Origin: Gimesia chilikensis | GTDB taxonomy: Bacteria; Planctomycetota; Planctomycetia; Planctomycetales; Planctomycetaceae | Assembly: GCF_007744075.1 (NCBI RefSeq) | Contig: NZ_CP036266.1 | Coordinates: forward strand, 4,573,748 to 4,637,747 | DNA length: 64,000 nucleotides | Reading direction: 5' to 3' | In this document: positions 1-64,000 of the stretch, in pieces | Position numbering within the stretch: position 1 is the first letter of the stretch | How the letters are laid out: each line of letters opens with the position of its first letter | Notes under the pieces: model-generated | Seen by the model: only the letters and a program-made list of their open reading frames with translations | Told to the model about the DNA's origin: nothing | The model's database searches: none | Translations under genes and position numbers: made by a program

Positions 1-1
1 T

Positions 2-928
2 AATCTGCGGAGCATCAGCTATCCCCTGTTTCTAATGACGTTGATCCTGCTGATTGCCGTCTTTTTTATTCCTGCCGTGAACGGTTCCCGACGCTGGATT
101 CCGCTCGGCTTCTTTAAATTTCAACCCTCGGAACTGGCGAAGATCACGTACATCCTGGCTCTGGCCCATTATCTGATGTACCGCAAGAATTACCGACGGA
201 TCCCGGGTTTGATTGTCCCGTTCATACTGACCTGTGTCCCCGTCATCCTGATTCTACGTGAACCAGACCTGGGAACCTCCCTGCTGTTCTTCCCGATTCT
301 CTTCGCCATGCTGTTTTCCGCAGGAGCCCGCCCACGGCATCTGATCACCATCGTGTTCCTGGGAATCTGCATGCTGCCACTCCTCTGGCTCCAGATGAAT
401 CCCGAGCAGAAATCTCGTATCGTGGCACTGTTCACGCAGCGTGATGGAGGCGAGATGCCGCGTGGAGACGGCTACCACCTCTACCAGTCAAAGCAGATGC
501 TGGCACTGGGGGGCGTCTGGGGAAGCGAGATTGCCGGCATGCCCGTCGATGATCCTGCGGCCTACCACCTGCCTGCGGGTCGTACCGACTTCATTTTCTG
601 TCTGGTTGGCGAACGGTTTGGCATCATGGGCTGCCTGTTTGCGCTGGCGGTCTTCAGCTTTCTCTTTATCCGGGGATTGCAGATCGCGACAGCAACCCGC
701 GAGCCCTTTGGTCGACTGGTCGCAGTGGGGATAGTCACGCTGCTCGCGTCGCAGACAATCATCAATACGGGAATGACCGTCGGCCTCATGCCCATCACCG
801 GGATGACGCTTCCTCTGATGAGTTACGGCGGGACCAGTATGCTCAGCACCTGCCTGGCTCTGGGATTGTTGATCAATATCTGTATAAGGCCCGGCTATGA
901 AATTCACGCTGAACCATTCCGGTTCTAA
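2..928 (+). CDS. rodA: RodA/FtsW-type peptidoglycan glycosyltransferase, 5' end outside window
   Basis: SEDS-family membrane glycosyltransferase that polymerises lipid II during wall elongation. The frame is open to the left edge, so the first ATG in the window (35) is probably internal and N-terminal membrane segments are missing. Visible family motifs are NGSRRWI followed by FQPSELAK, then [11 protein letters not shown], the [10 protein letters not shown] / GERFG block and the C-terminal PLMSYGGTS motif. These are the usual RodA/FtsW landmarks in the usual order. RodA is preferred to FtsW because the gene stands next to no division gene here, but the upstream context is unseen. The gene ends with TAA and is followed by about 150 bp without an ORF. 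Confidence 0.88.
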
Positions 929-1076
929 GCCTCTCCCATTCCCCGGAGGTGTTCTCAAATCAGTATCCGCTGCCTTGAGATTTCAAAATCACGCATTTTG
1001 TCCAGCCGTACACATTTCCGGTCATTTCAGTTTGGATACAATAGAGAATTAGCTCAACACATAAGCCTGTTGAGAA

Positions 1077-2675
1077 ATGCTTTCAGCGCCTGATAAAGTT
1101 GCAACCAGAATGACCGAAGACCAAGAACTCAATTCTGCGCGATCCCGAATTGAAGCTGCCTTTGATCCGGAATTACTCTCCGCCGCCAGCCAGACATTAG
1201 CGGAACTACTGACGACACATGCCCGTTCTCTGACTGAACCGGACACACCAGTGTTAAACTGGCAGTCTCCAGCAGAAAATCTGAAACAGGCACTGGAGCA
1301 ATTGTTACAGGCGCCGACTGAAGAGAGTGTCGACTCCGATATTACAAATCGGATTCAGAATTTCCGCCTGCTGGCTAAGACGATGCTGGATCGGGGACAC
1401 AATCTGCAAAACCCCCGCTATATTGGTCACCAGGTACCGGCTTCCGTCCCACTGGCCGGCCTGTTTGATGCGATCACAGCTGTGACGAATCAGGTCATGG
1501 CGGTCTACGAAATGGGCCCCTGGGCTACCGCCGTCGAACTGGCCCTGATTGAGATGATTGGCACCGAAATTGGATTCACACCTGGTGAATTTACCGGACT
1601 GGTAACACATGGTGGCTCACTGGCCAACCTCACAGGCCTCCTGGCAGCCCGCAATCAGAGTTGCCCGGAAATCGGAACTCTGGGCCCTCAGGCACAACTA
1701 GATGCTGCTCCCGTCCTGCTTGTTTCCGCGGATGCCCACTACAGTGTGACCCGCTCAGCGAATATCCTGGGGATCGGAACCGAGCAGATTCTCAAGATTC
1801 CCCTTGATGAACAACGTCGAATCCAGCCTCAGGCTCTGGAAGAATTGATTCTGCAATGCAGATCGGAACAGCGGACGATCATCGCTGTGGTAGCCTGTGC
1901 CTGTGCGACTCCTATAGGAGCTTTCGATCCACTGGAACAGATCGCTGACCTGTGTGAAAAGTACAAGGTCTGGCTGCACGTCGATGCTGCCCATGGGGGC
2001 CCCACCTGTTTTTCAGAGCGTCACCGACACCTGACACGTGGTCTGCACCGGGCCGACAGTGTCGTATTTGATGCTCACAAAATGATGTTCATCCCCGCAT
2101 TAAGCGCCTTTCTCTTTTTTAAGAACAAAGCGCACCGGTTCACCGCGTTTCAACAGCAGGCCCCTTATTTGTTCGATCCATCTGCCCCTGAAATCGCCGA
2201 TTATGACCTGGGTTTGCGAACGATTGAGTGCACCAAACGGGCCAACAGCTACGCACTCTGGGGGACCTGGGCCCTGTTTGGAAAACAGATCTTTGCCGAT
2301 CTGGTTGACGTCACCTTCGAGACCGCACGTACGTTTCACAACCTGCTCAAAGAGATGCCGGACTTTGAAGCGGTGCATGATCCGCAGTGTAATATTGTTG
2401 TCTTCAGGTATTTGCCTGACTGGCTGGCAGCCCTGCCTCTGGAACAGCAGAATATGATTCACTTCCGAGTGCGACGCCAGATCATCGAATCCGGGGAATT
2501 CTACATTGTTCATTCCGTACTGGATGGTCAGGCAGCGTTTCGAATTACAGTGATGAATCCTCTCACGAAAGAATCGCACCTCAGACAACTGCTGAACTCG
2601 ATTCAAACAAAAGTCGAAAAGTTCAAGGACACCATTCCTGCTTCTGTCCAGACCGATCATTGTGAACAGACTTGA
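1077..2675 (+). CDS. PLP-dependent group II decarboxylase (glutamate/diaminobutyrate/aromatic amino acid type)
   Basis: Cytoplasmic fold-type I PLP enzyme of 532 residues that removes the alpha-carboxylate of an amino acid. Group II hallmarks are visible: the phosphate-binding THGGSLANL (178-186), the ring-stacking His in ADAHYS (221), HVDAAHGG (301-308) with the Asp that contacts the pyridine nitrogen, and FDAHKMM with the Schiff-base lysine at 335. The C-terminal RITVMNPLT segment is also typical. Substrate cannot be read from sequence; L-2,4-diaminobutyrate/glutamate-like members share this layout. ATG 1077 has a weak ribosome site; ATG 1110 (MTEDQE) is an alternative. The gene is monocistronic between rodA and the H1-like gene. 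Confidence 0.85.
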   Translation: MLSAPDKVATRMTEDQELNSARSRIEAAFDPELLSAASQTLAELLTTHARSLTEPDTPVLNWQSPAENLKQALEQLLQAPTEESVDSDITNRIQNFRLLAKTMLDRGHNLQNPRYIGHQVPASVPLAGLFDAITAVTNQVMAVYEMGPWATAVELALIEMIGTEIGFTPGEFTGLVTHGGSLANLTGLLAARNQSCPEIGTLGPQAQLDAAPVLLVSADAHYSVTRSANILGIGTEQILKIPLDEQRRIQPQALEELILQCRSEQRTIIAVVACACATPIGAFDPLEQIADLCEKYKVWLHVDAAHGGPTCFSERHRHLTRGLHRADSVVFDAHKMMFIPALSAFLFFKNKAHRFTAFQQQAPYLFDPSAPEIADYDLGLRTIECTKRANSYALWGTWALFGKQIFADLVDVTFETARTFHNLLKEMPDFEAVHDPQCNIVVFRYLPDWLAALPLEQQNMIHFRVRRQIIESGEFYIVHSVLDGQAAFRITVMNPLTKESHLRQLLNSIQTKVEKFKDTIPASVQTDHCEQT

Positions 2676-2712
2676 CAATTTGTGATCAGATCGAAAGAAT
2701 CGTCGCTCGGAA

Positions 2713-2750
2713 AAGACAAGAACATTGTCACAGGTTATAATACAACCTGT
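2713..2750 (+). promoter_or_regulatory. Promoter with operator-like palindrome over the -10 box
   Basis: A consensus TATAAT (2736-2741) lies 17 nt after AAGACA (2713-2718), a partial -35. The -10 box sits inside a perfect inverted repeat: ACAGGTT (2730-2736), 7-nt spacer, AACCTGT (2744-2750). Binding of a dimeric repressor there would cover the -10 element. The downstream gene starts at 2814, giving a leader of about 65 nt. The palindrome and box are read directly; the operator role is inference. Confidence 0.5.
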
Positions 2751-2813
2751 TTTAAACGTTTCGATTGATATTACCAGTTTGTGAATTCGAATTCCAAACG
2801 GAGAGATGAGACC

Positions 2814-3068
2814 ATGAGCGGCCCCATTGTTCGTACCGGCACAACTCCCAAGTTCTGGGAAAACTATGATAAAATCTTTGGTGAATCCGACAAAAAGGGA
2901 ACCAAAAAGAAAGCAGCTAAGAAAAAAGGAAGTACCAAGAAAAAAACAGCTTCCAAATCCGCTGCCAGCAATAAGAAAGCCCCAGCGAAGAAATCTCCTG
3001 CCAAAAAAGTAACCGCGAAAAAAACTCCGGCTAAAAAAGCTGCGAAGAAAAAAGCAAAGAAGAAATAA
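2814..3068 (+). CDS. Small H1-like lysine/alanine-rich protein
   Basis: 84-residue basic protein. A short non-repetitive head (SGPIVRTGTTPKFWENYDKIF) is followed by a tail made almost only of Lys, Ala, Pro, Ser and Thr in AKK/PAKK-type repeats. That composition matches bacterial histone H1-like proteins that bind DNA or RNA through a disordered tail. ATG 2814 is chosen because GGAGAG (2800-2805) precedes it at good spacing; the in-frame ATG at 2781 has no such site and would add unrelated residues. The conserved head suggests a protein-protein or tethering role. The tail is low-complexity, so homology by the tail alone would be unreliable. Confidence 0.75.
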   Translation: MSGPIVRTGTTPKFWENYDKIFGESDKKGTKKKAAKKKGSTKKKTASKSAASNKKAPAKKSPAKKVTAKKTPAKKAAKKKAKKK

Positions 3069-3137
3069 CACGGCCAGGCGACTTGCGCAGTCCCTGTACC
3101 GGTTAAACCCGATGGCTTAATAAGGTGCTCAAGTTCA

Positions 3138-4730
3138 GTGACCTCTGAATCCACAGCGACTAAAACATCACCTCCAGCCATCCTGCTCATCCTGTTGATT
3201 GCCGGTTCCTTCGCCGTCGATTCCTTTCTCCGGTTTCCGATCCCCGGCACTAATGAGCCGCACTACCTCTGCAAGGCGAAACATTACTGGAATCCCCAAT
3301 GGTGCGAAGGAGATTTCTTTCTTGAATCTTCCAACGCACACCGATTCTTTTATCAAGTTGTGGGATTCTTCACGCAGTGGCTCACACTGACACAGACAGT
3401 CGTCATTGCGCGACTGACGGGTTGCCTGCTGCTGGCGATCGGCTGGTTTCGACTGCTGCGCGTATTGACCCCAGGAACCTGGTCTCCCCTGATCGCCGCT
3501 GCGCTCTATCTTGGCATCGCCGCCTTCGGCAACTTTTCAGGGGAATGGATTATTGGCGGTATCGAATCCAAGGTATTCGCTTACGGTTTTCTGTTTTTAG
3601 CTCTGGCCAATGCCTGTGAACAGCACTGGAATCGTGCCGGAGTTTACCTGGGGCTGACGATCTGCTGGCATCCCATAGTGGGAGTCTGGGGACTGCTTTG
3701 TGCTCTCTTTGCGTTATTATGCTACGCGGTCGTACAGCGAAAGTCACTCAATCGAACCTCGCTGGGGCTGACCATCAGTCAGGCCATTCCGGCCATCGGC
3801 TGGCTCATTCTCTGTTCTCTGCCGGGCCTGATCCCTGCATTGAGTCTACTCCAGGGGGGGACTCCCCGGGAAGAATTTTCGGCGAACTTCATCCAGGTCT
3901 TTTACCGGCTCAAACACCACCTGGATCCCATGGATTTCGACACCTTCAGTTATCTGCTGTATGGGTCGCTGCTCGTAGCCTGGCTGATATTTCGTAGAAG
4001 GGAAAGCTCAGACTTTCAGTTGCGTTTCTTCCAGTATTTTATCGCGGGGACTCTCGGCCTGGCCTGTGTTGGACTTCTACTGGGAGCAGGACCACGCCCA
4101 GCGACTGACATGCCTTATTACGCCTTCCGAATGTCGCTATTGAAGTTCTATCCCTTTCGCCTGTTTGATTCACTGCTGCCCCTGGCGGTGACGGTTACAG
4201 TTATTAATGTGATCTACCAGCGTTGTTTCGCTCCCACTGAGAATGCTGCTGGAAGTCAACAGGGAAGTTCGCGAATTGCTGTCGTGACAGTCGGCCTGCT
4301 GAGCCTGGCATTGTTTGGAGGAGTTTTCTATTCCGCATGGGCCAAACCCCCGGTCCACAAGATGACGGCGCAACAACGTTCAGACTGGCTGGATGCCTGC
4401 CACTGGATCGAAGAAAATACCCCCGAATCAGCTCTGTTTCTGACTCCAATCCACCAGTCTGATTTTAAGTGGTACGCGCAACGCCCCGAATATGTAACCT
4501 ATAAAGACTGTCCCCAGGACGCGCCAGGCATTGTGGAATGGAATCGGAGGCTGAAATACCTTCGAAAATGGGGACAGGATTACTATAATGAAGGCTTTGA
4601 CGATGAAGCCCTCCAGGTGCTGAAACGGGAAACTGGAATCACACATTTGCTGGTGAAACGCCTGGGCCCATTTAAAACCATCGAACCTGTTTATCAGAAT
4701 CCAACCTATAAGATCTACCAACTTCCCTGA
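3138..4730 (+). CDS. Polytopic membrane protein, glycosyltransferase C-like architecture
   Basis: 530 residues with roughly ten or more hydrophobic helices and a soluble C-terminal part (about 420-530). An NEPHYL motif follows the first helix, in the position of the acidic first loop of GT-C enzymes. The C-terminal part reads DACHWIEENTPESALFLTP, a pattern common in membrane proteins whose last domain is extracytoplasmic. It resembles planctomycete proteins labelled DUF6798, a tentative recollection. GTG start at 3138, with AAGGTG about 10 nt upstream. Only 13 bp separate it from the secreted propeller gene, so the two are probably cotranscribed. Substrate unknown. Confidence 0.6.
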   Translation: MTSESTATKTSPPAILLILLIAGSFAVDSFLRFPIPGTNEPHYLCKAKHYWNPQWCEGDFFLESSNAHRFFYQVVGFFTQWLTLTQTVVIARLTGCLLLAIGWFRLLRVLTPGTWSPLIAAALYLGIAAFGNFSGEWIIGGIESKVFAYGFLFLALANACEQHWNRAGVYLGLTICWHPIVGVWGLLCALFALLCYAVVQRKSLNRTSLGLTISQAIPAIGWLILCSLPGLIPALSLLQGGTPREEFSANFIQVFYRLKHHLDPMDFDTFSYLLYGSLLVAWLIFRRRESSDFQLRFFQYFIAGTLGLACVGLLLGAGPRPATDMPYYAFRMSLLKFYPFRLFDSLLPLAVTVTVINVIYQRCFAPTENAAGSQQGSSRIAVVTVGLLSLALFGGVFYSAWAKPPVHKMTAQQRSDWLDACHWIEENTPESALFLTPIHQSDFKWYAQRPEYVTYKDCPQDAPGIVEWNRRLKYLRKWGQDYYNEGFDDEALQVLKRETGITHLLVKRLGPFKTIEPVYQNPTYKIYQLP

Positions 4731-4743
4731 ATCCTTCCACTTA

Positions 4744-6258
4744 ATGGTTTCACTCATGCACACACAAGATCCCGCTGTCCTACGCCGCCCCTGGAAAATG
4801 ACACTGTGCTCAACCGTCCTGTTGTTCGTACTGTCTCCCGCTCTCAGCCCCGGTCTGAAACCATTTGACTCAACGCTGCAAGCTCAGCCACCGTCGGTTA
4901 AAACGGGAGACTGGCCCTATTTTCTTGGACCAGAGGAAACAGGTATCTCTGCAGAAACCGGTCTGATCGATGAATTCCCCCGACAGGGACCTCCCCTGCT
5001 CTGGGAGAAAAAAATCGGAACGGGTTACAGCGCACCTTCGGTTCTGGGAAATCGACTCGTGATTCATCATCGGCCAGACGATGATGGGCCCGGCAAGGAA
5101 GTCATCGAATGCGTCGATGCCGATTCAGGAAAGCCGCTCTGGAAGTACGAGTACCCCTCTGACTTCCATGATCCATATGGTTACAATAACGGCCCCCGCT
5201 GCTCTCCCCTGTTGACATCGAAGTACTGCTACACATTTGGGGCACAAGGCAAACTGTATTGCCTGACACTCGATAAGGGCATAGAAGTCTGGCATCGTGA
5301 TTGTCTGAAAGATTTCGATGTACCTCCCGGCTTCTTCGGCGTTGGTGCCACACCCATCCTGGAAGGTGACAAACTGATTGTAATGGTCGGTGGTAAACCG
5401 AATTCCGGAATGGTCGCCTTCGATCCTGAAACAGGAAAAACACTCTGGCAGAACGTCGGTAAGGATGTGTGGGATGGAACATCCACCGGCTGGGAACGAC
5501 TTCCCGTATATAAGTGGCGGGGAAATGAAAAGCTTTCCAGCTACTCCTCACCGATTGCAGCGACGATTCACGGCAAGCGACACCTGCTGTGCCTGATGCG
5601 TCAGGGGCTGGTCTCACTCAATCCTGACGATGGTTCCGTCAATTTCAAATACTGGTTCCGTTCGCTGCTGCGAGACTCTGTGAATGCTGCCCGGCCCGTG
5701 GTCGTTGATGACAAGATCTTTTTGTCAGCAGCCTACCAGGTGGGATCGGCGTTGCTCGAAGTGAACCCGAATGGGAAGAGCTACAAAGAACTGTGGCGTG
5801 ATCCCACCAACATGATGACTCACTGGTCGACCAGTATTTTTCACGACGGATATTTCTACGGCTTCAGTGGTCGTCACGAACGCGGGGCAACCATGCGGTG
5901 TGTGAAGCTCTCAGACGGAAAAGTCATGTGGGAAACCGATGGGACCTCACCGGTCGCAGATAAGGTCAAACCGAATCAGATCACCGGAAAATTTCAATGG
6001 ATCGACACCGGCAAGCCGGCCCCCTGGCCTTTTTACGGACGCGGCTCAGCAATCCTGGCGGATAACAAATTCATTGTGCTGGGAGAACGCGGCACTCTGG
6101 CCATCGTAAAAGTAGACCCGGAAAAATTCAGTGAAGTCTGCCGGACCTCGTTCCCCCAGATCACATACCCTGCATGGGCGGCACCGGTGCTGGCTCACAA
6201 GAAACTTTACCTGAGAAGTGAATCACACCTGATCTGTCTGGACTTTGCGAAAAAGTAA
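4744..6258 (+). CDS. Secreted PQQ-like beta-propeller protein
   Basis: 504 residues. A positively charged start and hydrophobic stretch (about 18-40) form a signal peptide. The mature part carries PQQ-like blades, seen as recurrent D-x-(D/E)-(S/T)-G-K-x-(L/V)-W motifs: DADSGKPLW, DPETGKTLWQ, LSDGKVMWETD. It also begins with DWPYFLGPEETG, the usual opening of the large planctomycete outrolled PQQ family. No dehydrogenase active-site pair was recognised, so an enzymatic role is not claimed; related proteins are binding or scaffold propellers in the periplasm. Start ATG 4744 or 4756 cannot be decided, as neither has a clear Shine-Dalgarno. It is convergent with murA, 41 bp apart. Confidence 0.8.
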   Translation: MVSLMHTQDPAVLRRPWKMTLCSTVLLFVLSPALSPGLKPFDSTLQAQPPSVKTGDWPYFLGPEETGISAETGLIDEFPRQGPPLLWEKKIGTGYSAPSVLGNRLVIHHRPDDDGPGKEVIECVDADSGKPLWKYEYPSDFHDPYGYNNGPRCSPLLTSKYCYTFGAQGKLYCLTLDKGIEVWHRDCLKDFDVPPGFFGVGATPILEGDKLIVMVGGKPNSGMVAFDPETGKTLWQNVGKDVWDGTSTGWERLPVYKWRGNEKLSSYSSPIAATIHGKRHLLCLMRQGLVSLNPDDGSVNFKYWFRSLLRDSVNAARPVVVDDKIFLSAAYQVGSALLEVNPNGKSYKELWRDPTNMMTHWSTSIFHDGYFYGFSGRHERGATMRCVKLSDGKVMWETDGTSPVADKVKPNQITGKFQWIDTGKPAPWPFYGRGSAILADNKFIVLGERGTLAIVKVDPEKFSEVCRTSFPQITYPAWAAPVLAHKKLYLRSESHLICLDFAKK

Positions 6259-6299
6259 AATAGCTCTCCCGGACAACACAGGTGACTCAGAGGCTCAGA

Positions 6300-7724
6300 T
6301 CAACCTTCAGCGGATGGGGTCGGTTTCTCACTGGAATTCAGGTTCCAGTGCGGCCCTGTCAGAGCATCTAACAGCTCGGAATAGGTGGGGCGTTCTTCCC
6401 CGTCGGTCAGTTTCAGGCTCTCAGGCATGTTTTCGGGTTCGTCTTTAACCCGTTGTACGTTCGCGCCCAGTGCTATCAGCTTCTCTTCGAGGCATTCATA
6501 GCCCCGATCGAGATGATAAATCCGGCGAATGACTGTCTCGCCTTCAGCCGCTAGTCCTGCCAGGACCAGGGCTGCACTCGCTCTTAAGTCGGACGCCATC
6601 ACACAGGCACCGCTCAGACGGGAAACACCATTCAGAATTGCACTGGCTGACTCACGTCGGATTTTCGCTCCCATGCGGGCCAGTTCCGAAGCATGCATAA
6701 AACGGTCGGGAAATACTTTATCAGTCACAATACTGATCCCCGGCACACAGGCCAGTAGCGACATCAGCTGTGCCTGGACGTCCGTGGGAATTCCCGGGTA
6801 AGGCAAGGCGATACAATCCACCGATTTCAGGGGTTGAGTAACCTTCACCCAGACGGACTGTCTGCGTTCAGGCTGTTGTGGGTACTCCAGTTGAATCGTC
6901 ACTCCAATTTCACGCAGTTTTTCCATGACTGCGGTAATGTGATCCGGTCGCACCTCGTTCAACTGCACATCGCCGCCGGTCATCGCAGCCGCAATCATCA
7001 GTGTGGCAGCTTCAATGCGGTCAGGTATGACCTCGTGCTCGACTGCCTGCAGACGCGCCACTCCTTCGATCTTCAGGAAGGGAGTCCCCAACCCCTCAAT
7101 ACGCGCCCCGCAAGCATTGAGGAAGTTACCCACATCGACAACTTCCGGCTCACAGGCAGCCGACTCAATGGTTGTCGTTCCCTCCGCCAGTGTAGCAGCG
7201 ATCATCACATTACAGGTGCCGGTGACAGTACTCCCGAATGCTCCCCCCAGAAAAATATTCGCTCCACGTAAGCGGTCGGCACGAGCGATCACATATCCAC
7301 GGTCGACACGAATCTGAGCTCCCAGTGCAGCCAGCCCTTTGAGATGCAAGTCAATCGGGCGATCACCGATATTACAGCCGCCCGGCAGAGAGACACAGGC
7401 CATCCGTCGTTTCGCGAGTAAAGGGCCGAGTACGCAGACACTGGCCCGCATACGCCGGACCAGATCATAGTCGGCAATGCAGGCACTTTCATCGACGGTC
7501 TTCAGATGCAGCAGACCAGACTCATCACGCTGCACGTCCATCCCTAGAGAGCCTAATACCCGGGACTGTGTCGTCACATCAACCAGGTTGGGAATGGAGC
7601 TTAAAGTCGTTTCCCCCTCGCAGGCCAGTGCAGCCGCCATTAATGGCAATGCTGAATTTTTCGCACCGCTGACTGTAACACTGCCGGAAAGCCGTTCGCC
7701 TCCGCGAACGATAAACATATCCAT
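6300..7724 (-). CDS. murA: UDP-N-acetylglucosamine 1-carboxyvinyltransferase
   Basis: First committed step of peptidoglycan synthesis: transfers enolpyruvate from PEP to UDP-GlcNAc in the cytoplasm. Landmarks are SGAKNSALP (Lys22-Asn23), the catalytic Cys117 in [15 protein letters not shown] (a Cys, so the fosfomycin-sensitive form), and [11 protein letters not shown] with the catalytic Asp. At 474 residues it is longer than the usual ~420 because of a tail after the barrel (about 430-474) of unknown use. AGGAG stands 8 nt before ATG 7724. It is last in the run rpmE-prfA-prmC-murA; this neighbourhood is known from other bacteria. Confidence 0.96.
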
Positions 7725-7789
7725 CCCTGGATCTCCTGGAGTTGACTGGATGAAATGGGGGTCAGAACAGTATAGGCAATGACTTTATT

Positions 7790-8713
7790 TTAAGATAGGC
7801 ATTTTTGCGCAACGATCACCCGGGATCGGTTTGCCAGATCTGCTTTCACTCTGATATTCCGATAATTTCCGGATGTCGTAAGTATCTCTCTCAAAGAGGC
7901 TTCCTGCTCCGGCGAAAATTCCAGCAGCAGATGCCCACCTTCTTTCAGATAAGGGATCGCTGTTTGAATAATCTTCCGATAAAAGTCGAGGCCGTCCGCT
8001 CCTCCCGCGAGAGCAAGTCGCGGTTCGTGTTGACGCACATCGGCATCCAGCGTTTCGATTTCGGCATCGGGAATATAGGGGGGATTGCTGGCAATCAGAT
8101 CAAACTGCCCCTCAGCGGGAAGCTGTTCGAAACAGTCGCTTAACAGAAACTGAATCTGTTCCAGCAGACCATTACTCTCGGCATTCTTCTGTGCGATAGC
8201 CAGAGCCGCCTCGCTGATGTCCGTCGCCAGAAAGGAAGCGGCAGGACAGTTTGCTGCAGCTGCGATCGCCACACACCCACTTCCGGTACATAAATCGAGA
8301 ATCCGGGGGGAAGTCAGCTTCTGTGCTTCTTCGACCAGTTCCATGACCAGGGTTTCGGTGTCCGGACGCGGGATCAGAACATTCTGATCGACATAAAAAT
8401 CAAGCCCGAAGAATTCCCGCTTGCCTACCAGGTATGCCACCGGTTCGGCATGAGAGCGACGTTGAACCAGCGAACGCATTGTTGCCCGCTGCTCTTCGGT
8501 CACGATATCTTCGTAATTGGTGTAGAGCCGAATCCGCTCACAATTACGTGCAAACGCCAGCAGGACCTCCGCATCCAGACGGGGAGAATCACTGCCATGT
8601 TTCGCCAGATGGCTTGTGGTCCAGTCCAGGATGCGACGCACGGTCCACGGTTCTGCAGATGCATTCGAACCAACTTCCTGAGATGGGGAGTTATCTGTCA
8701 CGTCACGATCCAT
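7790..8713 (-). CDS. prmC: Release factor glutamine methyltransferase PrmC (HemK)
   Basis: SAM-dependent enzyme that N5-methylates the Gln of the GGQ motif in class I release factors. The N-terminal helical domain (about 22-95) is followed by the methyltransferase domain with DLCTGSGCVAIA (140-151), ATDIS (163-167) and the substrate-binding NPPY (210-213). Size (307) is normal apart from a polar N-terminal extension of about 20 residues. It lies directly downstream of prfA, its substrate gene, 42 bp away on the same strand, which supports the specific call over other NPPY methyltransferases. Confidence 0.95.
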   Translation of the reverse strand: MDRDVTDNSPSQEVGSNASAEPWTVRRILDWTTSHLAKHGSDSPRLDAEVLLAFARNCERIRLYTNYEDIVTEEQRATMRSLVQRRSHAEPVAYLVGKREFFGLDFYVDQNVLIPRPDTETLVMELVEEAQKLTSPRILDLCTGSGCVAIAAAANCPAASFLATDISEAALAIAQKNAESNGLLEQIQFLLSDCFEQLPAEGQFDLIASNPPYIPDAEIETLDADVRQHEPRLALAGGADGLDFYRKIIQTAIPYLKEGGHLLLEFSPEQEASLREILTTSGNYRNIRVKADLANRSRVIVAQKCLS

Positions 8714-8755
8714 CGAACTGCCTGTCAGTCAGAAACTGAAGCAGCCACGCTTTAA

Positions 8756-9838
8756 TTATTTTTTGGCGCTGTCACCCAGCAGACGCTCTTCGCGGTCAAA
8801 CTGTAACAGTGCGTTGATCAGTTCATCCAGATCACCCTGCATGATCTGATCCAGCCTGTACAGAGAAAGGTTGATCCGGTGATCCGTCACTCGTCCCTGC
8901 GGAAAGTTGTAAGTCCGGATACGCTGGCTGCGGTCACCTGAACCAATCAACGTCCGTCGCTGATCAGCACGCTCTGCAGCGGCCTGCTGCTGCATCTGTT
9001 CGAGCACCCGGCTGCGGAGCACGCGCATCGCTTTGGCTTTGTTCTTGTGCTGACTTTTTTCATCCTGACACTGCACCACGGTACCTGTCGGCAAGTGAGT
9101 GATGCGGACGGCACTTTCAGTCTTATTGACCTTCTGTCCCCCCGGGCCACTGGCGTGAAATGTATCCAGGCGAATATCGTCCGGTTTAATTTCCACCTCC
9201 ACTTCACTGGCTTCGGGCAGCACAGCGACAGTCGCGGCACTCGTGTGGACACGCCCCTGTGTTTCTGTTTCCGGAACGCGCTGCACCCGATGACCGCCAC
9301 TCTCAAATTGCAGACGGTGGTAAGCGCCCTCTCCAGAAATTGAGAATGTGACTTCCTTGACGCCCCCGAGTTCGGTCGCACTCAGGTTCAGTACTTCTGT
9401 CTTCCAGCCCTTCTGGGCTTCGACGAAGTGCTGGTACATCTGGAACAGCTCACTGGCAAACAGTGCGGCTTCATCCCCGCCGGCACCAGCGCGGATTTCC
9501 ATAATCAGACCGCCACGCGTAATCGAATCGCCGGCGACAACCAGATCTTCCAGATCTTTGGTGTGCTTTTCATGCTCTTCGCACAGTTGATCCAGTTCTT
9601 TCTGTGCGTAGGCTTTGGCGTCCGGGTCGGTTTCTTCCTCGAGCATTTCCTGTGCGACTTCAATATCCTCTTCACGGGTATTGAACGCACGGACTTCCTG
9701 AGCGACTTTGGCCAGACCGCCATACTCACGTTGAACTTCGACCAGCTTGGTGGTGTTTGTCAGTACCTCTGGATCCTGCAGCTGTTTTTCCAGCTCTTCG
9801 AAACGTTCCAGTTTGGCCTGCAGAGTGGGAAACTTCAT
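8756..9838 (-). CDS. prfA: Peptide chain release factor 1
   Basis: Recognises UAA/UAG in the ribosomal A site and triggers peptidyl-tRNA hydrolysis. The 360-residue protein has the helical domain 1, the codon-reading PxT tripeptide (PET, 189-191, within [12 protein letters not shown]), [14 protein letters not shown], and the catalytic GGQ (233-235) in [17 protein letters not shown]. PxT rather than SPF identifies RF1 and not RF2. It sits between rpmE and prmC on the minus strand, the common order. No internal frameshift is seen. Confidence 0.97.
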
Positions 9839-9949
9839 GACCCCGAATCCACGATTAAGACCGCCTGATTATAAGTGATCTGGTCATCCATGTGACTACA
9901 GTCGCGAGTGAATCAGGCTAAAAGAAGTATTTGAGACGACCATGTATTA

Positions 9950-9982
9950 AACGAGGCTCATACGGACAATCCGCAGAGCCTC
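9950..9982 (-). terminator. Hairpin downstream of rpmE, possible weak terminator
   Basis: Arms GAGGCTC (9953-9959) and GAGCCTC (9976-9982) enclose a second short stem CGGA/TCCG. On the minus strand the stem is followed by GTTTAA, a poor U tract. It lies between rpmE and prfA and could thin transcription rather than stop it. Confidence 0.4.
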
Positions 9983-10007
9983 AGTTTGAAATCGATGATT
10001 CAGGCCG

Positions 10008-10295
10008 CTACTCGGTTTCTTTCTTGTCTTCCCCTTCGGATGCGTTGCGCTTGTCCCAGTTGTATTTTTTCTGGAACTTTTCGACCCGACCGGCACTGTC
10101 GACGAACTTCATCTTACCGGTGTAGAAAGGGTGCGACTTGGAGCTGATTTCAACTGCAACGACCGGGTAAGTATTGCCATCTTCCCATTCGATGGTGGAC
10201 TTTGAGGTCGCGGTAGACTGAATCATAAATGCATCACCAGTCGAAGTATCCTTAAATACGACCGGATGATAATCGGGATGAATGTCTTTTTTCAT
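10008..10295 (-). CDS. rpmE: 50S ribosomal protein L31, zinc-free type B form
   Basis: 95 residues starting [16 protein letters not shown], the standard L31 opening. The body has TSTGDAFMI, the SHPFYTG motif and [16 protein letters not shown], all typical of L31. The CxxC zinc pair of type A L31 is absent, so this is the C-minus (type B) form. An in-frame upstream start at 10331 would add 12 residues foreign to the family and is rejected. The acidic tail EGEDKKETE is unstructured. First gene of the run leading to prfA-prmC-murA. Confidence 0.93.
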
Positions 10296-10906
10296 TTTCT
10301 CAGTTTCTTTGTTACCTAATAACCTGTTCAATCATACGGACTGACTGCTGACAATCCGACGTGGGGGCACTTTGAATCCACAACTGTCCCGGCCTGTCTA
10401 CTCCTTCATCAGGACCGGACAAGACCTCGTTCTGTTTCACAAGTCTGTTCCTGTAGACTTCACGTATGCAGACTCGGATTCCTAAAATCTGGAAACAAAA
10501 CGGCTTATAGAATTCTCGCTTTACGAAACAACACAGTTTACGTTCCGCCAGTCCAATGAGCAAGCGCAAAGGCCCCATCAGCCAAATTCACATAATCTGT
10601 TACATGACATAGTGTTACATCATATCCAACCGGTAATTATCGACTGATTCCGGTCATTTTTTCAGATTTTTAACCAATGAGTCGAGATTCGCCTGATAAG
10701 CAGTCAATCCAGCACGCTCAATCACCTCTCAGCACATCCTGGCTGTTCAATTCTGTTCACGAGGCTATTCTGAAGTGAGATAACTCTCTATCTGTTTTGA
10801 AATTCAAATGTTAAGTAACTTGGCCTGCTGCAGCTGAGCGTTTAGAGTTAAGGAAGTTTTCGAGCGATAGCTCCTCTTTCTCATTTCTCCTGCAGGAACA
10901 CCAAAG
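10296..10906. other. Gene-free stretch between divergent rpmE and ilvD
   Basis: About 610 bp. No ORF with family resemblance or convincing ribosome site was seen; one minus-strand frame (10312-10578) is open but its product looks like random translation. The stretch must contain the promoters of both divergent genes. No clear riboswitch or T-box was recognised. Confidence 0.5.
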
Positions 10907-12598
10907 ATGACACAGGCGTTGAACTGGAACAGTCAGAATCTGACACACGGCTGGCAGCGGGGCGTCACCGCATTCTACTACGGACTTGGCTTCTCTGATG
11001 CAGATTTTGACAAGGCGCAGATCGGGATTGGTGTTCCCCTGCTGGATGGCAACCTCTGCAATGTTCACGCTTATTCACTGGCAAAGACAATCGCCGAAGG
11101 ATGTCAGTCCGCAGATATGATCGGTCTCCCTTTCGGAACGCCGGCTATCAGTGACAACATCACCCAGGGACAGGAAGGGGGCAATGCGAGTCTGCCTTCG
11201 CGGAATATGATTGCCAATGCAGCCGAATGCGTTGTCAGTGCCCACTCCTATGACGCCCTGATCGGCCTGCATAACTGCGATAAGAACGGCCCTGGTTTTG
11301 CGATGGCTCTGGCCCGGATGAACTACCCCGGCCTGATCGTCAGTGGCGGAAGTATTATGCCTGGCTGCCACAAAGGACAGGATATTTCCATTCTCGACGT
11401 TTACGACTCCCAGGCAGCTGCTTCCGTCGGGGCCATCGAGAAATCGGAAGCAGACGAAATCCTGCGGACGGCCTGCCCCGGACCGGGAGGCTGTGGTATC
11501 GCTGCCTCTTTCAATACCTGGGGAATCGCGTTGGAAGCCATCGGCCTGATGCTCCCCTTCAGCAGTTCGACTCCCGCCATCGACAACGCCAAAAAAGACG
11601 AATGCCTGAATGTCGCAGCTGCTGTCAAACACCTGCTGGCAGAAAATATTCGGCCGCGAGACATTCTGACTCGTAAAGCTTTTGAGAACGCTGCCGCTAC
11701 CATTGCAGCCATAGGTGGCTCAACCAACGGTATTCTCCACCTGCTGGCGCTGGCCCGTGAAGCGGGAGTGGACTTCCAGCTGCAGGACATTCAGCAGATC
11801 CTCAAAAAGACCCCCGTGTACTGCAGCTTCGCCCCCCGCGGCAAAAAAACGATGGTAGACCTGCATCACCTGGGTGGGACTCCGCTGCTGCTCAAACACC
11901 TTTTAAAGGCAGGCATCATCGATGGCAGTTGCCTGACCGTTACCGGCAAAACACTCGCCGAAAACCTCGCAGAGATCGGCGATGTCCCCGCAGACCAGGA
12001 TCTGATTGCCCCCCTCGATCAGCCTTATAAAGAGTACGCCGACATGCAGATCTGCTTCGGCAATCTGGCGCCGGGGGGAATCGTGTTTAAGGTTTCCAGC
12101 ATGCAGGAATCGCATTTTACCGGCGTTGCCTGCTGTTTTGATGAAGCCAAAGGCGTTGTTGATGCCGTTGAAGCCGGTCAGATTAAACCGGGGAGTGTGA
12201 TCGTACTCCGCAACCTGGGTCCGGTTGCCTCGGGGATGCCTGAAGTGCTGGTCGCAACAGCCGCCCTGACCGTCCCTGAACTCGATGGTAAAGTTGCCTT
12301 CATCTCCGACACGCGTGTCTCGGGTGTCTCGCATGGCGCGATCGGCGTACACTGTTCTCCCGAAGCTGCCGTTGGCGGTCCAATCGGTCTGGTTCAGGAT
12401 GGCGATGAAATCTCGTTTGATCTGCTGGCAGGAACGATTCAGCTGGGAATCAGTGATGAAGAATTTCAAAAGCGAGAAGCTGCTTTAACCATCAAACCAG
12501 TTCAGCATACCCGAGGTTATCTGGCCGATTTTTCAGCCACTACTTCTCAGGCACACCACGGTTGCGTGAGCAAGGCGCTGCTCCCCGACTGCGAATGA
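10907..12598 (+). CDS. ilvD: Dihydroxy-acid dehydratase
   Basis: IlvD/Edd-family iron-sulfur dehydratase of 563 residues; the expected role is 2,3-dihydroxy-3-methylvalerate to 2-keto-3-methylvalerate in Ile/Val synthesis. Three conserved cysteines are present: Cys51 (LCNVHA), Cys124 (HNCDKNGPG, with the Mg-binding Asp125-Lys126) and Cys196 (PGGCGIA). The C-terminal swivel domain shows SDTRVSG and SPEAAVGGPIGLVQDGD. This three-Cys layout fits a [2Fe-2S] IlvD; sugar-acid dehydratases share the fold, so the assignment to IlvD is probable, not certain. AGGA (10893-10896) precedes ATG 10907. It heads a likely operon with the next three genes. Confidence 0.88.
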   Translation: MTQALNWNSQNLTHGWQRGVTAFYYGLGFSDADFDKAQIGIGVPLLDGNLCNVHAYSLAKTIAEGCQSADMIGLPFGTPAISDNITQGQEGGNASLPSRNMIANAAECVVSAHSYDALIGLHNCDKNGPGFAMALARMNYPGLIVSGGSIMPGCHKGQDISILDVYDSQAAASVGAIEKSEADEILRTACPGPGGCGIAASFNTWGIALEAIGLMLPFSSSTPAIDNAKKDECLNVAAAVKHLLAENIRPRDILTRKAFENAAATIAAIGGSTNGILHLLALAREAGVDFQLQDIQQILKKTPVYCSFAPRGKKTMVDLHHLGGTPLLLKHLLKAGIIDGSCLTVTGKTLAENLAEIGDVPADQDLIAPLDQPYKEYADMQICFGNLAPGGIVFKVSSMQESHFTGVACCFDEAKGVVDAVEAGQIKPGSVIVLRNLGPVASGMPEVLVATAALTVPELDGKVAFISDTRVSGVSHGAIGVHCSPEAAVGGPIGLVQDGDEISFDLLAGTIQLGISDEEFQKREAALTIKPVQHTRGYLADFSATTSQAHHGCVSKALLPDCE

Positions 12599-12642
12599 AC
12601 GGAACTCCGAGACGAATCATAACACGAGGAAAACCTAAAAGT

Positions 12643-14061
12643 ATGAATAATTCCGCAGCTTTCCCTGAGGACCTGCTCCAGACACTGGAAGAATACCAAC
12701 AGACACATCTGCTGACCTGGTGGAGCGAACTTGAGCCCGCACAACAGGCGGAACTGGTGAAACAGATTCGTGAAATCAATTTCGCGCAAATCCAGCGACT
12801 CTATTCTCCGGGCAGCGCCAGTTCAGAAGAGTCTCCTGCAGAGAAAGCCGAACGGGCCACTCGTCCTGCCACTGTGGTCCGGCTGGCAGACCGCGAATCA
12901 GATTCAGCAGAATTGTCAAAGGCCACTGAGGCAGGAAAACAGTGTCTGTCTGAGGGGAAAGTGGGAGCCATCCTGGTGGCTGGTGGTCAGGGCTCTCGTC
13001 TCGGCTTCCCCCATCCCAAAGGTATGTATCCGGTCGGTCCCGTCCGACAGACATCGCTGTTTCAGATTCTGGTCGAACAGTTACGGGCCCGTGCGAAGCA
13101 GGCAGGTCAGCCAATCAGCTATTTCATCATGACCAGCGATGCGACCCACGACGATACCGTTGCCTACTTTCAGCAGAATCAGAATTTTGGTCTTGTGGAT
13201 GAGAACCTGTATTTCTTCAAGCAGGGCACAATGCCCGCAGTTGATGCAGAGACCGGCAAAATTCTGCTGGAAAGTAAACACCACATCGCCGTCAGTCCGG
13301 ACGGACATGGTGGGATGCTGGCCGCGCTCAAGAACTCCGGCATGTTCGATGTGATGCGTGAACAGGGAATCGACACCTTGTACTACCATCAGGTGGATAA
13401 CCCGACCGCCATCGTCTGCGACCCCGCGTTTCTGGGTTATCATCTCCAGCGGAATGCGGAAGTGTCGGTGAAAGTGGTTTCGAAACGCTCTGCTGATGAG
13501 AAAATGGGCGTCGTCTGTGATGTGGATCAGAAGACTCAGATCATTGAATACAGTGACCTGCCATCCCATATCGCGGAACGAACGGATGAAGCGGGACAGT
13601 TACTGCACTGGGCCGGCAGCACGGCGATCCATGTCTTCAATCGTGATTTCCTGGAACAGATTGCGGACAACGATGATCAGTTTCCATTCCACCGGGCCAA
13701 TAAGAAAGTTCCGCACATTGATGCTTCCGGTTCACAGATTACACCTGAGGAGCCGAATGCCATCAAATTTGAACGATTCATTTTCGATGTGCTGCCGGTC
13801 GCGGATACCGTTCTGGTCTATGAAATCGATCGGGAACGGGAATTCAATCCATTGAAAAACGCGGAAGGACAGGATTCGCCTACAACAGTCCATGCCGCCC
13901 TGAATCGGATCGCCGGGGAATGGCTCACAGCCTGCGGAGTTGAAGTTCCCGGGGACTGTCCGGTTGAAATCAGCCCGCTGCTCGCTCTTGACGCAGAGGA
14001 TCTCAAATCGAAAGTTTCCGCGGACCTGACAATCAATGGCCCCCTCTACCTCGGAGAATAA
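12643..14061 (+). CDS. UDP-N-acetylhexosamine pyrophosphorylase, eukaryotic UAP1-like
   Basis: 472-residue UDPGP-family nucleotidyltransferase. It carries LVAGGQGSRLGFPHPKGMYP at 111-130, then SPDGHGG, YHQVDNPTAIVCDPAFLG, MGVVCDVDQKTQIIEYSDL and, near the end, EREFNPLKNAEGQDSPTT. These blocks match eukaryotic UAP1/AGX proteins one for one, so the expected reaction is UTP + GlcNAc-1-P to UDP-GlcNAc. This is unlike the bacterial GlmU type. GAGGA (12626-12630) precedes ATG 12643; an upstream in-frame ATG at 12562 overlaps ilvD and is rejected. It is followed 51 bp later by manC, another nucleotide-sugar enzyme. UDP-glucose as substrate is the main alternative. Confidence 0.85.
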   Translation: MNNSAAFPEDLLQTLEEYQQTHLLTWWSELEPAQQAELVKQIREINFAQIQRLYSPGSASSEESPAEKAERATRPATVVRLADRESDSAELSKATEAGKQCLSEGKVGAILVAGGQGSRLGFPHPKGMYPVGPVRQTSLFQILVEQLRARAKQAGQPISYFIMTSDATHDDTVAYFQQNQNFGLVDENLYFFKQGTMPAVDAETGKILLESKHHIAVSPDGHGGMLAALKNSGMFDVMREQGIDTLYYHQVDNPTAIVCDPAFLGYHLQRNAEVSVKVVSKRSADEKMGVVCDVDQKTQIIEYSDLPSHIAERTDEAGQLLHWAGSTAIHVFNRDFLEQIADNDDQFPFHRANKKVPHIDASGSQITPEEPNAIKFERFIFDVLPVADTVLVYEIDREREFNPLKNAEGQDSPTTVHAALNRIAGEWLTACGVEVPGDCPVEISPLLALDAEDLKSKVSADLTINGPLYLGE

Positions 14062-14112
14062 CAGCCCGGAGCCAGCCTGAGCTGGCAGGGTTTCGTATCT
14101 GGAGAAACGAAT

Positions 14113-15192
14113 ATGCTGCATACGGTGGTCATGGCGGGGGGAAGCGGTACGCGTTTCTGGCCCCAGAGTCGCAAAGCGATGCCCAAGCAACTGCTCAGTC
14201 TGATCGGCGCGGAGACGATGATCCAGGAGACCGTCGGTCGCTGTCGTCCACTGTCGGAAGCTGAGCAGACCTGGATCGCCACCAATGCGACACTGGCACC
14301 GGAAATCCAGCAACAACTTCCCCAGTTGACGGCGGATCATATTCTGGTCGAGCCCGCCCCCCGAAACACAGCCCCCTGTATCGGGCTGGCTGCCATTCAT
14401 CTGCTGAAACAGGATCCCGAAGCGATCATGCTGGTGGTTTCCTCGGATCATGTGATTCATCCCGCGTCCGGCTTTCAACAGACAATCCAGCATGCAGTCA
14501 ATCTGGTGAATGCGGAGCCTGAGCGCCTGGTTCTGATTGGAGTCCCCCCGAATGCACCTGCAACCGGGTACGGATATATTCAGACGGGTACGAGAATCAA
14601 CGAGGAAACAGGGCCGGCGATGCAGGTCGCCGCTTTCAAAGAAAAACCAGATCTGGAAACCGCACAGCAGTATCTCGACAGTGGTGAATTTCTCTGGAAC
14701 TGTGGCATCTTCGTCTGGAAAGCAAAGACGATAATGGAATCCCTGAAACATCGGGAACCGGTAATGTACGAGGCGTTGAATCGTATTGCAGACGCCATTG
14801 ATTCTGCTGAATATGAATCGGTTCTCACAGCCGAGTTTAGTGCGATGAACTCCATATCGATCGACTATGCCGTCCTGGAACACTCGAAAACAACTCTGGC
14901 AGTCGTGCCGGCTGAATTTGAATGGGACGATGTCGGCAACTGGAGTACGCTGCAGAAGTATTTCCCCTCAGATGAGCAGGGAAATACGGTAGTGGGTCTG
15001 CACTGCGGCATTGAAACATCGAACTGCATCATTCGCACGACAGACGATCATCTGGTGGCGACTTTCGGTGTGAGCAATTCCCTGATTGTACATACGCCTG
15101 ACGCGACACTGATCGCCCCGCGAGATGATGAAGCAGCCATCAAAGATCTGGTGAACGCCTTGAAGGAGCGAGGTTATGAACAATACCTCTGA
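14113..15192 (+). CDS. manC: Mannose-1-phosphate guanylyltransferase
   Basis: Forms GDP-mannose from GTP and mannose-1-phosphate. The 359-residue protein has the nucleotide-binding VMAGGSGTRFWPQSRKAMPKQ (residues 6-26), EPAPRNTAPCI, VVSSDHVI with the metal-binding Asp, FKEKPDLETA and WNCGIFVW. It lacks the C-terminal isomerase domain of bifunctional ManC/AlgA proteins, so it is the short, monofunctional type. The 3' end overlaps ruvX by 17 nt, indicating cotranslation. Confidence 0.92.
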   Translation: MLHTVVMAGGSGTRFWPQSRKAMPKQLLSLIGAETMIQETVGRCRPLSEAEQTWIATNATLAPEIQQQLPQLTADHILVEPAPRNTAPCIGLAAIHLLKQDPEAIMLVVSSDHVIHPASGFQQTIQHAVNLVNAEPERLVLIGVPPNAPATGYGYIQTGTRINEETGPAMQVAAFKEKPDLETAQQYLDSGEFLWNCGIFVWKAKTIMESLKHREPVMYEALNRIADAIDSAEYESVLTAEFSAMNSISIDYAVLEHSKTTLAVVPAEFEWDDVGNWSTLQKYFPSDEQGNTVVGLHCGIETSNCIIRTTDDHLVATFGVSNSLIVHTPDATLIAPRDDEAAIKDLVNALKERGYEQYL

Positions 15193-15664
15193 GACAGAGG
15201 GAACGGGCGAATCGGAGTTCCCCACGGAGGGCCGATTGCTGGGCCTGGACTACGGCACCAAACGGGTTGGCATTGCGATCTCGACGGCAGAACAGAATAT
15301 TTCGAGCCCGCTGGATAATTATACGCGGCAGTCTGTCGAGCAGGACCAGAAGCACCTGCAGAAAATCATTACGGAGTACCAGTGCAAGGGACTGGTAGTC
15401 GGGCTTCCCGTTCACATGAGCGGAGATGAGGGCCAGAAAGCGAAAGAGGCCCGCCGATTTGGCGACTGGATCAGTGAGTTTGCCGGGATTCCGGTACGCT
15501 ACTGGGACGAGCGTTATTCATCCGCCACTGCCGAGGAATTCCTGATGAATATGAACATCAGTCGGAACAAACGAAAAGCCTACCTCGATAAACTGGCCGC
15601 TCAGATCATCCTGCAGTCGTTTCTGGAGAGTCCGAATCGCGATCAAAAACCGGAATCTTTTTGA
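15176..15664 (+). CDS. ruvX: Putative Holliday junction resolvase / pre-16S rRNA nuclease RuvX (YqgF)
   Basis: 162-residue RNase H-fold protein. Catalytic carboxylates appear at Asp25 (LGLDYGTKRVGIAIS), Glu112 (WDERYSS) and Asp138 (YLDKLAAQIILQ); GLVVGLPVHMSG is the standard second strand. Family members act in 5' maturation of 16S rRNA and have been proposed as junction resolvases. ATG 15176 lies inside the end of manC. The polar first 18 residues are not part of the family core. The stop codon lies inside the promoter of the next gene. Confidence 0.92.
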   Translation: MNNTSETEGTGESEFPTEGRLLGLDYGTKRVGIAISTAEQNISSPLDNYTRQSVEQDQKHLQKIITEYQCKGLVVGLPVHMSGDEGQKAKEARRFGDWISEFAGIPVRYWDERYSSATAEEFLMNMNISRNKRKAYLDKLAAQIILQSFLESPNRDQKPESF

Positions 15665-15691
15665 CTCCCACCGACGCTGTTTCCCTATAAT
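15661..15691 (+). promoter_or_regulatory. Promoter overlapping the ruvX stop codon
   Basis: TTGACT (15661-15666) and a perfect TATAAT (15686-15691) are separated by 19 nt, 2 nt longer than ideal. The -35 box contains the TGA stop of ruvX. The next gene starts 27 nt after the -10, so it can be transcribed apart from the ilvD-ruvX run. Confidence 0.6.
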
Positions 15692-15718
15692 GGACGAAAC
15701 CTCTTTGGGTACAGAAGC

Positions 15719-16621
15719 ATGTCAGATCAGAAACACGAACGGTCATTAATGAAACACCAGCCCCTGGATCGTGAAGAATACATCGAACAGGTCTACTTCT
15801 TCCGTAACTATCGTGAGCGGCTGGAAGACGCGGTCCCTTCACAAGTAATCCTGGCGACGATTTACGAAGAAATTCTGGCAACCACGAAATTGCCGATGGC
15901 GATTGATTTTCTGAAAGGGGAGTTACTGCTCACCGGTCGTATCTCCGACGGAATGCAGAAGCTTTCGCATTACTTCACTCCTTTTCAGGCGTTCATTCTC
16001 AAAAGTGCCGAGGAAGAGAAATCCAAGTTTGATCAGAAGACGGCACTGATGGTTCTGGAACGTGAGGCCGAGTATCGCTCAGAAAACTCCAGCAGTGCCG
16101 GACTGTTTATCTATCAGTTTGAATGCATCTCGCGTAACCGGCTGGGCTATCACCTAGGCCTGGAAGCAATCTCCCAGGACACACAGTACAACGCCGACTG
16201 GGCGGAATGGATTCGCAAACTCAAGATCCAGCTGGGCTCGGTCGATTTTGCAGATCTACTCTATTTAAGATCTCAGCATTTTGTCGATGAACAGAAACGC
16301 ATCCCGGGGAACGCGGACTTTGAGCCTTCGTACCCAATTCTGTTCAGCGTACAGGACGGACGGATTGCCAAGGCTAACCACAACCGGGATCCTCTGTATA
16401 TGTTTGCGGCTTTGCAGCGCCAGCTGGGTTACCCCAAGGTTCCCCGCAGCCTGGCCAAACCGGATAAACCTGTATTTCACCCCGCCTTAGAAGCGAGGCT
16501 GCATAAAATTGAAATGCGTCTGCAGCTCATCGACGCAGAGCTCAAAGGAAAATTCGATTTGAAACAGTTCATGGTCAAAGACAAGAAATTTGATGATCTC
16601 GACCTGAACAAAAACCTGTAA
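15719..16621 (+). CDS. Conserved protein of unknown function
   Basis: 300 residues, soluble, no signal peptide and no membrane segment. Predominantly helical by composition; the last 50 residues (EARLHKIEMRLQLIDAELKG...) have a heptad-like pattern fitting a short coiled coil. No motif I recognise. It begins 27 nt after a good TATAAT promoter. An in-frame ATG at 15749 (MKHQPL) is a possible alternative start. Its position behind ruvX is not informative. Confidence 0.6.
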   Translation: MSDQKHERSLMKHQPLDREEYIEQVYFFRNYRERLEDAVPSQVILATIYEEILATTKLPMAIDFLKGELLLTGRISDGMQKLSHYFTPFQAFILKSAEEEKSKFDQKTALMVLEREAEYRSENSSSAGLFIYQFECISRNRLGYHLGLEAISQDTQYNADWAEWIRKLKIQLGSVDFADLLYLRSQHFVDEQKRIPGNADFEPSYPILFSVQDGRIAKANHNRDPLYMFAALQRQLGYPKVPRSLAKPDKPVFHPALEARLHKIEMRLQLIDAELKGKFDLKQFMVKDKKFDDLDLNKNL

Positions 16622-16916
16622 ACATCAGACCAGATATTTGCCCGGTTTTCTGATTATCACTTGTCAAAGACCAGCCTGATTACCTAATATAATCATATCG
16701 AAGCTGTACTTATCGCATGATCAGGCGCAACTGATCGGTAAACTGGAAAGTTTCTTGAGAATTTAACGCATCGACTTTGTCTCATTAACATTCAGGAGGT
16801 ACTATCCGCCCAGCTTTGTTACACGTTCCCGCCTAAAACCACTTGAGAAATGCCTTTGATTTCCCACCTTTAACCTACACCCACCTTATGTAGGACAGTT
16901 AGAAAGGCTCACGAAA
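16622..16916 (+). other. Long leader region of the next gene
   Basis: 295 bp without an ORF. A possible promoter is TTGTCA (16661-16666), 18 nt, TAATAT (16685-16690). A full AGGAGGT (16794-16800) has no start codon at usable spacing. A hairpin CCTACA (16874-16879) / TGTAGG (16889-16894) ends 22 nt before the ATG, just ahead of the ribosome site AAAGG (16903-16907). The structures are visible; a regulatory role is inference. Confidence 0.4.
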
Positions 16917-17393
16917 ATGTCTACGATCACTATTGATGCGCCCGAAGCGCGCCCACTGTATCCATCCACAACTGCTCACCACCAGACACAATTTCAGTCA
17001 ATTTTTAAAACCATTATCTGGTCTGCTGGTGTGATTTTATTCTGTCTGGCGATGTTTGATTTTTATGCCCAGACTTACGCACATGAGACCGAGATTGCTT
17101 TGCAGAAAGCCCAGGCTGCTAAGCTCGATCTCAACAAAGACCTGAGAATGTCTGATATCACTCCGTTCATTTCAGGTTCTCCCAGCATCAGCACTCTGCC
17201 TGCTGACCGCTACACTCACATGTGCAAGGAAATGAAACAATATACCTGGAACGGGTTCTTCAAAACCTACACTCTGTCGCTCTATGTTGGTCTGGGTGAA
17301 AACCCATCGATCGACTTCGTACATGGCCCCGGCGACGTGGTCGAAGCGAAACAGAGACCACGTGCTCCTCAGATTAGAAAATTAAAAATCTGA
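16917..17393 (+). CDS. Small single-pass membrane protein of unknown function
   Basis: 158 residues: a polar N-terminal head, one transmembrane helix (about 32-50, TIIWSAGVILFCLAMFDFY) and a C-terminal domain of about 105 residues that ends in a basic tail. No recognised domain. It has its own leader and an excellent terminator immediately after it, so it is a single-gene transcript. ATG 16917 follows AAAGG at about 9 nt. Confidence 0.6.
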   Translation: MSTITIDAPEARPLYPSTTAHHQTQFQSIFKTIIWSAGVILFCLAMFDFYAQTYAHETEIALQKAQAAKLDLNKDLRMSDITPFISGSPSISTLPADRYTHMCKEMKQYTWNGFFKTYTLSLYVGLGENPSIDFVHGPGDVVEAKQRPRAPQIRKLKI

Positions 17394-17419
17394 TTTAAAC
17401 CGGCACTGGTTGAACATCA

Positions 17420-17458
17420 GCCTTGAGCAGACTATAACGACTGCTCAAGGCTTTTTTT
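17420..17458 (+). terminator. Intrinsic terminator, 11-bp stem
   Basis: Perfect arms GCCTTGAGCAG (17420-17430) and CTGCTCAAGGC (17441-17451), 10-nt loop, followed by seven T (17452-17458). It ends the transcript of the membrane protein gene above. Confidence 0.93.
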
Positions 17459-17528
17459 ATTGATCAAATTATGCAGACACTGCGATTGCTCACACATCGG
17501 CTACGACTCAGAACAGCAAGAAAGAATC

Positions 17529-18308
17529 ATGGAACGCATCGAAGGCCATCTCTATGACTATCCGAAATACTACGATCTGATCTTTGGTGATGACTGGAAA
17601 GCGGAATTTGACTTTCTGCAGAACTGTTTTAAAAAACATGCCACACGCAAAGTCAAAAGCCTGTTCGAGCCTGCCTGCGGGACTGGGCGACTGCTGATTA
17701 AACTGGCCCAGGCTGGTTACAAAGTCGCCGGCAATGATCTCAACCAGCATGCGATCAAATACTGCAATGATCGCCTGGAACGCGGCGGTTTTCCCCGTTC
17801 TGCAGAACTGGGGGACATGTCTGACTTCAAACTCAAACGCCCCGTGGATGCTGCTTTCAACACGATTAACAGCTTTCGTCATCTGCCCAGTGAAGCCGCA
17901 GCTGAAAATCATCTGAAATGCGTGGCCGAGGCCCTGAAACCCGGAGGCCTGTATATCCTGGGACTGCATCTGACCCCCACCAAAGGGGAACCCATGCAGA
18001 GCGAGAGCTGGTCAGCGCGGAGAGGCAATCTGCAGATCAACTCACACATGCAGTCGATCTGTACGGATCTGAAAAAGCGGAACGAACACCTCGAAATGAC
18101 GTTCGACGTTTACACGCCGTCGCGCCAGTTTCAGTTGTTTGATACGATGGACTACCGCACCTATACCGCACCGCAGTTCAAAAAGCTGCTGTCCAAAGTT
18201 CCGGAGCTGGAAGTGGTCGAGCTCTACGACTTCATGTATGAGATGGATTTTACCATCGAAATCGATGCTCGAACCGAAGATGTCGTTTTTATTCTGCGAA
18301 AGAAATAG
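17529..18308 (+). CDS. Class I SAM-dependent methyltransferase
   Basis: 259 residues with Rossmann-type motif I FEPACGTGRLLIKLA (47-60), an acidic second motif AGNDLNQHAI and a later LKPGGLYILG, the standard post-I to III order. The frame is open upstream to a TTG at 17460, but that lies in the T tract of the preceding terminator, so ATG 17529 (MERIEGHLYDY) is chosen. Substrate unknown. It is convergent with pyrH, 30 bp apart. Confidence 0.8.
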   Translation: MERIEGHLYDYPKYYDLIFGDDWKAEFDFLQNCFKKHATRKVKSLFEPACGTGRLLIKLAQAGYKVAGNDLNQHAIKYCNDRLERGGFPRSAELGDMSDFKLKRPVDAAFNTINSFRHLPSEAAAENHLKCVAEALKPGGLYILGLHLTPTKGEPMQSESWSARRGNLQINSHMQSICTDLKKRNEHLEMTFDVYTPSRQFQLFDTMDYRTYTAPQFKKLLSKVPELEVVELYDFMYEMDFTIEIDARTEDVVFILRKK

Positions 18309-18338
18309 TCGACATTTACAACTCAGCTCAAGCAGCGA

Positions 18339-19103
18339 TTAACCTTCGCTGGCTTCTGCGTTCGGAATGACGCGAGTACCGATATTCTCACCCGCGACAG
18401 CCTTCTCGATGTTTCCGGTCTTACGGAAGTTGAATACCAGAATTGGAATGCCGTGTTCCATGCAGTGATGCAGAGCCTGGGCATCCATGACCTGCAGGTT
18501 TTTATGCAGCACGTCCTGGTAACTGATTTCCGAGAAACGAACGGCATGCGGGTTCTTTTCAGGATCGTCTGAATAGATGCCATCAACCTTGGTGGCCTTG
18601 AGCAGGATATCAGCGTCGATTTCACGCGAACGCAGTGCAGCGGCCGTGTCGGTCGTCACGAAGGGACTTCCTGTTCCAGCAGCCAGAATCACGACACGTC
18701 CTTTTTCCAGGTGACGGATGCAGCGTCTTCGGATAAATGGTTCGGCGACCCCTTCCATGCGGATAGCGGTCTGCAGACGAGTTGCCACTCCAGCCATCTC
18801 CAAAGCATCCTGCAGTGCCAGACCGTTGATAACGGTTGCCAGCATCCCCATGTAATGAGCGGTGGCCGGGTTGATCGATCCGCTGGAAGAAGAGAACTGC
18901 TTACCCCGCAGAATGTTTCCCCCACCACAGACAATCGCCAGTTGCACTCCGGAGTCAACCAGCCGCTTGATCTGTGCGGAAATGGATTCCAGCTCCGACA
19001 TGCTGATGCCCCCTTCTCCATCGCGGCAGAAAACTTCACCGCTCAATTTGAGCAGAACACGCTGGTAAGCAGGTTTCAACAGGGGAGCAGGAGAATCGTT
19101 CAT
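18339..19103 (-). CDS. pyrH: Uridylate kinase
   Basis: Hexameric bacterial UMP kinase of the amino acid kinase family (UMP + ATP to UDP + ADP). Motifs: LLKLSGEVF at the start of the fold, [28 protein letters not shown] for phosphate and UMP binding, and [15 protein letters not shown]. Length 254 is normal with a 10-residue extension before the core. Ribosome site GAGGAA precedes the ATG. Third in rpsB-tsf-pyrH, but a terminator stands between it and tsf; frr, often next, is absent here. Confidence 0.95.
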
Positions 19104-19164
19104 CCTTGGATTCCTCGATGTCAGAGAGGTTGCTGAAAGTAGGTATTGAGTGCAGTCAGTGTAG

Positions 19165-19199
19165 AAAAAAACGCACGCGCGCCCGGGGCACGCATGCGT
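19165..19199 (-). terminator. Strong intrinsic terminator between tsf and pyrH
   Basis: Read on the minus strand, 29 nt (19199-19171) fold on themselves almost completely: 14 pairs, two of them G-U, all the rest Watson-Crick and GC-rich. The stem is followed directly by T6 (19170-19165). This would end or attenuate rpsB-tsf transcription before pyrH. A tight single-base apex means the top pairs must open. Confidence 0.8.
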
Positions 19200-19215
19200 C
19201 TTTCAGTTTATATTA

Positions 19216-20052
19216 TTAGCCGCCAATCGCCCAACGGGTGAATGAAACAGCTTCCAGTCCTTTTTCTGCCAGAGCCTGGCTGACGGTCTTGGAATCATCA
19301 ACGGCAAATGGCTGATAAACCAGTACGCCCTGCTCAACAAAGAAAGTCTTCATCCGGCCATCAACGATTTTCTCGATGATGTTATCCGGCTTGCCTGTTG
19401 CTTTTGCTTCGTCAACCAGACGGGTCCGCTCTTCTGCAACAACAGCAGAATCCAGTTCGTCTTCTTTAACAACTGTCGGCTTCAAAGCGGCGATGTGCAT
19501 TGCAACGCCACGCAGCAGATCTGCGTCTGCAGTCTCACCAGCAGCCTGGAACAGAACGCCGGTCTTACCGTCATGGTGCACGTAGCTGCCACTGGGAGAT
19601 TTGGCTCGTGCGATTTTAGAAACGACGATCTTTTCGCGGATCTTATTCAGCATGTCCATGAAGTCGTCGTTGAGAGTTTTGCCAGCTGTCTTTTCAGAGT
19701 CGAGTTTCAGCAGGTCTTCAACGGTGTTGACTTCCGGGTTAGCCAACAGCTGTGCGGCACAGGCGTTGGCGAAGTTGGTCAGGTCTTCCCCACCGGCAAC
19801 CGGCGCTGATTCACAGACGATTTCCAGCATGACAGTGTTAGAACCATCATCGCTGGAGAGGACTGTAATCCGGCCTTCGCTGGTGGCATTATCACTTCGC
19901 TTCAGCTGAATTTTACCGGCTTCTTCACGCAGAATTTCGATGGCTTTATCCTGATCGCCACCAGCTTCCTGCAGTGCTTTTTTGCATGCCATCATTGGCA
20001 GGTCGGTCATTTCGCGTAAGGCTTTCACGGCTGCAGCTGTAATTTCAGCCAT
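19216..20052 (-). CDS. tsf: Translation elongation factor Ts
   Basis: Nucleotide exchange factor for EF-Tu. The N-terminal UBA-like domain reads VKALREMTDLPMMACKKALQEAGGD; the usual TGAGMMDCK contact motif is here TDLPMMACK. The core follows with GYVH-like SGSYVHHDGKTGVLFQ and MHIAALKPTVV. Length 278 is normal. AAGGAG lies 9 nt before ATG 20052. Second gene of the rpsB operon. Confidence 0.95.
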   Translation of the reverse strand: MAEITAAAVKALREMTDLPMMACKKALQEAGGDQDKAIEILREEAGKIQLKRSDNATSEGRITVLSSDDGSNTVMLEIVCESAPVAGGEDLTNFANACAAQLLANPEVNTVEDLLKLDSEKTAGKTLNDDFMDMLNKIREKIVVSKIARAKSPSGSYVHHDGKTGVLFQAAGETADADLLRGVAMHIAALKPTVVKEDELDSAVVAEERTRLVDEAKATGKPDNIIEKIVDGRMKTFFVEQGVLVYQPFAVDDSKTVSQALAEKGLEAVSFTRWAIGG

Positions 20053-20131
20053 TGTCAGTCATCTCCTTCGAAAGCAATTCACTGGGAAATTGCTCTTAAT
20101 ACTAATCCGATGTAATTGTTGATATTCACTG

Positions 20132-20169
20132 TGCTGCTGCCGACCGGTCAACCAACCGGAACAGCAGCA
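20132..20169 (-). other. Hairpin in the rpsB-tsf spacer
   Basis: Arms TGCTGCTG (20132-20139) / CAGCAGCA (20162-20169) and, beyond a small internal loop, CCGGT (20144-20148) / ACCGG (20155-20159), 6-nt apical loop. No T run follows on the minus strand, so it is not an ordinary terminator. It may mark an RNA processing or attenuation point that sets the S2:EF-Ts ratio. Confidence 0.5.
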
Positions 20170-20200
20170 GTCACGCTTACTGTCTCTTAATGACACGAAA

Positions 20201-20953
20201 TTACAGAGAAGGTACCGGCTTCAGTTCTTCTTCGCCGCCTTCATCTTCATCTTTTTTACCGGTATCCGGCAGATTGCCTTTACCAGAAACAACAGCTGCA
20301 GCCAGCTGATTCATGACCAGACGGATGGAACGAATGCTGTCGTCGTTACCTGGAATCGGCAGATCGACTTCATCCGGATCGGAATCGGTATCAATCAGGC
20401 CAACAACTTTGATTCCCAGGATGTGGGCTTCGTGAACGGCATTCTTTTCCTTGGTTGGGTCGACAACCACCAGTGCTTCGGGCAGGCGGTTCATGGTACG
20501 GATACCATTCAGGTTACGGTAAACCTTGCGTTTTTCCCGCATCAGAGTCGACTGCATCTTCTTGGAGTAGGAATTGATTTCACCGGTTTCTTCCAGTGAT
20601 TCCAGTTCTTCCAGACGCTTCAGACGATTACGAACGGTGCGGAAGTTGGTCAGAGCGCCACCCAGCCAGCGTTCGGTCACGTAAGGCATGCCACAAGCGT
20701 TGGCTGCATCGCGAATCGGGCCCTGTGCCTGCTTCTTGGTTCCGACGAAGAGAATCAGGCTGCCCTGTGAAGCGACCCGTTCCAGATACTTTTTACCACG
20801 CAGAATGCCGCGGACAGTCTCTTTCAGGTCGATGATGTGAATCTGGTTACGACGTCCGTAAATGTAAGGACGCATTTTGGGGTTCCAACGGCTGGTCTTG
20901 TGACCGTAGTGAACACCCGCTTCGAGAATATCTTTAACGACTAATTCCGACAT
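20201..20953 (-). CDS. rpsB: 30S ribosomal protein S2
   Basis: 250 residues. Signature blocks: [18 protein letters not shown] near the start, [31 protein letters not shown], and the C-terminal [15 protein letters not shown] with [14 protein letters not shown] 20953 (MSELVVKDI) has AGGAG at good spacing; the longer frame to 21016 adds 21 residues foreign to S2 and is rejected. The C-terminal acidic tail is short. First gene of rpsB-tsf, with a structured leader upstream. Confidence 0.97.
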
Positions 20954-21016
20954 CTTTGAACTCCTAATGTAAAGGGCACATGACCTGCCAGGGGTCACGT
21001 TCTTAAATGAATACAA

Positions 21017-21100
21017 TCATTAGACTTATCTAATGAAGGCGTCTGTCATGGCATTCCAGATCATTAAGCGCACTCTGAGCTGACAACACCGCTGAGTGCG
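21017..21100 (-). promoter_or_regulatory. Two leader hairpins upstream of rpsB
   Basis: Proximal hairpin: arms TCATTAGA (21017-21024) and TCTAATGA (21029-21036), 4-nt loop, 64 nt before the rpsB start. Distal hairpin: CGCACTC + AGC (21069-21080, with a 2-nt bulge) pairing with GCT + GAGTGCG (21091-21100), 10-nt loop. S2 autogenous control through an mRNA leader is known in other bacteria; that these hairpins serve it is inference. The start of transcription was not located. Confidence 0.45.
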
Positions 21101-21329
21101 AATGGATGGATCCTATCTGAGTTATTCGCGCCCGTCAAACCATGCGACCGTTAATTCAGTGAATTGAATCGAATTTGAAGCTGGCGTTCTAAGAAGTTGG
21201 GCTCATCCTGAATGCCTCGAGTCGATATACTCCAGAAAAGCCGGTTTAAGTTAAGAATCTGTCAACTGTTGCGAATGTATCTCTATACAGGAATAAGGCA
21301 TTCCACAGCGACTCGATTGAAAAGCAAAC

Positions 21330-23234
21330 ATGTCATCTACCCTGCATACATTTTCCACCACAACCCAGGAACTCAGGGACTCTTTACGCGCCCTGGAACA
21401 GCAGTCCGCTCAACTGGAGCTCCCCGGCCTGGAAGGTCGTGAATGGTTTGAAATCCTGGAGCGGAAACTGATTCCCCAGCTGTCTGACCAGATCTACCTG
21501 GTAGCGGCTATTGTTGGCGGCACCAATATCGGCAAAAGTGTGATCTTCAACCATCTGGTGAACCAGCAATCCAGTGCCATCAGCCCCCTGGCCTCTCAGA
21601 CGAAACACCCGGTCTGCCTGGTCCCCACGGGCTTTGAAGACCGGCATAATCTGTCAAAAGTCTTCCAGGGGTTTGAACTGATCCCCTGGTCGTCAGCAGA
21701 GGATCCACTGAGAACTGATGAACAGCACCTGCTGTTCTGGCAGGAATGCGGGAGCCTGGCCCCCAATCTACTGGTGCTGGACACGCCCGACATCGACAGC
21801 GACGCCGAAGTCAACTGGGAACGGGCCGAACGGATCCGCCAGTCAGCCGACGTTCTGGTCGCTGTCCTCACGCAACAGAAATATAACGACGCTGCCGTCA
21901 AACAGTTCTTCCGCGAAGCCGCGCGGGAAGAGAAAGTCATCATTACGGTATTCAACCAATGCCAGCTTCCCGAAGACGAAGAATACTGGCCGCTCTGGTT
22001 GAACACCTTCTGCCAGGAAACAGGCGTGAATCCTGAGCTTGTTTTCATCGCCCCTAATGACCGACAGGCTGCCAACAATCTGCAGCTCCCCTTTTATCGC
22101 CGCGTGTTCGAGCCGGCCCCAGAAAACAGCGACGACTCATTAACTGCGGAAACGCCCGATACCGATTCCGCCCTCAACCTGATGCAGGTTCTCTCAGAAC
22201 TGCATTTCGATGAAATCAAAGTCCGCACTCTCAAGGGGGCTCTGTATTACCTGAGTAATCAGGAGACTGGCGTGCCTGCATATCTGCGGGAAATCAAAAC
22301 GCGGAGCCAGGAATTTCTCGCAGCTTCCCAGTTGCTCTCAGAACATGAACTGGCCGAGATTGACAACTGGCCGCTGGTTCCTAACACCGTCATCGTGCAT
22401 TCCATTCGCAAGTGGTGGCAGGAACAGCGGGAAGGCTGGTCCGCTCATGTGCACGGCTTCTACAACGCGATTGGCAAAGGGGTTCTCTGGCCTGTCCGCT
22501 ACCTGCACTCGTTAACCACCGAGGAGAAACGTCCCCCCATGGAACAGTACCGCGAGCAGGAGTGGTCAGTGGTCCTGCAGACAGTGGAGGGCATATACGA
22601 CCGACTGACCCTGGTCAGTGAGCTGGGAAATGAACTGCTCACCAGTCGCCTGAAGTCGCTGCTCCGAGGAACTTCCCGTGAAGAGCTGCTCAAAATTCTG
22701 CATCAGGAACACGCGGCCTTTGATTTCAATGGCCAGCTCGAAGAACTCGTCGACCGGGAAATGACGTTCTTCAAAGATGAGAGCCCCCAGTACTACACAT
22801 TCCTTAAGCAACTGGATCGCGTGGCGGCCGTTGGTCGTCCCGCTCTAAGCGTCGGCCTGTTCTTTGTCGGTTTTGGAGCAGTGGGTGATGTGGGCACACA
22901 ACTTGTGACCGATACCATGATTCAATCCGTGGTCAACGTCACCGGCGATGTTGCCGGCGGTGCAGCAACAACCACGTTCGGTGAGACCGCAGTCAGCAGT
23001 ACCGCAGCGACAGGCATGGGCTACCTGGAAGCCAAGTTTCGCAGATTCCATGCAGTCTTTGCTCAGAAACGGACGGAATGGCTGGCGACCGCGATTCGCG
23101 AACACTTGCTGAAGACATTACCCGAAGAGTTAAAATCGGCAGTCTCTCTACCTGAGAGTGAAACTTACCAGGCGGTCCAGAAGCTGACAGCTCAACTGGA
23201 AACGGAACTGAAACAACTGCAGGTCTCCCTCTGA
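21330..23234 (+). CDS. Dynamin-like P-loop GTPase, first of a tandem pair
   Basis: 634 residues. A short helical lead-in is followed by a G domain with Walker A GGTNIGKS (63-70), a G3 region DTPDID (151-156) after a hydrophobic strand, and VFNQCQ (207-212) where G4 (N/TKxD) is expected. G3 lacks the DxxG glycine and G4 is degenerate. A long helical region follows, then a hydrophobic stretch near 497-530 (SVGLFFVGFGAVGD...), then a helical tail, as in bacterial dynamin-like proteins with a membrane paddle. Start ATG 21330 is consistent with the next gene's layout. The partner gene follows after 44 bp. A plain stress-response GTPase is the alternative. Confidence 0.7.
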   Translation: MSSTLHTFSTTTQELRDSLRALEQQSAQLELPGLEGREWFEILERKLIPQLSDQIYLVAAIVGGTNIGKSVIFNHLVNQQSSAISPLASQTKHPVCLVPTGFEDRHNLSKVFQGFELIPWSSAEDPLRTDEQHLLFWQECGSLAPNLLVLDTPDIDSDAEVNWERAERIRQSADVLVAVLTQQKYNDAAVKQFFREAAREEKVIITVFNQCQLPEDEEYWPLWLNTFCQETGVNPELVFIAPNDRQAANNLQLPFYRRVFEPAPENSDDSLTAETPDTDSALNLMQVLSELHFDEIKVRTLKGALYYLSNQETGVPAYLREIKTRSQEFLAASQLLSEHELAEIDNWPLVPNTVIVHSIRKWWQEQREGWSAHVHGFYNAIGKGVLWPVRYLHSLTTEEKRPPMEQYREQEWSVVLQTVEGIYDRLTLVSELGNELLTSRLKSLLRGTSREELLKILHQEHAAFDFNGQLEELVDREMTFFKDESPQYYTFLKQLDRVAAVGRPALSVGLFFVGFGAVGDVGTQLVTDTMIQSVVNVTGDVAGGAATTTFGETAVSSTAATGMGYLEAKFRRFHAVFAQKRTEWLATAIREHLLKTLPEELKSAVSLPESETYQAVQKLTAQLETELKQLQVSL

Positions 23235-23278
23235 CCCTGACCTCGTGAAAGTGAATTTGACACAGGACTTCGTGACTT

Positions 23279-25123
23279 ATGCCTACGTCGGAAATTGCAC
23301 AGATAGAAATGCTGGCAGCCGTGGATGGATTAATCCAGCAACTCACGAACTGGAGCCAGAAGCCCACCGGCTGGAGGACGGCACAGCAGTGTCAGGCCGT
23401 TATCCAACAGCTGCTTCCCCGTCTGGACATGCTCCGGGTCCGACTGGAATCCCCGCTGGTGATCGCCACATTTGGCGGAACCGGAACCGGAAAAAGCAGT
23501 CTGGTCAACGCCCTGGTTGGCTCTTACTGCACAACCTCTGGCCGCCAGCGTCCAACCACAACTCAACCGGTTCTGATCGCACACCCCGACACCGACCTGG
23601 ACCGCCTGGGACTCGATCTGAGCCAGTTTCAGGTGGAACAGAAACCCCTGGATCAATTGCGAAACATCATCTTGATCGATTGCCCGGACCCAGACACGTC
23701 AGAAGAGAGCGAGGGAGAGAACAATCTCACCCGGTTGCAGCACATCATTCCACTCTGCGACATTCTGCTATATGCCTCGACGCAGCAGAAATATCGTTCT
23801 GCACGCGTTTCGGACGAATTACGCGAGGCGGCTGTTGGACGTCGCTTGATTTTCGTCCAGACCCACGCTGGCCTGGATGAGGATATCCGTGACGACTGGC
23901 GGGAACAGCTCTCGCAACAGTTTGAAGTTCCTGAAATCTACTTTGTCGATTCGGTTCGTGCCCTGGAAGACCAGCTCGCAGACCGTCCCGTCGATCCGGA
24001 ATTTGCCAGCCTGCAGAATATTCTCAGTACGCAACTCGGCAAGTCCGAACGCCTGCAGGTTCGTCGAGCCAATCTGCTGGAACTGATTCAACATGCCATC
24101 GATCACTGTGCGCAGAAGTTCGAGCAAAACCTCCCGGAACTCCGCGAACTGGAATCGTTTTTAAAACAGCAGCACGTGACGCTCACAACCCAGATGTCGC
24201 AGGAACTTCGCTCGGAACTCCTGATCAGCCGCAATCTGTGGGAACGCAGACTGCTCTCCAGCATTTCTGATTCCTGGGGGGCGAGTCCCTTTGCAATGAT
24301 GCTCCGGCTTTATAATGGACTGGGAAATCTGATCGCATCCGCCAGCCTGTTCCGCGCCCGTAACTCAGCTCAGGTCGCGCTGATTGGCGCTCTGCAGGGA
24401 GCACGCTGGCTCGGGGATCGTCACAAAGAACAGGCCGCCGAAGATCGACTGAAACGCATCGGCTCCTTTGGTCTGGATGACAATACCTTACGCGAATCTC
24501 AGTTGCTGATTGATGGCTACACCCAGGCAGCCGGCCTGGAGAACCAGCCACAGTTGACCGACTCGCTGGAACGACTGCAGACTGAAGCCGCCCACGTCGA
24601 AGAAGAATTCCTCAGTGATGCCGGCACGAAAATCGATGGCATCATCGGTAAACTGGCGCGCAAAAATTCGGGCTGGTTCACGCGACTGGTTTACGAAAGC
24701 CTGTTTCTGACATTCGTGATTTATGCCCTGGTCCGCATCGGCAGGAACTTCTTCATGGATTCCTTTTTCAATGAATCCCAAATTCTGCCCATTGATTTCT
24801 ACGTGACCGCTGGCGTCATTTTCCTGATCTGGACCGGCTTCCTGGTGATGATGTTCACGCGCAAACTCAAACGCGGGCTGGAACAGGAGATCAACCAGCT
24901 TTCGGATGAACTTGCCCAGGCGAAACTGTCACACGGACTGTTTCCACATCTCGAGCAGGAATGCCGCCAGGTTCACAGCCTGCAGCACTCCCTGGTACGC
25001 ATGGGGGGCGAGGTCCATCACCTGCGGACGGAAATCGCTTCTTCCCGGATCCTGGGTGCCTGGAAAGTGAATGAGCCGACCGGAAAAGCCGGCTCGGGAG
25101 CGTCACATCTCAGCTCACAGTGA
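23279..25123 (+). CDS. Dynamin-like P-loop GTPase with C-terminal membrane hairpin, second of a tandem pair
   Basis: 614 residues. Walker A GGTGTGKSS (66-74), a Thr-rich switch RPTTTQP (91-97), G3 region IDCPDPD (133-139) again without the DxxG glycine, and a variant G4 THAGLD. Helical middle. Two transmembrane helices (about 472-490 and 505-522) form a hairpin near the C-terminus, followed by a coiled-coil-like region to the end. The shared odd G3 (D-x-P-D-x-D) links it to the preceding gene: two diverged copies acting together, as paired bacterial dynamins do. It is convergent with a thioredoxin gene 2 bp away. Confidence 0.7.
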   Translation: MPTSEIAQIEMLAAVDGLIQQLTNWSQKPTGWRTAQQCQAVIQQLLPRLDMLRVRLESPLVIATFGGTGTGKSSLVNALVGSYCTTSGRQRPTTTQPVLIAHPDTDLDRLGLDLSQFQVEQKPLDQLRNIILIDCPDPDTSEESEGENNLTRLQHIIPLCDILLYASTQQKYRSARVSDELREAAVGRRLIFVQTHAGLDEDIRDDWREQLSQQFEVPEIYFVDSVRALEDQLADRPVDPEFASLQNILSTQLGKSERLQVRRANLLELIQHAIDHCAQKFEQNLPELRELESFLKQQHVTLTTQMSQELRSELLISRNLWERRLLSSISDSWGASPFAMMLRLYNGLGNLIASASLFRARNSAQVALIGALQGARWLGDRHKEQAAEDRLKRIGSFGLDDNTLRESQLLIDGYTQAAGLENQPQLTDSLERLQTEAAHVEEEFLSDAGTKIDGIIGKLARKNSGWFTRLVYESLFLTFVIYALVRIGRNFFMDSFFNESQILPIDFYVTAGVIFLIWTGFLVMMFTRKLKRGLEQEINQLSDELAQAKLSHGLFPHLEQECRQVHSLQHSLVRMGGEVHHLRTEIASSRILGAWKVNEPTGKAGSGASHLSSQ

Positions 25124-25125
25124 GC

Positions 25126-25527
25126 TTATTTGCGATTGTAGAACATCTCAGCGATGCTGTAGGCATTCAGTGAACCGGAGCGGCTGACTTCTTTGCCATC
25201 GACAACCAGAATGAGTGTGGGCAGCGACTGCACATTGTACTTATCTGTGAGTCCCGGATGTTGATCCACGTCAATCACGCGAATGTGGCTGGATTGACTT
25301 TCGCCGATTTCCCAGTTCTTGTCTCGCAGTGCGGGAAATTCGTTATTCTTCATCTGCACACAGGCTGGACACCAGCTGGCAGTAAACAGAAGAATCTGAT
25401 GATTAGAAACATCTTCTTCTACTTGAAATAATTTGACTACGTTTTCAGGAATGGCAGGCACTTCCACGGCCTGCATTGGTGCCAGAGAAAGCGACAGCAC
25501 CATTGTTGCTGGAATAAGCGTATTCAT
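25126..25527 (-). CDS. Secreted thioredoxin-fold protein
   Basis: 133 residues: a signal peptide (about 1-20, ending APMQA) and one thioredoxin domain with the redox motif WCPAC (52-56) and the cis-proline loop QSLPTLIL. WCPAC differs from thioredoxin's WCGPC and is seen in various extracytoplasmic oxidoreductases. Expected in the periplasm, forming or reducing disulfides. It faces the dynamin-like gene with a 2-bp gap, so the two 3' ends share transcription termination signals. Confidence 0.8.
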   Translation of the reverse strand: MNTLIPATMVLSLSLAPMQAVEVPAIPENVVKLFQVEEDVSNHQILLFTASWCPACVQMKNNEFPALRDKNWEIGESQSSHIRVIDVDQHPGLTDKYNVQSLPTLILVVDGKEVSRSGSLNAYSIAEMFYNRK

Positions 25528-25872
25528 TGTGATCCGTTACAATTTGAAAAGAGTCATTTCGAAACGTCGTTAACAATAGCCGACCACAATAGCGGGTCGA
25601 ACTAACCGGTTCAACCGTTAAAGTCGACTCAAATTGACAAGATTCCGATTCCCGGTTATAGAGTTTTTTTGACTCTTTCTAGAGATTCCTACTTACGCCG
25701 CCCCCTAGCACAACACCCTAAGATTCACCATACAAAAGACTTACACCCTCGGCTCTACAGACGATTTCTCGACGTAGATTGGTCTTGGATAAAACAACGT
25801 AAATCGGTTCCAATACGCTGCCTGCACTACTCCAGCCTCTCCAGCCTCTTACTCGATTGAAAAGACACACTC
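25528..25872. other. Divergent spacer between thioredoxin gene and uppP
   Basis: 345 bp with no supported gene. Short palindromic words such as AACCGGTT and a TTGACT (near 25668) occur, but no well-spaced -10 was found. It should hold promoters for both flanking genes. Confidence 0.4.
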
Positions 25873-26646
25873 ATGACCTGGTTGAAAATGTTCCTGCTGT
25901 CGATCATTCAGGGGATCACCGAATTCCTGCCCGTCAGCTCTTCTGGACACCTGGTCATCGTCGAAAGTTTTATGGAGATCCAGTCAGACCAGACCGACGT
26001 AAATATCGTCCTGCACGCAGGCACGCTACTCTCGATTCTGATTTTCTACCGACGGACGATCTTTCGACTGCTCAGCCAGGACATGCGCGTCATCCCCCTC
26101 TTAATCGTTGGCACGCTGCCGGTCGTCGTGATTGGCCTGGCCGCGAAAAAATTCGCCGAGCATTATCTGGAGAGCTCACTGCTGGCGGGCTGCATGCTGC
26201 CCATCACTGGCCTGTTTCTATTGATGATTCCCCGCATCCCAGAGACTGAAAAGAGCTACACCGAGATCACCTACAAACAGGCGCTGCTGATCGGTTTCGC
26301 ACAGGCATTTGCGATACTTCCCGGTATCTCACGCAGCGGCAGCACCATTGTGGCTGGGCTGCTGATGGGACTTTCGCGACAGTCGGCGGCAACCTTTTCT
26401 TTCCTGCTGGCGATCCCGGCTATTTCGGGAGCGACCATCCTGGAAACTGCGGAGATTATCTCCAACAAGGACCTGACCACTCCCCTGAGCCTGCTGGCTG
26501 CAGGGGCCGTCATTTCAGCAGTGGTTGGAATCGTCGCTCTCTGGCTGCTCGTACGCTGGCTGGAGAAAGGCAAGCTACACTACTTCGCCTACTGGTGCAT
26601 CCCGCTGGGAATCATCATTGTGATTATCCAGCTCATGCAACAGTAG
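25873..26646 (+). CDS. uppP: Undecaprenyl-diphosphate phosphatase
   Basis: Integral membrane enzyme (BacA/UppP) that recycles the lipid carrier of cell-wall precursors; overexpression in other species gives bacitracin resistance. 257 residues, multiple hydrophobic helices. The two signature regions are present: GITEFLPVSSSGHL (14-27, with Glu17) and PGISRSGST (150-158). Size and order are normal. It is convergent with glgX, 20 bp apart. Confidence 0.95.
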   Translation: MTWLKMFLLSIIQGITEFLPVSSSGHLVIVESFMEIQSDQTDVNIVLHAGTLLSILIFYRRTIFRLLSQDMRVIPLLIVGTLPVVVIGLAAKKFAEHYLESSLLAGCMLPITGLFLLMIPRIPETEKSYTEITYKQALLIGFAQAFAILPGISRSGSTIVAGLLMGLSRQSAATFSFLLAIPAISGATILETAEIISNKDLTTPLSLLAAGAVISAVVGIVALWLLVRWLEKGKLHYFAYWCIPLGIIIVIIQLMQQ

Positions 26647-26666
26647 TCAGGCGGAGTACGCGAATC

Positions 26667-28763
26667 TCACCTGCGTCCCACTTTACGCGTATAGCACTTC
26701 AGCGAGCGAGGCGGCAGTACCGCCACGCGCGGGAAGAGCGTCGTTCCGTCCCGCTTCGGGAAGATATCCAGTGGAGACCGGGCCGAAGTGTCGATGACCA
26801 GACTCCAGGCCTTTGGCTTGATACCGTCCGGCAGCTCAAATGCCTGAGGATCGGGCGATGTATTGACCATGATCATCAGATCCGAGCCATCCTTGATGCG
26901 TCGTGAGGAGTGCTTCGCCCCCAGAATACACATCAGGCAATTCCTGTCGTGTTCCCAATTGACCGGCTCTCCCATGACGTTGTACCAGCTGACATCTGGC
27001 AGCTTCTCCACACCATCGGATTGACCAGTCAGGAAGTTCCGCTGTCGGAGCGTAGGCTCATTCAGACGGAAGTGGATCAACTCCTTACAGAAACGATACA
27101 GGCCACGATGCTTGTCGACCAGTGACCAGTCGAACCAGGAAATTTCGTTATCCTGACAGTAAGTGTTATTATTCCCCCGCTGTGTTCGACGACATTCATC
27201 GCCGGAAAGCAGCATGGGCACGCCCTGACTCAGAAAGAGAGTCGCGAGGAAGTTTTTGATCTGACGTTCCCGCATCGCATTGATCGCAGGATCATCCGTG
27301 GGACCTTCCACGCCGAAATTCATGCTGATGTTGTTGTTTTCACCATCACGATTGTCTTCGCGGTTCGCATAGTTGTGCTTATGCTCGTAGCTCACCAGGT
27401 CATTCAGTGTGAAACCGTCGTGCGCTGTGATGAAGTTCACGCCATGAAACGGCTCGCGTCCTGTTTTCTGATACAGATCGCTCGATCCGGAGATACGGGT
27501 CGCATAGTCGCCCAGTGAAGGCACATCGCCCCGCCAGAAGCGTCGGATGTCATCACGATAACGGCCATTCCACTCCGCCCAGCGGATATGCGAGAACGAT
27601 CCGACCTGGTAGGCGCCAGCGGCGTCCCAGGCTTCTGCGATCAGCTTGGTATCTGCCAGTAGCGGATCTTCGGCGATCGCCTCAACCAACGGGGGATTCG
27701 GAACCAGATGCCCGCTGCGGTCACGGCTTAGAATGGAAGCGAGGTCGAATCGGAAGCCATCAATGTGATAATTACAGGTCCAGTGACGCAGGCAGTGGAA
27801 GATCATCTCGCGGACAACCGGGTGATTCCCGTTGATCGCGTTTCCACAACCGGAGTAGTTAGAGTAGTACTTTCCGCCCTGCTCCAGATGGTAATACACC
27901 TGGTTTTCCAGTCCGCGGAAAGACAGAGTCGGGCCGTTCTCATTTCCTTCCGCAGTATGATTAAATACCACGTCCAGAATGACCTCGATCCCCGCCTCGT
28001 GCAGTGCCCGCACCATCTCCTTGAACTCACGCACCTGCGCGCCCGGTTCTCGACTGGTGGCGTACCCTCGGTGCGGTGCAAAGAAGGCCAGTGTCTCGTA
28101 GCCCCAGTAGTTCTGATGATCGGTGAAAGTGCCGTCAGCTTCATTCATCGGGAATTCGTGGATCGGCATCAGTTCGACGGCCGTCACGCCAAGATCAATC
28201 AGGTAAGGAATTTTCTCAATCACACCCAGGTATGTCCCGGGATGGTCGACTTCACTGCTGTCTGAATTGGTGAAGCCGCGAACGTGCATCTCATACACGA
28301 CCGTGTCTGCCAGATGGTGCCGTACATGGCGGTCTCCCTGCCAGTCGAACTGATCATCGACGACTACACATTTCGGTGGCCGCACAATGCCGTCGGGTGA
28401 TGGCTGGAAATTACCAGCCAGCGCCTTGGCGTAAGGATCAATCAGACGAGCCCGCTTATCAAATCGCTGTCCGATTTCCGGCTGATAGGGACCGTCGGCC
28501 TGGAAGTGATACAGCTGCCCCGGACCGATACCGGAAATGAACGCAGTCCAGATATCTCCCAGTCGCCCATATTCCTGATTGAAGCGGATGACTTCGGAGG
28601 GCTCCGTGTCATCGACATGGTTGTACAACAGCAGCCACATGGCAGTGGCCGAACGGCTATAGACAGAAAACAGAACCCCGTTATCCTGCGGAATCGCTCC
28701 GTAGGAAAAAGTATGCATTGAATGTATCGGGGAGCTGAGTGAGTGTACCAATTCGCGACCCAT
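26667..28763 (-). CDS. glgX: Glycogen debranching enzyme GlgX-type
   Basis: GH13 isoamylase-type enzyme of 698 residues that removes alpha-1,6 branches of glycogen. An N-terminal CBM48-like domain (GVLFSVYSRSATAMWLLLYN) precedes the barrel. Barrel motifs: DVVFNHT (264-270), DGFRFDLAS with nucleophile Asp340, IAEAWDAAG with acid/base Glu377, and FITAHDGFTLND. The GlgX-specific order is clear. An internal ATG (MHTFSYG, residue 16) may be the real start. No glg partner lies in the window, so it acts with genes elsewhere. Confidence 0.93.
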   Translation of the reverse strand: MGRELVHSLSSPIHSMHTFSYGAIPQDNGVLFSVYSRSATAMWLLLYNHVDDTEPSEVIRFNQEYGRLGDIWTAFISGIGPGQLYHFQADGPYQPEIGQRFDKRARLIDPYAKALAGNFQPSPDGIVRPPKCVVVDDQFDWQGDRHVRHHLADTVVYEMHVRGFTNSDSSEVDHPGTYLGVIEKIPYLIDLGVTAVELMPIHEFPMNEADGTFTDHQNYWGYETLAFFAPHRGYATSREPGAQVREFKEMVRALHEAGIEVILDVVFNHTAEGNENGPTLSFRGLENQVYYHLEQGGKYYSNYSGCGNAINGNHPVVREMIFHCLRHWTCNYHIDGFRFDLASILSRDRSGHLVPNPPLVEAIAEDPLLADTKLIAEAWDAAGAYQVGSFSHIRWAEWNGRYRDDIRRFWRGDVPSLGDYATRISGSSDLYQKTGREPFHGVNFITAHDGFTLNDLVSYEHKHNYANREDNRDGENNNISMNFGVEGPTDDPAINAMRERQIKNFLATLFLSQGVPMLLSGDECRRTQRGNNNTYCQDNEISWFDWSLVDKHRGLYRFCKELIHFRLNEPTLRQRNFLTGQSDGVEKLPDVSWYNVMGEPVNWEHDRNCLMCILGAKHSSRRIKDGSDLMIMVNTSPDPQAFELPDGIKPKAWSLVIDTSARSPLDIFPKRDGTTLFPRVAVLPPRSLKCYTRKVGRR

Positions 28764-29129
28764 TTATTACCTGATCCTCACTTGCACTGTGTTGATTCCG
28801 ATGTCTGAAAAGCTTTGAGTTGCTCTCCCGAGTGCCAGAACAGCAACCATTGCTCTCAGTCCAACACAGTTATTTATCTCTATCTTAACAGCAGAAACCA
28901 GATTGTGAATACGAGTCCCTGCTGAAATACCTAACCAGAATATCTTCACTTAATATACTTTCGACGTCATCCAGGAGAATGATCATCCCTTTTTGCAATT
29001 CCTGCGGTGAACCGGGGAATCCATCACATCTTCAAATTAACTTCGAAATAACAGAAGTTTTATCTCCCGTTCCATTAATACTCAGTTTACATATAAATTG
29101 TTTGTCAGTTGCAGTCATTTTAACAGTCA

Positions 29130-29168
29130 AAACAGGTTTCCCCAGAATATTTTCAGCGAAACCTGTTT
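29130..29168. other. Hairpin in the glgX upstream spacer
   Basis: Arms AAACAGGTTTC (29130-29140) and GAAACCTGTTT (29158-29168), 11 bp, 17-nt loop, with no T run on either side. The rest of 28764-29129 is A/T-rich and shows no supported gene. Confidence 0.5.
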
Positions 29169-29179
29169 CACAAAAGAGA

Positions 29180-29214
29180 ACTGAGCTGCGAGAGTCCCCC
29201 GCAGCTCAGTTTTT
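29180..29214. terminator. Terminator hairpin downstream of the Cys-rich gene
   Basis: Arms ACTGAGCTGC (29180-29189) and GCAGCTCAGT (29201-29210). On the plus strand T5 follows; on the minus strand TTCTCTTTTG follows. The only known gene that needs it is the minus-strand secreted protein ending at 29276, although the better T run is on the other strand. Possibly bidirectional. Confidence 0.65.
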
Positions 29215-29275
29215 ACTTAACCACATTGTCTATCCTGTAGTTAGGAACCTGGTTTACATCAATCACACCGGCCGC

Positions 29276-29845
29276 TTAAGGAAAAAACGGATCATTTCGA
29301 ATGGAATTGGTCGACACAGGTACCGCACTACGATAGACGGGCTGAGCTACCGGACGGTAAGTCTGGTACTGGGGACGGCTATTCCAGTTGGGAGTGTTAT
29401 AGCTGGGAGCGTTATAGCTGGGGTAACTCTGCACAGGGTAACGATACTGTGAAATCCCACAGTTACCACCGGGGCAGTTGTTAAAACCAGTTCCACAATT
29501 CCCGGTCGCACAGCTTCCAGTAGGACAGTTACCGGTCGTACAGGAACTGCTGTAACCTGAGCCTGTATAGCATCGGCCGTTGGCGCAGTTGGTGTTACCG
29601 TAGTTAGCCGAACCGTAGTAAGGCTGGTAAGCCACCTGGCGGGGCTGTGACTGGAATGGTGCTGACAGAGCCCGGAACGGAAAAGTCAGAACATCGACCA
29701 CACCACTGCCCGGCTGAGAAGGATTGTAAGCGGTCTGTACCGGCTGAGTCAGACTGGTGTTGCTGAACTCGGCTGCTTCAGATTTTTCAGAGACCATAAC
29801 CATGGCTGCCAGGCAAACTGCAAGCGTTGGAAATAAACGTTTCAT
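29276..29845 (-). CDS. Secreted Cys/Gly/Asn-rich repeat protein
   Basis: 189 residues with a signal peptide (about 1-24, cleaved near SEAAE). The mature middle (about 85-132) holds eight cysteines, five of them in a five-residue pattern TGxC / GGxC (TTGNC, PTGSC, ATGNC, PGGNC). The flanks are rich in Tyr, Pro, Asn and Gln (SYPSYNAPSYNTPNWN). This looks like a surface or cell-wall-associated low-complexity protein with disulfide cross-links. GGAG lies 7 nt before ATG 29845. No enzyme motif. Confidence 0.65.
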   Translation of the reverse strand: MKRLFPTLAVCLAAMVMVSEKSEAAEFSNTSLTQPVQTAYNPSQPGSGVVDVLTFPFRALSAPFQSQPRQVAYQPYYGSANYGNTNCANGRCYTGSGYSSSCTTGNCPTGSCATGNCGTGFNNCPGGNCGISQYRYPVQSYPSYNAPSYNTPNWNSRPQYQTYRPVAQPVYRSAVPVSTNSIRNDPFFP

Positions 29846-30329
29846 TGCGATTTCTCCACATTCGTGAAAGTCATTAAACTGATGTCATTTAAACCACCTC
29901 GTGGTGACTCTCCACTAATGCATTCGCCGTGCCATTCATCTTACACCAACAGACAATACAACACCCATCATAAACAATAGCAGACACTTACAACATTTAC
30001 CCACAAAACAAAAATATCATTTACGCAACACCCAGGCACCTCAAAATGTAACATTTACGATACCACATCTACAAATCAGACTGATACACAGGACCCATTC
30101 TTCAACTGCGCAAACTTTGACGGCATCAGATGCAATCTAATCTACCTGACCAGTATATATTCGAACTGAAACTTGAATCGAATGTTATCATTTTGATTTT
30201 GCACCTCAAATCAGGATGAGGCCTGCTCGGATTATTCTGAATAGGCGCTTCTGCCGATATCCAATATAAAGCCGCTTCCCCTCACGAAATTCACCAGCCA
30301 TTGTTCTATCTGTCAGAGCGATTTACACG
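29846..30329. other. A/T-rich divergent spacer
   Basis: 484 bp, noticeably A/T-rich against the neighbours, between a minus-strand secreted protein and the plus-strand voltage-sensor gene. It should contain both promoters. TATATA and TATAAA words occur (30155-30162, near 30266), but no well-spaced pair was found. No gene seen. Confidence 0.4.
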
Positions 30330-31244
30330 ATGAACCGGTACACCAAAAAAGTCGATCAGTTTGCAGCCGCTCCCATGTTTACGGTTTCAATTCTGTTCCT
30401 GGCCTTTTTCGCCGGCTTTCTGCACCTGAAGAATCTGGAGTCAGAGGGAATCCCACTCTTAATCTGCGAGTGGAGTCTGTTCCTGCTCTACCCCTGCTTC
30501 ATGATCGAAGCCATGGTGCACCTCGCACTGGGAAGTCCCCGCTGGAAACTGAATCTGCTCTACTGCCTGATCCCTCCTCTCCGCATTACAGCCCGCGACC
30601 AGATGAGCGGTCGTGCGATCTGGTTTCCGCTCCTCGCCTGGAGCGAAGTTGATAAACAGTTCTGCAAACGGGTTAGCAAAACGTTTTCCGCCCCCATGCT
30701 GTTAATCGCGCTGCTCGTCTTACCACTGTTTGCCGCCGAACACTACTGGTCGGAACAGATCCAGGCCAGCCCCATGCTGGCCGACCTGACAGCGATCGCC
30801 ACCGGTTTCATCTGGTTCGCCTTCACGCTGGAATTCATTATCATGATTTCCATCGTGCAGAAAAGACTGGATTATTGCCGTAAACACTGGATCGATCTGG
30901 CAGTCATCTGCCTGCCCATGGTCGCGTTTCTGAAATTTTTCACGACCACCAGTAAACTGCTGCGACTTCAGCAACTTGCACGCTCTGCACGGATCTTCCG
31001 CCTGAAAAGCCTGGTGATGAAGCTCTACCGGGCACTGCTGATACTGGAAATCGTGAACCGGTTCCTGCATCGCAACCCGGAAAAACGGATCGCCCGGCTG
31101 GAAGAACTGCTCATCGAAAAAGAGCACGAAATGGAAGCGATTCGAGCCGAGATGGCACTGCTCTCAGAGCGAATCGCGCTCAATTCACTGGATGAAGATT
31201 CAGAAACCGAAGTGCTTCCGCTCCCACAAAAAAAGGCTGCCTGA
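30330..31244 (+). CDS. Voltage-sensor domain protein without pore, C-terminal coiled coil
   Basis: 304 residues. Two N-terminal helices (about 17-33, 43-67) and a loop precede a four-helix set that reads like a voltage sensor. S1 is 121-139 with Glu137; S2 is 154-176 with Phe165-x-x-Glu168; S3 is 187-203 with Asp189; S4 is 208-235 with Arg212, Arg218, Arg221, Arg224 and Lys226, three Arg at exact 3-residue spacing. No S5-pore-S6 and no TxGYG follow. Instead residues 251-285 form a charged heptad coiled coil (EKRIARLEELLIEKEHEMEA). Annotation as an ion transport protein is safe; channel activity is unproven. Its last codons overlap the terminator of the facing gene. Confidence 0.7.
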   Translation: MNRYTKKVDQFAAAPMFTVSILFLAFFAGFLHLKNLESEGIPLLICEWSLFLLYPCFMIEAMVHLALGSPRWKLNLLYCLIPPLRITARDQMSGRAIWFPLLAWSEVDKQFCKRVSKTFSAPMLLIALLVLPLFAAEHYWSEQIQASPMLADLTAIATGFIWFAFTLEFIIMISIVQKRLDYCRKHWIDLAVICLPMVAFLKFFTTTSKLLRLQQLARSARIFRLKSLVMKLYRALLILEIVNRFLHRNPEKRIARLEELLIEKEHEMEAIRAEMALLSERIALNSLDEDSETEVLPLPQKKAA

Positions 31245-31257
31245 AGACAGGCAGCCT
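31228..31257 (-). terminator. Terminator of the hydrolase gene, inside the end of the facing gene
   Basis: On the minus strand, AGGCTGCCTG (31257-31248), loop TCTT, CAGGCAGCCT (31243-31234), then a run of T to 31228. A 10-bp stem plus T tract. It occupies the last codons and stop of the plus-strand voltage-sensor gene (the Lys-Lys codons supply the T tract). Confidence 0.85.
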
Positions 31258-31332
31258 GGGAACATCTCTATCTGGTTGAACATTAAATTGTGGTCGGAGA
31301 TTTCTCCCTAGACCTGCGTCTCTGCTCAATCT

Positions 31333-32298
31333 CTACTCATCTCGGTCATACCGGGGACGACGATCCGACCAGTCGCCGGGAAGTTTTTTCAGGTGGGCAT
31401 CCAGGAACTTGAGAATATCGACTTCCAGTCCCAGCCGTTTCCCCAGCATGTCAGTACCTCTCAGCTTTCCGGGGTAAGACTCCTTGTACATTCTCCCCTT
31501 GGAATTTGCAGCCGAGGTCAGTTGCGAAAAGAGCTTCTCAGTATAATTACGATCGTAAGAATCACCTGAACTGCTGCAGACAAAAAAACTGATACCGAAA
31601 ACAGGTTCTTTCAAACTCACGGAAGGTTGTGAAGAAGTCAGCCCTTTGACGCGGGATTCAGGAGAAATCAGCACCAGTGCCCGTACGGTCTGACCTTTGG
31701 GAGTCTTAGCTGCCAGCACGGGGGCGTCATCATAGGGTACTTTGCCCCAGTCCAGTAACGCGTAGTTCAAAGCAATCGGTACACTCATATCAGAAGCAAT
31801 GATGGCTGTCTTCTGCATATTGAGGTGCTTTTTCTGGTGTTCGTCGAACAGAAATTTCCAGATGGTTTCCATGTCGAACACAACCATCGCTTTGTAATCC
31901 AGTGCAGAAAGATTATCCCCTCTGCCCCCCTTCTGATTCTGGTTACCACCACCGGGAGCGTTCGGCTGGCTCTTTCCATGTTTACGCAGGTCGACAGACA
32001 CAACCGCGTAGCCATTCTTCTGCAGGACCGGGGCAAACCCGTTATCCCAGGCCCGCTTGCTGCCCCCCTTACCGTGCAACAGAACGACGACCGGTGAATC
32101 CGCTGCGTTACTCGATTCATAATAAGTAATCGCAATCGGCCAGCCTCCCTGCGAAGACAGGGTCAACTCCTGCGGCTTCGGAGGGCCTTTCACATCCTTA
32201 CTCTGAGCGAACACTGCACTGGAAGTCAGGAGTACCATTGAGAGAAACGTAAAGAGCGAACGCTTCCATTGACCATTTTGCATGCTGACGAATGACAT
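31333..32298 (-). CDS. Secreted alpha/beta-hydrolase-fold protein
   Basis: 321 residues from ATG 32298: signal peptide ending near VFAQ, then an alpha/beta hydrolase core with the oxyanion HGKGG (75-79) and VSVDLRKHGKS. At the nucleophile elbow, where G-x-S-x-G is usual, the sequence is AIIASDMSVP: the central residue is Asp170. Either an Asp-nucleophile hydrolase or a catalytically altered member. A low-complexity insert GGGNQNQKGGRG follows HGKS. The longer frame starts with GTG at 32304. Substrate unknown. Confidence 0.7.
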   Translation of the reverse strand: MSFVSMQNGQWKRSLFTFLSMVLLTSSAVFAQSKDVKGPPKPQELTLSSQGGWPIAITYYESSNAADSPVVVLLHGKGGSKRAWDNGFAPVLQKNGYAVVSVDLRKHGKSQPNAPGGGNQNQKGGRGDNLSALDYKAMVVFDMETIWKFLFDEHQKKHLNMQKTAIIASDMSVPIALNYALLDWGKVPYDDAPVLAAKTPKGQTVRALVLISPESRVKGLTSSQPSVSLKEPVFGISFFVCSSSGDSYDRNYTEKLFSQLTSAANSKGRMYKESYPGKLRGTDMLGKRLGLEVDILKFLDAHLKKLPGDWSDRRPRYDRDE

Positions 32299-32581
32299 TC
32301 TCACAGGACCCCCTCGGCGTTGGAATTATCTTGTTGTAACTGTAAACTGAACGTAAACAGTTGTTCTCGCGATTCAAAAGACAGGTTCTTATTCAATTCA
32401 TTCTATGGATAACGGGAGATCAGGTCAAATAGAAGTCGGCAGTTCTGTGCAGAGATTGTACTGACACATAATATTCACCCACAAAGACTTACAACGGATG
32501 TGTTTACCGACTTTTTTCCCGTTGATTCCCCATGAACTGATCACCAGTCCCAACAGCATCCTAGATTCAGGCAGCCTGCGG

Positions 32582-32980
32582 ATGGAAAACCAGACACCGG
32601 ATGAATCAACGCCGCAGACCTTTCTGGGTCTGCACCGGAGCGATCAGTATTTTTTAGGTGTACTGCTGATTGTGATTCTCTGCCTGTCACTCCTGCATCT
32701 GGCGCGACTGTCCCGCTGGGGAACCGAGCCACTCGAAATTGAGAAACAGACACCGCTGCCTTACGATTATCAGCTCGATATCAATCAGGCAACCTGGGTA
32801 GAGTTTGCCCAGCTCAAGCAGATCGGTCCTGTTTTAGCCAGGCGCATCGTTGACTATCGCGAGATACACGGCCCTTTTCGCTCAATCGATGATCTGCTGC
32901 AGGTCAAAGGCATCGGACCCAAAAAACTGGCAGCGAATCGAAAACATTTTCTGCCCCTTCCCCCAGGCGTCAATCCCTGA
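32582..32980 (+). CDS. Membrane-anchored helix-hairpin-helix (ComEA-like) protein
   Basis: 132 residues from ATG 32582: a polar head, one transmembrane helix (about 23-40) and a C-terminal double HhH unit DINQATWVEFAQLKQIGPVLARRIVDYREIHGPF...VKGIGPKKL (66-117). The GIGP/IGPVLA motifs are typical of the ComEA DNA-binding domain. In competence systems such proteins hold incoming DNA in the periplasm; no other competence gene is near, so the role is open. ATG 32498 would add 28 residues; neither start has a strong ribosome site. Confidence 0.75.
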   Translation: MENQTPDESTPQTFLGLHRSDQYFLGVLLIVILCLSLLHLARLSRWGTEPLEIEKQTPLPYDYQLDINQATWVEFAQLKQIGPVLARRIVDYREIHGPFRSIDDLLQVKGIGPKKLAANRKHFLPLPPGVNP

Positions 32981-33177
32981 AACAGACGGACAGACGTTGT
33001 CGCGAATCCCCCCGAAAATTAACAGTAGATTCTCATTTCTTTGCCGCTCGTCTCCGATGACAGTTGATTCCACGCCCGATTCCGGGTTGAATAGGCTTTC
33101 CTTATTATAACATCTGATCTGACACTTCTGACTGATCAACCCCGATTATAGCGTTCAACTCAAAGGGTTTACTTCTT

Positions 33178-33480
33178 ATGGCAGGTTTTGATCACGGCCC
33201 GAATGAGCCGGGAGAACAGGAAAACCACGAGACGATCTCTCGTAACACGCGACTGGGTTTAATCCTGTTTACCGTTTATCTGTTGCTGTATGGCGGTTTC
33301 GTTTTCCTGAATACGTTCTCACCAGCCAAAATGGAAGTTGTGGTCTTCGCCGGACTCAACCTGGCCATCGTCTACGGCTTCACGCTGATCATCGCTGCCT
33401 TCGTGCTCGCCATCATCTATGGCTGGATGTGCCGCAATGATGTCGCCTCCTCCGGTTCCAGCAATCAGGGGGATGCATAA
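33178..33480 (+). CDS. DUF485 small membrane protein
   Basis: 100 residues, two transmembrane helices (about 26-45 and 55-82), with the DUF485 pattern RLGLILFTVYLLLYGGFVFLN. In E. coli the DUF485 gene yjcH precedes actP; here it directly precedes a symporter of the same class, and its stop overlaps the next start (TAATG), which supports the assignment. Confidence 0.9.
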   Translation: MAGFDHGPNEPGEQENHETISRNTRLGLILFTVYLLLYGGFVFLNTFSPAKMEVVVFAGLNLAIVYGFTLIIAAFVLAIIYGWMCRNDVASSGSSNQGDA

Positions 33481-35435
33481 TGCTTTACGAACCCTCTCTG
33501 ATGGCGGTCCTCATCTTTGGTGTGATCGTTGCCATTACCCTCGGACTCAGTTTCTGGCTCGGTGCGAAAGCGAAGTCGGCCAAGGGATACTTCGCCGCCT
33601 CAGGTGGCATTCACTGGTTCATTAACGGCGTCGCCTTCGCTGGTGACTACCTCTCCGCCGCTTCCTTCTTGGGAATCTGCGGGATGATCGCCTTCTACGG
33701 TTACGATGGCTTCCTGTATTCCATCGGTTACCTGGCCGGATGGATCGTCGCCTTGTTCGTGATCGCGGAACCCCTCAAACGCATGGGGCGTTTCACCTTT
33801 GCCGATGCCCTCGACAGCCGTTTCCAGTCACGGGGTATTAAATTAGCCGCTGCCATCAGTACCCTGGCTGTCAGTATCTTCTATCTGATTCCTCAGATGG
33901 TTGGCGCCGGTGCACTGATCACTCCCCTGCTCGGCTTTCCACACTACGTCGGCGTGCTCCTTGTCGGGACGATCGTGATCATCATCGTCGTCACCGCCGG
34001 CATGGTCAGCACCACCTACGTGCAGTTCCTCAAAGGGTCGCTGCTCGTTATCTTCAGTACCCTGCTCACCGTCCTGATTCTGCAGCGCGGTTTCTCTACC
34101 GATCCGGTGAATAACGGGAAATCGACGCATCAGTTCCAGATCCTCGGACCGGCGGCCAGCGATGACATTGAACTCTGGAACAATGAACTCGGCCTGACCG
34201 AACAGGACTCCCTGACCCCGCTCAACGAAGGCCCCTGGAAAGACAAAGGCTACCTGCAGCTGACCCGCGCTGACAAAACATCCTACTGGAAACTGACTCA
34301 AAACGCGGAGCAGCAGTACTTTCTCTCGGAAACACAGTACAAGGAAAAAACAGCGGACGGTAAGATCATCATCAACGGCCTCCCACAGGGAACCGGCGAA
34401 GGGGAAACCGACTTCTACCCGGTCGGCCGTATCAGCAAGCTGCCGGATGACAAGAAAGAAACCGGTCCACTGGGGCTCACCGAGTTCTTCAGCACGCTCA
34501 GCAAAAGTGAAGTGATCCTCTGGGGCTCCGATACCGTCAAACTGAAAGACGGCGCAGACCTGACGATCTACTTCCCCAAGCCAACCTCAGGCGAGAAAGT
34601 TCTCAGTCCGGGCAACCATCCCAAATTCGCCGGGATCCGGGGTTCCGATCTGAAAGGTAAGCTCAACTTCCTCTCCCTGATGCTGGCCCTGTTCTGTGGA
34701 ACCGCCTCCCTGCCTCACATTCTCATTCGTTACTACACCGTGAAAGACCAGGCCAGCGCCCGTAAGAGTACCATCGTCGGTATCGGGAGCATCGGCTATT
34801 TCTATATCCTCACACTCTTCATGGGGCTTGGAGCCATGACCAGCGGTGCCATGGATGTCACCAACTCCAACATGGCCGCTCCTCTGCTCGCCAAGAGCAT
34901 CAGCGACTGGCTCTTCGCGATCATCTCCGCGATCGCTTTCACCACCGTGCTGGGAACCGTCAGTGGTCTGATTATCGCTTCCAGCGGTGCGGTCGTGCAC
35001 GACCTGATGTCGAGCTTCATGAAAATCGAAATGAACGACTTCGCCAAAGTGCGGATCGCTAAAATCGCGTCGGTCGTTGTTGGTCTGATCGCGATCATCC
35101 TCGGGATTCTCTTCAAGGAATTCAACGTGAATTACCTGGTCGGCTGGGCCTTCAGCGTGGCTGCTTCCGCGAACCTGCCCGCCCTGGTAATGCTGCTCTT
35201 CTGGCCCAAAACCACCAAGCAGGGTATCACCGTCGCGATCTTTGTCGGCATGATTTCTTCGCTCGCCTGGATTCTGCTCAGCGCCGATTCCTATAAAGGC
35301 ATCTATGGACTCAAACCCGAAGACGCGATCGTCCCCTTCAGCCAGCCTGGACTGGTGACGATTCCGCTCGGCTTCCTGACACTGATCCTCGTCTCCCTGC
35401 TGACTCAGCCCAAAAAAGAGGAGGCAGCCAGTTGA
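33480..35435 (+). CDS. Sodium:solute symporter, acetate permease (ActP) type, with large insertion
   Basis: 651 residues, SSS family. The N-terminal part AKSAKGYFAASGGIHWFINGVAFAGDYLSAASFLG is the ActP-type TM1-2 region; FCGTASLPHILIRYYTV is the conserved later block. Between them (about 207-383) lies a hydrophilic insertion of roughly 175 residues, where ActP proteins have a loop of a few tens. Likely substrate: short carboxylates such as acetate. The start overlaps the DUF485 stop and the stop overlaps the next start, so the three genes are translationally coupled. Confidence 0.85.
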   Translation: MLYEPSLMAVLIFGVIVAITLGLSFWLGAKAKSAKGYFAASGGIHWFINGVAFAGDYLSAASFLGICGMIAFYGYDGFLYSIGYLAGWIVALFVIAEPLKRMGRFTFADALDSRFQSRGIKLAAAISTLAVSIFYLIPQMVGAGALITPLLGFPHYVGVLLVGTIVIIIVVTAGMVSTTYVQFLKGSLLVIFSTLLTVLILQRGFSTDPVNNGKSTHQFQILGPAASDDIELWNNELGLTEQDSLTPLNEGPWKDKGYLQLTRADKTSYWKLTQNAEQQYFLSETQYKEKTADGKIIINGLPQGTGEGETDFYPVGRISKLPDDKKETGPLGLTEFFSTLSKSEVILWGSDTVKLKDGADLTIYFPKPTSGEKVLSPGNHPKFAGIRGSDLKGKLNFLSLMLALFCGTASLPHILIRYYTVKDQASARKSTIVGIGSIGYFYILTLFMGLGAMTSGAMDVTNSNMAAPLLAKSISDWLFAIISAIAFTTVLGTVSGLIIASSGAVVHDLMSSFMKIEMNDFAKVRIAKIASVVVGLIAIILGILFKEFNVNYLVGWAFSVAASANLPALVMLLFWPKTTKQGITVAIFVGMISSLAWILLSADSYKGIYGLKPEDAIVPFSQPGLVTIPLGFLTLILVSLLTQPKKEEAAS

Positions 35436-35875
35436 ACGAGCAGCCACCCGAACAGGAATGGCTCACTGCGACCGCAGTCGAAGAAGGCGTGACCGTATTG
35501 TTTCGTCTGCTCCCCCACGTCCCGCTGGGCATCAAGACCAGTGATTATCCGGACCGCGTGGAGATCGTCTGGCCTTACCAGTCAGAGAACGAAAGCAAGC
35601 TCCCCGGTCCCCTCGATCGGGAGCAGATGAGCCACTTCGAAGAACTGCTCGTCAACCTCTGGGGGGAAAACGGTCTGGGACACCTCACAATGCTCATCAC
35701 GGGAAACCAGGTCTGTCACTGGCAGTGGTACGTTCGGAACGAGGAAGAAGCACTCGCCATCTTCAACAAAGCGGTGGAAGAACTCCCCACGCTGCCGATC
35801 CAGATTCACTCCCAGCACGACCCCGACTGGCACGCCTATTCTGATTTCATGCATCAAGTCAGGAAAAGCAACTAA
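35432..35875 (+). CDS. DUF695-like soluble protein, TTG start
   Basis: 147 residues. The start is TTG 35432, overlapping the symporter stop (TTGA); GAGGAGG at 35418-35424 gives ideal spacing and decides the start. The second half matches the DUF695 pattern: LTMLITGNQVCHWQWYVRNEEEALAIFNKAVEELP followed by PIQIHSQHDPDWHAYSDF. Function of the family is unknown. Its coupling to a transporter operon is the only functional clue. Confidence 0.7.
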   Translation: MNEQPPEQEWLTATAVEEGVTVLFRLLPHVPLGIKTSDYPDRVEIVWPYQSENESKLPGPLDREQMSHFEELLVNLWGENGLGHLTMLITGNQVCHWQWYVRNEEEALAIFNKAVEELPTLPIQIHSQHDPDWHAYSDFMHQVRKSN

Positions 35876-35876
35876 A

Positions 35877-35915
35877 ACAGGCTGACACGGTCAAACCGCA
35901 CCAGCCTGTATTTTT
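35877..35915. terminator. Bidirectional terminator between symporter operon and bestrophin
   Basis: Arms ACAGGCTG (35877-35884) and CAGCCTGT (35902-35909), with a nested stem CGGT/ACCG. On the plus strand A then T5 follows (35911-35915); on the minus strand the stem is followed by TTTTAG. It serves both converging transcripts. Confidence 0.75.
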
Positions 35916-35949
35916 CAAAGTTCATTTGTGAACAATCGGTAGTTCTGAA

Positions 35950-36882
35950 CTACTCTTGAGTCTGCTCCTGCGAACCGAACCGATCCAGGATTTCATTCAC
36001 CGTCGACCGGATCGTAATGCACAGACCATCCAGATCCAGGTCGTCTTCATCCAGGCCGAACGGCTCTTCCACAGAGTGTGCGATCACTTCAATCCCGATC
36101 ATGAAGTAAGCCATGATCACTGTCATCGGCACTGTCCAGAATTTAAACTCTTCCACCAGGCCCCAGGGGAGCGTTAACAGGTAAAGCGTAATACAGTGCC
36201 TGACGAATGTCCGGTACGAAGGAGACAGTCGCGTACGACGAATCCGCTCGCACGCCCCACAGATCTCCATCAGCTCACGGGTCTCCGAATCGATGATTCG
36301 CAGCTCGTCACCATCAATCATACCCGTACGCTTCCAGCCAATCACTCTGCGGTAAATCAGGTCCGCGATGTAAGCCGGAATGTGACGCGGAGGCGGATCG
36401 ATCTGTTCCAGTTCCGGAAACATCGAGAAGTCGTCATCCTCACGCAGGTGATCCCGTAATGCTTCCGGAAAGGCGACAAGCAGATCTGCAAGTTCTCTTA
36501 GTTCCTGCTTGGTGAAGTTCGTCAGCTCGCGAAATTTGATCGCCATATTGCGGCTGATGTTAACCAGCTTGCCCCACAGTTTACGCGCTTCCCACCAGCG
36601 GGCATAGGAGCTGTTCGTCCGAAAGACCAGCAGCAAACCCAGCACCAGGCCGATGATCCCGTGTAGGCTGGAAGAGAAGTCACCAAACTCTTCAATCTCA
36701 ACAATTCGCTCAGGATGTACGCCAAGACCTTCTAAAAAACCCCCGGCGATTGCACCTAAATCATTCTTGATCAGCGGGATCAGGCTATACAGCCCCACGA
36801 GACCTGCATAGTAAGCAATACGCCCGACGGTCCCCAGCTTTTTCTCGATAAACGAAAGATTCAGCTCTGCATCAGCTGCCAT
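35950..36882 (-). CDS. Bestrophin family anion channel
   Basis: 310 residues with the bestrophin (UPF0187) signature FRTNSSYARWWEARKLWG at 87-104. Other family blocks are TLYLLTLPWGLVEEF and the C-terminal VEEPFGLDEDDLDLDGLC. Prokaryotic homologues are pentameric channels; ion preference cannot be read here. Four hydrophobic segments fit the fold. It is codirectional with, and 70 bp after, the SpoIIE-type phosphatase gene. Confidence 0.9.
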   Translation of the reverse strand: MAADAELNLSFIEKKLGTVGRIAYYAGLVGLYSLIPLIKNDLGAIAGGFLEGLGVHPERIVEIEEFGDFSSSLHGIIGLVLGLLLVFRTNSSYARWWEARKLWGKLVNISRNMAIKFRELTNFTKQELRELADLLVAFPEALRDHLREDDDFSMFPELEQIDPPPRHIPAYIADLIYRRVIGWKRTGMIDGDELRIIDSETRELMEICGACERIRRTRLSPSYRTFVRHCITLYLLTLPWGLVEEFKFWTVPMTVIMAYFMIGIEVIAHSVEEPFGLDEDDLDLDGLCITIRSTVNEILDRFGSQEQTQE

Positions 36883-36951
36883 TGATATACGTTCCCTGTA
36901 CCTGTCAATTTACGGTGATCGTTTCAGTCGCGCGAGACGAATATCAGAACT

Positions 36952-38145
36952 CTAGTTTTTTCGTCCCAATAACACAACAGATGTGTCGTCATGTCTTCCT
37001 GAACCGTCCGTAAATGCATTCGAATCCCGAAACAGATTCTCCAGTGCCGACTCCAGGCAGGTCGAGCGAGATTCCTGCAGAGACTGCATGATTCCCGGAA
37101 TGCCGAATTCGCCGAACTGCTCCTTCTCGCCGGGAAATGCTTCCGCCAGACCATCGGTAAAAATCAGCAGCCGACTGTCGGGCGGAATTTTTGACGTATG
37201 CACGTCGTAGTCCACATCCGGAACAATCCCCAGAGGCAACCCGCCATCATCCAGTGTGCCGAGCTCATAAATCTGGTTCGTTTCCAGCTCGTGCACAATT
37301 GGAATTGGCGCCCCTGCAGACGTCCATTGAAATTCATTCGTCCGGGAATTCAGAATCCCGTACAGCAGCGTGATAAAACCACCGTCATCATTCACGACCG
37401 CCTGTTCGCACAACCGGTTATTCACATCCTTCACGAACGCCGCGGTATCCAGGTAACGATTCGAACGGATCATCCCCACCAGCGTATGCATCGTCATGAT
37501 CGACATGCAGGCTTTCATCCCATGCCCCGAGGCGTCCCCCACCAGCAGCACCAGATTCTCATCGTCCAGCATGAAAACATCGTAATAGTCGCCACCAGCC
37601 AGCGTCACAGGCTGTCCGCCAAACACGCGGATCTGTGAAGATTCATACCGCGCAGTCACATCAAATCGATCCGGGGATAGAATGTTCGTCGGAATGATCG
37701 ATTCCTGCAGCTTCCGCACCGACTCCACCTCTTCACGCAGTCGCTCTGCCACAAACCGCTCGCGTTCCGCTTTGACCGAATTCACCACGCTTTCCAGCGT
37801 CACTTCCATCAGGAACATGAAATCACCGCCGTCATCGCGGATGATGTAAGCCCGCATCCCCGCCGTCAGAAAGCGGGCGAGATGAAACGTATCCTGGCCG
37901 GGGCACGCCCCCACGATCGGCGTATCCAGATGCTGTTGTCGCACCTGCTCAAAGTTGTCATACGCCGTCTGAGGATCAGGGCTCGTAATCGACATCAGAA
38001 TGATGTCCCATTCATCCTGTGTCGCTGCCTGCTGGAGGAACTCCTCCGGCGTCGCACAGATTCTGACTTCATTCTCACTCACCCCCAGATACATGGAGAT
38101 CAGCTCACACTCCTGGGGATTATCCCACCCTACAAGAATTCGCAT
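36952..38145 (-). CDS. SpoIIE-type PP2C phosphatase with degenerate receiver domain
   Basis: 397 residues. N-terminal receiver-like domain (1-120): the phospho-acceptor position in DIILMSITSP is Ser52 in place of Asp, and the conserved Lys is Arg103, so it cannot be phosphorylated in the usual way. A helical linker (120-155) leads to the SpoIIE/RsbU phosphatase with metal ligands in GGDYYD (184-189), GDASGHG (203-209), LLIFTDGL and RHDDTSVV. Such proteins dephosphorylate anti-sigma antagonists. No RsbV/RsbW partner is in the window. Confidence 0.88.
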   Translation of the reverse strand: MRILVGWDNPQECELISMYLGVSENEVRICATPEEFLQQAATQDEWDIILMSITSPDPQTAYDNFEQVRQQHLDTPIVGACPGQDTFHLARFLTAGMRAYIIRDDGGDFMFLMEVTLESVVNSVKAERERFVAERLREEVESVRKLQESIIPTNILSPDRFDVTARYESSQIRVFGGQPVTLAGGDYYDVFMLDDENLVLLVGDASGHGMKACMSIMTMHTLVGMIRSNRYLDTAAFVKDVNNRLCEQAVVNDDGGFITLLYGILNSRTNEFQWTSAGAPIPIVHELETNQIYELGTLDDGGLPLGIVPDVDYDVHTSKIPPDSRLLIFTDGLAEAFPGEKEQFGEFGIPGIMQSLQESRSTCLESALENLFRDSNAFTDGSGRHDDTSVVLLGRKN

Positions 38146-38695
38146 GACTGGCCCGCCTTCACTATTTCGAATTCGTATTCTGATTCATAATTTATTAACA
38201 CGGCCATCATAACTGCTTCACACATTTTTCGCGAATAAAATTTGCATAAACTCTTCCCCTGAAAACACATCCTTCATTTCAAACAGCTGACAGAACCACA
38301 GTATGAACAGGTTTGAACTTCCCCGTTTGCACGCCTGAATTCACTGCTCAGACTGACCTTGATCCGCACTTCCCGAACCATATTCTTGTGCAATTGTGCT
38401 TCGCGCGCGAGGCGGATGATGCGTGCACCGGAACACCGCGCACAAGTCACTCACATTCACCTGAATCGTCGTCGATTTTTCCCGATCTTCACCGGAACAA
38501 AATGAACCACTGCGATCTGTGCCCCGCAATTTCAAATCAACTCGCAGCACTTTCAGAGCAATTGAAAACGATCTCGTCCACATCTCATCACCCCCTCCCC
38601 TGAAATCAGAGCACAATCCCCCTTGACCCCTGCGCGCCCTTCCACAAGATGAGCAACACTGACAGACAGAACAATTAACTCCCATTTCAGTCAAA
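38146..38695. other. Gene-poor stretch before the repeat block
   Basis: About 550 bp with no ORF of coding character on either strand. It contains the PP2C promoter (minus) in its left part. No known RNA or structure was recognised; the repeat copies described separately follow it. Confidence 0.35.
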
Positions 38696-38723
38696 GTAGG
38701 GGCGGCCCCATGTGTCCGCCCGC
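38696..38723. repeat. Intergenic G/C-rich repeat, copy 1
   Basis: 28 nt starting GTAGGGGCGG and ending CCGCCCGC; it is itself an imperfect palindrome (GGGCGG / CCGCCC). A second inverted repeat directly adjoins: GCCTGGCG (38722-38729) / CGCCAGGC (38753-38760). The related copy lies 96 bp downstream. Confidence 0.65.
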
Positions 38724-38791
38724 CTGGCGAGAAACGATTCCAGCTGCTGTTACGCCAGGCACGGGACAACCTGATAAATGGGAATTCAGGC

Positions 38792-38819
38792 GTAGGGGCG
38801 CCCCTGTGTGGTCGCCCGC
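38792..38819. repeat. Intergenic G/C-rich repeat, copy 2
   Basis: 28 nt starting GTAGGGGCGC and ending GTCGCCCGC; same length and ends as copy 1, with changes in the middle that keep the GGGCG / CGCCC dyad. Such short dispersed palindromes resemble REP-like elements. Confidence 0.65.
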
Positions 38820-38873
38820 AAGTGTGACCTGCGCTTCGCCAGCTAATGGCACACATCCTGATTATTCCTCTCA

Positions 38874-38894
38874 ATTCAACATTCAGCATTCAAC
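38874..38894. repeat. Three tandem heptamers
   Basis: ATTCAAC, ATTCAGC, ATTCAAC in direct tandem, 47 nt before the next ATG. Too short to assign a role. Confidence 0.6.
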
Positions 38895-38941
38895 AAACGG
38901 AATGAACTCATAAGCCTCACCACACAGAAAGGAACAAAATC

Positions 38942-39406
38942 ATGCACCAGGAATCCCCACAATCCACCACCACACCCTCACCCCGCAGATATCTCACGCA
39001 GGACGAACAGACCGTCATCGTCCGACTCATCAAGAAAATGATCGGACTGGGCCGGTTCACCTCCGAAATCAAAACCGCCATCTCCGCCGAATACGGTCTC
39101 AGCCGCCATTCCGTCACGCGCTACGTGAATCGCGCCCGCCGCGAAATGCGGGAATTCCTCGAACAGGATCTGGACCAGCACCGCGCCGACTCCTATTTCT
39201 TCTACCGCTCCATCATCGAACATCCCGACGCCTCCAATCACGAACGCATCCGCGCCCGCGAACGGATCGATAAAATCATGGGCCTCGAAATCCCCAGCAA
39301 ATATCAATTGAACCAGGACTTCAATAAATCCATCGAGGAGATTGAAAACATGTCGGATGAAGAGCTCGACACCTACTACAACAAGCTCAAGAAAAAATAC
39401 AGTTGA
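38942..39406 (+). CDS. Helix-turn-helix protein, terminase small-subunit-like
   Basis: 154 residues, soluble and highly charged. A central HTH (about 48-68: AISAEYGLSRHSVTRYVNRA) is followed by a helical region with RIRARERIDKIMGLEIPSK. This R-A-R-E-R-x-D-K-I-x-G-L pattern recalls phage terminase small subunits and related orphan DNA-binding proteins. AAAGGA precedes ATG 38942 at about 9 nt. No large subunit or other phage gene is near. A transcription factor is the alternative. Confidence 0.6.
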   Translation: MHQESPQSTTTPSPRRYLTQDEQTVIVRLIKKMIGLGRFTSEIKTAISAEYGLSRHSVTRYVNRARREMREFLEQDLDQHRADSYFFYRSIIEHPDASNHERIRARERIDKIMGLEIPSKYQLNQDFNKSIEEIENMSDEELDTYYNKLKKKYS

Positions 39407-39639
39407 ACCGCGCATACTACTCAAAGGCACCACTCAAACGAGCTGCACCTTCCGCACCGGTGCTCACACTGAGTGAACCGGAAGCACGGGAATGCGGTCA
39501 CCGGTTTACTTTTGCCCCCATTCCTGTCATCGTGTCTCCCAACACAACGTGATTCTCGCGCAGGAAACGACGAACCGCATCGGAAGTATCAAACGGAAAA
39601 TTGCCTGACACCCGATCGGGCAACTACACAGGGAAGCAA

Positions 39640-40968
39640 ATGGCCGAAACTGAAAATTCAAAGCTGGGAATGTTCTCGACCCTTTCCATCGGCATTGGAG
39701 GCATGGTGGGCGGAGGAATTTTTGCCGTTACCGGACTCACCATCGAGATCACACGGGGTGCCGCTCCCGTCGCCTTCCTGATCTCGGGCATCGTCGCCCT
39801 GCTCACCAGCTATTCGTATCTCAAATTAACATTGCGGTTTCCCGGCGAGGGCGGAACCGTTGAGTATCTCAACCGCGCCTTCGGCAGTGGTATCCTGACC
39901 GGTGCCGCCAACATACTGCTGTTGATGTGTTACATCGTGCTGGTTGCTATCTACGCCTATGCCTTTGGCAGCTATGGTGCCAGCGTGTTCCCCGCCGATC
40001 AGAATAACTTCTGGCAACATACACTGGTCAGTGGTGTCATCATCGGCTTATGCCTTCTCAATATCGTCAGCACCGAACTGGTGATCCGTTCGGAGAACTT
40101 CTTTAACGGCGTCAAAATGGTCCTGCTGGCGATATTCGTCGTGGCCGGTCTGCTGACACCCATGGACTGGACGCGGCTCGGTCCGGAAAACTATGTCTCC
40201 CCCGTCGGCCTCATTGCCGGAGCCATGCTCATTTTCCTGAACTATGAAGGCTTCGAATTAATCGCCAATGCTTCCAATGACGTGGCCAACCCGAAGAAAA
40301 CCCTACCTGTAGCCTACCTCGGTGGAATCTTTGTGGTGATGGTGATCTATGTATTGATCGTGGGAGTCGTGGTTGGACACATGAGTTTCGCCGAAGTCGG
40401 AAAAGTGAGCGATCGCGCGCTATCGGTGGCGGCAACCCGCATTGCAGGCACCCCCGGCTTCATCGCAATTTTGATTGCAGCACTTCTGGCCACCAGCTCT
40501 GCCATCAACGCGACCTTCTACGGCACAGGCCGCCTAACGTATATCATTGCCAAGACAGGCGAACTGCCAACAGAGCTCGAACGTTCGATTCGCGGCCAGC
40601 ACCTGGAAGGTACTCTGATCTCAGCTTTCCTCGCATTACTCGTAGCGAACTTTGTCCCCCTGGAAGCGATCGCCACGATGGGCAGTGCCGGGTTCCTCTT
40701 GATCTTTCTCGCCGTCAACCTCGCCAATGTCCGACTGGCAAAACAGACAAACAGCCACGTCTGGCTCTCTGGTTTAGCGGCACTCAGCACAGCGGTGGCA
40801 CTGATTGTTTTGTGCATCAAGGTTGACGAAAACCCGGCCACCCGCAACCACCTCTGGATCCTGGTTGGAATGATCGTCGCTTCGCTACTCATCGAATTCT
40901 ATTACCGTAGTATCACGGGACGCAAGATTCACCTGATCCGACACCATAAACATCATCACAGCCAGTGA
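39640..40968 (+). CDS. APC-family amino acid permease
   Basis: 442 residues with about twelve transmembrane helices. Opening FSTLSIGIGGMVGGGIFAVTG is the APC superfamily TM1 signature with the unwound G-x-G region; NYEGFELIANASNDVANPKKTLP is the conserved TM6-7 block. Substrate is not predictable. ATG 39640 has GGGAAG upstream; a TTG at 39601 would add 13 residues. The extreme C-terminus is His-rich (RHHKHHHSQ). Confidence 0.88.
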   Translation: MAETENSKLGMFSTLSIGIGGMVGGGIFAVTGLTIEITRGAAPVAFLISGIVALLTSYSYLKLTLRFPGEGGTVEYLNRAFGSGILTGAANILLLMCYIVLVAIYAYAFGSYGASVFPADQNNFWQHTLVSGVIIGLCLLNIVSTELVIRSENFFNGVKMVLLAIFVVAGLLTPMDWTRLGPENYVSPVGLIAGAMLIFLNYEGFELIANASNDVANPKKTLPVAYLGGIFVVMVIYVLIVGVVVGHMSFAEVGKVSDRALSVAATRIAGTPGFIAILIAALLATSSAINATFYGTGRLTYIIAKTGELPTELERSIRGQHLEGTLISAFLALLVANFVPLEAIATMGSAGFLLIFLAVNLANVRLAKQTNSHVWLSGLAALSTAVALIVLCIKVDENPATRNHLWILVGMIVASLLIEFYYRSITGRKIHLIRHHKHHHSQ

Positions 40969-41211
40969 GTATTGTATGGTTTCACGAGTGATCTTTAGAA
41001 CTTTTACCAGGCAAGCATCAATACACGCCGATACAACACCCTCGCCCTTGTTTATAAATCACTGACAGCAGAAAAAACAATTTTGCTACAGGGCATCAGC
41101 CCCGAATGAAACAACATGGGTGTTGAGCGTGCGAATTAAAATAACACGAATTGTCCAGCCTTCATCCTCTGACGAACAGGGGAGTAACGCAGTGAAACAG
41201 GCATCTTTACG

Positions 41212-41271
41212 GAGTTTTTACTTTACATTCACCTCGCTGCTCTATAATGGAAAGAGCAGCGGTCAGGCACT
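41212..41271 (+). promoter_or_regulatory. Promoter with conserved 19-nt box, sulfatase copy A
   Basis: GAGTTTTTACTTTACATTC (41212-41230), 12 nt, TATAAT (41243-41248), then GTCAGGCACT (41262-41271). The identical box, spacing and -10 and the same later decamer occur before sulfatase copy B. TTTACA within the box is 15 nt from the -10 and is the likeliest -35. Most of 40969-41211 shows nothing recognisable. Confidence 0.75.
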
Positions 41272-41348
41272 GAGATCTTCCCTCTACCTGTTAAACAACA
41301 CGGTCCGTGAAACGGCACATTAGTTCGATACGCAGCGAGAGTAACTCA

Positions 41349-41489
41349 ATGTGCAACTTCGATCTCTATTTCACGCTGGTTCAGCGATTGTCTGCCTTCA
41401 CAACTGACAAGTGGCTCCTTCAGACCACCACCGCTCTCTGTTTCTCCCTGATCTATCAGACAGTCGTCGGCTGTCACTTTTCTCAATGA
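41349..41489 (+). CDS. Leader ORF upstream of sulfatase A
   Basis: 46-codon ORF; ATG 41349 has GAGAG (41337-41341) upstream. It ends 14 nt before the sulfatase ATG. Its last part reads ...LCFSLIYQTVVGCHFSQ. The codons TCC CTG, N6, and ACA...G are in the same reading frame as in the leader ORF of copy B. That shared frame and fixed distance to the hairpin argue for a real leader peptide, although the upstream parts of the two leaders are not alike. Confidence 0.45.
   Translation: MCNFDLYFTLVQRLSAFTTDKWLLQTTTALCFSLIYQTVVGCHFSQ
41459..41475 (+). promoter_or_regulatory. Hairpin before sulfatase A
   Basis: GACAG (41459-41463) / CTGTC (41471-41475), 7-nt loop, 28 nt before the sulfatase ATG and inside the leader ORF. 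CTCCCTGA (41444-41451) precedes it by 7 nt, exactly as in copy B. Confidence 0.5.
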
Positions 41490-41503
41490 ACAAGGATACT
41501 GCA

Positions 41504-43162
41504 ATGAGACTTCAAATGTGCCAGTTACGCTCCCTGATTCTGTCGGCGCTGGCAGTCACCATCAGTCTGGCGATCGCCGTCCCCGCACACGCGCGACAGA
41601 AAAAACCGAACATCCTGCTCATCGTCTCCGACGACACCGGCTACGGTGACCTGGGCCCCTACGGCGGTGGTGTCGGCCGCGGCATGCCCACCCCTAATAT
41701 CGACAAAATGGCCCGCGCAGGCATGACCTTCTTCTCCTTCTACGCGCAGCCCAGCTGTACCCCCGGTCGCGCCGCCATGCAGACCGGACGCATCCCCAAC
41801 CGCAGCGGGATGACCACCGTCTCCTTCCCCGGACAGGGGGGCGGACTCCCCAAAGAGGAATGGACGCTCGCCTCGATCCTCAAACAGGCCAACTACCGCA
41901 CGTACTTCACCGGAAAATGGCACCTGGGAGAAGCCGACCACGCTCTGCCCAATGCACACGGCTATGACGTGATGGAGCACTGCTTCCTCTACCACCTCAA
42001 CGCCTACACCTATGGTGATCCAGAGCGGTTCCCCGACATGGATTTCAAGCTGCGGCTGATGTTCAATCTCGTTACGAAAGGGTCCCTCTCAGGCAAAGCG
42101 GGAGAGGCGCCCAGGCAGGACTGGAAAGTCGTCGGTGAATACATCGACACGCCGGAAAAGGGATTCGTCGGCGTCCCCTATCTCGATCAGTACGTCGAAC
42201 AGTCGGGTCTGAAGTTTCTGGAAGACGCCGCCCAACATCCCGATCAGCCCTTTTTCATCAACGTCAACTTCATGAAAAACCACCAGCCCAACCTGCCGGC
42301 TCCCGAATTCAAACACAAATCCATCTCCAAAACCAGATACGCCGATTCCATCGTCGAACTCGACACACGCATCGGCAACCTCATGAACAAACTCAAAGAA
42401 CTCGAACTGGAGCAGGACACGCTGGTCTTCTTCACTACCGACAACGGCGCCTGGCAGGACGTCTATCCTGACGCCGGCTACACACCGTTTCGCGGTACCA
42501 AAGGCACCGTCCGCGAAGGGGGCAGCCGGGTCCCCGCCATCGCGGTCTGGCCGGGTAAGATCAAAGACGGCGTCCGCAATCACGATATCCTCGGCGGCCT
42601 GGATCTCATGGCTACTTTCGCTTCCCTCGCCGGTCTGGAACTTCCGGAAAAAGATCGCGCAGGCGAACCGATTTGCTTCGACAGCTACGACATGTCACCC
42701 GCCCTGTTTGGCACAGGCAAGTCGAAACGGAATTCCTGGTTTTACTTCACGGAAAATGAACTCGCCCCCGGTGCCGCTCGTGTCGGCAATTATAAAGCCG
42801 TCTTCAATCTCCGGGGGGATGGCGGCCAGGCGACAGGCGGCCAGGCCGTCGATACCAACCTCGGCTGGAAAGGACCGGAGAAGTATGTCGCCACCGTTCC
42901 ACAGGTCTTTGACCTGCTGCAGGACCCGCAGGAACGCTATGACATTTTCATGAATAACTACACGGAACGTACCTGGACCCTGGTGACCTTCAATGCCGTC
43001 ATCCGGAACCTGCTGCAGAGTTACGTCGACTATCCGCCACGCAAAATGCAGAGCAAAATCTATCACGGACCGATCACCCTGACGGATTTCCACAAATTTA
43101 AATTTATCAGGGATGCCCTCAAAGAGGAAGGCATGAAATTTTCGCTCCCTTTCGGCAAATGA
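41504..43162 (+). CDS. Secreted arylsulfatase (type I, formylglycine), copy A
   Basis: 552 residues, signal peptide 1-30 (ending PAHA). Sulfatase core: PNILLIVSDDTGYGDLGPYGG with metal-binding Asp pair, and the maturation motif SCTPGRAAMQTG with Cys85 converted to formylglycine in the family, then GKWHLGE. It hydrolyses sulfate esters outside the cytoplasm. ATG 41504 is chosen: AAGGA 8 nt upstream, and the length then equals copy B exactly (552), with aligned signal peptides. The frame is open further up to 41411. Substrate not predictable; likely sulfated polysaccharide or its fragments. Confidence 0.9.
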   Translation: MRLQMCQLRSLILSALAVTISLAIAVPAHARQKKPNILLIVSDDTGYGDLGPYGGGVGRGMPTPNIDKMARAGMTFFSFYAQPSCTPGRAAMQTGRIPNRSGMTTVSFPGQGGGLPKEEWTLASILKQANYRTYFTGKWHLGEADHALPNAHGYDVMEHCFLYHLNAYTYGDPERFPDMDFKLRLMFNLVTKGSLSGKAGEAPRQDWKVVGEYIDTPEKGFVGVPYLDQYVEQSGLKFLEDAAQHPDQPFFINVNFMKNHQPNLPAPEFKHKSISKTRYADSIVELDTRIGNLMNKLKELELEQDTLVFFTTDNGAWQDVYPDAGYTPFRGTKGTVREGGSRVPAIAVWPGKIKDGVRNHDILGGLDLMATFASLAGLELPEKDRAGEPICFDSYDMSPALFGTGKSKRNSWFYFTENELAPGAARVGNYKAVFNLRGDGGQATGGQAVDTNLGWKGPEKYVATVPQVFDLLQDPQERYDIFMNNYTERTWTLVTFNAVIRNLLQSYVDYPPRKMQSKIYHGPITLTDFHKFKFIRDALKEEGMKFSLPFGK

Positions 43163-43305
43163 TTACCTGGCTTGACTGATAATTGCGCGGACCGCTGGAT
43201 CTCACCTGTTGGCTCATCTGATAACACTTGTCAGATCCAAACCAGCCAATTCGAATCAATAAACTCAAGTATGTTCCAGTCGTACCTGCCCCCCCATTTT
43301 TCACA

Positions 43306-43369
43306 GAGTTTTTACTTTACATTCTTGCCACCCGATTATAATGAGGTTAGTGTACCCAAGTCAGGCACT
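43306..43369 (+). promoter_or_regulatory. Promoter with conserved 19-nt box, sulfatase copy B
   Basis: Same 19-nt box (43306-43324), 12-nt spacing, TATAAT (43337-43342), then GTCAGGCACT (43360-43369). The intervening nucleotides differ from copy A, so the box and -10 stand out as conserved. Confidence 0.75.
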
Positions 43370-43404
43370 AACCTAAATCGATCTCATCATTGAGGAATCC
43401 TTCT

Positions 43405-43611
43405 ATGCAGCGGGAATCATTGCCAGTTCCCCTATATGCTGAAGCCTGGTTCCGAAAATCCAACTACACTCTTCGCCCTGTCTGGCATCCTGAGTACATT
43501 CTGCTTAACTGCTATCGGCTTCGTTCTACCACTCAACTTAGACAGGGAAATAACGTCTGCTCCCTGACACTGTCGACAGCCCCCGGGCTGTTATCTACTC
43601 TCAACTGCTAA
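43405..43611 (+). CDS. Leader ORF upstream of sulfatase B
   Basis: 68-codon ORF; ATG 43405 has GAGGA (43392-43396) at 8 nt. It ends 10 nt before the sulfatase B ATG, and AAGGT of the sulfatase ribosome site overlaps its stop. The tail ...VCSLTLSTAPGLLSTLNC shares TCC CTG ... ACA ... G in the same frame as the leader of copy A. Confidence 0.5.
   Translation: MQRESLPVPLYAEAWFRKSNYTLRPVWHPEYILLNCYRLRSTTQLRQGNNVCSLTLSTAPGLLSTLNC
43576..43591 (+). promoter_or_regulatory. Hairpin before sulfatase B
   Basis: ACAGCC (43576-43581) / GGCTGT (43586-43591) with a 4-nt loop, 30 nt before the sulfatase ATG. Preceded at 7 nt by CTCCCTGA (43560-43567) and one G, as in copy A. Confidence 0.5.
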
Positions 43612-43621
43612 GGTCTCCACC

Positions 43622-45280
43622 ATGAAACATCTTGCTCTTCCATTTCGCTCATTCCTTCTGCCCTTCCTGGCAGTCATCACCATCCTGGTGATCGCCCTCC
43701 CGGCACAGGCCCAGCAGAAAAAACCCAATATTCTGTTCATCGTCTCCGACGACACCGGTTACGGTGACCTGGGTCCCTATGGAGGTGGGGTCGGTCGTGG
43801 CATGCCCACTCCCAACATCGACCGCATGGCCCAGGAAGGGATGACTTTCTTTTCCTTTTACGCACAACCCAGTTGCACCCCCGGTCGGGCCGCAATGCAG
43901 ACCGGCCGCATCCCCAACCGCAGCGGGATGACAACCGTCGCCTTCCAGGGACAGGGGGGTGGACTCCCCAAGGCTGAATGGACACTCGCCTCGGTCCTCA
44001 AACAGGCCGGCTACCAGACCTACTTCACGGGTAAATGGCACTTGGGAGAATCTGATTATGCCCTTCCCAATGCACATGGTTACGATGAGATGGAGCATTG
44101 CTTCCTCTATCACTGCAATGCCTACACTTACGGTGACCCGAACTGGTTCCCTGATATGAAACCAGATCTGCGGGCCATGTTCGACCGCGTTACTAAAGGG
44201 TCGCTGTCAGGCAAAGCAGGGGAAGCTCCCAAACAGGACTGGAAAGTCAATGGACAGTATGTCGACACACCTGAAAAAGGAGTCGTAGGCATCCCGTTCA
44301 TGGACAAGTACGTCGAAAAGTCAGGATTGAAGTTTCTGGAACAGGCAGCCCAAAATCCGGATCAGCCTTTCTTTATCAATATCAATTTCATGAAGGTCCA
44401 CCAGCCAAACTTGCCAGCACCGGAATTCAAACACAAATCACTCTCCAAATCCAAGTACGCTGATTCGGTTGTCGAACTCGACACGCGGATCGGTAACATC
44501 ATGGACAAACTCCGTGAACTCGGCCTCGATAAAAATACCCTCGTCTTTTACACAACTGACAACGGCGCCTGGCAGGACGTCTATCCCGATGCCGGCTACA
44601 CACCATTTCGAGGAACGAAAGGCACAGTCCGCGAAGGGGGCAACCGCGTCCCTGCTATCGCAATCTGGCCCGGAAAAATCAAAGCCGGCGTCCGTAACCA
44701 CGACATTCTCGGCGGCCTGGATCTGATGGCCACTTTCGCCTCTGTTGCCGGAATTAAACTGCCCGAAAATGATCGCGAAGGCAAACCCATCTACTTCGAC
44801 AGTCTCGACATGACCCCCATCCTGACCGGAACGGGCGAATGCCCCCGGGAGTCCTGGTTCTACTTCACCGAAAATGAACTGACTCCTGGAGCAGCCCGCG
44901 TCAACAATTACAAAGCCGTTTTCAACCTTCGGGGAGATGACGGATCAACCACGGGAGGTCTGGCCGTCGATACCAACCTGGGCTGGAAAGGCCCCAACAA
45001 ATATGTCGCAACCGTTCCCCAGATCTTCGATCTCTGGCAGGATCCTCAGGAACGCTACGATATCTTCATGAATAACTACACTGAACGGACCTGGACACTG
45101 GTGACATTTAACGCCGAAATCAGCAAACTGATGAAAACTTACGTCAAGTATCCACCGCGGAAACTGCAAAGTGAAGTCTATACCGGACCACTCACGCTGA
45201 CCGAATACCAGCGGTTCAAATTTGTCAGGGACGCTTTGAAAAACGAAGGCATCAGTCTGCCGCTGCCCACTGGCAACTGA
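43622..45280 (+). CDS. Secreted arylsulfatase (type I, formylglycine), copy B
   Basis: 552 residues, signal peptide 1-30 (ALPAQA). Same architecture as copy A with long identical stretches (SDDTGYGDLGPYGGGVGRG, FYAQPSCTPGRAAMQTG, Cys85). The pair is a tandem duplication that has diverged. AAGGT precedes the ATG by 7-8 nt. A strong terminator follows the stop. FGly-generating enzyme is required and is not in the window. Confidence 0.92.
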   Translation: MKHLALPFRSFLLPFLAVITILVIALPAQAQQKKPNILFIVSDDTGYGDLGPYGGGVGRGMPTPNIDRMAQEGMTFFSFYAQPSCTPGRAAMQTGRIPNRSGMTTVAFQGQGGGLPKAEWTLASVLKQAGYQTYFTGKWHLGESDYALPNAHGYDEMEHCFLYHCNAYTYGDPNWFPDMKPDLRAMFDRVTKGSLSGKAGEAPKQDWKVNGQYVDTPEKGVVGIPFMDKYVEKSGLKFLEQAAQNPDQPFFININFMKVHQPNLPAPEFKHKSLSKSKYADSVVELDTRIGNIMDKLRELGLDKNTLVFYTTDNGAWQDVYPDAGYTPFRGTKGTVREGGNRVPAIAIWPGKIKAGVRNHDILGGLDLMATFASVAGIKLPENDREGKPIYFDSLDMTPILTGTGECPRESWFYFTENELTPGAARVNNYKAVFNLRGDDGSTTGGLAVDTNLGWKGPNKYVATVPQIFDLWQDPQERYDIFMNNYTERTWTLVTFNAEISKLMKTYVKYPPRKLQSEVYTGPLTLTEYQRFKFVRDALKNEGISLPLPTGN

Positions 45281-45303
45281 GTGCGTGTGCCGACTGAAAA
45301 CCG

Positions 45304-45338
45304 TGCAGACCGCCTGTACTTCAGGCGGTCTGCATTTT
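45304..45338 (+). terminator. Intrinsic terminator after sulfatase B
   Basis: Perfect 13-bp arms TGCAGACCGCCTG (45304-45316) / CAGGCGGTCTGCA (45322-45334), 5-nt loop, then TTTT. It separates the sulfatase from the phosphatase gene. Confidence 0.88.
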
Positions 45339-45381
45339 CCATCGAAGTTTGGTCCCCTTACCCGCCAGAGAGAGTGAACAC

Positions 45382-46365
45382 ATGAGATTTCAGTCACATC
45401 GTCGATTACTGACCGTCGTTCTTTTTCTGACTTGCTGTGCATATCAGTTACACGCTGCTGACCCGCTCCCCTCCTGGAACGAATCTGCCGCCAAACAGAA
45501 CATCATCCAGTTCGTCGAAAAGGTGACCTCCAGGGATTCTCCCGATTACGTCCCTCCGGAACTCCGCATCGCCACCTTCGACAACGATGGCACCCTCTGG
45601 ACCGAAAAACCGCAGTACTTCCAGGTTTTCTTTGCCATCGATCGGGTCAAAGCCCTCGCCCCCCAGCATCCGGAATGGAAAACGGAGGAACCCTTCGCTT
45701 CAGTTCTCAGGGGTGATTACAAAACCGCCTTCGCCGGGGGAGAAGCAGCCGTCCTGAAAATGGTTATTGCCACACACAGCGGCATGACCACCACCGAATT
45801 TGAAAAGATCGTCAACGAGTGGAGCAAAACCGCCCGGCATCCGAAAACCGGACGTCTCTTCACCCAGATGGTTTATCAACCCATGCTCGAACTGCTGGCC
45901 TACATGCGTGCCAACGGCTTCAAAACCTTCATCGTCTCGGGAGGCGGAATCGAATTCATGCGGCCGTGGACCGAACGAGTTTACGGCATCCCCCCCCAGC
46001 AGGTGGTCGGCAGCAGTGTCAAAACGAAATTTGAAATGCGTGAAGATGGTCCCGTGCTGATTCGTCTGCCGGAAATCAATTTCATTGACGACAAAGCCGG
46101 CAAACCGGTTGGCATCAACTCGCATATCGGCCTGCGTCCCATCGCCGCCTTCGGGAACTCCGATGGTGACATCCAGATGCTCGAATGGGCCACCGGTACA
46201 TCCGGTGCCCGCTTCGCACTGCTCGTGCATCACACCGATGCCAAACGTGAATACGCCTACAATGTCGGTGCCGTACAGGCTCTGAAAGATGCCAGTGAAA
46301 AAGGCTGGACCGTTGTGAATATGAAGGACGACTGGAAAGTCATCTACCCGCCCCTCAAGAAATGA
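45382..46365 (+). CDS. Secreted HAD-family phosphatase
   Basis: 327 residues from ATG 45382 (GAGAG upstream). Signal peptide 1-25. HAD motif I FDNDGTLW with Asp67 and Asp69, motif II IVSGGG, motif IV FGNSDGD. The layout is the SerB/phosphoserine-type subfamily with a helical cap. Being extracytoplasmic it probably takes phosphate from an external ester. It follows two sulfatases but after a terminator, so cotranscription is partial at best. Confidence 0.85.
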   Translation: MRFQSHRRLLTVVLFLTCCAYQLHAADPLPSWNESAAKQNIIQFVEKVTSRDSPDYVPPELRIATFDNDGTLWTEKPQYFQVFFAIDRVKALAPQHPEWKTEEPFASVLRGDYKTAFAGGEAAVLKMVIATHSGMTTTEFEKIVNEWSKTARHPKTGRLFTQMVYQPMLELLAYMRANGFKTFIVSGGGIEFMRPWTERVYGIPPQQVVGSSVKTKFEMREDGPVLIRLPEINFIDDKAGKPVGINSHIGLRPIAAFGNSDGDIQMLEWATGTSGARFALLVHHTDAKREYAYNVGAVQALKDASEKGWTVVNMKDDWKVIYPPLKK

Positions 46366-46377
46366 ACCCCGTGCAAC

Positions 46378-46413
46378 CGTCGGCCCATACTGCTGATACA
46401 CATTGGGCCGACG
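46378..46413. terminator. Hairpin between convergent genes, no U tract
   Basis: Perfect 10-bp arms CGTCGGCCCA (46378-46387) / TGGGCCGACG (46404-46413) with a 16-nt loop between two facing gene ends. There is no T run on either strand, so it may act as a 3'-end stabiliser more than as an intrinsic terminator. Confidence 0.5.
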
Positions 46414-46441
46414 CTTGATTCATCGCATCAGCTTAATCGAG

Positions 46442-47353
46442 TCAGGCACTCTCGACCGCCGGTTGCTGTGCCTGCTCTTCCTCGCGCACCGTTTCCGGCA
46501 GCATTAACACGGCCCCGAGAAAAAAACAGATCGCCCCCTGCAACGTAAAGGCAACCGCGACAGTCTCCATCCATTCTATGGACTGACCGGGAAGCGAGAT
46601 CGCAAAACAGGCGGAGACCATAAAGCCTACGCAGCCCAGCAGGTTGATCACCACAATCCACCACGAAAGATTCTCCGACCGCCAGCCCCAGTAACGATGG
46701 CAGATCTCAATATAGGCCAGGTAACCGGAGGCCAGAAACAGCACCGAGCCCGCAAAGTTAGGAACCCACACCAGAAGATCGGTCTGAATCCACGTGAGCC
46801 CGGGCCACAGCGCATCGAAGGTATTGAAGTTAAACAGGATCGTCCCCACAAACTGCAAGGCACAACTTAACCAGCCCGCCTTCCACGGCTTCCACCCCAA
46901 TAGACGGTATCGTTTCCCGGAATGATCGGGCTCGTCCGGCAGTGGCCCGGCATTCGCGGCCTGGTAGAGTTGCAGATAGGCGGCAGTCGTAAAGGGAAGC
47001 GAACCGGCAAAGTAAATCGCATTCACTTGAGTTGAACTCAATGCCAGCGCGTTCGCCAGCTCGGGTGCAAGTAACAGCACACTCGCCGTCGCAAACAGCA
47101 ACGACCCGAACGCAAACAGACTTCCGATCCACCAGTTTAACTCGCCCGGCATCCACAGACAGCGGATCAACAGCTGACCGACAGCTTCCGCCAGACCGAT
47201 TTCACGGGCAACCAGAGCCTTGCGGTGCTTGCGTGACAGCCATTCCCACAGCGTGCCGTCGGCGTGACGAAACAGACGGCGCGTAATAAACGGCCCCGCC
47301 CCTTCCTCTTCTAAACACTCCCACCCTTCAGTTTTCTGACGCGATCCAGACAT
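46442..47353 (-). CDS. Polytopic membrane protein, YrhK-like repeats
   Basis: 303 residues, about seven to eight hydrophobic helices. Repeated W-(I/V)-x-x-x-x-G-S-x-L-F motifs (WWIGSLFAFGSLLF, WVPNFAGSVLFLASGYLAYIE) recall the YrhK domain of unknown function, a tentative match. The first 60 residues are polar. No catalytic motif seen. Convergent with the HAD phosphatase gene, 76 bp apart; divergent from the next gene. Confidence 0.55.
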   Translation of the reverse strand: MSGSRQKTEGWECLEEEGAGPFITRRLFRHADGTLWEWLSRKHRKALVAREIGLAEAVGQLLIRCLWMPGELNWWIGSLFAFGSLLFATASVLLLAPELANALALSSTQVNAIYFAGSLPFTTAAYLQLYQAANAGPLPDEPDHSGKRYRLLGWKPWKAGWLSCALQFVGTILFNFNTFDALWPGLTWIQTDLLVWVPNFAGSVLFLASGYLAYIEICHRYWGWRSENLSWWIVVINLLGCVGFMVSACFAISLPGQSIEWMETVAVAFTLQGAICFFLGAVLMLPETVREEEQAQQPAVESA

Positions 47354-47433
47354 ACCCGCAGTCTACTGCAACGCATCCCAAAATACGAATGCAGACCGGA
47401 TGATGATTTTCAGATGAGACAGTGATAATTTTC

Positions 47434-47462
47434 TTGACTCCCTGAAAACTGCAATCAACAAT
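47434..47462 (+). promoter_or_regulatory. Possible promoter of the 47557 gene
   Basis: TTGACT (47434-47439), 17 nt, AACAAT (47457-47462). The -35 is good; the -10 matches four of six. Confidence 0.35.
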
Positions 47463-47556
47463 GGCGAAATACCCATCGGAACATAAGTCGAGTCATGTAC
47501 AATGTTCGTTTTCCTGTCTTTCCTGAACGTCACTTGAATGTAGAGCTGGAATCCCC

Positions 47557-48276
47557 ATGAATGATGAACTCACGCCTGAAGAACTCGTATCCTCCGAATC
47601 TGCCACCGATGTCATCGGATCTGAGAATGACCCGACGGTCATGGTCTGGTCGACCAGTTCGGGTGACAGCACCCTGCTGCACGTAATGCAGATCGACCCC
47701 ACGGGCATTGCCTGGCTGCTCGATATCAAAAAGCCGAAAGTCCTCGAAGAACTCGTCGGCCGCATCAACGCACAGCCAGACGAGGCAACCGCGATCATCG
47801 CTGCAGAATCCAAGGGGACCTTCCTGCCGCGCGCAGAACTGTCCCGCGTCACCTACACGGAAGGTCTGAAGCAGCTCACCATCATCGACCAGGCCGGCAA
47901 GAAACAGAAAATTACCGAGGGCAACGCAGGCGAACACAGACAGATTTTCGATGCGGTCCGTCATCATCTGGGGGGCACCGCCGGCGAGGAAGAAGCCGAT
48001 GCCTGGTCGGTCATGCAGGGTCCCCTGCTCGGCCTGGTCCTCACGGCGGCCATCGGCGGGTTCATGATCTTCCTCTCCACCGAAGCCGATCCGAGTCGCG
48101 AATTCTCGGGACGCCGCAGTGGTATGAAAAAGCTGATCAACTGGCTGGGCTACACCATTGGCCCCACCTGGATGTCAGTGATTGTCGGCGGGATCTTCCT
48201 GGTCATCTTCGCTTCCATGATGCACTCACTCGTCAAACGCCCCCTGCGGGAATTCCTGGCCTTCAGACCGGTCTGA
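47557..48276 (+). CDS. Membrane protein of unknown function
   Basis: 239 residues: an N-terminal soluble domain (1-150) and two transmembrane helices (about 160-178 and 206-228). No recognised domain. The soluble part is mixed alpha/beta with a DQAGKKQKI turn and no metal or catalytic motif. It is followed 11 bp later by a secreted protein gene and probably forms a two-gene operon with it. Confidence 0.6.
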   Translation: MNDELTPEELVSSESATDVIGSENDPTVMVWSTSSGDSTLLHVMQIDPTGIAWLLDIKKPKVLEELVGRINAQPDEATAIIAAESKGTFLPRAELSRVTYTEGLKQLTIIDQAGKKQKITEGNAGEHRQIFDAVRHHLGGTAGEEEADAWSVMQGPLLGLVLTAAIGGFMIFLSTEADPSREFSGRRSGMKKLINWLGYTIGPTWMSVIVGGIFLVIFASMMHSLVKRPLREFLAFRPV

Positions 48277-48287
48277 AGGAGATTCAT

Positions 48288-49343
48288 ATGCTCCGTTTAC
48301 TCGCAACAGCTGTCATCGTAACTGTCTGCACACTGCAGTCAGTCGTTCCGGGATATGCGGAGGAACCCCTGACCGACGCCGCCCGGGCCAAACGGACGCA
48401 GGAGTTGAGCGCTGGATTGCGACTCACTCAAAAATTCATCTTCCATACCGGCTATCTCTTCATCGGCGATCTGGCCCACACTCACCGGAGCGGCAAACCA
48501 CGCCTCCCCTTGACCGACAACCAGGAACAGACCATCGCCAGCCTGGATCGCCTGATCTTCCTGGCACAGTTGGAAACCTTCAGTCGGGACGCCGATTACC
48601 TGGAAGGCAACCCCCGGGACTTCGCCGTTTACCTGGAACGGAGCAAAACGCGTCAGTCTCAGGCAATCCACCACGGTCAGCTCATGACGTTAACCGGCCT
48701 GCTCTCCCCCACACAAACCCGCTACAGCCTGCAGCACTACATTGCAGTCCGTAAATGGCACGCTTTATACGTTGACCTGATCCAGGAACTCTTTGAACTG
48801 ACAACAACTCAGAAACGGCAGCTGCAGCAGGCGCAGACAAATTACAACAAGAGTACCAAACCTCTGTTCCTCGGCTCAATGCGGCCCAAAGCAGATCAAC
48901 GCGACATCCAGGCCGGCATCGATCTTTACAAGGAAGAGTTTCGCCGTGCATCGCGTGCAGTCCTGACACCGTCCCAAAACACAAAATACGATGCACTACT
49001 CATTCAGCCAAAACTTCCCCAGGTTCTGCCTTCCACGCCCCCACTCTCAAATGACGATCAACAGCGTTTGGCACTGGAATCGCGTTCCCCAATCTTCCGC
49101 AGCATCCGCCAGCAACAGAAGCAGCTCAACCTCTCTATGAAACAGCAGGACTTCCTGCAGCAGCTGACCCAGGTCACACAACGCGGCTTACTCTGGATCG
49201 AAACCTCAGAGACACAAGAGACGGAACAGGACCTTCCCCTTTTCTCTCACAGCCAGGCAGCTTTCCTGAAACACGCCGAACAGGTCGCCCTGCAGGGCAT
49301 CCTCTCCGAACAACAGGCACAGTTGGTCTTAGACGCCAGCTGA
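48288..49343 (+). CDS. Secreted helical protein with LTxxQ-like repeats
   Basis: 351 residues, signal peptide 1-24. Helix-rich, with at least four LT/LS-x-x-Q motifs: LTDNQEQ, LSPTQTR, LTPSQNT, LSEQQAQ. LTxxQ motifs mark the Spy/CpxP group of periplasmic helical proteins, so a periplasmic chaperone-like or stress-related role is possible but unproven. AAGGAG precedes the ATG. The last 15 bp overlap the end of the facing gene. Confidence 0.6.
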   Translation: MLRLLATAVIVTVCTLQSVVPGYAEEPLTDAARAKRTQELSAGLRLTQKFIFHTGYLFIGDLAHTHRSGKPRLPLTDNQEQTIASLDRLIFLAQLETFSRDADYLEGNPRDFAVYLERSKTRQSQAIHHGQLMTLTGLLSPTQTRYSLQHYIAVRKWHALYVDLIQELFELTTTQKRQLQQAQTNYNKSTKPLFLGSMRPKADQRDIQAGIDLYKEEFRRASRAVLTPSQNTKYDALLIQPKLPQVLPSTPPLSNDDQQRLALESRSPIFRSIRQQQKQLNLSMKQQDFLQQLTQVTQRGLLWIETSETQETEQDLPLFSHSQAAFLKHAEQVALQGILSEQQAQLVLDAS

Positions 49344-50579
49344 AACAGACTGCTGCCGTTCAATCCGTTCCTGCCGCCGAACCAGGTACCAGCCCAAAAG
49401 AAAGGTTGAGATCCCCACACAGGAAAACAGATATTTGAGAAGACCGGGACCAAACAGACTCCCCAGATAGTAGCCATTCAGGTACGGAATCCCCTCGACC
49501 TCACCCTGCACGCCCCCTTTCCCGTCAGCGGTAAAACGAACGCCGTTAGTATAATTCCTCACATCCACACCCGCTGGAAAAGTGAACGCCAGGTCCTGGT
49601 CTGTCACCGTCCCAAATGAGACAGCCTCAACCTGAATTTCCAGTGCGGATCCACCGGCTTTGGCTGTAGGCAGCTCAGTCCCCTGCAGTAAATACAGTCG
49701 CGCGGGAAACCAGATCCCCTGCTGCTGTTCCGCCTGCTCAACACGCATGGCCTCAAACCAGCGTAATTTTCGCCCTTCGACACGTTGATCAAAGCGCTCC
49801 AGCCGATAAGCCAGCGGAAGAAACTGACGCGCGGGATCAAAATTCACGCACATGATGCCCGTCCAACTCTGCCGACGTTCGACCTTGATTGGATACGAAA
49901 TCGAAATCGTTTTCCGATCACCAATCTGCCCCGACTTAATGCTTGGTGACGCATCCAGATCTACCTCAACTGTCTCTAATGCCAGTACCGCATCCTGAAT
50001 GAAGAAAATCTGATGCTGCCCCGAAGTTCCACGCCCCCAGCGTGTCAGCATCCCAGCCGGATTCTGTCCTTCTTTGAGGTGCGATATCTGCCCCCGCGAC
50101 TGGGACTCTTCCTTCCCGTTAACCAGAGTCGCAGACCGAACCTCGCCCTGCTGCACATCACAGACTTTGATCATCTTGGCGTCTCGGATCTCCTCGTGCT
50201 CGGGGGTTTTCGGCACCGTGAATGTGAAATCATCCCGGAACGATTCTCCCAGGCAACGGGTCCGACCTTCAGCGCGTAAGATGATCTCATCAGCAGGATC
50301 CGGGATAGCCCCCTGGTAAGGAAAGGCAACCAGATCGGCGTGTACCTTATATCTGCGACTGCGGGCCTCGTAGGAAATATTCTCAAACAACCGCAGTCGT
50401 TGTTCCAGGGCCTCAACCAGCAGAGCCCGCTGCTCCTCCACCGGCAGCGCAAAAAAAGCATCGGCACTCATCGCAGGAATCTGCGGCAGCACAGCCTCAT
50501 CGGCCGCCACCTCTCTGTCACCAAAACACAGACCCAAAGTCCCAACCAGGATCAGCAGCAGAAAATTCCAGCGCAACAT
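49329..50579 (-). CDS. Secreted or membrane-tethered protein of unknown function
   Basis: 416 residues from ATG 50579 (a GTG precedes it directly). Signal peptide about 1-27, a large extracytoplasmic beta-rich domain, and a transmembrane helix near 380-400 followed by a short basic tail RRQERIERQQ. The topology is that of a type I membrane protein. The beta-rich body with ESFRDDFTFTVPK and LPLAYRLERFDQ could be LolA/LolB-like, a low-confidence impression. The 3' end overlaps the LTxxQ gene by 15 bp. Confidence 0.55.
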   Translation of the reverse strand: MLRWNFLLLILVGTLGLCFGDREVAADEAVLPQIPAMSADAFFALPVEEQRALLVEALEQRLRLFENISYEARSRRYKVHADLVAFPYQGAIPDPADEIILRAEGRTRCLGESFRDDFTFTVPKTPEHEEIRDAKMIKVCDVQQGEVRSATLVNGKEESQSRGQISHLKEGQNPAGMLTRWGRGTSGQHQIFFIQDAVLALETVEVDLDASPSIKSGQIGDRKTISISYPIKVERRQSWTGIMCVNFDPARQFLPLAYRLERFDQRVEGRKLRWFEAMRVEQAEQQQGIWFPARLYLLQGTELPTAKAGGSALEIQVEAVSFGTVTDQDLAFTFPAGVDVRNYTNGVRFTADGKGGVQGEVEGIPYLNGYYLGSLFGPGLLKYLFSCVGISTFLLGWYLVRRQERIERQQSVSAGV

Positions 50580-50730
50580 CACATCCGCCTTTCGAGAGAA
50601 TCATCAACTCAACAGGACATGCAGAGAATCAGCTTCCATAGTACATGTGCATCGTCGGCGAATTCAAGCAGCAATGTTTAGAGGAGCGTCTTTCCAAAAC
50701 AGAATACTAAAAGAGTAGCAAGCCTCACTT

Positions 50731-51813
50731 TCACTCCCTTACCGCATCATACTGCGTCAGATACCAGTTCTCCGCGAGCTGATCCGACCGGACGAGGTAC
50801 GACGTCCAGTTGTCACCGCTAATTTCGACCTGTGGACCGCTGCTCCCTGGCGGATGATATTCCAGCAGGTACAGGTAGTGCGGCGACAGTGCGAAGCTGA
50901 CGCCGCCGTCGGGAAGTTGCTCAACGTCCGCACCGAATTGTTCGTAGGTTCGATACTGCGTCTTTCCCAAAGGGGTGAGTTTTCCTGGACGTGTTTCATG
51001 CGCAAAATACCTGCCAATCTCTGGCAGTGTTCCGGATCTCGCAGGCCACTCCTGTAATAACGGTTCCAACGCTCTTTGGAACCGGGGTAAATCATTGGAA
51101 ATACGGTGTCGCGCCGCGTACCAGAGCAGATTGTCCTGCTGAGATGTGATAAACACGAGGCCACAGACAACCAAAGTGAACCCGACCAGATAGGTTTTAC
51201 TCGCCCCCCTCAAAATGACGTGCGTCCCTGCCAGCAGCAAAGCAACCGCACTCCCGCACATGATAAAGATCATCGCAGCAATTCGAGATCCAAGAACCGA
51301 AAAAGAATGCGTCCTCTGGTAAAATGAGGGTTCTTCCGTAACTGGAATCATCAGATCACTCAATGAGCTCAGCTTGAGATATCCCTCCCCCATGTCATCT
51401 GGGATACTCAGATCAACTCGTGCCCAGGTATACGCGGATTGAAAACTGGCATCCCACCAGAGCCAGGCAGGAAAGATGAGCAGCACCAGCCAGAGAAACC
51501 CCAGTGACCATTTGGAAGTCCTGTCAGTAACCTTTCGAACCACCGCGAGCAGTCTTTTCACTTTCGCGCGGAAATTGTGTGTTGCCCAGACAAAGAGAAC
51601 AAAACCAGCCAGACAAATCAGCCCCCCCTCCAGCCGGTATACTCGAAAACGCGACCATCCGCCCACAAACATCCACACGGCAACCACTTGCAGAAACAGC
51701 CGCACCAGACGTCCCGACAACGGGATATGGTCGCACTCCTCGCAGACGTCGGACTGGATAATGCGGAACACCACCCTCCGATTGCCGCCACATTTTTCGC
51801 ATTTCAAAACCAT
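50731..51813 (-). CDS. Membrane protein with N-terminal zinc ribbon
   Basis: 360 residues from ATG 51813. Four cysteines CEKC (5-8) and CEEC (24-27) form a zinc ribbon, followed by about five transmembrane helices and a C-terminal soluble domain (about 245-360) that ends in SGDNWTSYLVRSDQLAENW. No recognised family. A GTG at 51840 would add nine residues; no ribosome site decides the start. Codirectional with the DUF1501 gene upstream, 72 bp. Confidence 0.55.
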   Translation of the reverse strand: MVLKCEKCGGNRRVVFRIIQSDVCEECDHIPLSGRLVRLFLQVVAVWMFVGGWSRFRVYRLEGGLICLAGFVLFVWATHNFRAKVKRLLAVVRKVTDRTSKWSLGFLWLVLLIFPAWLWWDASFQSAYTWARVDLSIPDDMGEGYLKLSSLSDLMIPVTEEPSFYQRTHSFSVLGSRIAAMIFIMCGSAVALLLAGTHVILRGASKTYLVGFTLVVCGLVFITSQQDNLLWYAARHRISNDLPRFQRALEPLLQEWPARSGTLPEIGRYFAHETRPGKLTPLGKTQYRTYEQFGADVEQLPDGGVSFALSPHYLYLLEYHPPGSSGPQVEISGDNWTSYLVRSDQLAENWYLTQYDAVRE

Positions 51814-51885
51814 AGTTTCGAAAACGAAAACGCCTGCCACGGGATCAAACTAATTCAGATTTGCTGAAGCAAGATCATTTTCAAC

Positions 51886-53211
51886 TCAAATCAGCTCGCT
51901 GATCAACTCCCGGCGTTCCAGGATGTACCGCGGGCGGCCACTGTGATCCAGGAACGTGGTCGAGGGATCGATGCCCAGGTGGCGATAGAGCATCGCCAGC
52001 ACATTCTCAGGACGATACGGCGCGTCGACCGGCGTCCCACCTTCTGCATCGGAGGCGCCAATCACCTGGCCGGTTCTGATGCCGCCGCCCGCTAAAGCGA
52101 CGCTCATCACACGTCCCCAGTGATCGCGGCCCGCGTTCTTGTTGAATTTCGGGGTCCGCCCGAATTCGCCCATCGCCACCACCATCACTTTTTTATCGAT
52201 CCCGCGGGCGTGCAGATCTTCCACGAGTGCCGCGAAGGCGCGGTCGTAGGGAATCGCTTTCTGCTTCATTCGTTTGACCAGATCACGATGATCGTCCCAA
52301 CTCGGGCCGGTCACCCGAACCGAAGCCACGGTCACCCCGTGTTCCACCAGGCGGCGGGCCAGCAGAATATTCTGGCCGAAGGAGTTCCTGCCGTAACGGT
52401 CGCGCGTCGCCTCATCTTCCTGGGAGATATCAAAGGCATTCCGCGCCGCATCGCCGGCCACCATCTCGAAGGCTTCCCGGGTGAACTGATCCATGGCATC
52501 GCCTACGCCGTTGTTGTCGATGATTTCGCGTGTGGCGTCAAAGCCCTTCAGCAACTGCTTGCGGTCTTTGAGACGTTCTGAAGTCAGACCGCGTAACAGC
52601 GTCAGGTTGGGCACCTCAAAGTTCTTCCGGTCTGCATCGCGGGCGGTGATGAACGGGTTATACCCCTTCCCCAGCCAGGCAGCGCGACCAAATCGCATAT
52701 CGCGGGGCAGTGAAACATACGCGGGAATTCCCTGTTCGTTACTGCCGCGGACCTTGGAGGTAATACAGCCGATGCTCGGCATTTCGTTTTCGTTACTCTG
52801 TCGATCGCGCAGATAATACCCGGTCTGCGTCAGGTGACTGCTGGTCCGATGGCTGCCCGAATTGTGATGAATCGAGCGAATGACCGCCAGCTTATCCATC
52901 ACCTGTGCCTGCTCTTTCATGAACTCACTGAACTGCACGCCCGGGACAGAGGTGCTGATCGGATTCAGCGGGCCACGATAATCGGAAGGTGCATTGGGTT
53001 TCGGATCGTATGTCTCATGCTGAGTCGGTCCCCCCGCCAGTTCCAGAAAGATGATCGCCGTATCGTCCTGCGCGCGTCCGTTCGTCGAGGCAGCCTGGGC
53101 CTTGAGACGCAAAATTTCAGGGAGAGACAGCCCCATCAGGCCGGTCAGACCTGCTTTGATGACTGAGCGTCGCGAGATTCCATCACAAAATTCAGAGGTT
53201 CGTCGAGACAT
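51886..53211 (-). CDS. DUF1501 family protein with Tat signal
   Basis: 441 residues. The twin-arginine signal SRRSVIKAG (13-21) indicates folded export. The DUF1501 core shows FLELAGGPTQHETYDPKPNAP near the start, then IRSIHHNSGSH and AMGEFGRTP near the end. The family is abundant in planctomycetes, related to alkaline-phosphatase-fold sulfatases, and usually paired with DUF1549/DUF1553 cytochrome-like genes; none is adjacent here. ATG 53211 is chosen for AGGAG 5 nt upstream; a longer frame to 53262 adds only a Pro/Thr-rich stretch. Confidence 0.88.
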   Translation of the reverse strand: MSRRTSEFCDGISRRSVIKAGLTGLMGLSLPEILRLKAQAASTNGRAQDDTAIIFLELAGGPTQHETYDPKPNAPSDYRGPLNPISTSVPGVQFSEFMKEQAQVMDKLAVIRSIHHNSGSHRTSSHLTQTGYYLRDRQSNENEMPSIGCITSKVRGSNEQGIPAYVSLPRDMRFGRAAWLGKGYNPFITARDADRKNFEVPNLTLLRGLTSERLKDRKQLLKGFDATREIIDNNGVGDAMDQFTREAFEMVAGDAARNAFDISQEDEATRDRYGRNSFGQNILLARRLVEHGVTVASVRVTGPSWDDHRDLVKRMKQKAIPYDRAFAALVEDLHARGIDKKVMVVAMGEFGRTPKFNKNAGRDHWGRVMSVALAGGGIRTGQVIGASDAEGGTPVDAPYRPENVLAMLYRHLGIDPSTTFLDHSGRPRYILERRELISELI

Positions 53212-53389
53212 TCCTGCTCCTTTCCCGGGTGTGTCAGGTGGGATGGTTGCGGGGGTCGGCACTCATTGCCAACAGGTGGGAAGACTCTATTGTACAGGAC
53301 CCACGGCCTTACATCAACAGCAATGCATATATCCAGCGTAGACTTCGACTTGTAAAACAACAGTGAGAGGAGAGATACAGCAGAGAAAC

Positions 53390-55564
53390 CTACTTCAACC
53401 CCGCCGGTTCCCCCAGCACCTGGATACTCAGCAGATGATGCGACGGCATTTTGGTGCCGCGTTCGACCACGGGGACTTTGCCATCCTCTTCCAGGTCTGT
53501 TTTCATCAACTTCCAGAGCACGCGTTTGTCACGGGTGATTTCAAACGCCTGCACGTCGTTGTCCATCCCTTGGCGATGATGATAATCGGAATTGATCACC
53601 ACCAGATTCCCGTTGTTCCGCACCTGCACCCCCACCGGATACAACAGTTCGAAACCGAGGTCGTCCCGCTTGTCCAGAATCCAGGTGATCTTCCCTTCGG
53701 GATCGACTTCGATAATCTGATACGACGTAATACAGGGAATCAGGGTCCTCCCGTTTGCCAGCCGGATCGCTGTAAAGGGACGGTCTTGCGGTTTCAAGTC
53801 GTACCGCCAGACCTCTTTCCCCTGAGCATCCAGTTCCAGAATCACCTTGTTTTCACGATACGAAATCAGATACGTCCCCTGCGGCGTCTTGCGTGCCTGC
53901 ATATACCGGTTATGTACATTCTTGCCACCGTCGGGCAGATCGATTGATAACGTCACATTCTGCTGCCGATCCACTTCCAGCAACTTCTGATTGCCGCAAT
54001 CCAGAATCAGCACCTTTCCATCACCCAGCGGCTGACAGGAATTAATCTCCTGCTGCCCCTTGATCGGAGGGACTTTAAAATCCCAGACCGTTTCCTTCTC
54101 ACGATTGACTTCCCGCACACCGAACCGGTGCGCAAACAGCACATTCCCGTTCGGCAGCTTCCAGGCATCGTAGACCGTTTCAATGCCGGGCTGCTGATAA
54201 TGCCACACAATGTCATTCTGCCCGTCCAGTTCGAGAATCCCTTCCCCATAGCCGATCAGGAGTCGACGCTCAGCTTCCTTTTTCACCGGGACGGTCTTTT
54301 TTACCGCTCCGGTTTCAGGCTCCCCTTTCAGCAGCCGACTTGCCTTGCCGGCCAGTTTGAGATAATGATCGCTGGGTAAACCTTCGTACGTGACAAACTT
54401 GCCCCCGTTCCCGGTCGGCGGGTGATTGGTACATTTGAAAATCGCCGTCGCTTCGTCCACTTCATCAAACATCGCGATATACAGCATCCCACAGCCAATC
54501 CGTTCCGCCGCCTTGATCTGGGACCAGAGGAAATCTCCCTTCCGCCGCGGAATCTGATTCAGTTCCCCCCCGTGCAGGTTGTGCCAGCTGAATCCCGGGA
54601 ACGCAACCGGCAGGAAATCGAGCCCCTCTTCTGCGCACCATTGACGATCCAGCTGCCAGACCTGTTCCGCATGCCGATCCGCCTCTTTGGGACTCCGATA
54701 GCGACCCACCGACCAGGGGCTGATTACATCAGCGGCTTTGATAATCTCCTTCAGCAACGGATCGTCAACCGCGTCCCGCGTCCCCTCGCGCCAGTAAGAC
54801 GGAACACCCAGCATCACCGCGCAGCCGTTCCTCTTGAACAGTTTCACCAGTTCATAACATTCCTGCAGCGAATACGGCCGATCATCACTGAAGCCAATGC
54901 CCCACACCGCGACCAGCGGTTTCCCGTTGTGCCGCTGGTATTGAGTATCCTCAGCCACGCGCTGGATCTCGCGGAGTTCCGTCCAGTCATCAAAGACCCG
55001 CTCAACCTCTCCCTCCTGCAGACCACTCAGGTCATACATCACGGCGAACGTGCGTCCCGACTTTCTGGCTCCCTCGCGAACATGGTTCAACACCTGATTC
55101 ATATTCTTGAGCAGCCGCGGATCCGACAGTCCGGAGGGGTGTCCGGAGACAAACCGTTGCAGAAAGGCCCCATCGATCCCGTATTCCTGCATCCAGCGAA
55201 AATGTCGCAACACGGTTTTACGATTCGCACTGCTGAAAACTTCCGCCCGGCTGCCGTCTGCATGGCGAAATCCGGTCGCATAGCGTTCATCGGCATCCAG
55301 CTCCGAAACATCGGGCCACAGATCCACGGTCACATTTCCCGGCCCGAATTGTCGATGCCCCAGCCTGGCCCAGTGCTTCCAGCCCAACTCGGAGCCATCC
55401 TTCGGACAGTTAAACCAGCCCTGGTAACCCACCATGACTTTTCCGGTCAACGTTCCGGGATCGACCGGCTGCACATTCTTCTCATCCTGGGCAGCCAGCG
55501 GTTGAACCAGGCAGGCCAGCAGACTGACCAGCAGTAAAATACAGGGAGCAGCGCTTCGATTCAT
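53390..55564 (-). CDS. GH71/99-like glycoside hydrolase fused to a beta-propeller
   Basis: 724 residues with a signal peptide (1-25). N-terminal catalytic-type domain (about 35-410) opens with VMVGYQGWFNCPKDGSELGW and contains FRWMQEYGIDGAFLQRF and YIAMFDEVDEATAIFK, the GH71/99-like pattern. The C-terminal half (about 430-720) is a propeller of six or so blades with W-x-(F/Y)/ELDxQG-type turns (ELDAQGKEVWRY, EVDPEGKITWIL). GH99 enzymes are endo-mannosidases; the substrate here is unknown, plausibly a sulfated or complex glycan given the neighbours. It is 37 bp downstream of the NHL gene. Confidence 0.75.
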   Translation of the reverse strand: MNRSAAPCILLLVSLLACLVQPLAAQDEKNVQPVDPGTLTGKVMVGYQGWFNCPKDGSELGWKHWARLGHRQFGPGNVTVDLWPDVSELDADERYATGFRHADGSRAEVFSSANRKTVLRHFRWMQEYGIDGAFLQRFVSGHPSGLSDPRLLKNMNQVLNHVREGARKSGRTFAVMYDLSGLQEGEVERVFDDWTELREIQRVAEDTQYQRHNGKPLVAVWGIGFSDDRPYSLQECYELVKLFKRNGCAVMLGVPSYWREGTRDAVDDPLLKEIIKAADVISPWSVGRYRSPKEADRHAEQVWQLDRQWCAEEGLDFLPVAFPGFSWHNLHGGELNQIPRRKGDFLWSQIKAAERIGCGMLYIAMFDEVDEATAIFKCTNHPPTGNGGKFVTYEGLPSDHYLKLAGKASRLLKGEPETGAVKKTVPVKKEAERRLLIGYGEGILELDGQNDIVWHYQQPGIETVYDAWKLPNGNVLFAHRFGVREVNREKETVWDFKVPPIKGQQEINSCQPLGDGKVLILDCGNQKLLEVDRQQNVTLSIDLPDGGKNVHNRYMQARKTPQGTYLISYRENKVILELDAQGKEVWRYDLKPQDRPFTAIRLANGRTLIPCITSYQIIEVDPEGKITWILDKRDDLGFELLYPVGVQVRNNGNLVVINSDYHHRQGMDNDVQAFEITRDKRVLWKLMKTDLEEDGKVPVVERGTKMPSHHLLSIQVLGEPAGLK

Positions 55565-55601
55565 ATCTCTATTTCCAGATCCTGTTCGGACAAACTAACA
55601 A

Positions 55602-56648
55602 TCAGACTTCAGGCACCAGCTTGACCGGATATGTGTTCCCAGACGCGAACTGGGGCACATATATCGCCCCGTCCGCAGCAACCACCAGGTCATGCGGATG
55701 CCGGAAAAAGCCCCCCTGCTGTGACATGGGCTGCAGCTTCCCATTTACATAGCGGGGTGCCGTTCCGCCGATATTCGACACAATTTTATAATCGCGATCC
55801 AGCACCGAAATATACCCCTTGCTCTCCCGGTCTTTCGGCCAGTTATCCGCCAGATGGGGCACAAACATGTGTTCGCCCACAATCTGGATCATCCGCGGAT
55901 TCGAACCGGGCAGCGATATCTCCTCGATCAGCTTTCCCTCCAGTGTGAGTCGCTTGATCGTCTGCTGATCGCTCATCGCGATGACTAGTTCGGGCTCCCC
56001 CGGACCACGCGTATCAATCACGCCCCCGTGCGGCCCCCAATGGGCGATGCCCCCTTCCGGACCGCCAAAGTAATCCAGCAGCTTTCCCGCACGGTTGTAA
56101 CGCAGGATGTAATCTTTGCCGTAACCGTCGAGCACGAAGAAATCCCCGTTCGGCAGATTCAGCGTCCAGGCGGGGCGATACTCTTTCTCATTAGCATACT
56201 TGCCCGTCGACTTGGGATACGTCAGCTCCATCAGAATTTCGCCGTCCAGCGTCGTCTTGAAGACCCGGTGCAGATTGAGATCGGTAATGAACAGCACTTC
56301 GCGATCGTCCTCTTTGACAATCTCCAGACCATGCGCTCCGGGAAACCGCGTGCCCCATTTCTGCAGCAGCTTCCCGTCCCGGTCATACACGATCACATTA
56401 TTCGCACAATGATCGGTAAGTAAATAAATCCGCCCCCGCGCATCGACCACCATCGCACTGCAGTTCTTCACCGGCGTCCGCTCATCCAGCACACCCCAGC
56501 TGGCGACAGGCCGATAACGAAATTTCCCCTGCCCCAGCACGGGCAACTTTCGTTCTTCCGCAGCCAGCCGCCCCGCCCCCAGCGCACAGGCCCCGGTGAG
56601 CAGACTCTGATAAAGAAAATCGCGTCGATGCAGTTGATGATAAGACAT
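55602..56648 (-). CDS. Exported NHL-repeat beta-propeller protein
   Basis: 348 residues. The N-terminus has a Tat-like HRRDFLYQS (7-15) and a hydrophobic stretch. The body repeats NHL blades with D-x-x-G-x-(I/V)-(Y/F)-(V/L) turns: VVDARGRIYLLTD, VYDRDGKLLQKWG, LDGYGKDYILRYN. Related to 6-bladed peptidyl-alpha-hydroxyglycine-lyase-like propellers, but no active-site set was identified. Probably cotranscribed with the glycoside hydrolase gene. Confidence 0.75.
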   Translation of the reverse strand: MSYHQLHRRDFLYQSLLTGACALGAGRLAAEERKLPVLGQGKFRYRPVASWGVLDERTPVKNCSAMVVDARGRIYLLTDHCANNVIVYDRDGKLLQKWGTRFPGAHGLEIVKEDDREVLFITDLNLHRVFKTTLDGEILMELTYPKSTGKYANEKEYRPAWTLNLPNGDFFVLDGYGKDYILRYNRAGKLLDYFGGPEGGIAHWGPHGGVIDTRGPGEPELVIAMSDQQTIKRLTLEGKLIEEISLPGSNPRMIQIVGEHMFVPHLADNWPKDRESKGYISVLDRDYKIVSNIGGTAPRYVNGKLQPMSQQGGFFRHPHDLVVAADGAIYVPQFASGNTYPVKLVPEV

Positions 56649-56706
56649 GAGTAACTACCTGATGAAGTTCATAATAAAAATGGTATCTCAATTCCTGATT
56701 TGTTGA

Positions 56707-57252
56707 TCAGCTGTCATTTTCCCGCTCATTTAAAAATTCCATGATAAATGAGTATCTCTCGAGAACTTCTTTGTTTGGATGATTCTTCATGATTTGAAGA
56801 AGTTCTTCACACTCTTCCGGATCAACCAGATGTGACCATAAGAGTTGATCTACAATTCCTGCAGACCAACATTGAATGCCGTCATCAGGATCTTCTAATA
56901 AGCCCTTAATCCACGGCAAGGCTCTTCTGTCAGCTACGACACGGAGAAGTTCGATTGCCTCGACCCGCGCATCAGGATCTTTTTCATTCTGGTAGATCTC
57001 ATAACAGCGTTCCATTGCACACCAGGGATGAAGCAGCCAGAGAACATTACGAACCAGCTCGGATCCTTTCTGTTGACTGACGTAATGGTCAACAGCAGCA
57101 CGTAAATGTTTTGTTCCAATAATCATGCAGATAGCTTCACGTGCAGTTGTACTACTTCCCCACTCGCGTCCGTCGTCATCCAGCGCTCCCAGAGTTCTGG
57201 CAATCGCCGTCCAATCGATTTCACCCTGGTTCATTTCATCTGACAAAGCCAT
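56707..57252 (-). CDS. HEAT-repeat-like protein, compositionally distinct
   Basis: 181 residues from ATG 57252 (GAGGA upstream; ATG 57261 adds three). All-helical with HEAT-like units (EKDPDARVEAIELLRVVADRRALPWIKGLLEDPDDGIQCWSAG). No signal peptide, so it should be cytoplasmic, unlike every neighbour. The gene is visibly richer in A+T than the flanking sulfatase, NHL and GH genes, and lies next to a broken sulfatase tail. It could be a recent arrival. Small HEAT proteins of this kind sometimes act as immunity proteins, but no toxin gene is near. Confidence 0.6.
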   Translation of the reverse strand: MALSDEMNQGEIDWTAIARTLGALDDDGREWGSSTTAREAICMIIGTKHLRAAVDHYVSQQKGSELVRNVLWLLHPWCAMERCYEIYQNEKDPDARVEAIELLRVVADRRALPWIKGLLEDPDDGIQCWSAGIVDQLLWSHLVDPEECEELLQIMKNHPNKEVLERYSFIMEFLNERENDS

Positions 57253-57286
57253 TCCGTTCATCCTCTTCTCTCTAAATCATCAGCGA

Positions 57287-57366
57287 CTAAGCCTGATCAT
57301 ACGGATTCACAATCTTCCGCCAGCCCGGGTAGTTGGGCACGTCGCTGCAGTCGGTGGTGGAACATG
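57287..57366 (-). pseudogene. Remnant of a sulfatase C-terminus
   Basis: Read on the minus strand, about 25 codons end in PNYPGWRKIVNPYDQA and TAG (57289-57287). The C-terminus of the sulfatase at 58941-60377 is SNYPDWRNIVNPND; ten of fourteen aligned residues match and the DNA is alike over about 36 nt. No start and no upstream domain remain. Confidence 0.75.
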
Positions 57367-57395
57367 ATTAATCCTTTGAAAATCAGATGCTTCTC

Positions 57396-58904
57396 TTATT
57401 TACCTTCAGCATGCCAGCGTTTCATCAAATTGATATTTGCTTCCAGCTGCTTTGCCTCAGCCGGATTCCGTTTGCGACTCTTCGCCAGGTAGGGCGCCAT
57501 ATCACTATCGTACATCGCCTCTGCTTCAGGGAAACGACCCCGGTCGTCCGTCTCGAGTTCCCAGTTGGCCAGCAGACATCGCATTTGTGCGACCTGCTGT
57601 TTAAATGCCGGGTCGCCAGCCAGATTGTGGATCTCCCAGGGATCTTGAGCCAGATCGTAGAGCTCTTCTTCCGGCCGCGTCTCAGCCAGGTGCAGAGACT
57701 GCACCGCATTCAACTTTCCCGCAGCATTTAATTCGCGCAGCACGGGCATGAACGGTTTCCCGTCCTTATATTTACACGGCTGTAGATACGGGCGTTGAGG
57801 CAGATAATTGCGGATATACTTGAAATTGCCTTTCCGGATACTGCGGATGTGGTCTACGGTTTCATCACAACGGTCGCGGGCTGACACCACATACGCACGC
57901 GGCTTCGCCTGCGAACCAAACAGGGGGCGTCCCTGCATCCACTTCGGAATTTCGATTCCCGCCAGTGCCAGACTCGTCGCGGAGAGATCAATCTGTGTAA
58001 TCAGATCATCGCGTACGACCCCGGCAGATAAATACTCTGGAGCCCAGACAACAAACGGGATTTTCACCCCTTCCTCATAGAGGAACTGTTTGCCACGGGC
58101 GTGACTGATGCCATGATCGGTCAGAAAAAAGACAACGGTCTTGTCGAGTACATCTTCCTCTTTCAACTGCTGGAGAATCTTTCCCACCTGATAATCGGTG
58201 TAGGAGACAGAGTTCAAATAGGCAGCCCAGTCTTCGCGGATCACGGGATGGTCCGGGTAGTAAGGCGGCAGCGTGACTTCGTCTGCCGTTACGAGCTGTT
58301 TCAGACCGGCTTTGACTTCTGCATACCAGCGATCCACATTTCGCAGTTTCCCTCCCTGAAGTTGATACTGCGCAAAGAACGGCTGGCCGGGCGCCCGTTT
58401 TCTCCAGTCGAATCCATCATAGAGATCCGCTTTCTGGTAAACGAAGTTGTAATCTTCTTTTCCCTGGCGGGTCCCCTCCGGGTTGGCATTCGTGGTGAAA
58501 TAACCGGCTGCACGAAACAATTCAGGGATGGTCTGCATCCCTTCCGGCAAATGAATCTTTAATTCTCCCCGGGAGCTGCGATGATGATGCGCGCCAATTG
58601 TGGTCTGGTACATTCCCGTAATTACCGCTGAGCGAAATGCAGAACAGACCGGCGCCGTCGCATAGGCATTACTGAAAATAACACCTTCCCGGGCCAGTTG
58701 ATCGACATGCGGTGTCTTAACCAGTTTTTCTCCCTGGTAACCAAAGTGGCACGACATGTCGTCCACCAGGATCCAGACAATGTTCGGCTTCCCATCCCGC
58801 TGTGCGCCTGCATTCCTCGCTGGCTCATCCGCCAGAACGGGAAACACCACAGTCAATGTGAGCAACAGTAGAAACAGTAAGCTTTTGACAGGAGCGCGCT
58901 TCAC
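57396..58904 (-). CDS. Secreted sulfatase, CSAFR-type active site
   Basis: 502 residues from GTG 58904 (AAAGAAG upstream; a TTG at 58931 is the longer alternative). Signal peptide 1-25. Sulfatase core [17 protein letters not shown] and maturation motif [12 protein letters not shown] with Cys87; position three of the C-x-P-x-R motif is Ala. [30 protein letters not shown] resembles N-sulfoglucosamine/heparan-type sulfatases of planctomycetes. It begins 36 bp after the preceding sulfatase ends, hence an operon. Confidence 0.87.
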
Positions 58905-58940
58905 GTTTACTTCTTTCTGGTCTGATCTCAAAAATAACCG

Positions 58941-60377
58941 CTAATCATTCGGGTTCACAATGTTCCGCCAGTCCGGGTAGTTGGACCGTGCCCCGGCATT
59001 CGGACCTCCCTTGACCGGCGGCGCGGGGGGAATGGTCGACAGCGTCTGCTGCAGCATCCCGCGTGCAGCTTCTCCCTCTGTTCCGGCCTGACCTGCGGCG
59101 AGGTTCTGACTCTCGGTCAAATCGACGGGCACATGGAAGAATCGCCCGTCACGGTACAATTTGAAACCCTCGTTCCGCACGTACTGATCCCCTTTAAACC
59201 GGCCCCAGTAAGGCTGGTAGTGATTCAGCACCCACTCCCGGGGCTCTCCCGCTTTGCCATTGAGCTGAGGCAGAAAACTGCGCCCGTCGATGGGATCGTC
59301 TTTCCCCAGCTTGATCCCGGCCATCGCGGCGAACGTGGGATAGAAATCGGTGAAATCGACTAGATCATCCAACACCACACCCTGCGGCGTGTGTCCTTTC
59401 CAGTAAGCAACCAGCGGCACATGCGTGCCCATGTCGGTAGTCGAACCTTTCCCGCCATGAATCGTCTGGCCGTTCCACTGAGATTTGATTTGCACATTCG
59501 TGCCATTGTCGGCGGTAAACAGGATCAGCGTATTCTCCAACTGGCCGACGTCCTCCACCTGTTTGACCAGCTTCCCTACGATTTGATCCAGGTAATTGAC
59601 CATCGCCACAAAGTTGGCTTTCCGGGCCGCTTTCCCTTTGGGCTGTTTGTTCGCAGCCTGTGTTCGCGGTGCCGATCCAATCGTATCGGGCGTGGGCACA
59701 AACGGATTGTGCACCAGCGTACTCGGATAGTAAACAAAGAACGGCTGATCCTTGTTCTTTTTGATGAAGTCGCACAGGAAGTCCGACATGATGTCCGGAC
59801 CGTACTTCCCCTGGTTGTCTTCAATCGAAAGATATTTGCCGTTCTGTTCCAGCGGCGGACTCCAGAACCGCTCGCCGCCCCCCTCTTTGACTTTCACTCC
59901 CGTGGTCACCTGCCACAGGCAATACTCATCAAAGCCCGCTTTGAACGGTCGCGTATTATCCTTAAAACCGTCCGCCTTGTGATACAGTCCGTTCAACTGC
60001 CATTTTCCCGCAATCGCCGTCTTGTAACCCGCCGACTGCAGCAACTGACCGAACGTTTTCTCATTGGGATTCAGATAGCCGAAATGCGTGTAGTTGCGAA
60101 AATTGTATTTCCCCGTCATCAGCTTCACGCGGGACGGCGTGCAGAGCGGCGTGGAATAACAGTTCGTAAACCGAATGCCCTGCTTCGCCAGCGCATCGAT
60201 GTGCGGCGTCTCGTAATCTTCCGCCCCGTAACTACTGAAACATTCCCAGCTGACGTCATCCGCCATGATCAGAATAATATTCGGCCGGCGGGCCTTTGAT
60301 GCAGCCTGTTCCGCGGCATGACCGGGCATCACGCAGGTCATCACAAACAGGAATAAGATCAATCCAAGTCGCTTCAT
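58941..60377 (-). CDS. Secreted sulfatase, CTPSR-type active site
   Basis: 478 residues from ATG 60377 (GAGGTTGG upstream). The frame runs further to 60542 but that part is Cys-rich nonsense before the signal peptide. Signal peptide 1-22 (MPGHA). Core RPNIILIMADDVSWE and LCTPSRVKLMTGK with Cys79 as formylglycine site; DNGTNVQIKSQWNG is the later metal-binding region. First gene of the minus-strand glycan locus. Substrate unknown. Confidence 0.9.
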   Translation of the reverse strand: MKRLGLILFLFVMTCVMPGHAAEQAASKARRPNIILIMADDVSWECFSSYGAEDYETPHIDALAKQGIRFTNCYSTPLCTPSRVKLMTGKYNFRNYTHFGYLNPNEKTFGQLLQSAGYKTAIAGKWQLNGLYHKADGFKDNTRPFKAGFDEYCLWQVTTGVKVKEGGGERFWSPPLEQNGKYLSIEDNQGKYGPDIMSDFLCDFIKKNKDQPFFVYYPSTLVHNPFVPTPDTIGSAPRTQAANKQPKGKAARKANFVAMVNYLDQIVGKLVKQVEDVGQLENTLILFTADNGTNVQIKSQWNGQTIHGGKGSTTDMGTHVPLVAYWKGHTPQGVVLDDLVDFTDFYPTFAAMAGIKLGKDDPIDGRSFLPQLNGKAGEPREWVLNHYQPYWGRFKGDQYVRNEGFKLYRDGRFFHVPVDLTESQNLAAGQAGTEGEAARGMLQQTLSTIPPAPPVKGGPNAGARSNYPDWRNIVNPND

Positions 60378-60753
60378 TCCAACCTCATCAATTTTCGATT
60401 CGCAGAAACACAAAGAACATTGCTCTCTGAAAGGAACAGGACATGCTTCAATTATCCTACCCGGTTCCACCAATGATGAACAACCGCATCCGGTACTTTC
60501 CTTAGAATCGTTGCCAGTGGTTTCTTCCATATAACACCACATTTGGTCTCTGAGCGCTCAATCGAAATGCCAGCCTGACGACCGCATTGATTGACCAGCG
60601 ACCAGCTGACCAGTGCAGTCTCTGCTTATAAACCGCATAGCCAGCAGATATCGAACGGGAAAGGGGGTGCTGAGCATTGGCACACGATTCGCTACTGTCC
60701 AAATGACCTTTCAATGATTGATCTTCAGACTCTGAATTCATCGGAGACCAGAT
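60378..60753. other. Divergent spacer between sulfatase operon and SbnA-like gene
   Basis: 376 bp. No gene seen. TATAAA (60627-60632) is a possible -10 for the plus-strand gene. Three nearby GACCAG words (60593-60612) may be an operator but are too short to assert. Confidence 0.35.
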
Positions 60754-61845
60754 ATGAATGAGATTCAACAACAGCAAAGCACGATATCAGCCCCGAGTGA
60801 GGGAGTTTTAGACGCGATCGGTTCGACTCCCCTGATTCATCTCCGCCGCTATCTCGAATCGGCGGATGTTCAACTTTACGCCAAACTGGAATCCTGCAAT
60901 CCGGGAGGCAGTGCCAAGGACCGCCCCGCCCGGACGATGATCGAACACGCATTGCAGACCGGAGAAATCGACGAGAACACCACGGTCATTGAAGCCACCT
61001 CCGGGAACATGGGTATCGGACTGGCCCAGGCCTGTAACTATTATGGCATCCCCCTGATCTGCGTCGTCGATCCGCACGCGCAACCACAGAATATCGGTAT
61101 TATGGAAGCCTATGGTGCCATCATCGAACGTGTCACACAGCCCCTGTATGGGGATTATCTGAAAGCCTGTCTGACCCGCGTGCAGGAACTGCTGCAACAG
61201 ATCCCCGATTCCTACTGGCCTAATCAGTATGCGAATCTGCAGAATCCCCAGGCCTACGAACAGGGCACAGTACAGGAAGTCGATGCAGCTCTGCAGGGAG
61301 AAATCGATTACCTGTTTGTCGCCACCAGCAGTGTTGGTGCGGCGCGTGGCTGTCAGGAATACTTCACGAAACGGGGGCGCCAGACCAAAGTGATTGCCGT
61401 CGATGCCGCAGGCAGTCTCCTGTTTGGTGGGCCGGGTGGCGCGCGTCGCATTCCCGGCCTGGGTTCGGGAAACATCCCCCCACTGGCAGCAGGACAGGAT
61501 TTTGACCGGGTCGTCCGGGTCACCGATCTCGACTGCGTCACCGGCTGTCGCAGGATGGTCAAGTATGAATCAATCCTCGCCGGGGGATCGGCCGGCGGAG
61601 TACTGGAAGCAGTCCGTTCCATGATTCCGGAACTTCGCACCAAAGTCTGTGCCGCGATCCTGCATGACTCCGGCACGCGCTATCTGGATACAATTTACTC
61701 AGACAATTGGGTCGAACAGGAACTGCGTTACCCCGTGGAAGAATTAGAGATGCGGATTGAACAACCCAGTCGAGTGAATAAGTCGTTCTCCACACAGAAA
61801 CCAGTGCGTTTCAGTCCTCATTTTCTGGAACATGCAACGGTATGA
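60754..61845 (+). CDS. SbnA-like PLP-dependent synthase (cysteine synthase family)
   Basis: 363 residues, fold-type II PLP enzyme. NPGGSAKDRPA with Lys55 as Schiff base, ATSGNMGIGLAQ (81-92) for the substrate carboxylate, and a C-terminal extension. The segments CVVDPHAQPQN, YWPNQYANLQNPQAYEQGT and the ARRIPGLGSGNIPPL block match SbnA, which makes N-(2-amino-2-carboxyethyl)-L-glutamate from O-phosphoserine and glutamate, better than CysK/CysM. CGGAGA precedes the ATG. SbnB is not in the window. If not SbnA, a cysteine or beta-substituted alanine synthase. Confidence 0.8.
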   Translation: MNEIQQQQSTISAPSEGVLDAIGSTPLIHLRRYLESADVQLYAKLESCNPGGSAKDRPARTMIEHALQTGEIDENTTVIEATSGNMGIGLAQACNYYGIPLICVVDPHAQPQNIGIMEAYGAIIERVTQPLYGDYLKACLTRVQELLQQIPDSYWPNQYANLQNPQAYEQGTVQEVDAALQGEIDYLFVATSSVGAARGCQEYFTKRGRQTKVIAVDAAGSLLFGGPGGARRIPGLGSGNIPPLAAGQDFDRVVRVTDLDCVTGCRRMVKYESILAGGSAGGVLEAVRSMIPELRTKVCAAILHDSGTRYLDTIYSDNWVEQELRYPVEELEMRIEQPSRVNKSFSTQKPVRFSPHFLEHATV

Positions 61846-61882
61846 TCATTTAGCCGGACTCAGCTCTCTGTCCCGCTGAACG

Positions 61883-61944
61883 AGCCCGCATCCCGACAAC
61901 GACGGCGTATCTCCGCCTCGCCGTTGTCGGTTGCGGGCTTATTT
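61883..61944 (+). terminator. Terminator of the SbnA-like gene
   Basis: A long hairpin: AGCCCGCA (61883-61890) + CCGACAACG (61893-61901) + GGCG pairing back with CGCC, CGTTGTCGG (61922-61930) and TGCGGGCT (61932-61939), followed by TATTTTA. The T tract lies in the last codons of the facing kinase gene. Confidence 0.75.
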
Positions 61945-64000
61945 TACAGATTCATTCAACAGCGGGAAGATCCGGATCCGTTCGTACTCCACTTTCGTCA
62001 TCCGCTCCCGGTTATTATTCAACGCCCCGACCAGCACACTGTACTTACCGATGTCAAAATCGAGCGTAAATGGTTCTCCACACTGTTTCCCATTTAAGAA
62101 CACGGTGATCTTGCGGCCTTCGATCAGAATCAGTAACTGATCGATCTGGTTCACCCCGCGGGTCGGTGCCTCTTTCTCCAGTAGTTTGTACCCGGGCATC
62201 AACGTATTCTTCCGATCCCCGAACAGAGAAGCTCGGGCGGCCATTTCCCCATCTTTCAATTCGATGAGAAAACCGATATCTTCAGAAGTATGCAGATTAA
62301 CCAGCCAGCCGGCGCCTTCCAGCAGCTTCACATCCACCTGAATCAGCCCCGATCCGTTCCCGTCGATCCAGGGCCAGGCACCATCATAGGAGCCTGCATT
62401 CATCTCGATCAACAGGCGACCGTCCCGGAAGGTGAGATTTGAAACATCAATCCGTTCCGGACCACGTTTAAAGTCAAACTCCTGAACCATGTCTGGCTTC
62501 TGTCGCATCATCGCCAGCAGTCGGGCCAGCACGGGATCGGGTTCATTCAGGGGAGGACTTTCGCTGGCAGGTTTTGCCACTGGTTTTTCAACAGGTGGTG
62601 CAGTCTGATCCAGCACTTCGATGACCAGCGGTTCGTTCCCGTTTTCCGCAACCACAAAATGAAACTGATCATAGCCTTTGACGATAGTCCCGTTGTGGGT
62701 CACTGTCACTTCATGCGGGCCGATCGCCAGTTCGACCTCACCCTGCTTGCCTGAAAATCTGACTCGCTGTTTTCCATCGATGGTCACCACGGCTGACGGA
62801 TCATCAATCGTCACCTGCACGGTCCGCTCACCGGCACGGAACAACAGGACGATCGCCCCCAGCAGAAATACGATCGGCAATGCAGCCGCCAGGAACACCG
62901 CCCGACCTGACACAGAACCATTCCGGAAGTCAAACCAGTGAGACGCCGGTTGTCGCTCCGGCGTCAAAGATGACTTTCGCTTACTTTTGGCTGCAGAGGT
63001 CTGTCCTGATTTTTTAAGGAACGCAGTCAGCGCATCGACGACTTCCTGCATCGACTGATAACGATCGTCGATTTTCTTCGCCAGCATTTTCAGGCAGATC
63101 GCTTCGAGCTCGGGCGCCACTCCCTCTACCTCACGGGACGGGGGAACGGGCTCTGCCGTCAGAATTTGACCGATCAGAACCACGGCTGGTCCCTGGAATG
63201 GCAGCCGGCCCGTGAGCAGCTCGTACAAGATGATACCCAGGTTGTAGATATCACTCTGCGGTCCCACTGCATCAATGTCGCCGGTGACCTGTTCGGGAGA
63301 CATATACGCCGGCGATCCCATCACCATGCCGGTGACCGTCAGACGTTCCGCTTCCTGCTTTCCCAGTTGACGGGCCAGTCCGAAGTCCATAATTACGGGC
63401 TCGTTATCTTCATCCAGCATGATATTCGCCGGCTTGAGGTCGCGGTGGATCACTCCCTGCTGATGCGCCGCTTCGAGTGCCAGGGCCAGCTTGCGCATCA
63501 CGATCCCGATTTTCCGCTGCGAATTGATTATCCCCTGGGCGATACAAGTCGCCAGCGGCATCCCGGGAATAAAAGCCATGGAGATGTAACTCACTCCCTC
63601 CTCGCACCCGACATCATAGACGGGACAGATCCCCCGATGTCGCAGTGTGGCTGCGGAACGAGCCTCACGATAGAAACGCTCCAGCACCATTTCGGCCGAC
63701 TCGGAATCATCCAGCCTGGGCACTTTCAACGCCACCTGCCGTTCCAGTTCCAGATCCTCCGCCAGGTACACGGTGCCCATCGCCCCCTGTCCCAGCACCT
63801 TTTCAATCTGGTAGCGACCAAATCGCCCCTGCAACAACTGGCTCTCTATATCAGACTCAGAATGACCGCCCTGCCGATAATGGGCCGTCTGCTCTGCCTT
63901 CGCATTCCACTCGGAAGCATAACACTGCTCCGATGCAGTAGGGCCGGCCAGTTTTTCGATCAGTGCCACGTCAGCCAGATAAGCTTCGAGCTCTGCCTGC
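61939..64000 (-). CDS. Membrane Ser/Thr protein kinase with extracytoplasmic sensor, 5' end outside window
   Basis: Hanks-type kinase open to the right edge (in-frame codons continue past 63969, where a GTG could be mistaken for the start). Glycine loop VLGQGAMGTVYLAED, VALKVP with Lys, HRDLKPANIMLD, DFGLA and SPAYMSPEQ are intact, so it should be active. A transmembrane helix (AVFLAAALPIVFLLGAIVLLF) leads to an outer part with a PEGA-like repeat (AVVTIDGKQRVRFSG) and a C-terminal concanavalin/LamG-like domain ending in FLNGKQCGEPFTLDFDIGKYSVLVG. Classical planctomycete receptor-kinase layout. Ligand unknown. Confidence 0.9.
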   Translation of the reverse strand, partial: QAELEAYLADVALIEKLAGPTASEQCYASEWNAKAEQTAHYRQGGHSESDIESQLLQGRFGRYQIEKVLGQGAMGTVYLAEDLELERQVALKVPRLDDSESAEMVLERFYREARSAATLRHRGICPVYDVGCEEGVSYISMAFIPGMPLATCIAQGIINSQRKIGIVMRKLALALEAAHQQGVIHRDLKPANIMLDEDNEPVIMDFGLARQLGKQEAERLTVTGMVMGSPAYMSPEQVTGDIDAVGPQSDIYNLGIILYELLTGRLPFQGPAVVLIGQILTAEPVPPSREVEGVAPELEAICLKMLAKKIDDRYQSMQEVVDALTAFLKKSGQTSAAKSKRKSSLTPERQPASHWFDFRNGSVSGRAVFLAAALPIVFLLGAIVLLFRAGERTVQVTIDDPSAVVTIDGKQRVRFSGKQGEVELAIGPHEVTVTHNGTIVKGYDQFHFVVAENGNEPLVIEVLDQTAPPVEKPVAKPASESPPLNEPDPVLARLLAMMRQKPDMVQEFDFKRGPERIDVSNLTFRDGRLLIEMNAGSYDGAWPWIDGNGSGLIQVDVKLLEGAGWLVNLHTSEDIGFLIELKDGEMAARASLFGDRKNTLMPGYKLLEKEAPTRGVNQIDQLLILIEGRKITVFLNGKQCGEPFTLDFDIGKYSVLVGALNNNRERMTKVEYERIRIFPLLNESVK

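Follow-up and report, generated by a model that had tools for sequence, protein, structure and literature searches.

The closest described relatives of the promoters reported here are Pho box promoters of the PhoB, PhoP and SphR type, in which tandem 11-bp units lie about 10 nt before a -10 element of the form TAN3T. Published Pho boxes are described as 11-nt repeat units (PMC4415409), and the PhoB boxes of E. coli are placed 10 bp before a TAN3T/A -10 element (PMC1906773). The latter source, in its available text, gives three or more of these repeats for SphR, and some cyanobacterial SphR half-sites read CTTTAC (PMC1906773). An excerpt of a study of Synechocystis describes a TTAA core as needed for binding (PMC11126600).

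Among the literature matches listed, which comprised titles and the starts of abstracts with most subscription journals outside their scope, there was no description of a planctomycete Pho box. To our knowledge the control of planctomycete sulfatases is mostly unstudied. Rhodopirellula baltica has 110 sulfatases, and 11 of its sulfatase genes are regulated under stress (PMC2754498). The sulfatases studied here resemble those of R. baltica in being part of a planctomycete sulfatase expansion, and the available portion of that source describes neither phosphate control nor the promoter layout reported below (PMC2754498).

The window, the whole stretch of 64,000 nucleotides that was analysed, lies in the 8.29-Mb single-contig genome of Gimesia chilikensis (G000; other G labels denote family genomes and L labels denote loci). 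It contains two tandem sulfatase genes, A (41504..43162) and B (43622..45280), on the plus strand, as are the HAD gene and the promoter and leader elements of this locus given below. Each encodes a protein of 552 residues with a sulfatase domain (PF00884, E = 4.7e-46 for A and 1.1e-48 for B), and the two proteins are 79% identical. Both contain CTPGR, a motif of the C-x-P-x-R type, which together with the PF00884 domain identifies them as type I sulfatases; we take the motif to have its formylglycine meaning. A HAD-family hydrolase (PF12710, 45382..46365) follows, it is probably secreted, as its N-terminus appears signal-like by eye. This gene is a conserved neighbour of the sulfatase family, a homologue being present in 57 of 94 sulfatase loci, a set in which a few loci overlap or repeat and some end before the expected place of the HAD gene. 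A strong hairpin at 45305-45333, GCAGACCGCCTG-TACTT-CAGGCGGTCTGC followed by ATTTT, lies in the gap from sulfatase B to the HAD gene and is likely to be a terminator or a read-through control.

This is a very widespread family of sulfatases. Of 413 confirmed relatives, the best 80 (L047-L126) are 68-79% identical and come from several phyla according to their labels; this identity across phyla and the frequent HAD adjacency point to either strong constraint or wide gene transfer. Within the genus, the sulfatase was found in six of 17 genomes at the threshold used. Two tandem copies are present in G000 and G010, copy A occurs alone with the HAD gene directly after it in G001, G005 and G009, and the G006 sulfatase is a fragment at a contig end with the promoter missing, so that promoter counts use the remaining seven copies. 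Copy B of G010 (L046, C1 4637463-4638938) has a 1-nt insertion in a run of G that shifts the frame, which points to either a recent pseudogene or an error in the sequence. Of the two copies, B is the more alike in G000 and G010 (59 of 552 third positions differ, against 145 of 550 in copy A), which hints at transfer or conversion at the locus.

The promoter elements noticed in the first-pass annotation were all present. A 19-nt box, GAGTTTTTACTTTACATTC, occurs at 41212-41230 and 43306-43324, TATAAT follows 12 nt later in both copies (41243..41248 and 43337..43342), and GTCAGGCACT is found near the expected transcript 5' ends (41262-41271 and 43360-43369). With up to three mismatches the box occurs at only these two places in the 8.29-Mb genome, none being expected in the window. 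The TATAAT of A is unchanged in all five copies of A in the genus, and that of B is unchanged in the G010 copy. GTCAGGCACT starts 13 or 17 nt past the -10 element, its position is kept in all seven genus copies (exactly in six), and its letters are identical in five of five A copies with one change in the G010 copy of B. As a genome-wide motif the 10-mer was rejected, because its 29 sites compare with 32 for the reversed pattern, a frequency expected by chance. Neither sulfatase promoter was picked up by a sigma-70 scan that looked for TTGACA at 16-18 nt, and a genome survey of -35 elements on control upstreams gave only a weak and uninformative signal.

The box is part of a longer repeat. Operator A (41206..41232) reads TTTAC-N6-TTTAC-N6-TTCAC-N10-TATAAT and matches three copies of TTHAY at 15 of 15 positions. 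Operator B (43300..43326) reads TTCAC-N6-TTTAC-N6-TTCTT-N10-TATAAT, with a degenerate third half-site and a match at 14 of 15 positions. Repeats with a period of 11 suggest an operator of the OmpR/PhoP type. The three half-sites of A, and the two plus a degenerate third of B, are tandem direct repeats with the period of a Pho box, and their distance to the -10 element is also that of a Pho box, being N10 at both sulfatases and at pstS and N9 at phoX. The number of repeats recalls SphR promoters, which have three or more (PMC1906773, in the part available). The first-pass annotation could name no described counterpart of the layout; the spacing matches that of Pho boxes and is common to the pstS and phoX promoters of the genus. 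It differs from known Pho box promoters in its half-site cores, which are mostly TTTAC or TTCAC and not TTAAY, in having a sulfatase as target, and in the conserved GTCAGGCACT after the -10 element.

The reading as an 11-bp TT(T/C)AC repeat was formed on the sulfatase promoters themselves, a point that counts against it; it preceded the inspection of pstS and was then used as a prediction there. At pstS, a TTHAY triple with a -10 element of TATGGT or TATGTT at N10 was found in 16 of 16 genus genomes examined, counting one promoter per genome; nothing matched in G006, and G003 has a further match under the cut-off that was not counted. At phoX, the triple with a -10 element at N9 was found in 14 of 16 genus genomes, the exceptions being G006, which reaches 12/15, and G007, which is cut by the contig end. 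The TTHAY pair was absent upstream of four of four PhoD homologues. GTCAGGCACT, allowing up to one mismatch, was absent from the 80 nt after the operator in all 30 pstS and phoX promoters.

Control upstreams came from 112 other genes, the two sulfatases being excluded, and this set also served for leader ORFs and stems. TTHAY pairs occur in one of these upstreams on the plus strand and two on the minus strand, and none of them has a triple. A scan of both strands over 2.464 Mb (30% of the genome), in which the pst region was included on purpose and the phoX region was not, gave four triples of period 11. Three of these have a TAnnnT element (at least 4/6 to TATAAT) at N9-N10, and the three sites are sulfatase A, pstS and phoX. 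Control periods of 9, 10, 12 and 13 and reversed patterns gave no site at N10, the reversed period-10 pattern gave one at N9, and the reversed period-11 pattern gave three triples with no -10 element at gaps of 5 to 17. A looser cut (14/15, N9-N11) over 2.064 Mb without the phoX stretch gave six matches against one for the reversed control, namely sulfatases A and B, pstS and three without an evident phosphate link.

A half-site model was built from the pooled half-sites and -10 elements of the 16 pstS and 14 phoX promoters only, with a gap of 9-10. Among 4,917,594 positions, the two training sites of G000 rank 1 and 2, sulfatase A ranks 3 and sulfatase B ranks 7, and no control upstream scores as high as either sulfatase. 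Lower-ranked matches (L215, L198, L234, L258, L202 and L259) lie within or ahead of genes which, judged by eye, have no evident phosphate link. With a 30-column pstS/phoX matrix, spacers included, sulfatase A falls to rank 346 and B to rank 8987; we explain this by the training on two orthologous promoter sets, which lets the spacer letters weigh heavily. TTAAY is the commonest half-site at pstS and phoX, and T at position 3 is found in none of their 90 half-sites, yet the middle sulfatase half-site is TTTAC in seven of seven copies. Taking together the ranks of model and matrix, the third position, the TTAA core and the CTTTAC half-sites of SphR, the argument from layout is strong and the argument from individual bases is moderate.

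The promoter is conserved within the genus. The box core with TATAAT 12 nt later is present in all seven sulfatase copies that have promoter sequence. In 170 family genomes, box, N12 and TATAAT together (up to three mismatches) gave eight matches, of which seven precede this sulfatase in five genomes of the genus and the eighth, with three mismatches in G010, precedes an unrelated gene. Near-matches to the box elsewhere (L134, L144-L149) are in or near unrelated genes, as judged by eye from translations. That the box is a general mark of sulfatase genes, a possibility raised at first, is not supported; within these genomes it marks this locus. Between the A copies of G000 and G010 the upstream part is changed at 74 of 120 sites, whereas the box is changed at 2/19, the spacer at 1/12 and the -10 element at none of 6. 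Around the transcript start, 4/13 sites differ between the -10 element and GTCAGGCACT, and 0/10 within it. Further downstream the changes are 27/77 before the leader ORF, 44/110 in it, 9/17 in the hairpin, 8/16 from hairpin to Shine-Dalgarno sequence and 1/12 from there to the ATG, compared with 145/550 sulfatase third positions. From these counts there is constraint on the promoter, the transcript start and the ribosome site, but none on the ORF or the hairpin. For copy B of the same two genomes the box is changed at 1/19, the spacer at 3/12, the -10 element at 0/6, GTCAGGCACT at 1/10 and the leader ORF at 18/170, the last being near the third-position level of 59/552 and so as expected without constraint. 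The proposal that the shared elements are held by selection is supported for the promoter part, where box and -10 element are kept within and between species, and is not supported for the leader ORF and hairpin.

The leader elements themselves are present as first noted. There is a leader ORF of 46 codons before A (41349..41489) and of 68 codons before B (43405..43611), and each copy has CTCCCTGA, 7 nt and a GACAG hairpin with a 7-bp stem (41459..41475 and 43575..43592). The hairpin-to-ATG gap is 28 nt in A as reported, in B it is 29 or 30 nt depending on the stem end chosen. Seven of the 112 control genes have an ATG-started ORF that is 46 codons or longer and ends at -30..+4 (14 when GTG and TTG starts are admitted), and in 16 a stem of 7 or more base pairs lies close to the ATG. 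The ORFs and stems are not clearly beyond chance; at these frequencies such ORFs are not rare, yet to meet one before each of the two sulfatases is not trivial. Between G000 and G005, changes in leader ORF A are spread evenly over codon positions (5, 9 and 7), with five synonymous and 11 non-synonymous codons, and sulfatase changes are concentrated on third positions (8, 10 and 74). In this comparison of codon positions no coding constraint on the leader peptide was seen. In G001, G005 and G009 the leader ORFs differ at 3/110 sites per pair against 70-92 of 550 sulfatase third positions, which may be a hint of constraint within this group, and G000A has diverged from all three.

The hairpin of A has a 7-bp stem in G000, G001, G005 and G009 and is absent in G010A. 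At B, the longest uninterrupted stem in G010 is 5 bp, and a 1-nt indel there shifts the frame near the end of the leader ORF. CTCCCTGA is exact in three of seven genus copies (G000A, G000B and G010B) and is not kept in G010A. In the B copies it forms the 3' arm of another stem (CAGGGA...TCCCTG), the 5' arm region of which falls in a stretch of 51 nt that copy A of G000, G001, G005 and G009 lacks. No consensus fold was found over the seven-copy alignment of the ATG-proximal stretch, leader folding was no better than that of shuffles (z of 0.33 and -1.05), no terminator or antiterminator with a U-tract was conserved among the genus copies, and Rfam gave no match at E up to 1 over positions 38000-48000 of the window.

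We consider it probable that the box common to A and B forms the core of a Pho box and that both sulfatases are under control of the PhoB type. The main competitor, which we regard as unlikely, is that the box binds some other OmpR/PhoB-class regulator, or another kind of activator, whose signal is not phosphate. The preference for TTTAC and TTCAC over TTAAY and the weak match to the full-column matrix would fit such a regulator, as would the restriction of the exact box to this locus and the three further near-full-length regulators that a PhoB-model search finds in the genome. Against it, the pooled pstS/phoX half-site model ranks the two sulfatase sites among the first 7 of 4.9 million positions, and the distance to the -10 element equals that at pstS.

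The first-pass annotation suggested attenuation or a coupling of translation, for which the leader ORF and hairpin would be responsible; we judge this very improbable. An open frame of at least 46 codons ends near the sulfatase ATG in seven of seven copies, the one in G010B beginning outside the 250 nt first scanned, compared with 7/112 other genes; its stop overlaps the ATG as ATGA in copy A of G001, G005, G009 and G010, and the main indels of A and B total 51 and 54 nt, both multiples of three. One base pair of the hairpin is also changed on both sides between G000A and G001, G005 and G009, which could lend weak support to a local stem in that group only. These points are opposed by the comparison of G000A with G010A, in which 40% of the leader ORF and 53% of the hairpin are changed compared with 26% of the third positions of the sulfatase, and by the lack of codon-position bias, of a consensus fold and of a kept U-tract; together with the loss of hairpin and CTCCCTGA in G010A and folding at the level of shuffles, they leave the suggestion unsupported. 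The locus resembles leader-peptide attenuators in having a short ORF and a hairpin before the gene, but as its peptide and terminator are unconserved it is not a member of that class, and the leader ORFs are probably incidental. That recent duplication alone, without selection, explains the shared elements is scarcely credible. A and B are indeed tandem paralogues, but the genes differ at 236 of 552 third positions, the proteins are 79% identical, and the leaders and remaining upstream regions have diverged while box and -10 element are identical.

For the Pho box reading a candidate regulatory system is present. In G000 a PnpS/PhoR-like kinase precedes pstS, and pstC, pstA, pstB and a PhoB-like regulator follow it. 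The kinase scores above its cut-off (405.4 against 400 bits) and the regulator below the PhoB cut-off (246.9 against 296.2 bits), and we counted a PhoR-PhoB system as present with a sub-threshold regulator. When phosphate is short, the repeats would be bound by a PhoB-type regulator, for which the best candidate is this one (G000:C1:650406-651074, beside pstSCAB and the PhoR-like kinase). The three TTHAY half-sites, 11 bp apart, end 10 nt before the sigma-70-type TATAAT, and the bound regulator would take the place of a good -35 element in recruiting RNA polymerase. Recruitment at the shared box would turn on both sulfatases at the same time as pstS and phoX. Most of the leader ORF and hairpin sequence would have been drifting since an old tandem duplication. 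From the DNA we infer that PhoB binds and that low phosphate induces the genes, as well as whatever part the enzymes may play in acquiring phosphate.

Sulfatases and phosphoester hydrolases overlap. A choline sulfatase, BetC, is described in the accessible part of one source as acting on 'PC' (PMC10132767). This overlap and the HAD neighbour make a role in phosphorus supply possible. More speculatively, and with less confidence than not, we suggest that the conserved sulfatase-HAD cassette of many phyla may serve phosphorus supply in these planctomycetes, its 'sulfatases' being phosphate-starvation enzymes (phosphoester hydrolases, or openers of phosphate-hiding sulfated polymers), with GTCAGGCACT a second control element at the transcript start.

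Outside the genus, the exact box was not found in six class-level orthologues, and five of these six loci are without a TTHAY pair. Upstream scans covered 76 of the 80 genome_contigs relatives (L058, L098, L106 and L108, with no or short upstream DNA, being excluded), and one of the 76 has a TTHAY pair, L068 from a Planctomyces MAG, with a 13/15 triple and TATGAT at N11. The sixth class-level locus, L042, shows the same site as L068, and the two are probably one contig. No TTHAC pairs were found upstream of the 76 relatives. Boxes of the E. coli type were also considered and rejected, there being no excess of them upstream of the 76. The near-absence of pairs in these relatives indicates that control by phosphate is no general feature of this sulfatase family. 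If the proposal is correct, one sulfatase pair would join the phosphate regulon, and a usable Pho box model for the genus would follow from pstS and phoX.
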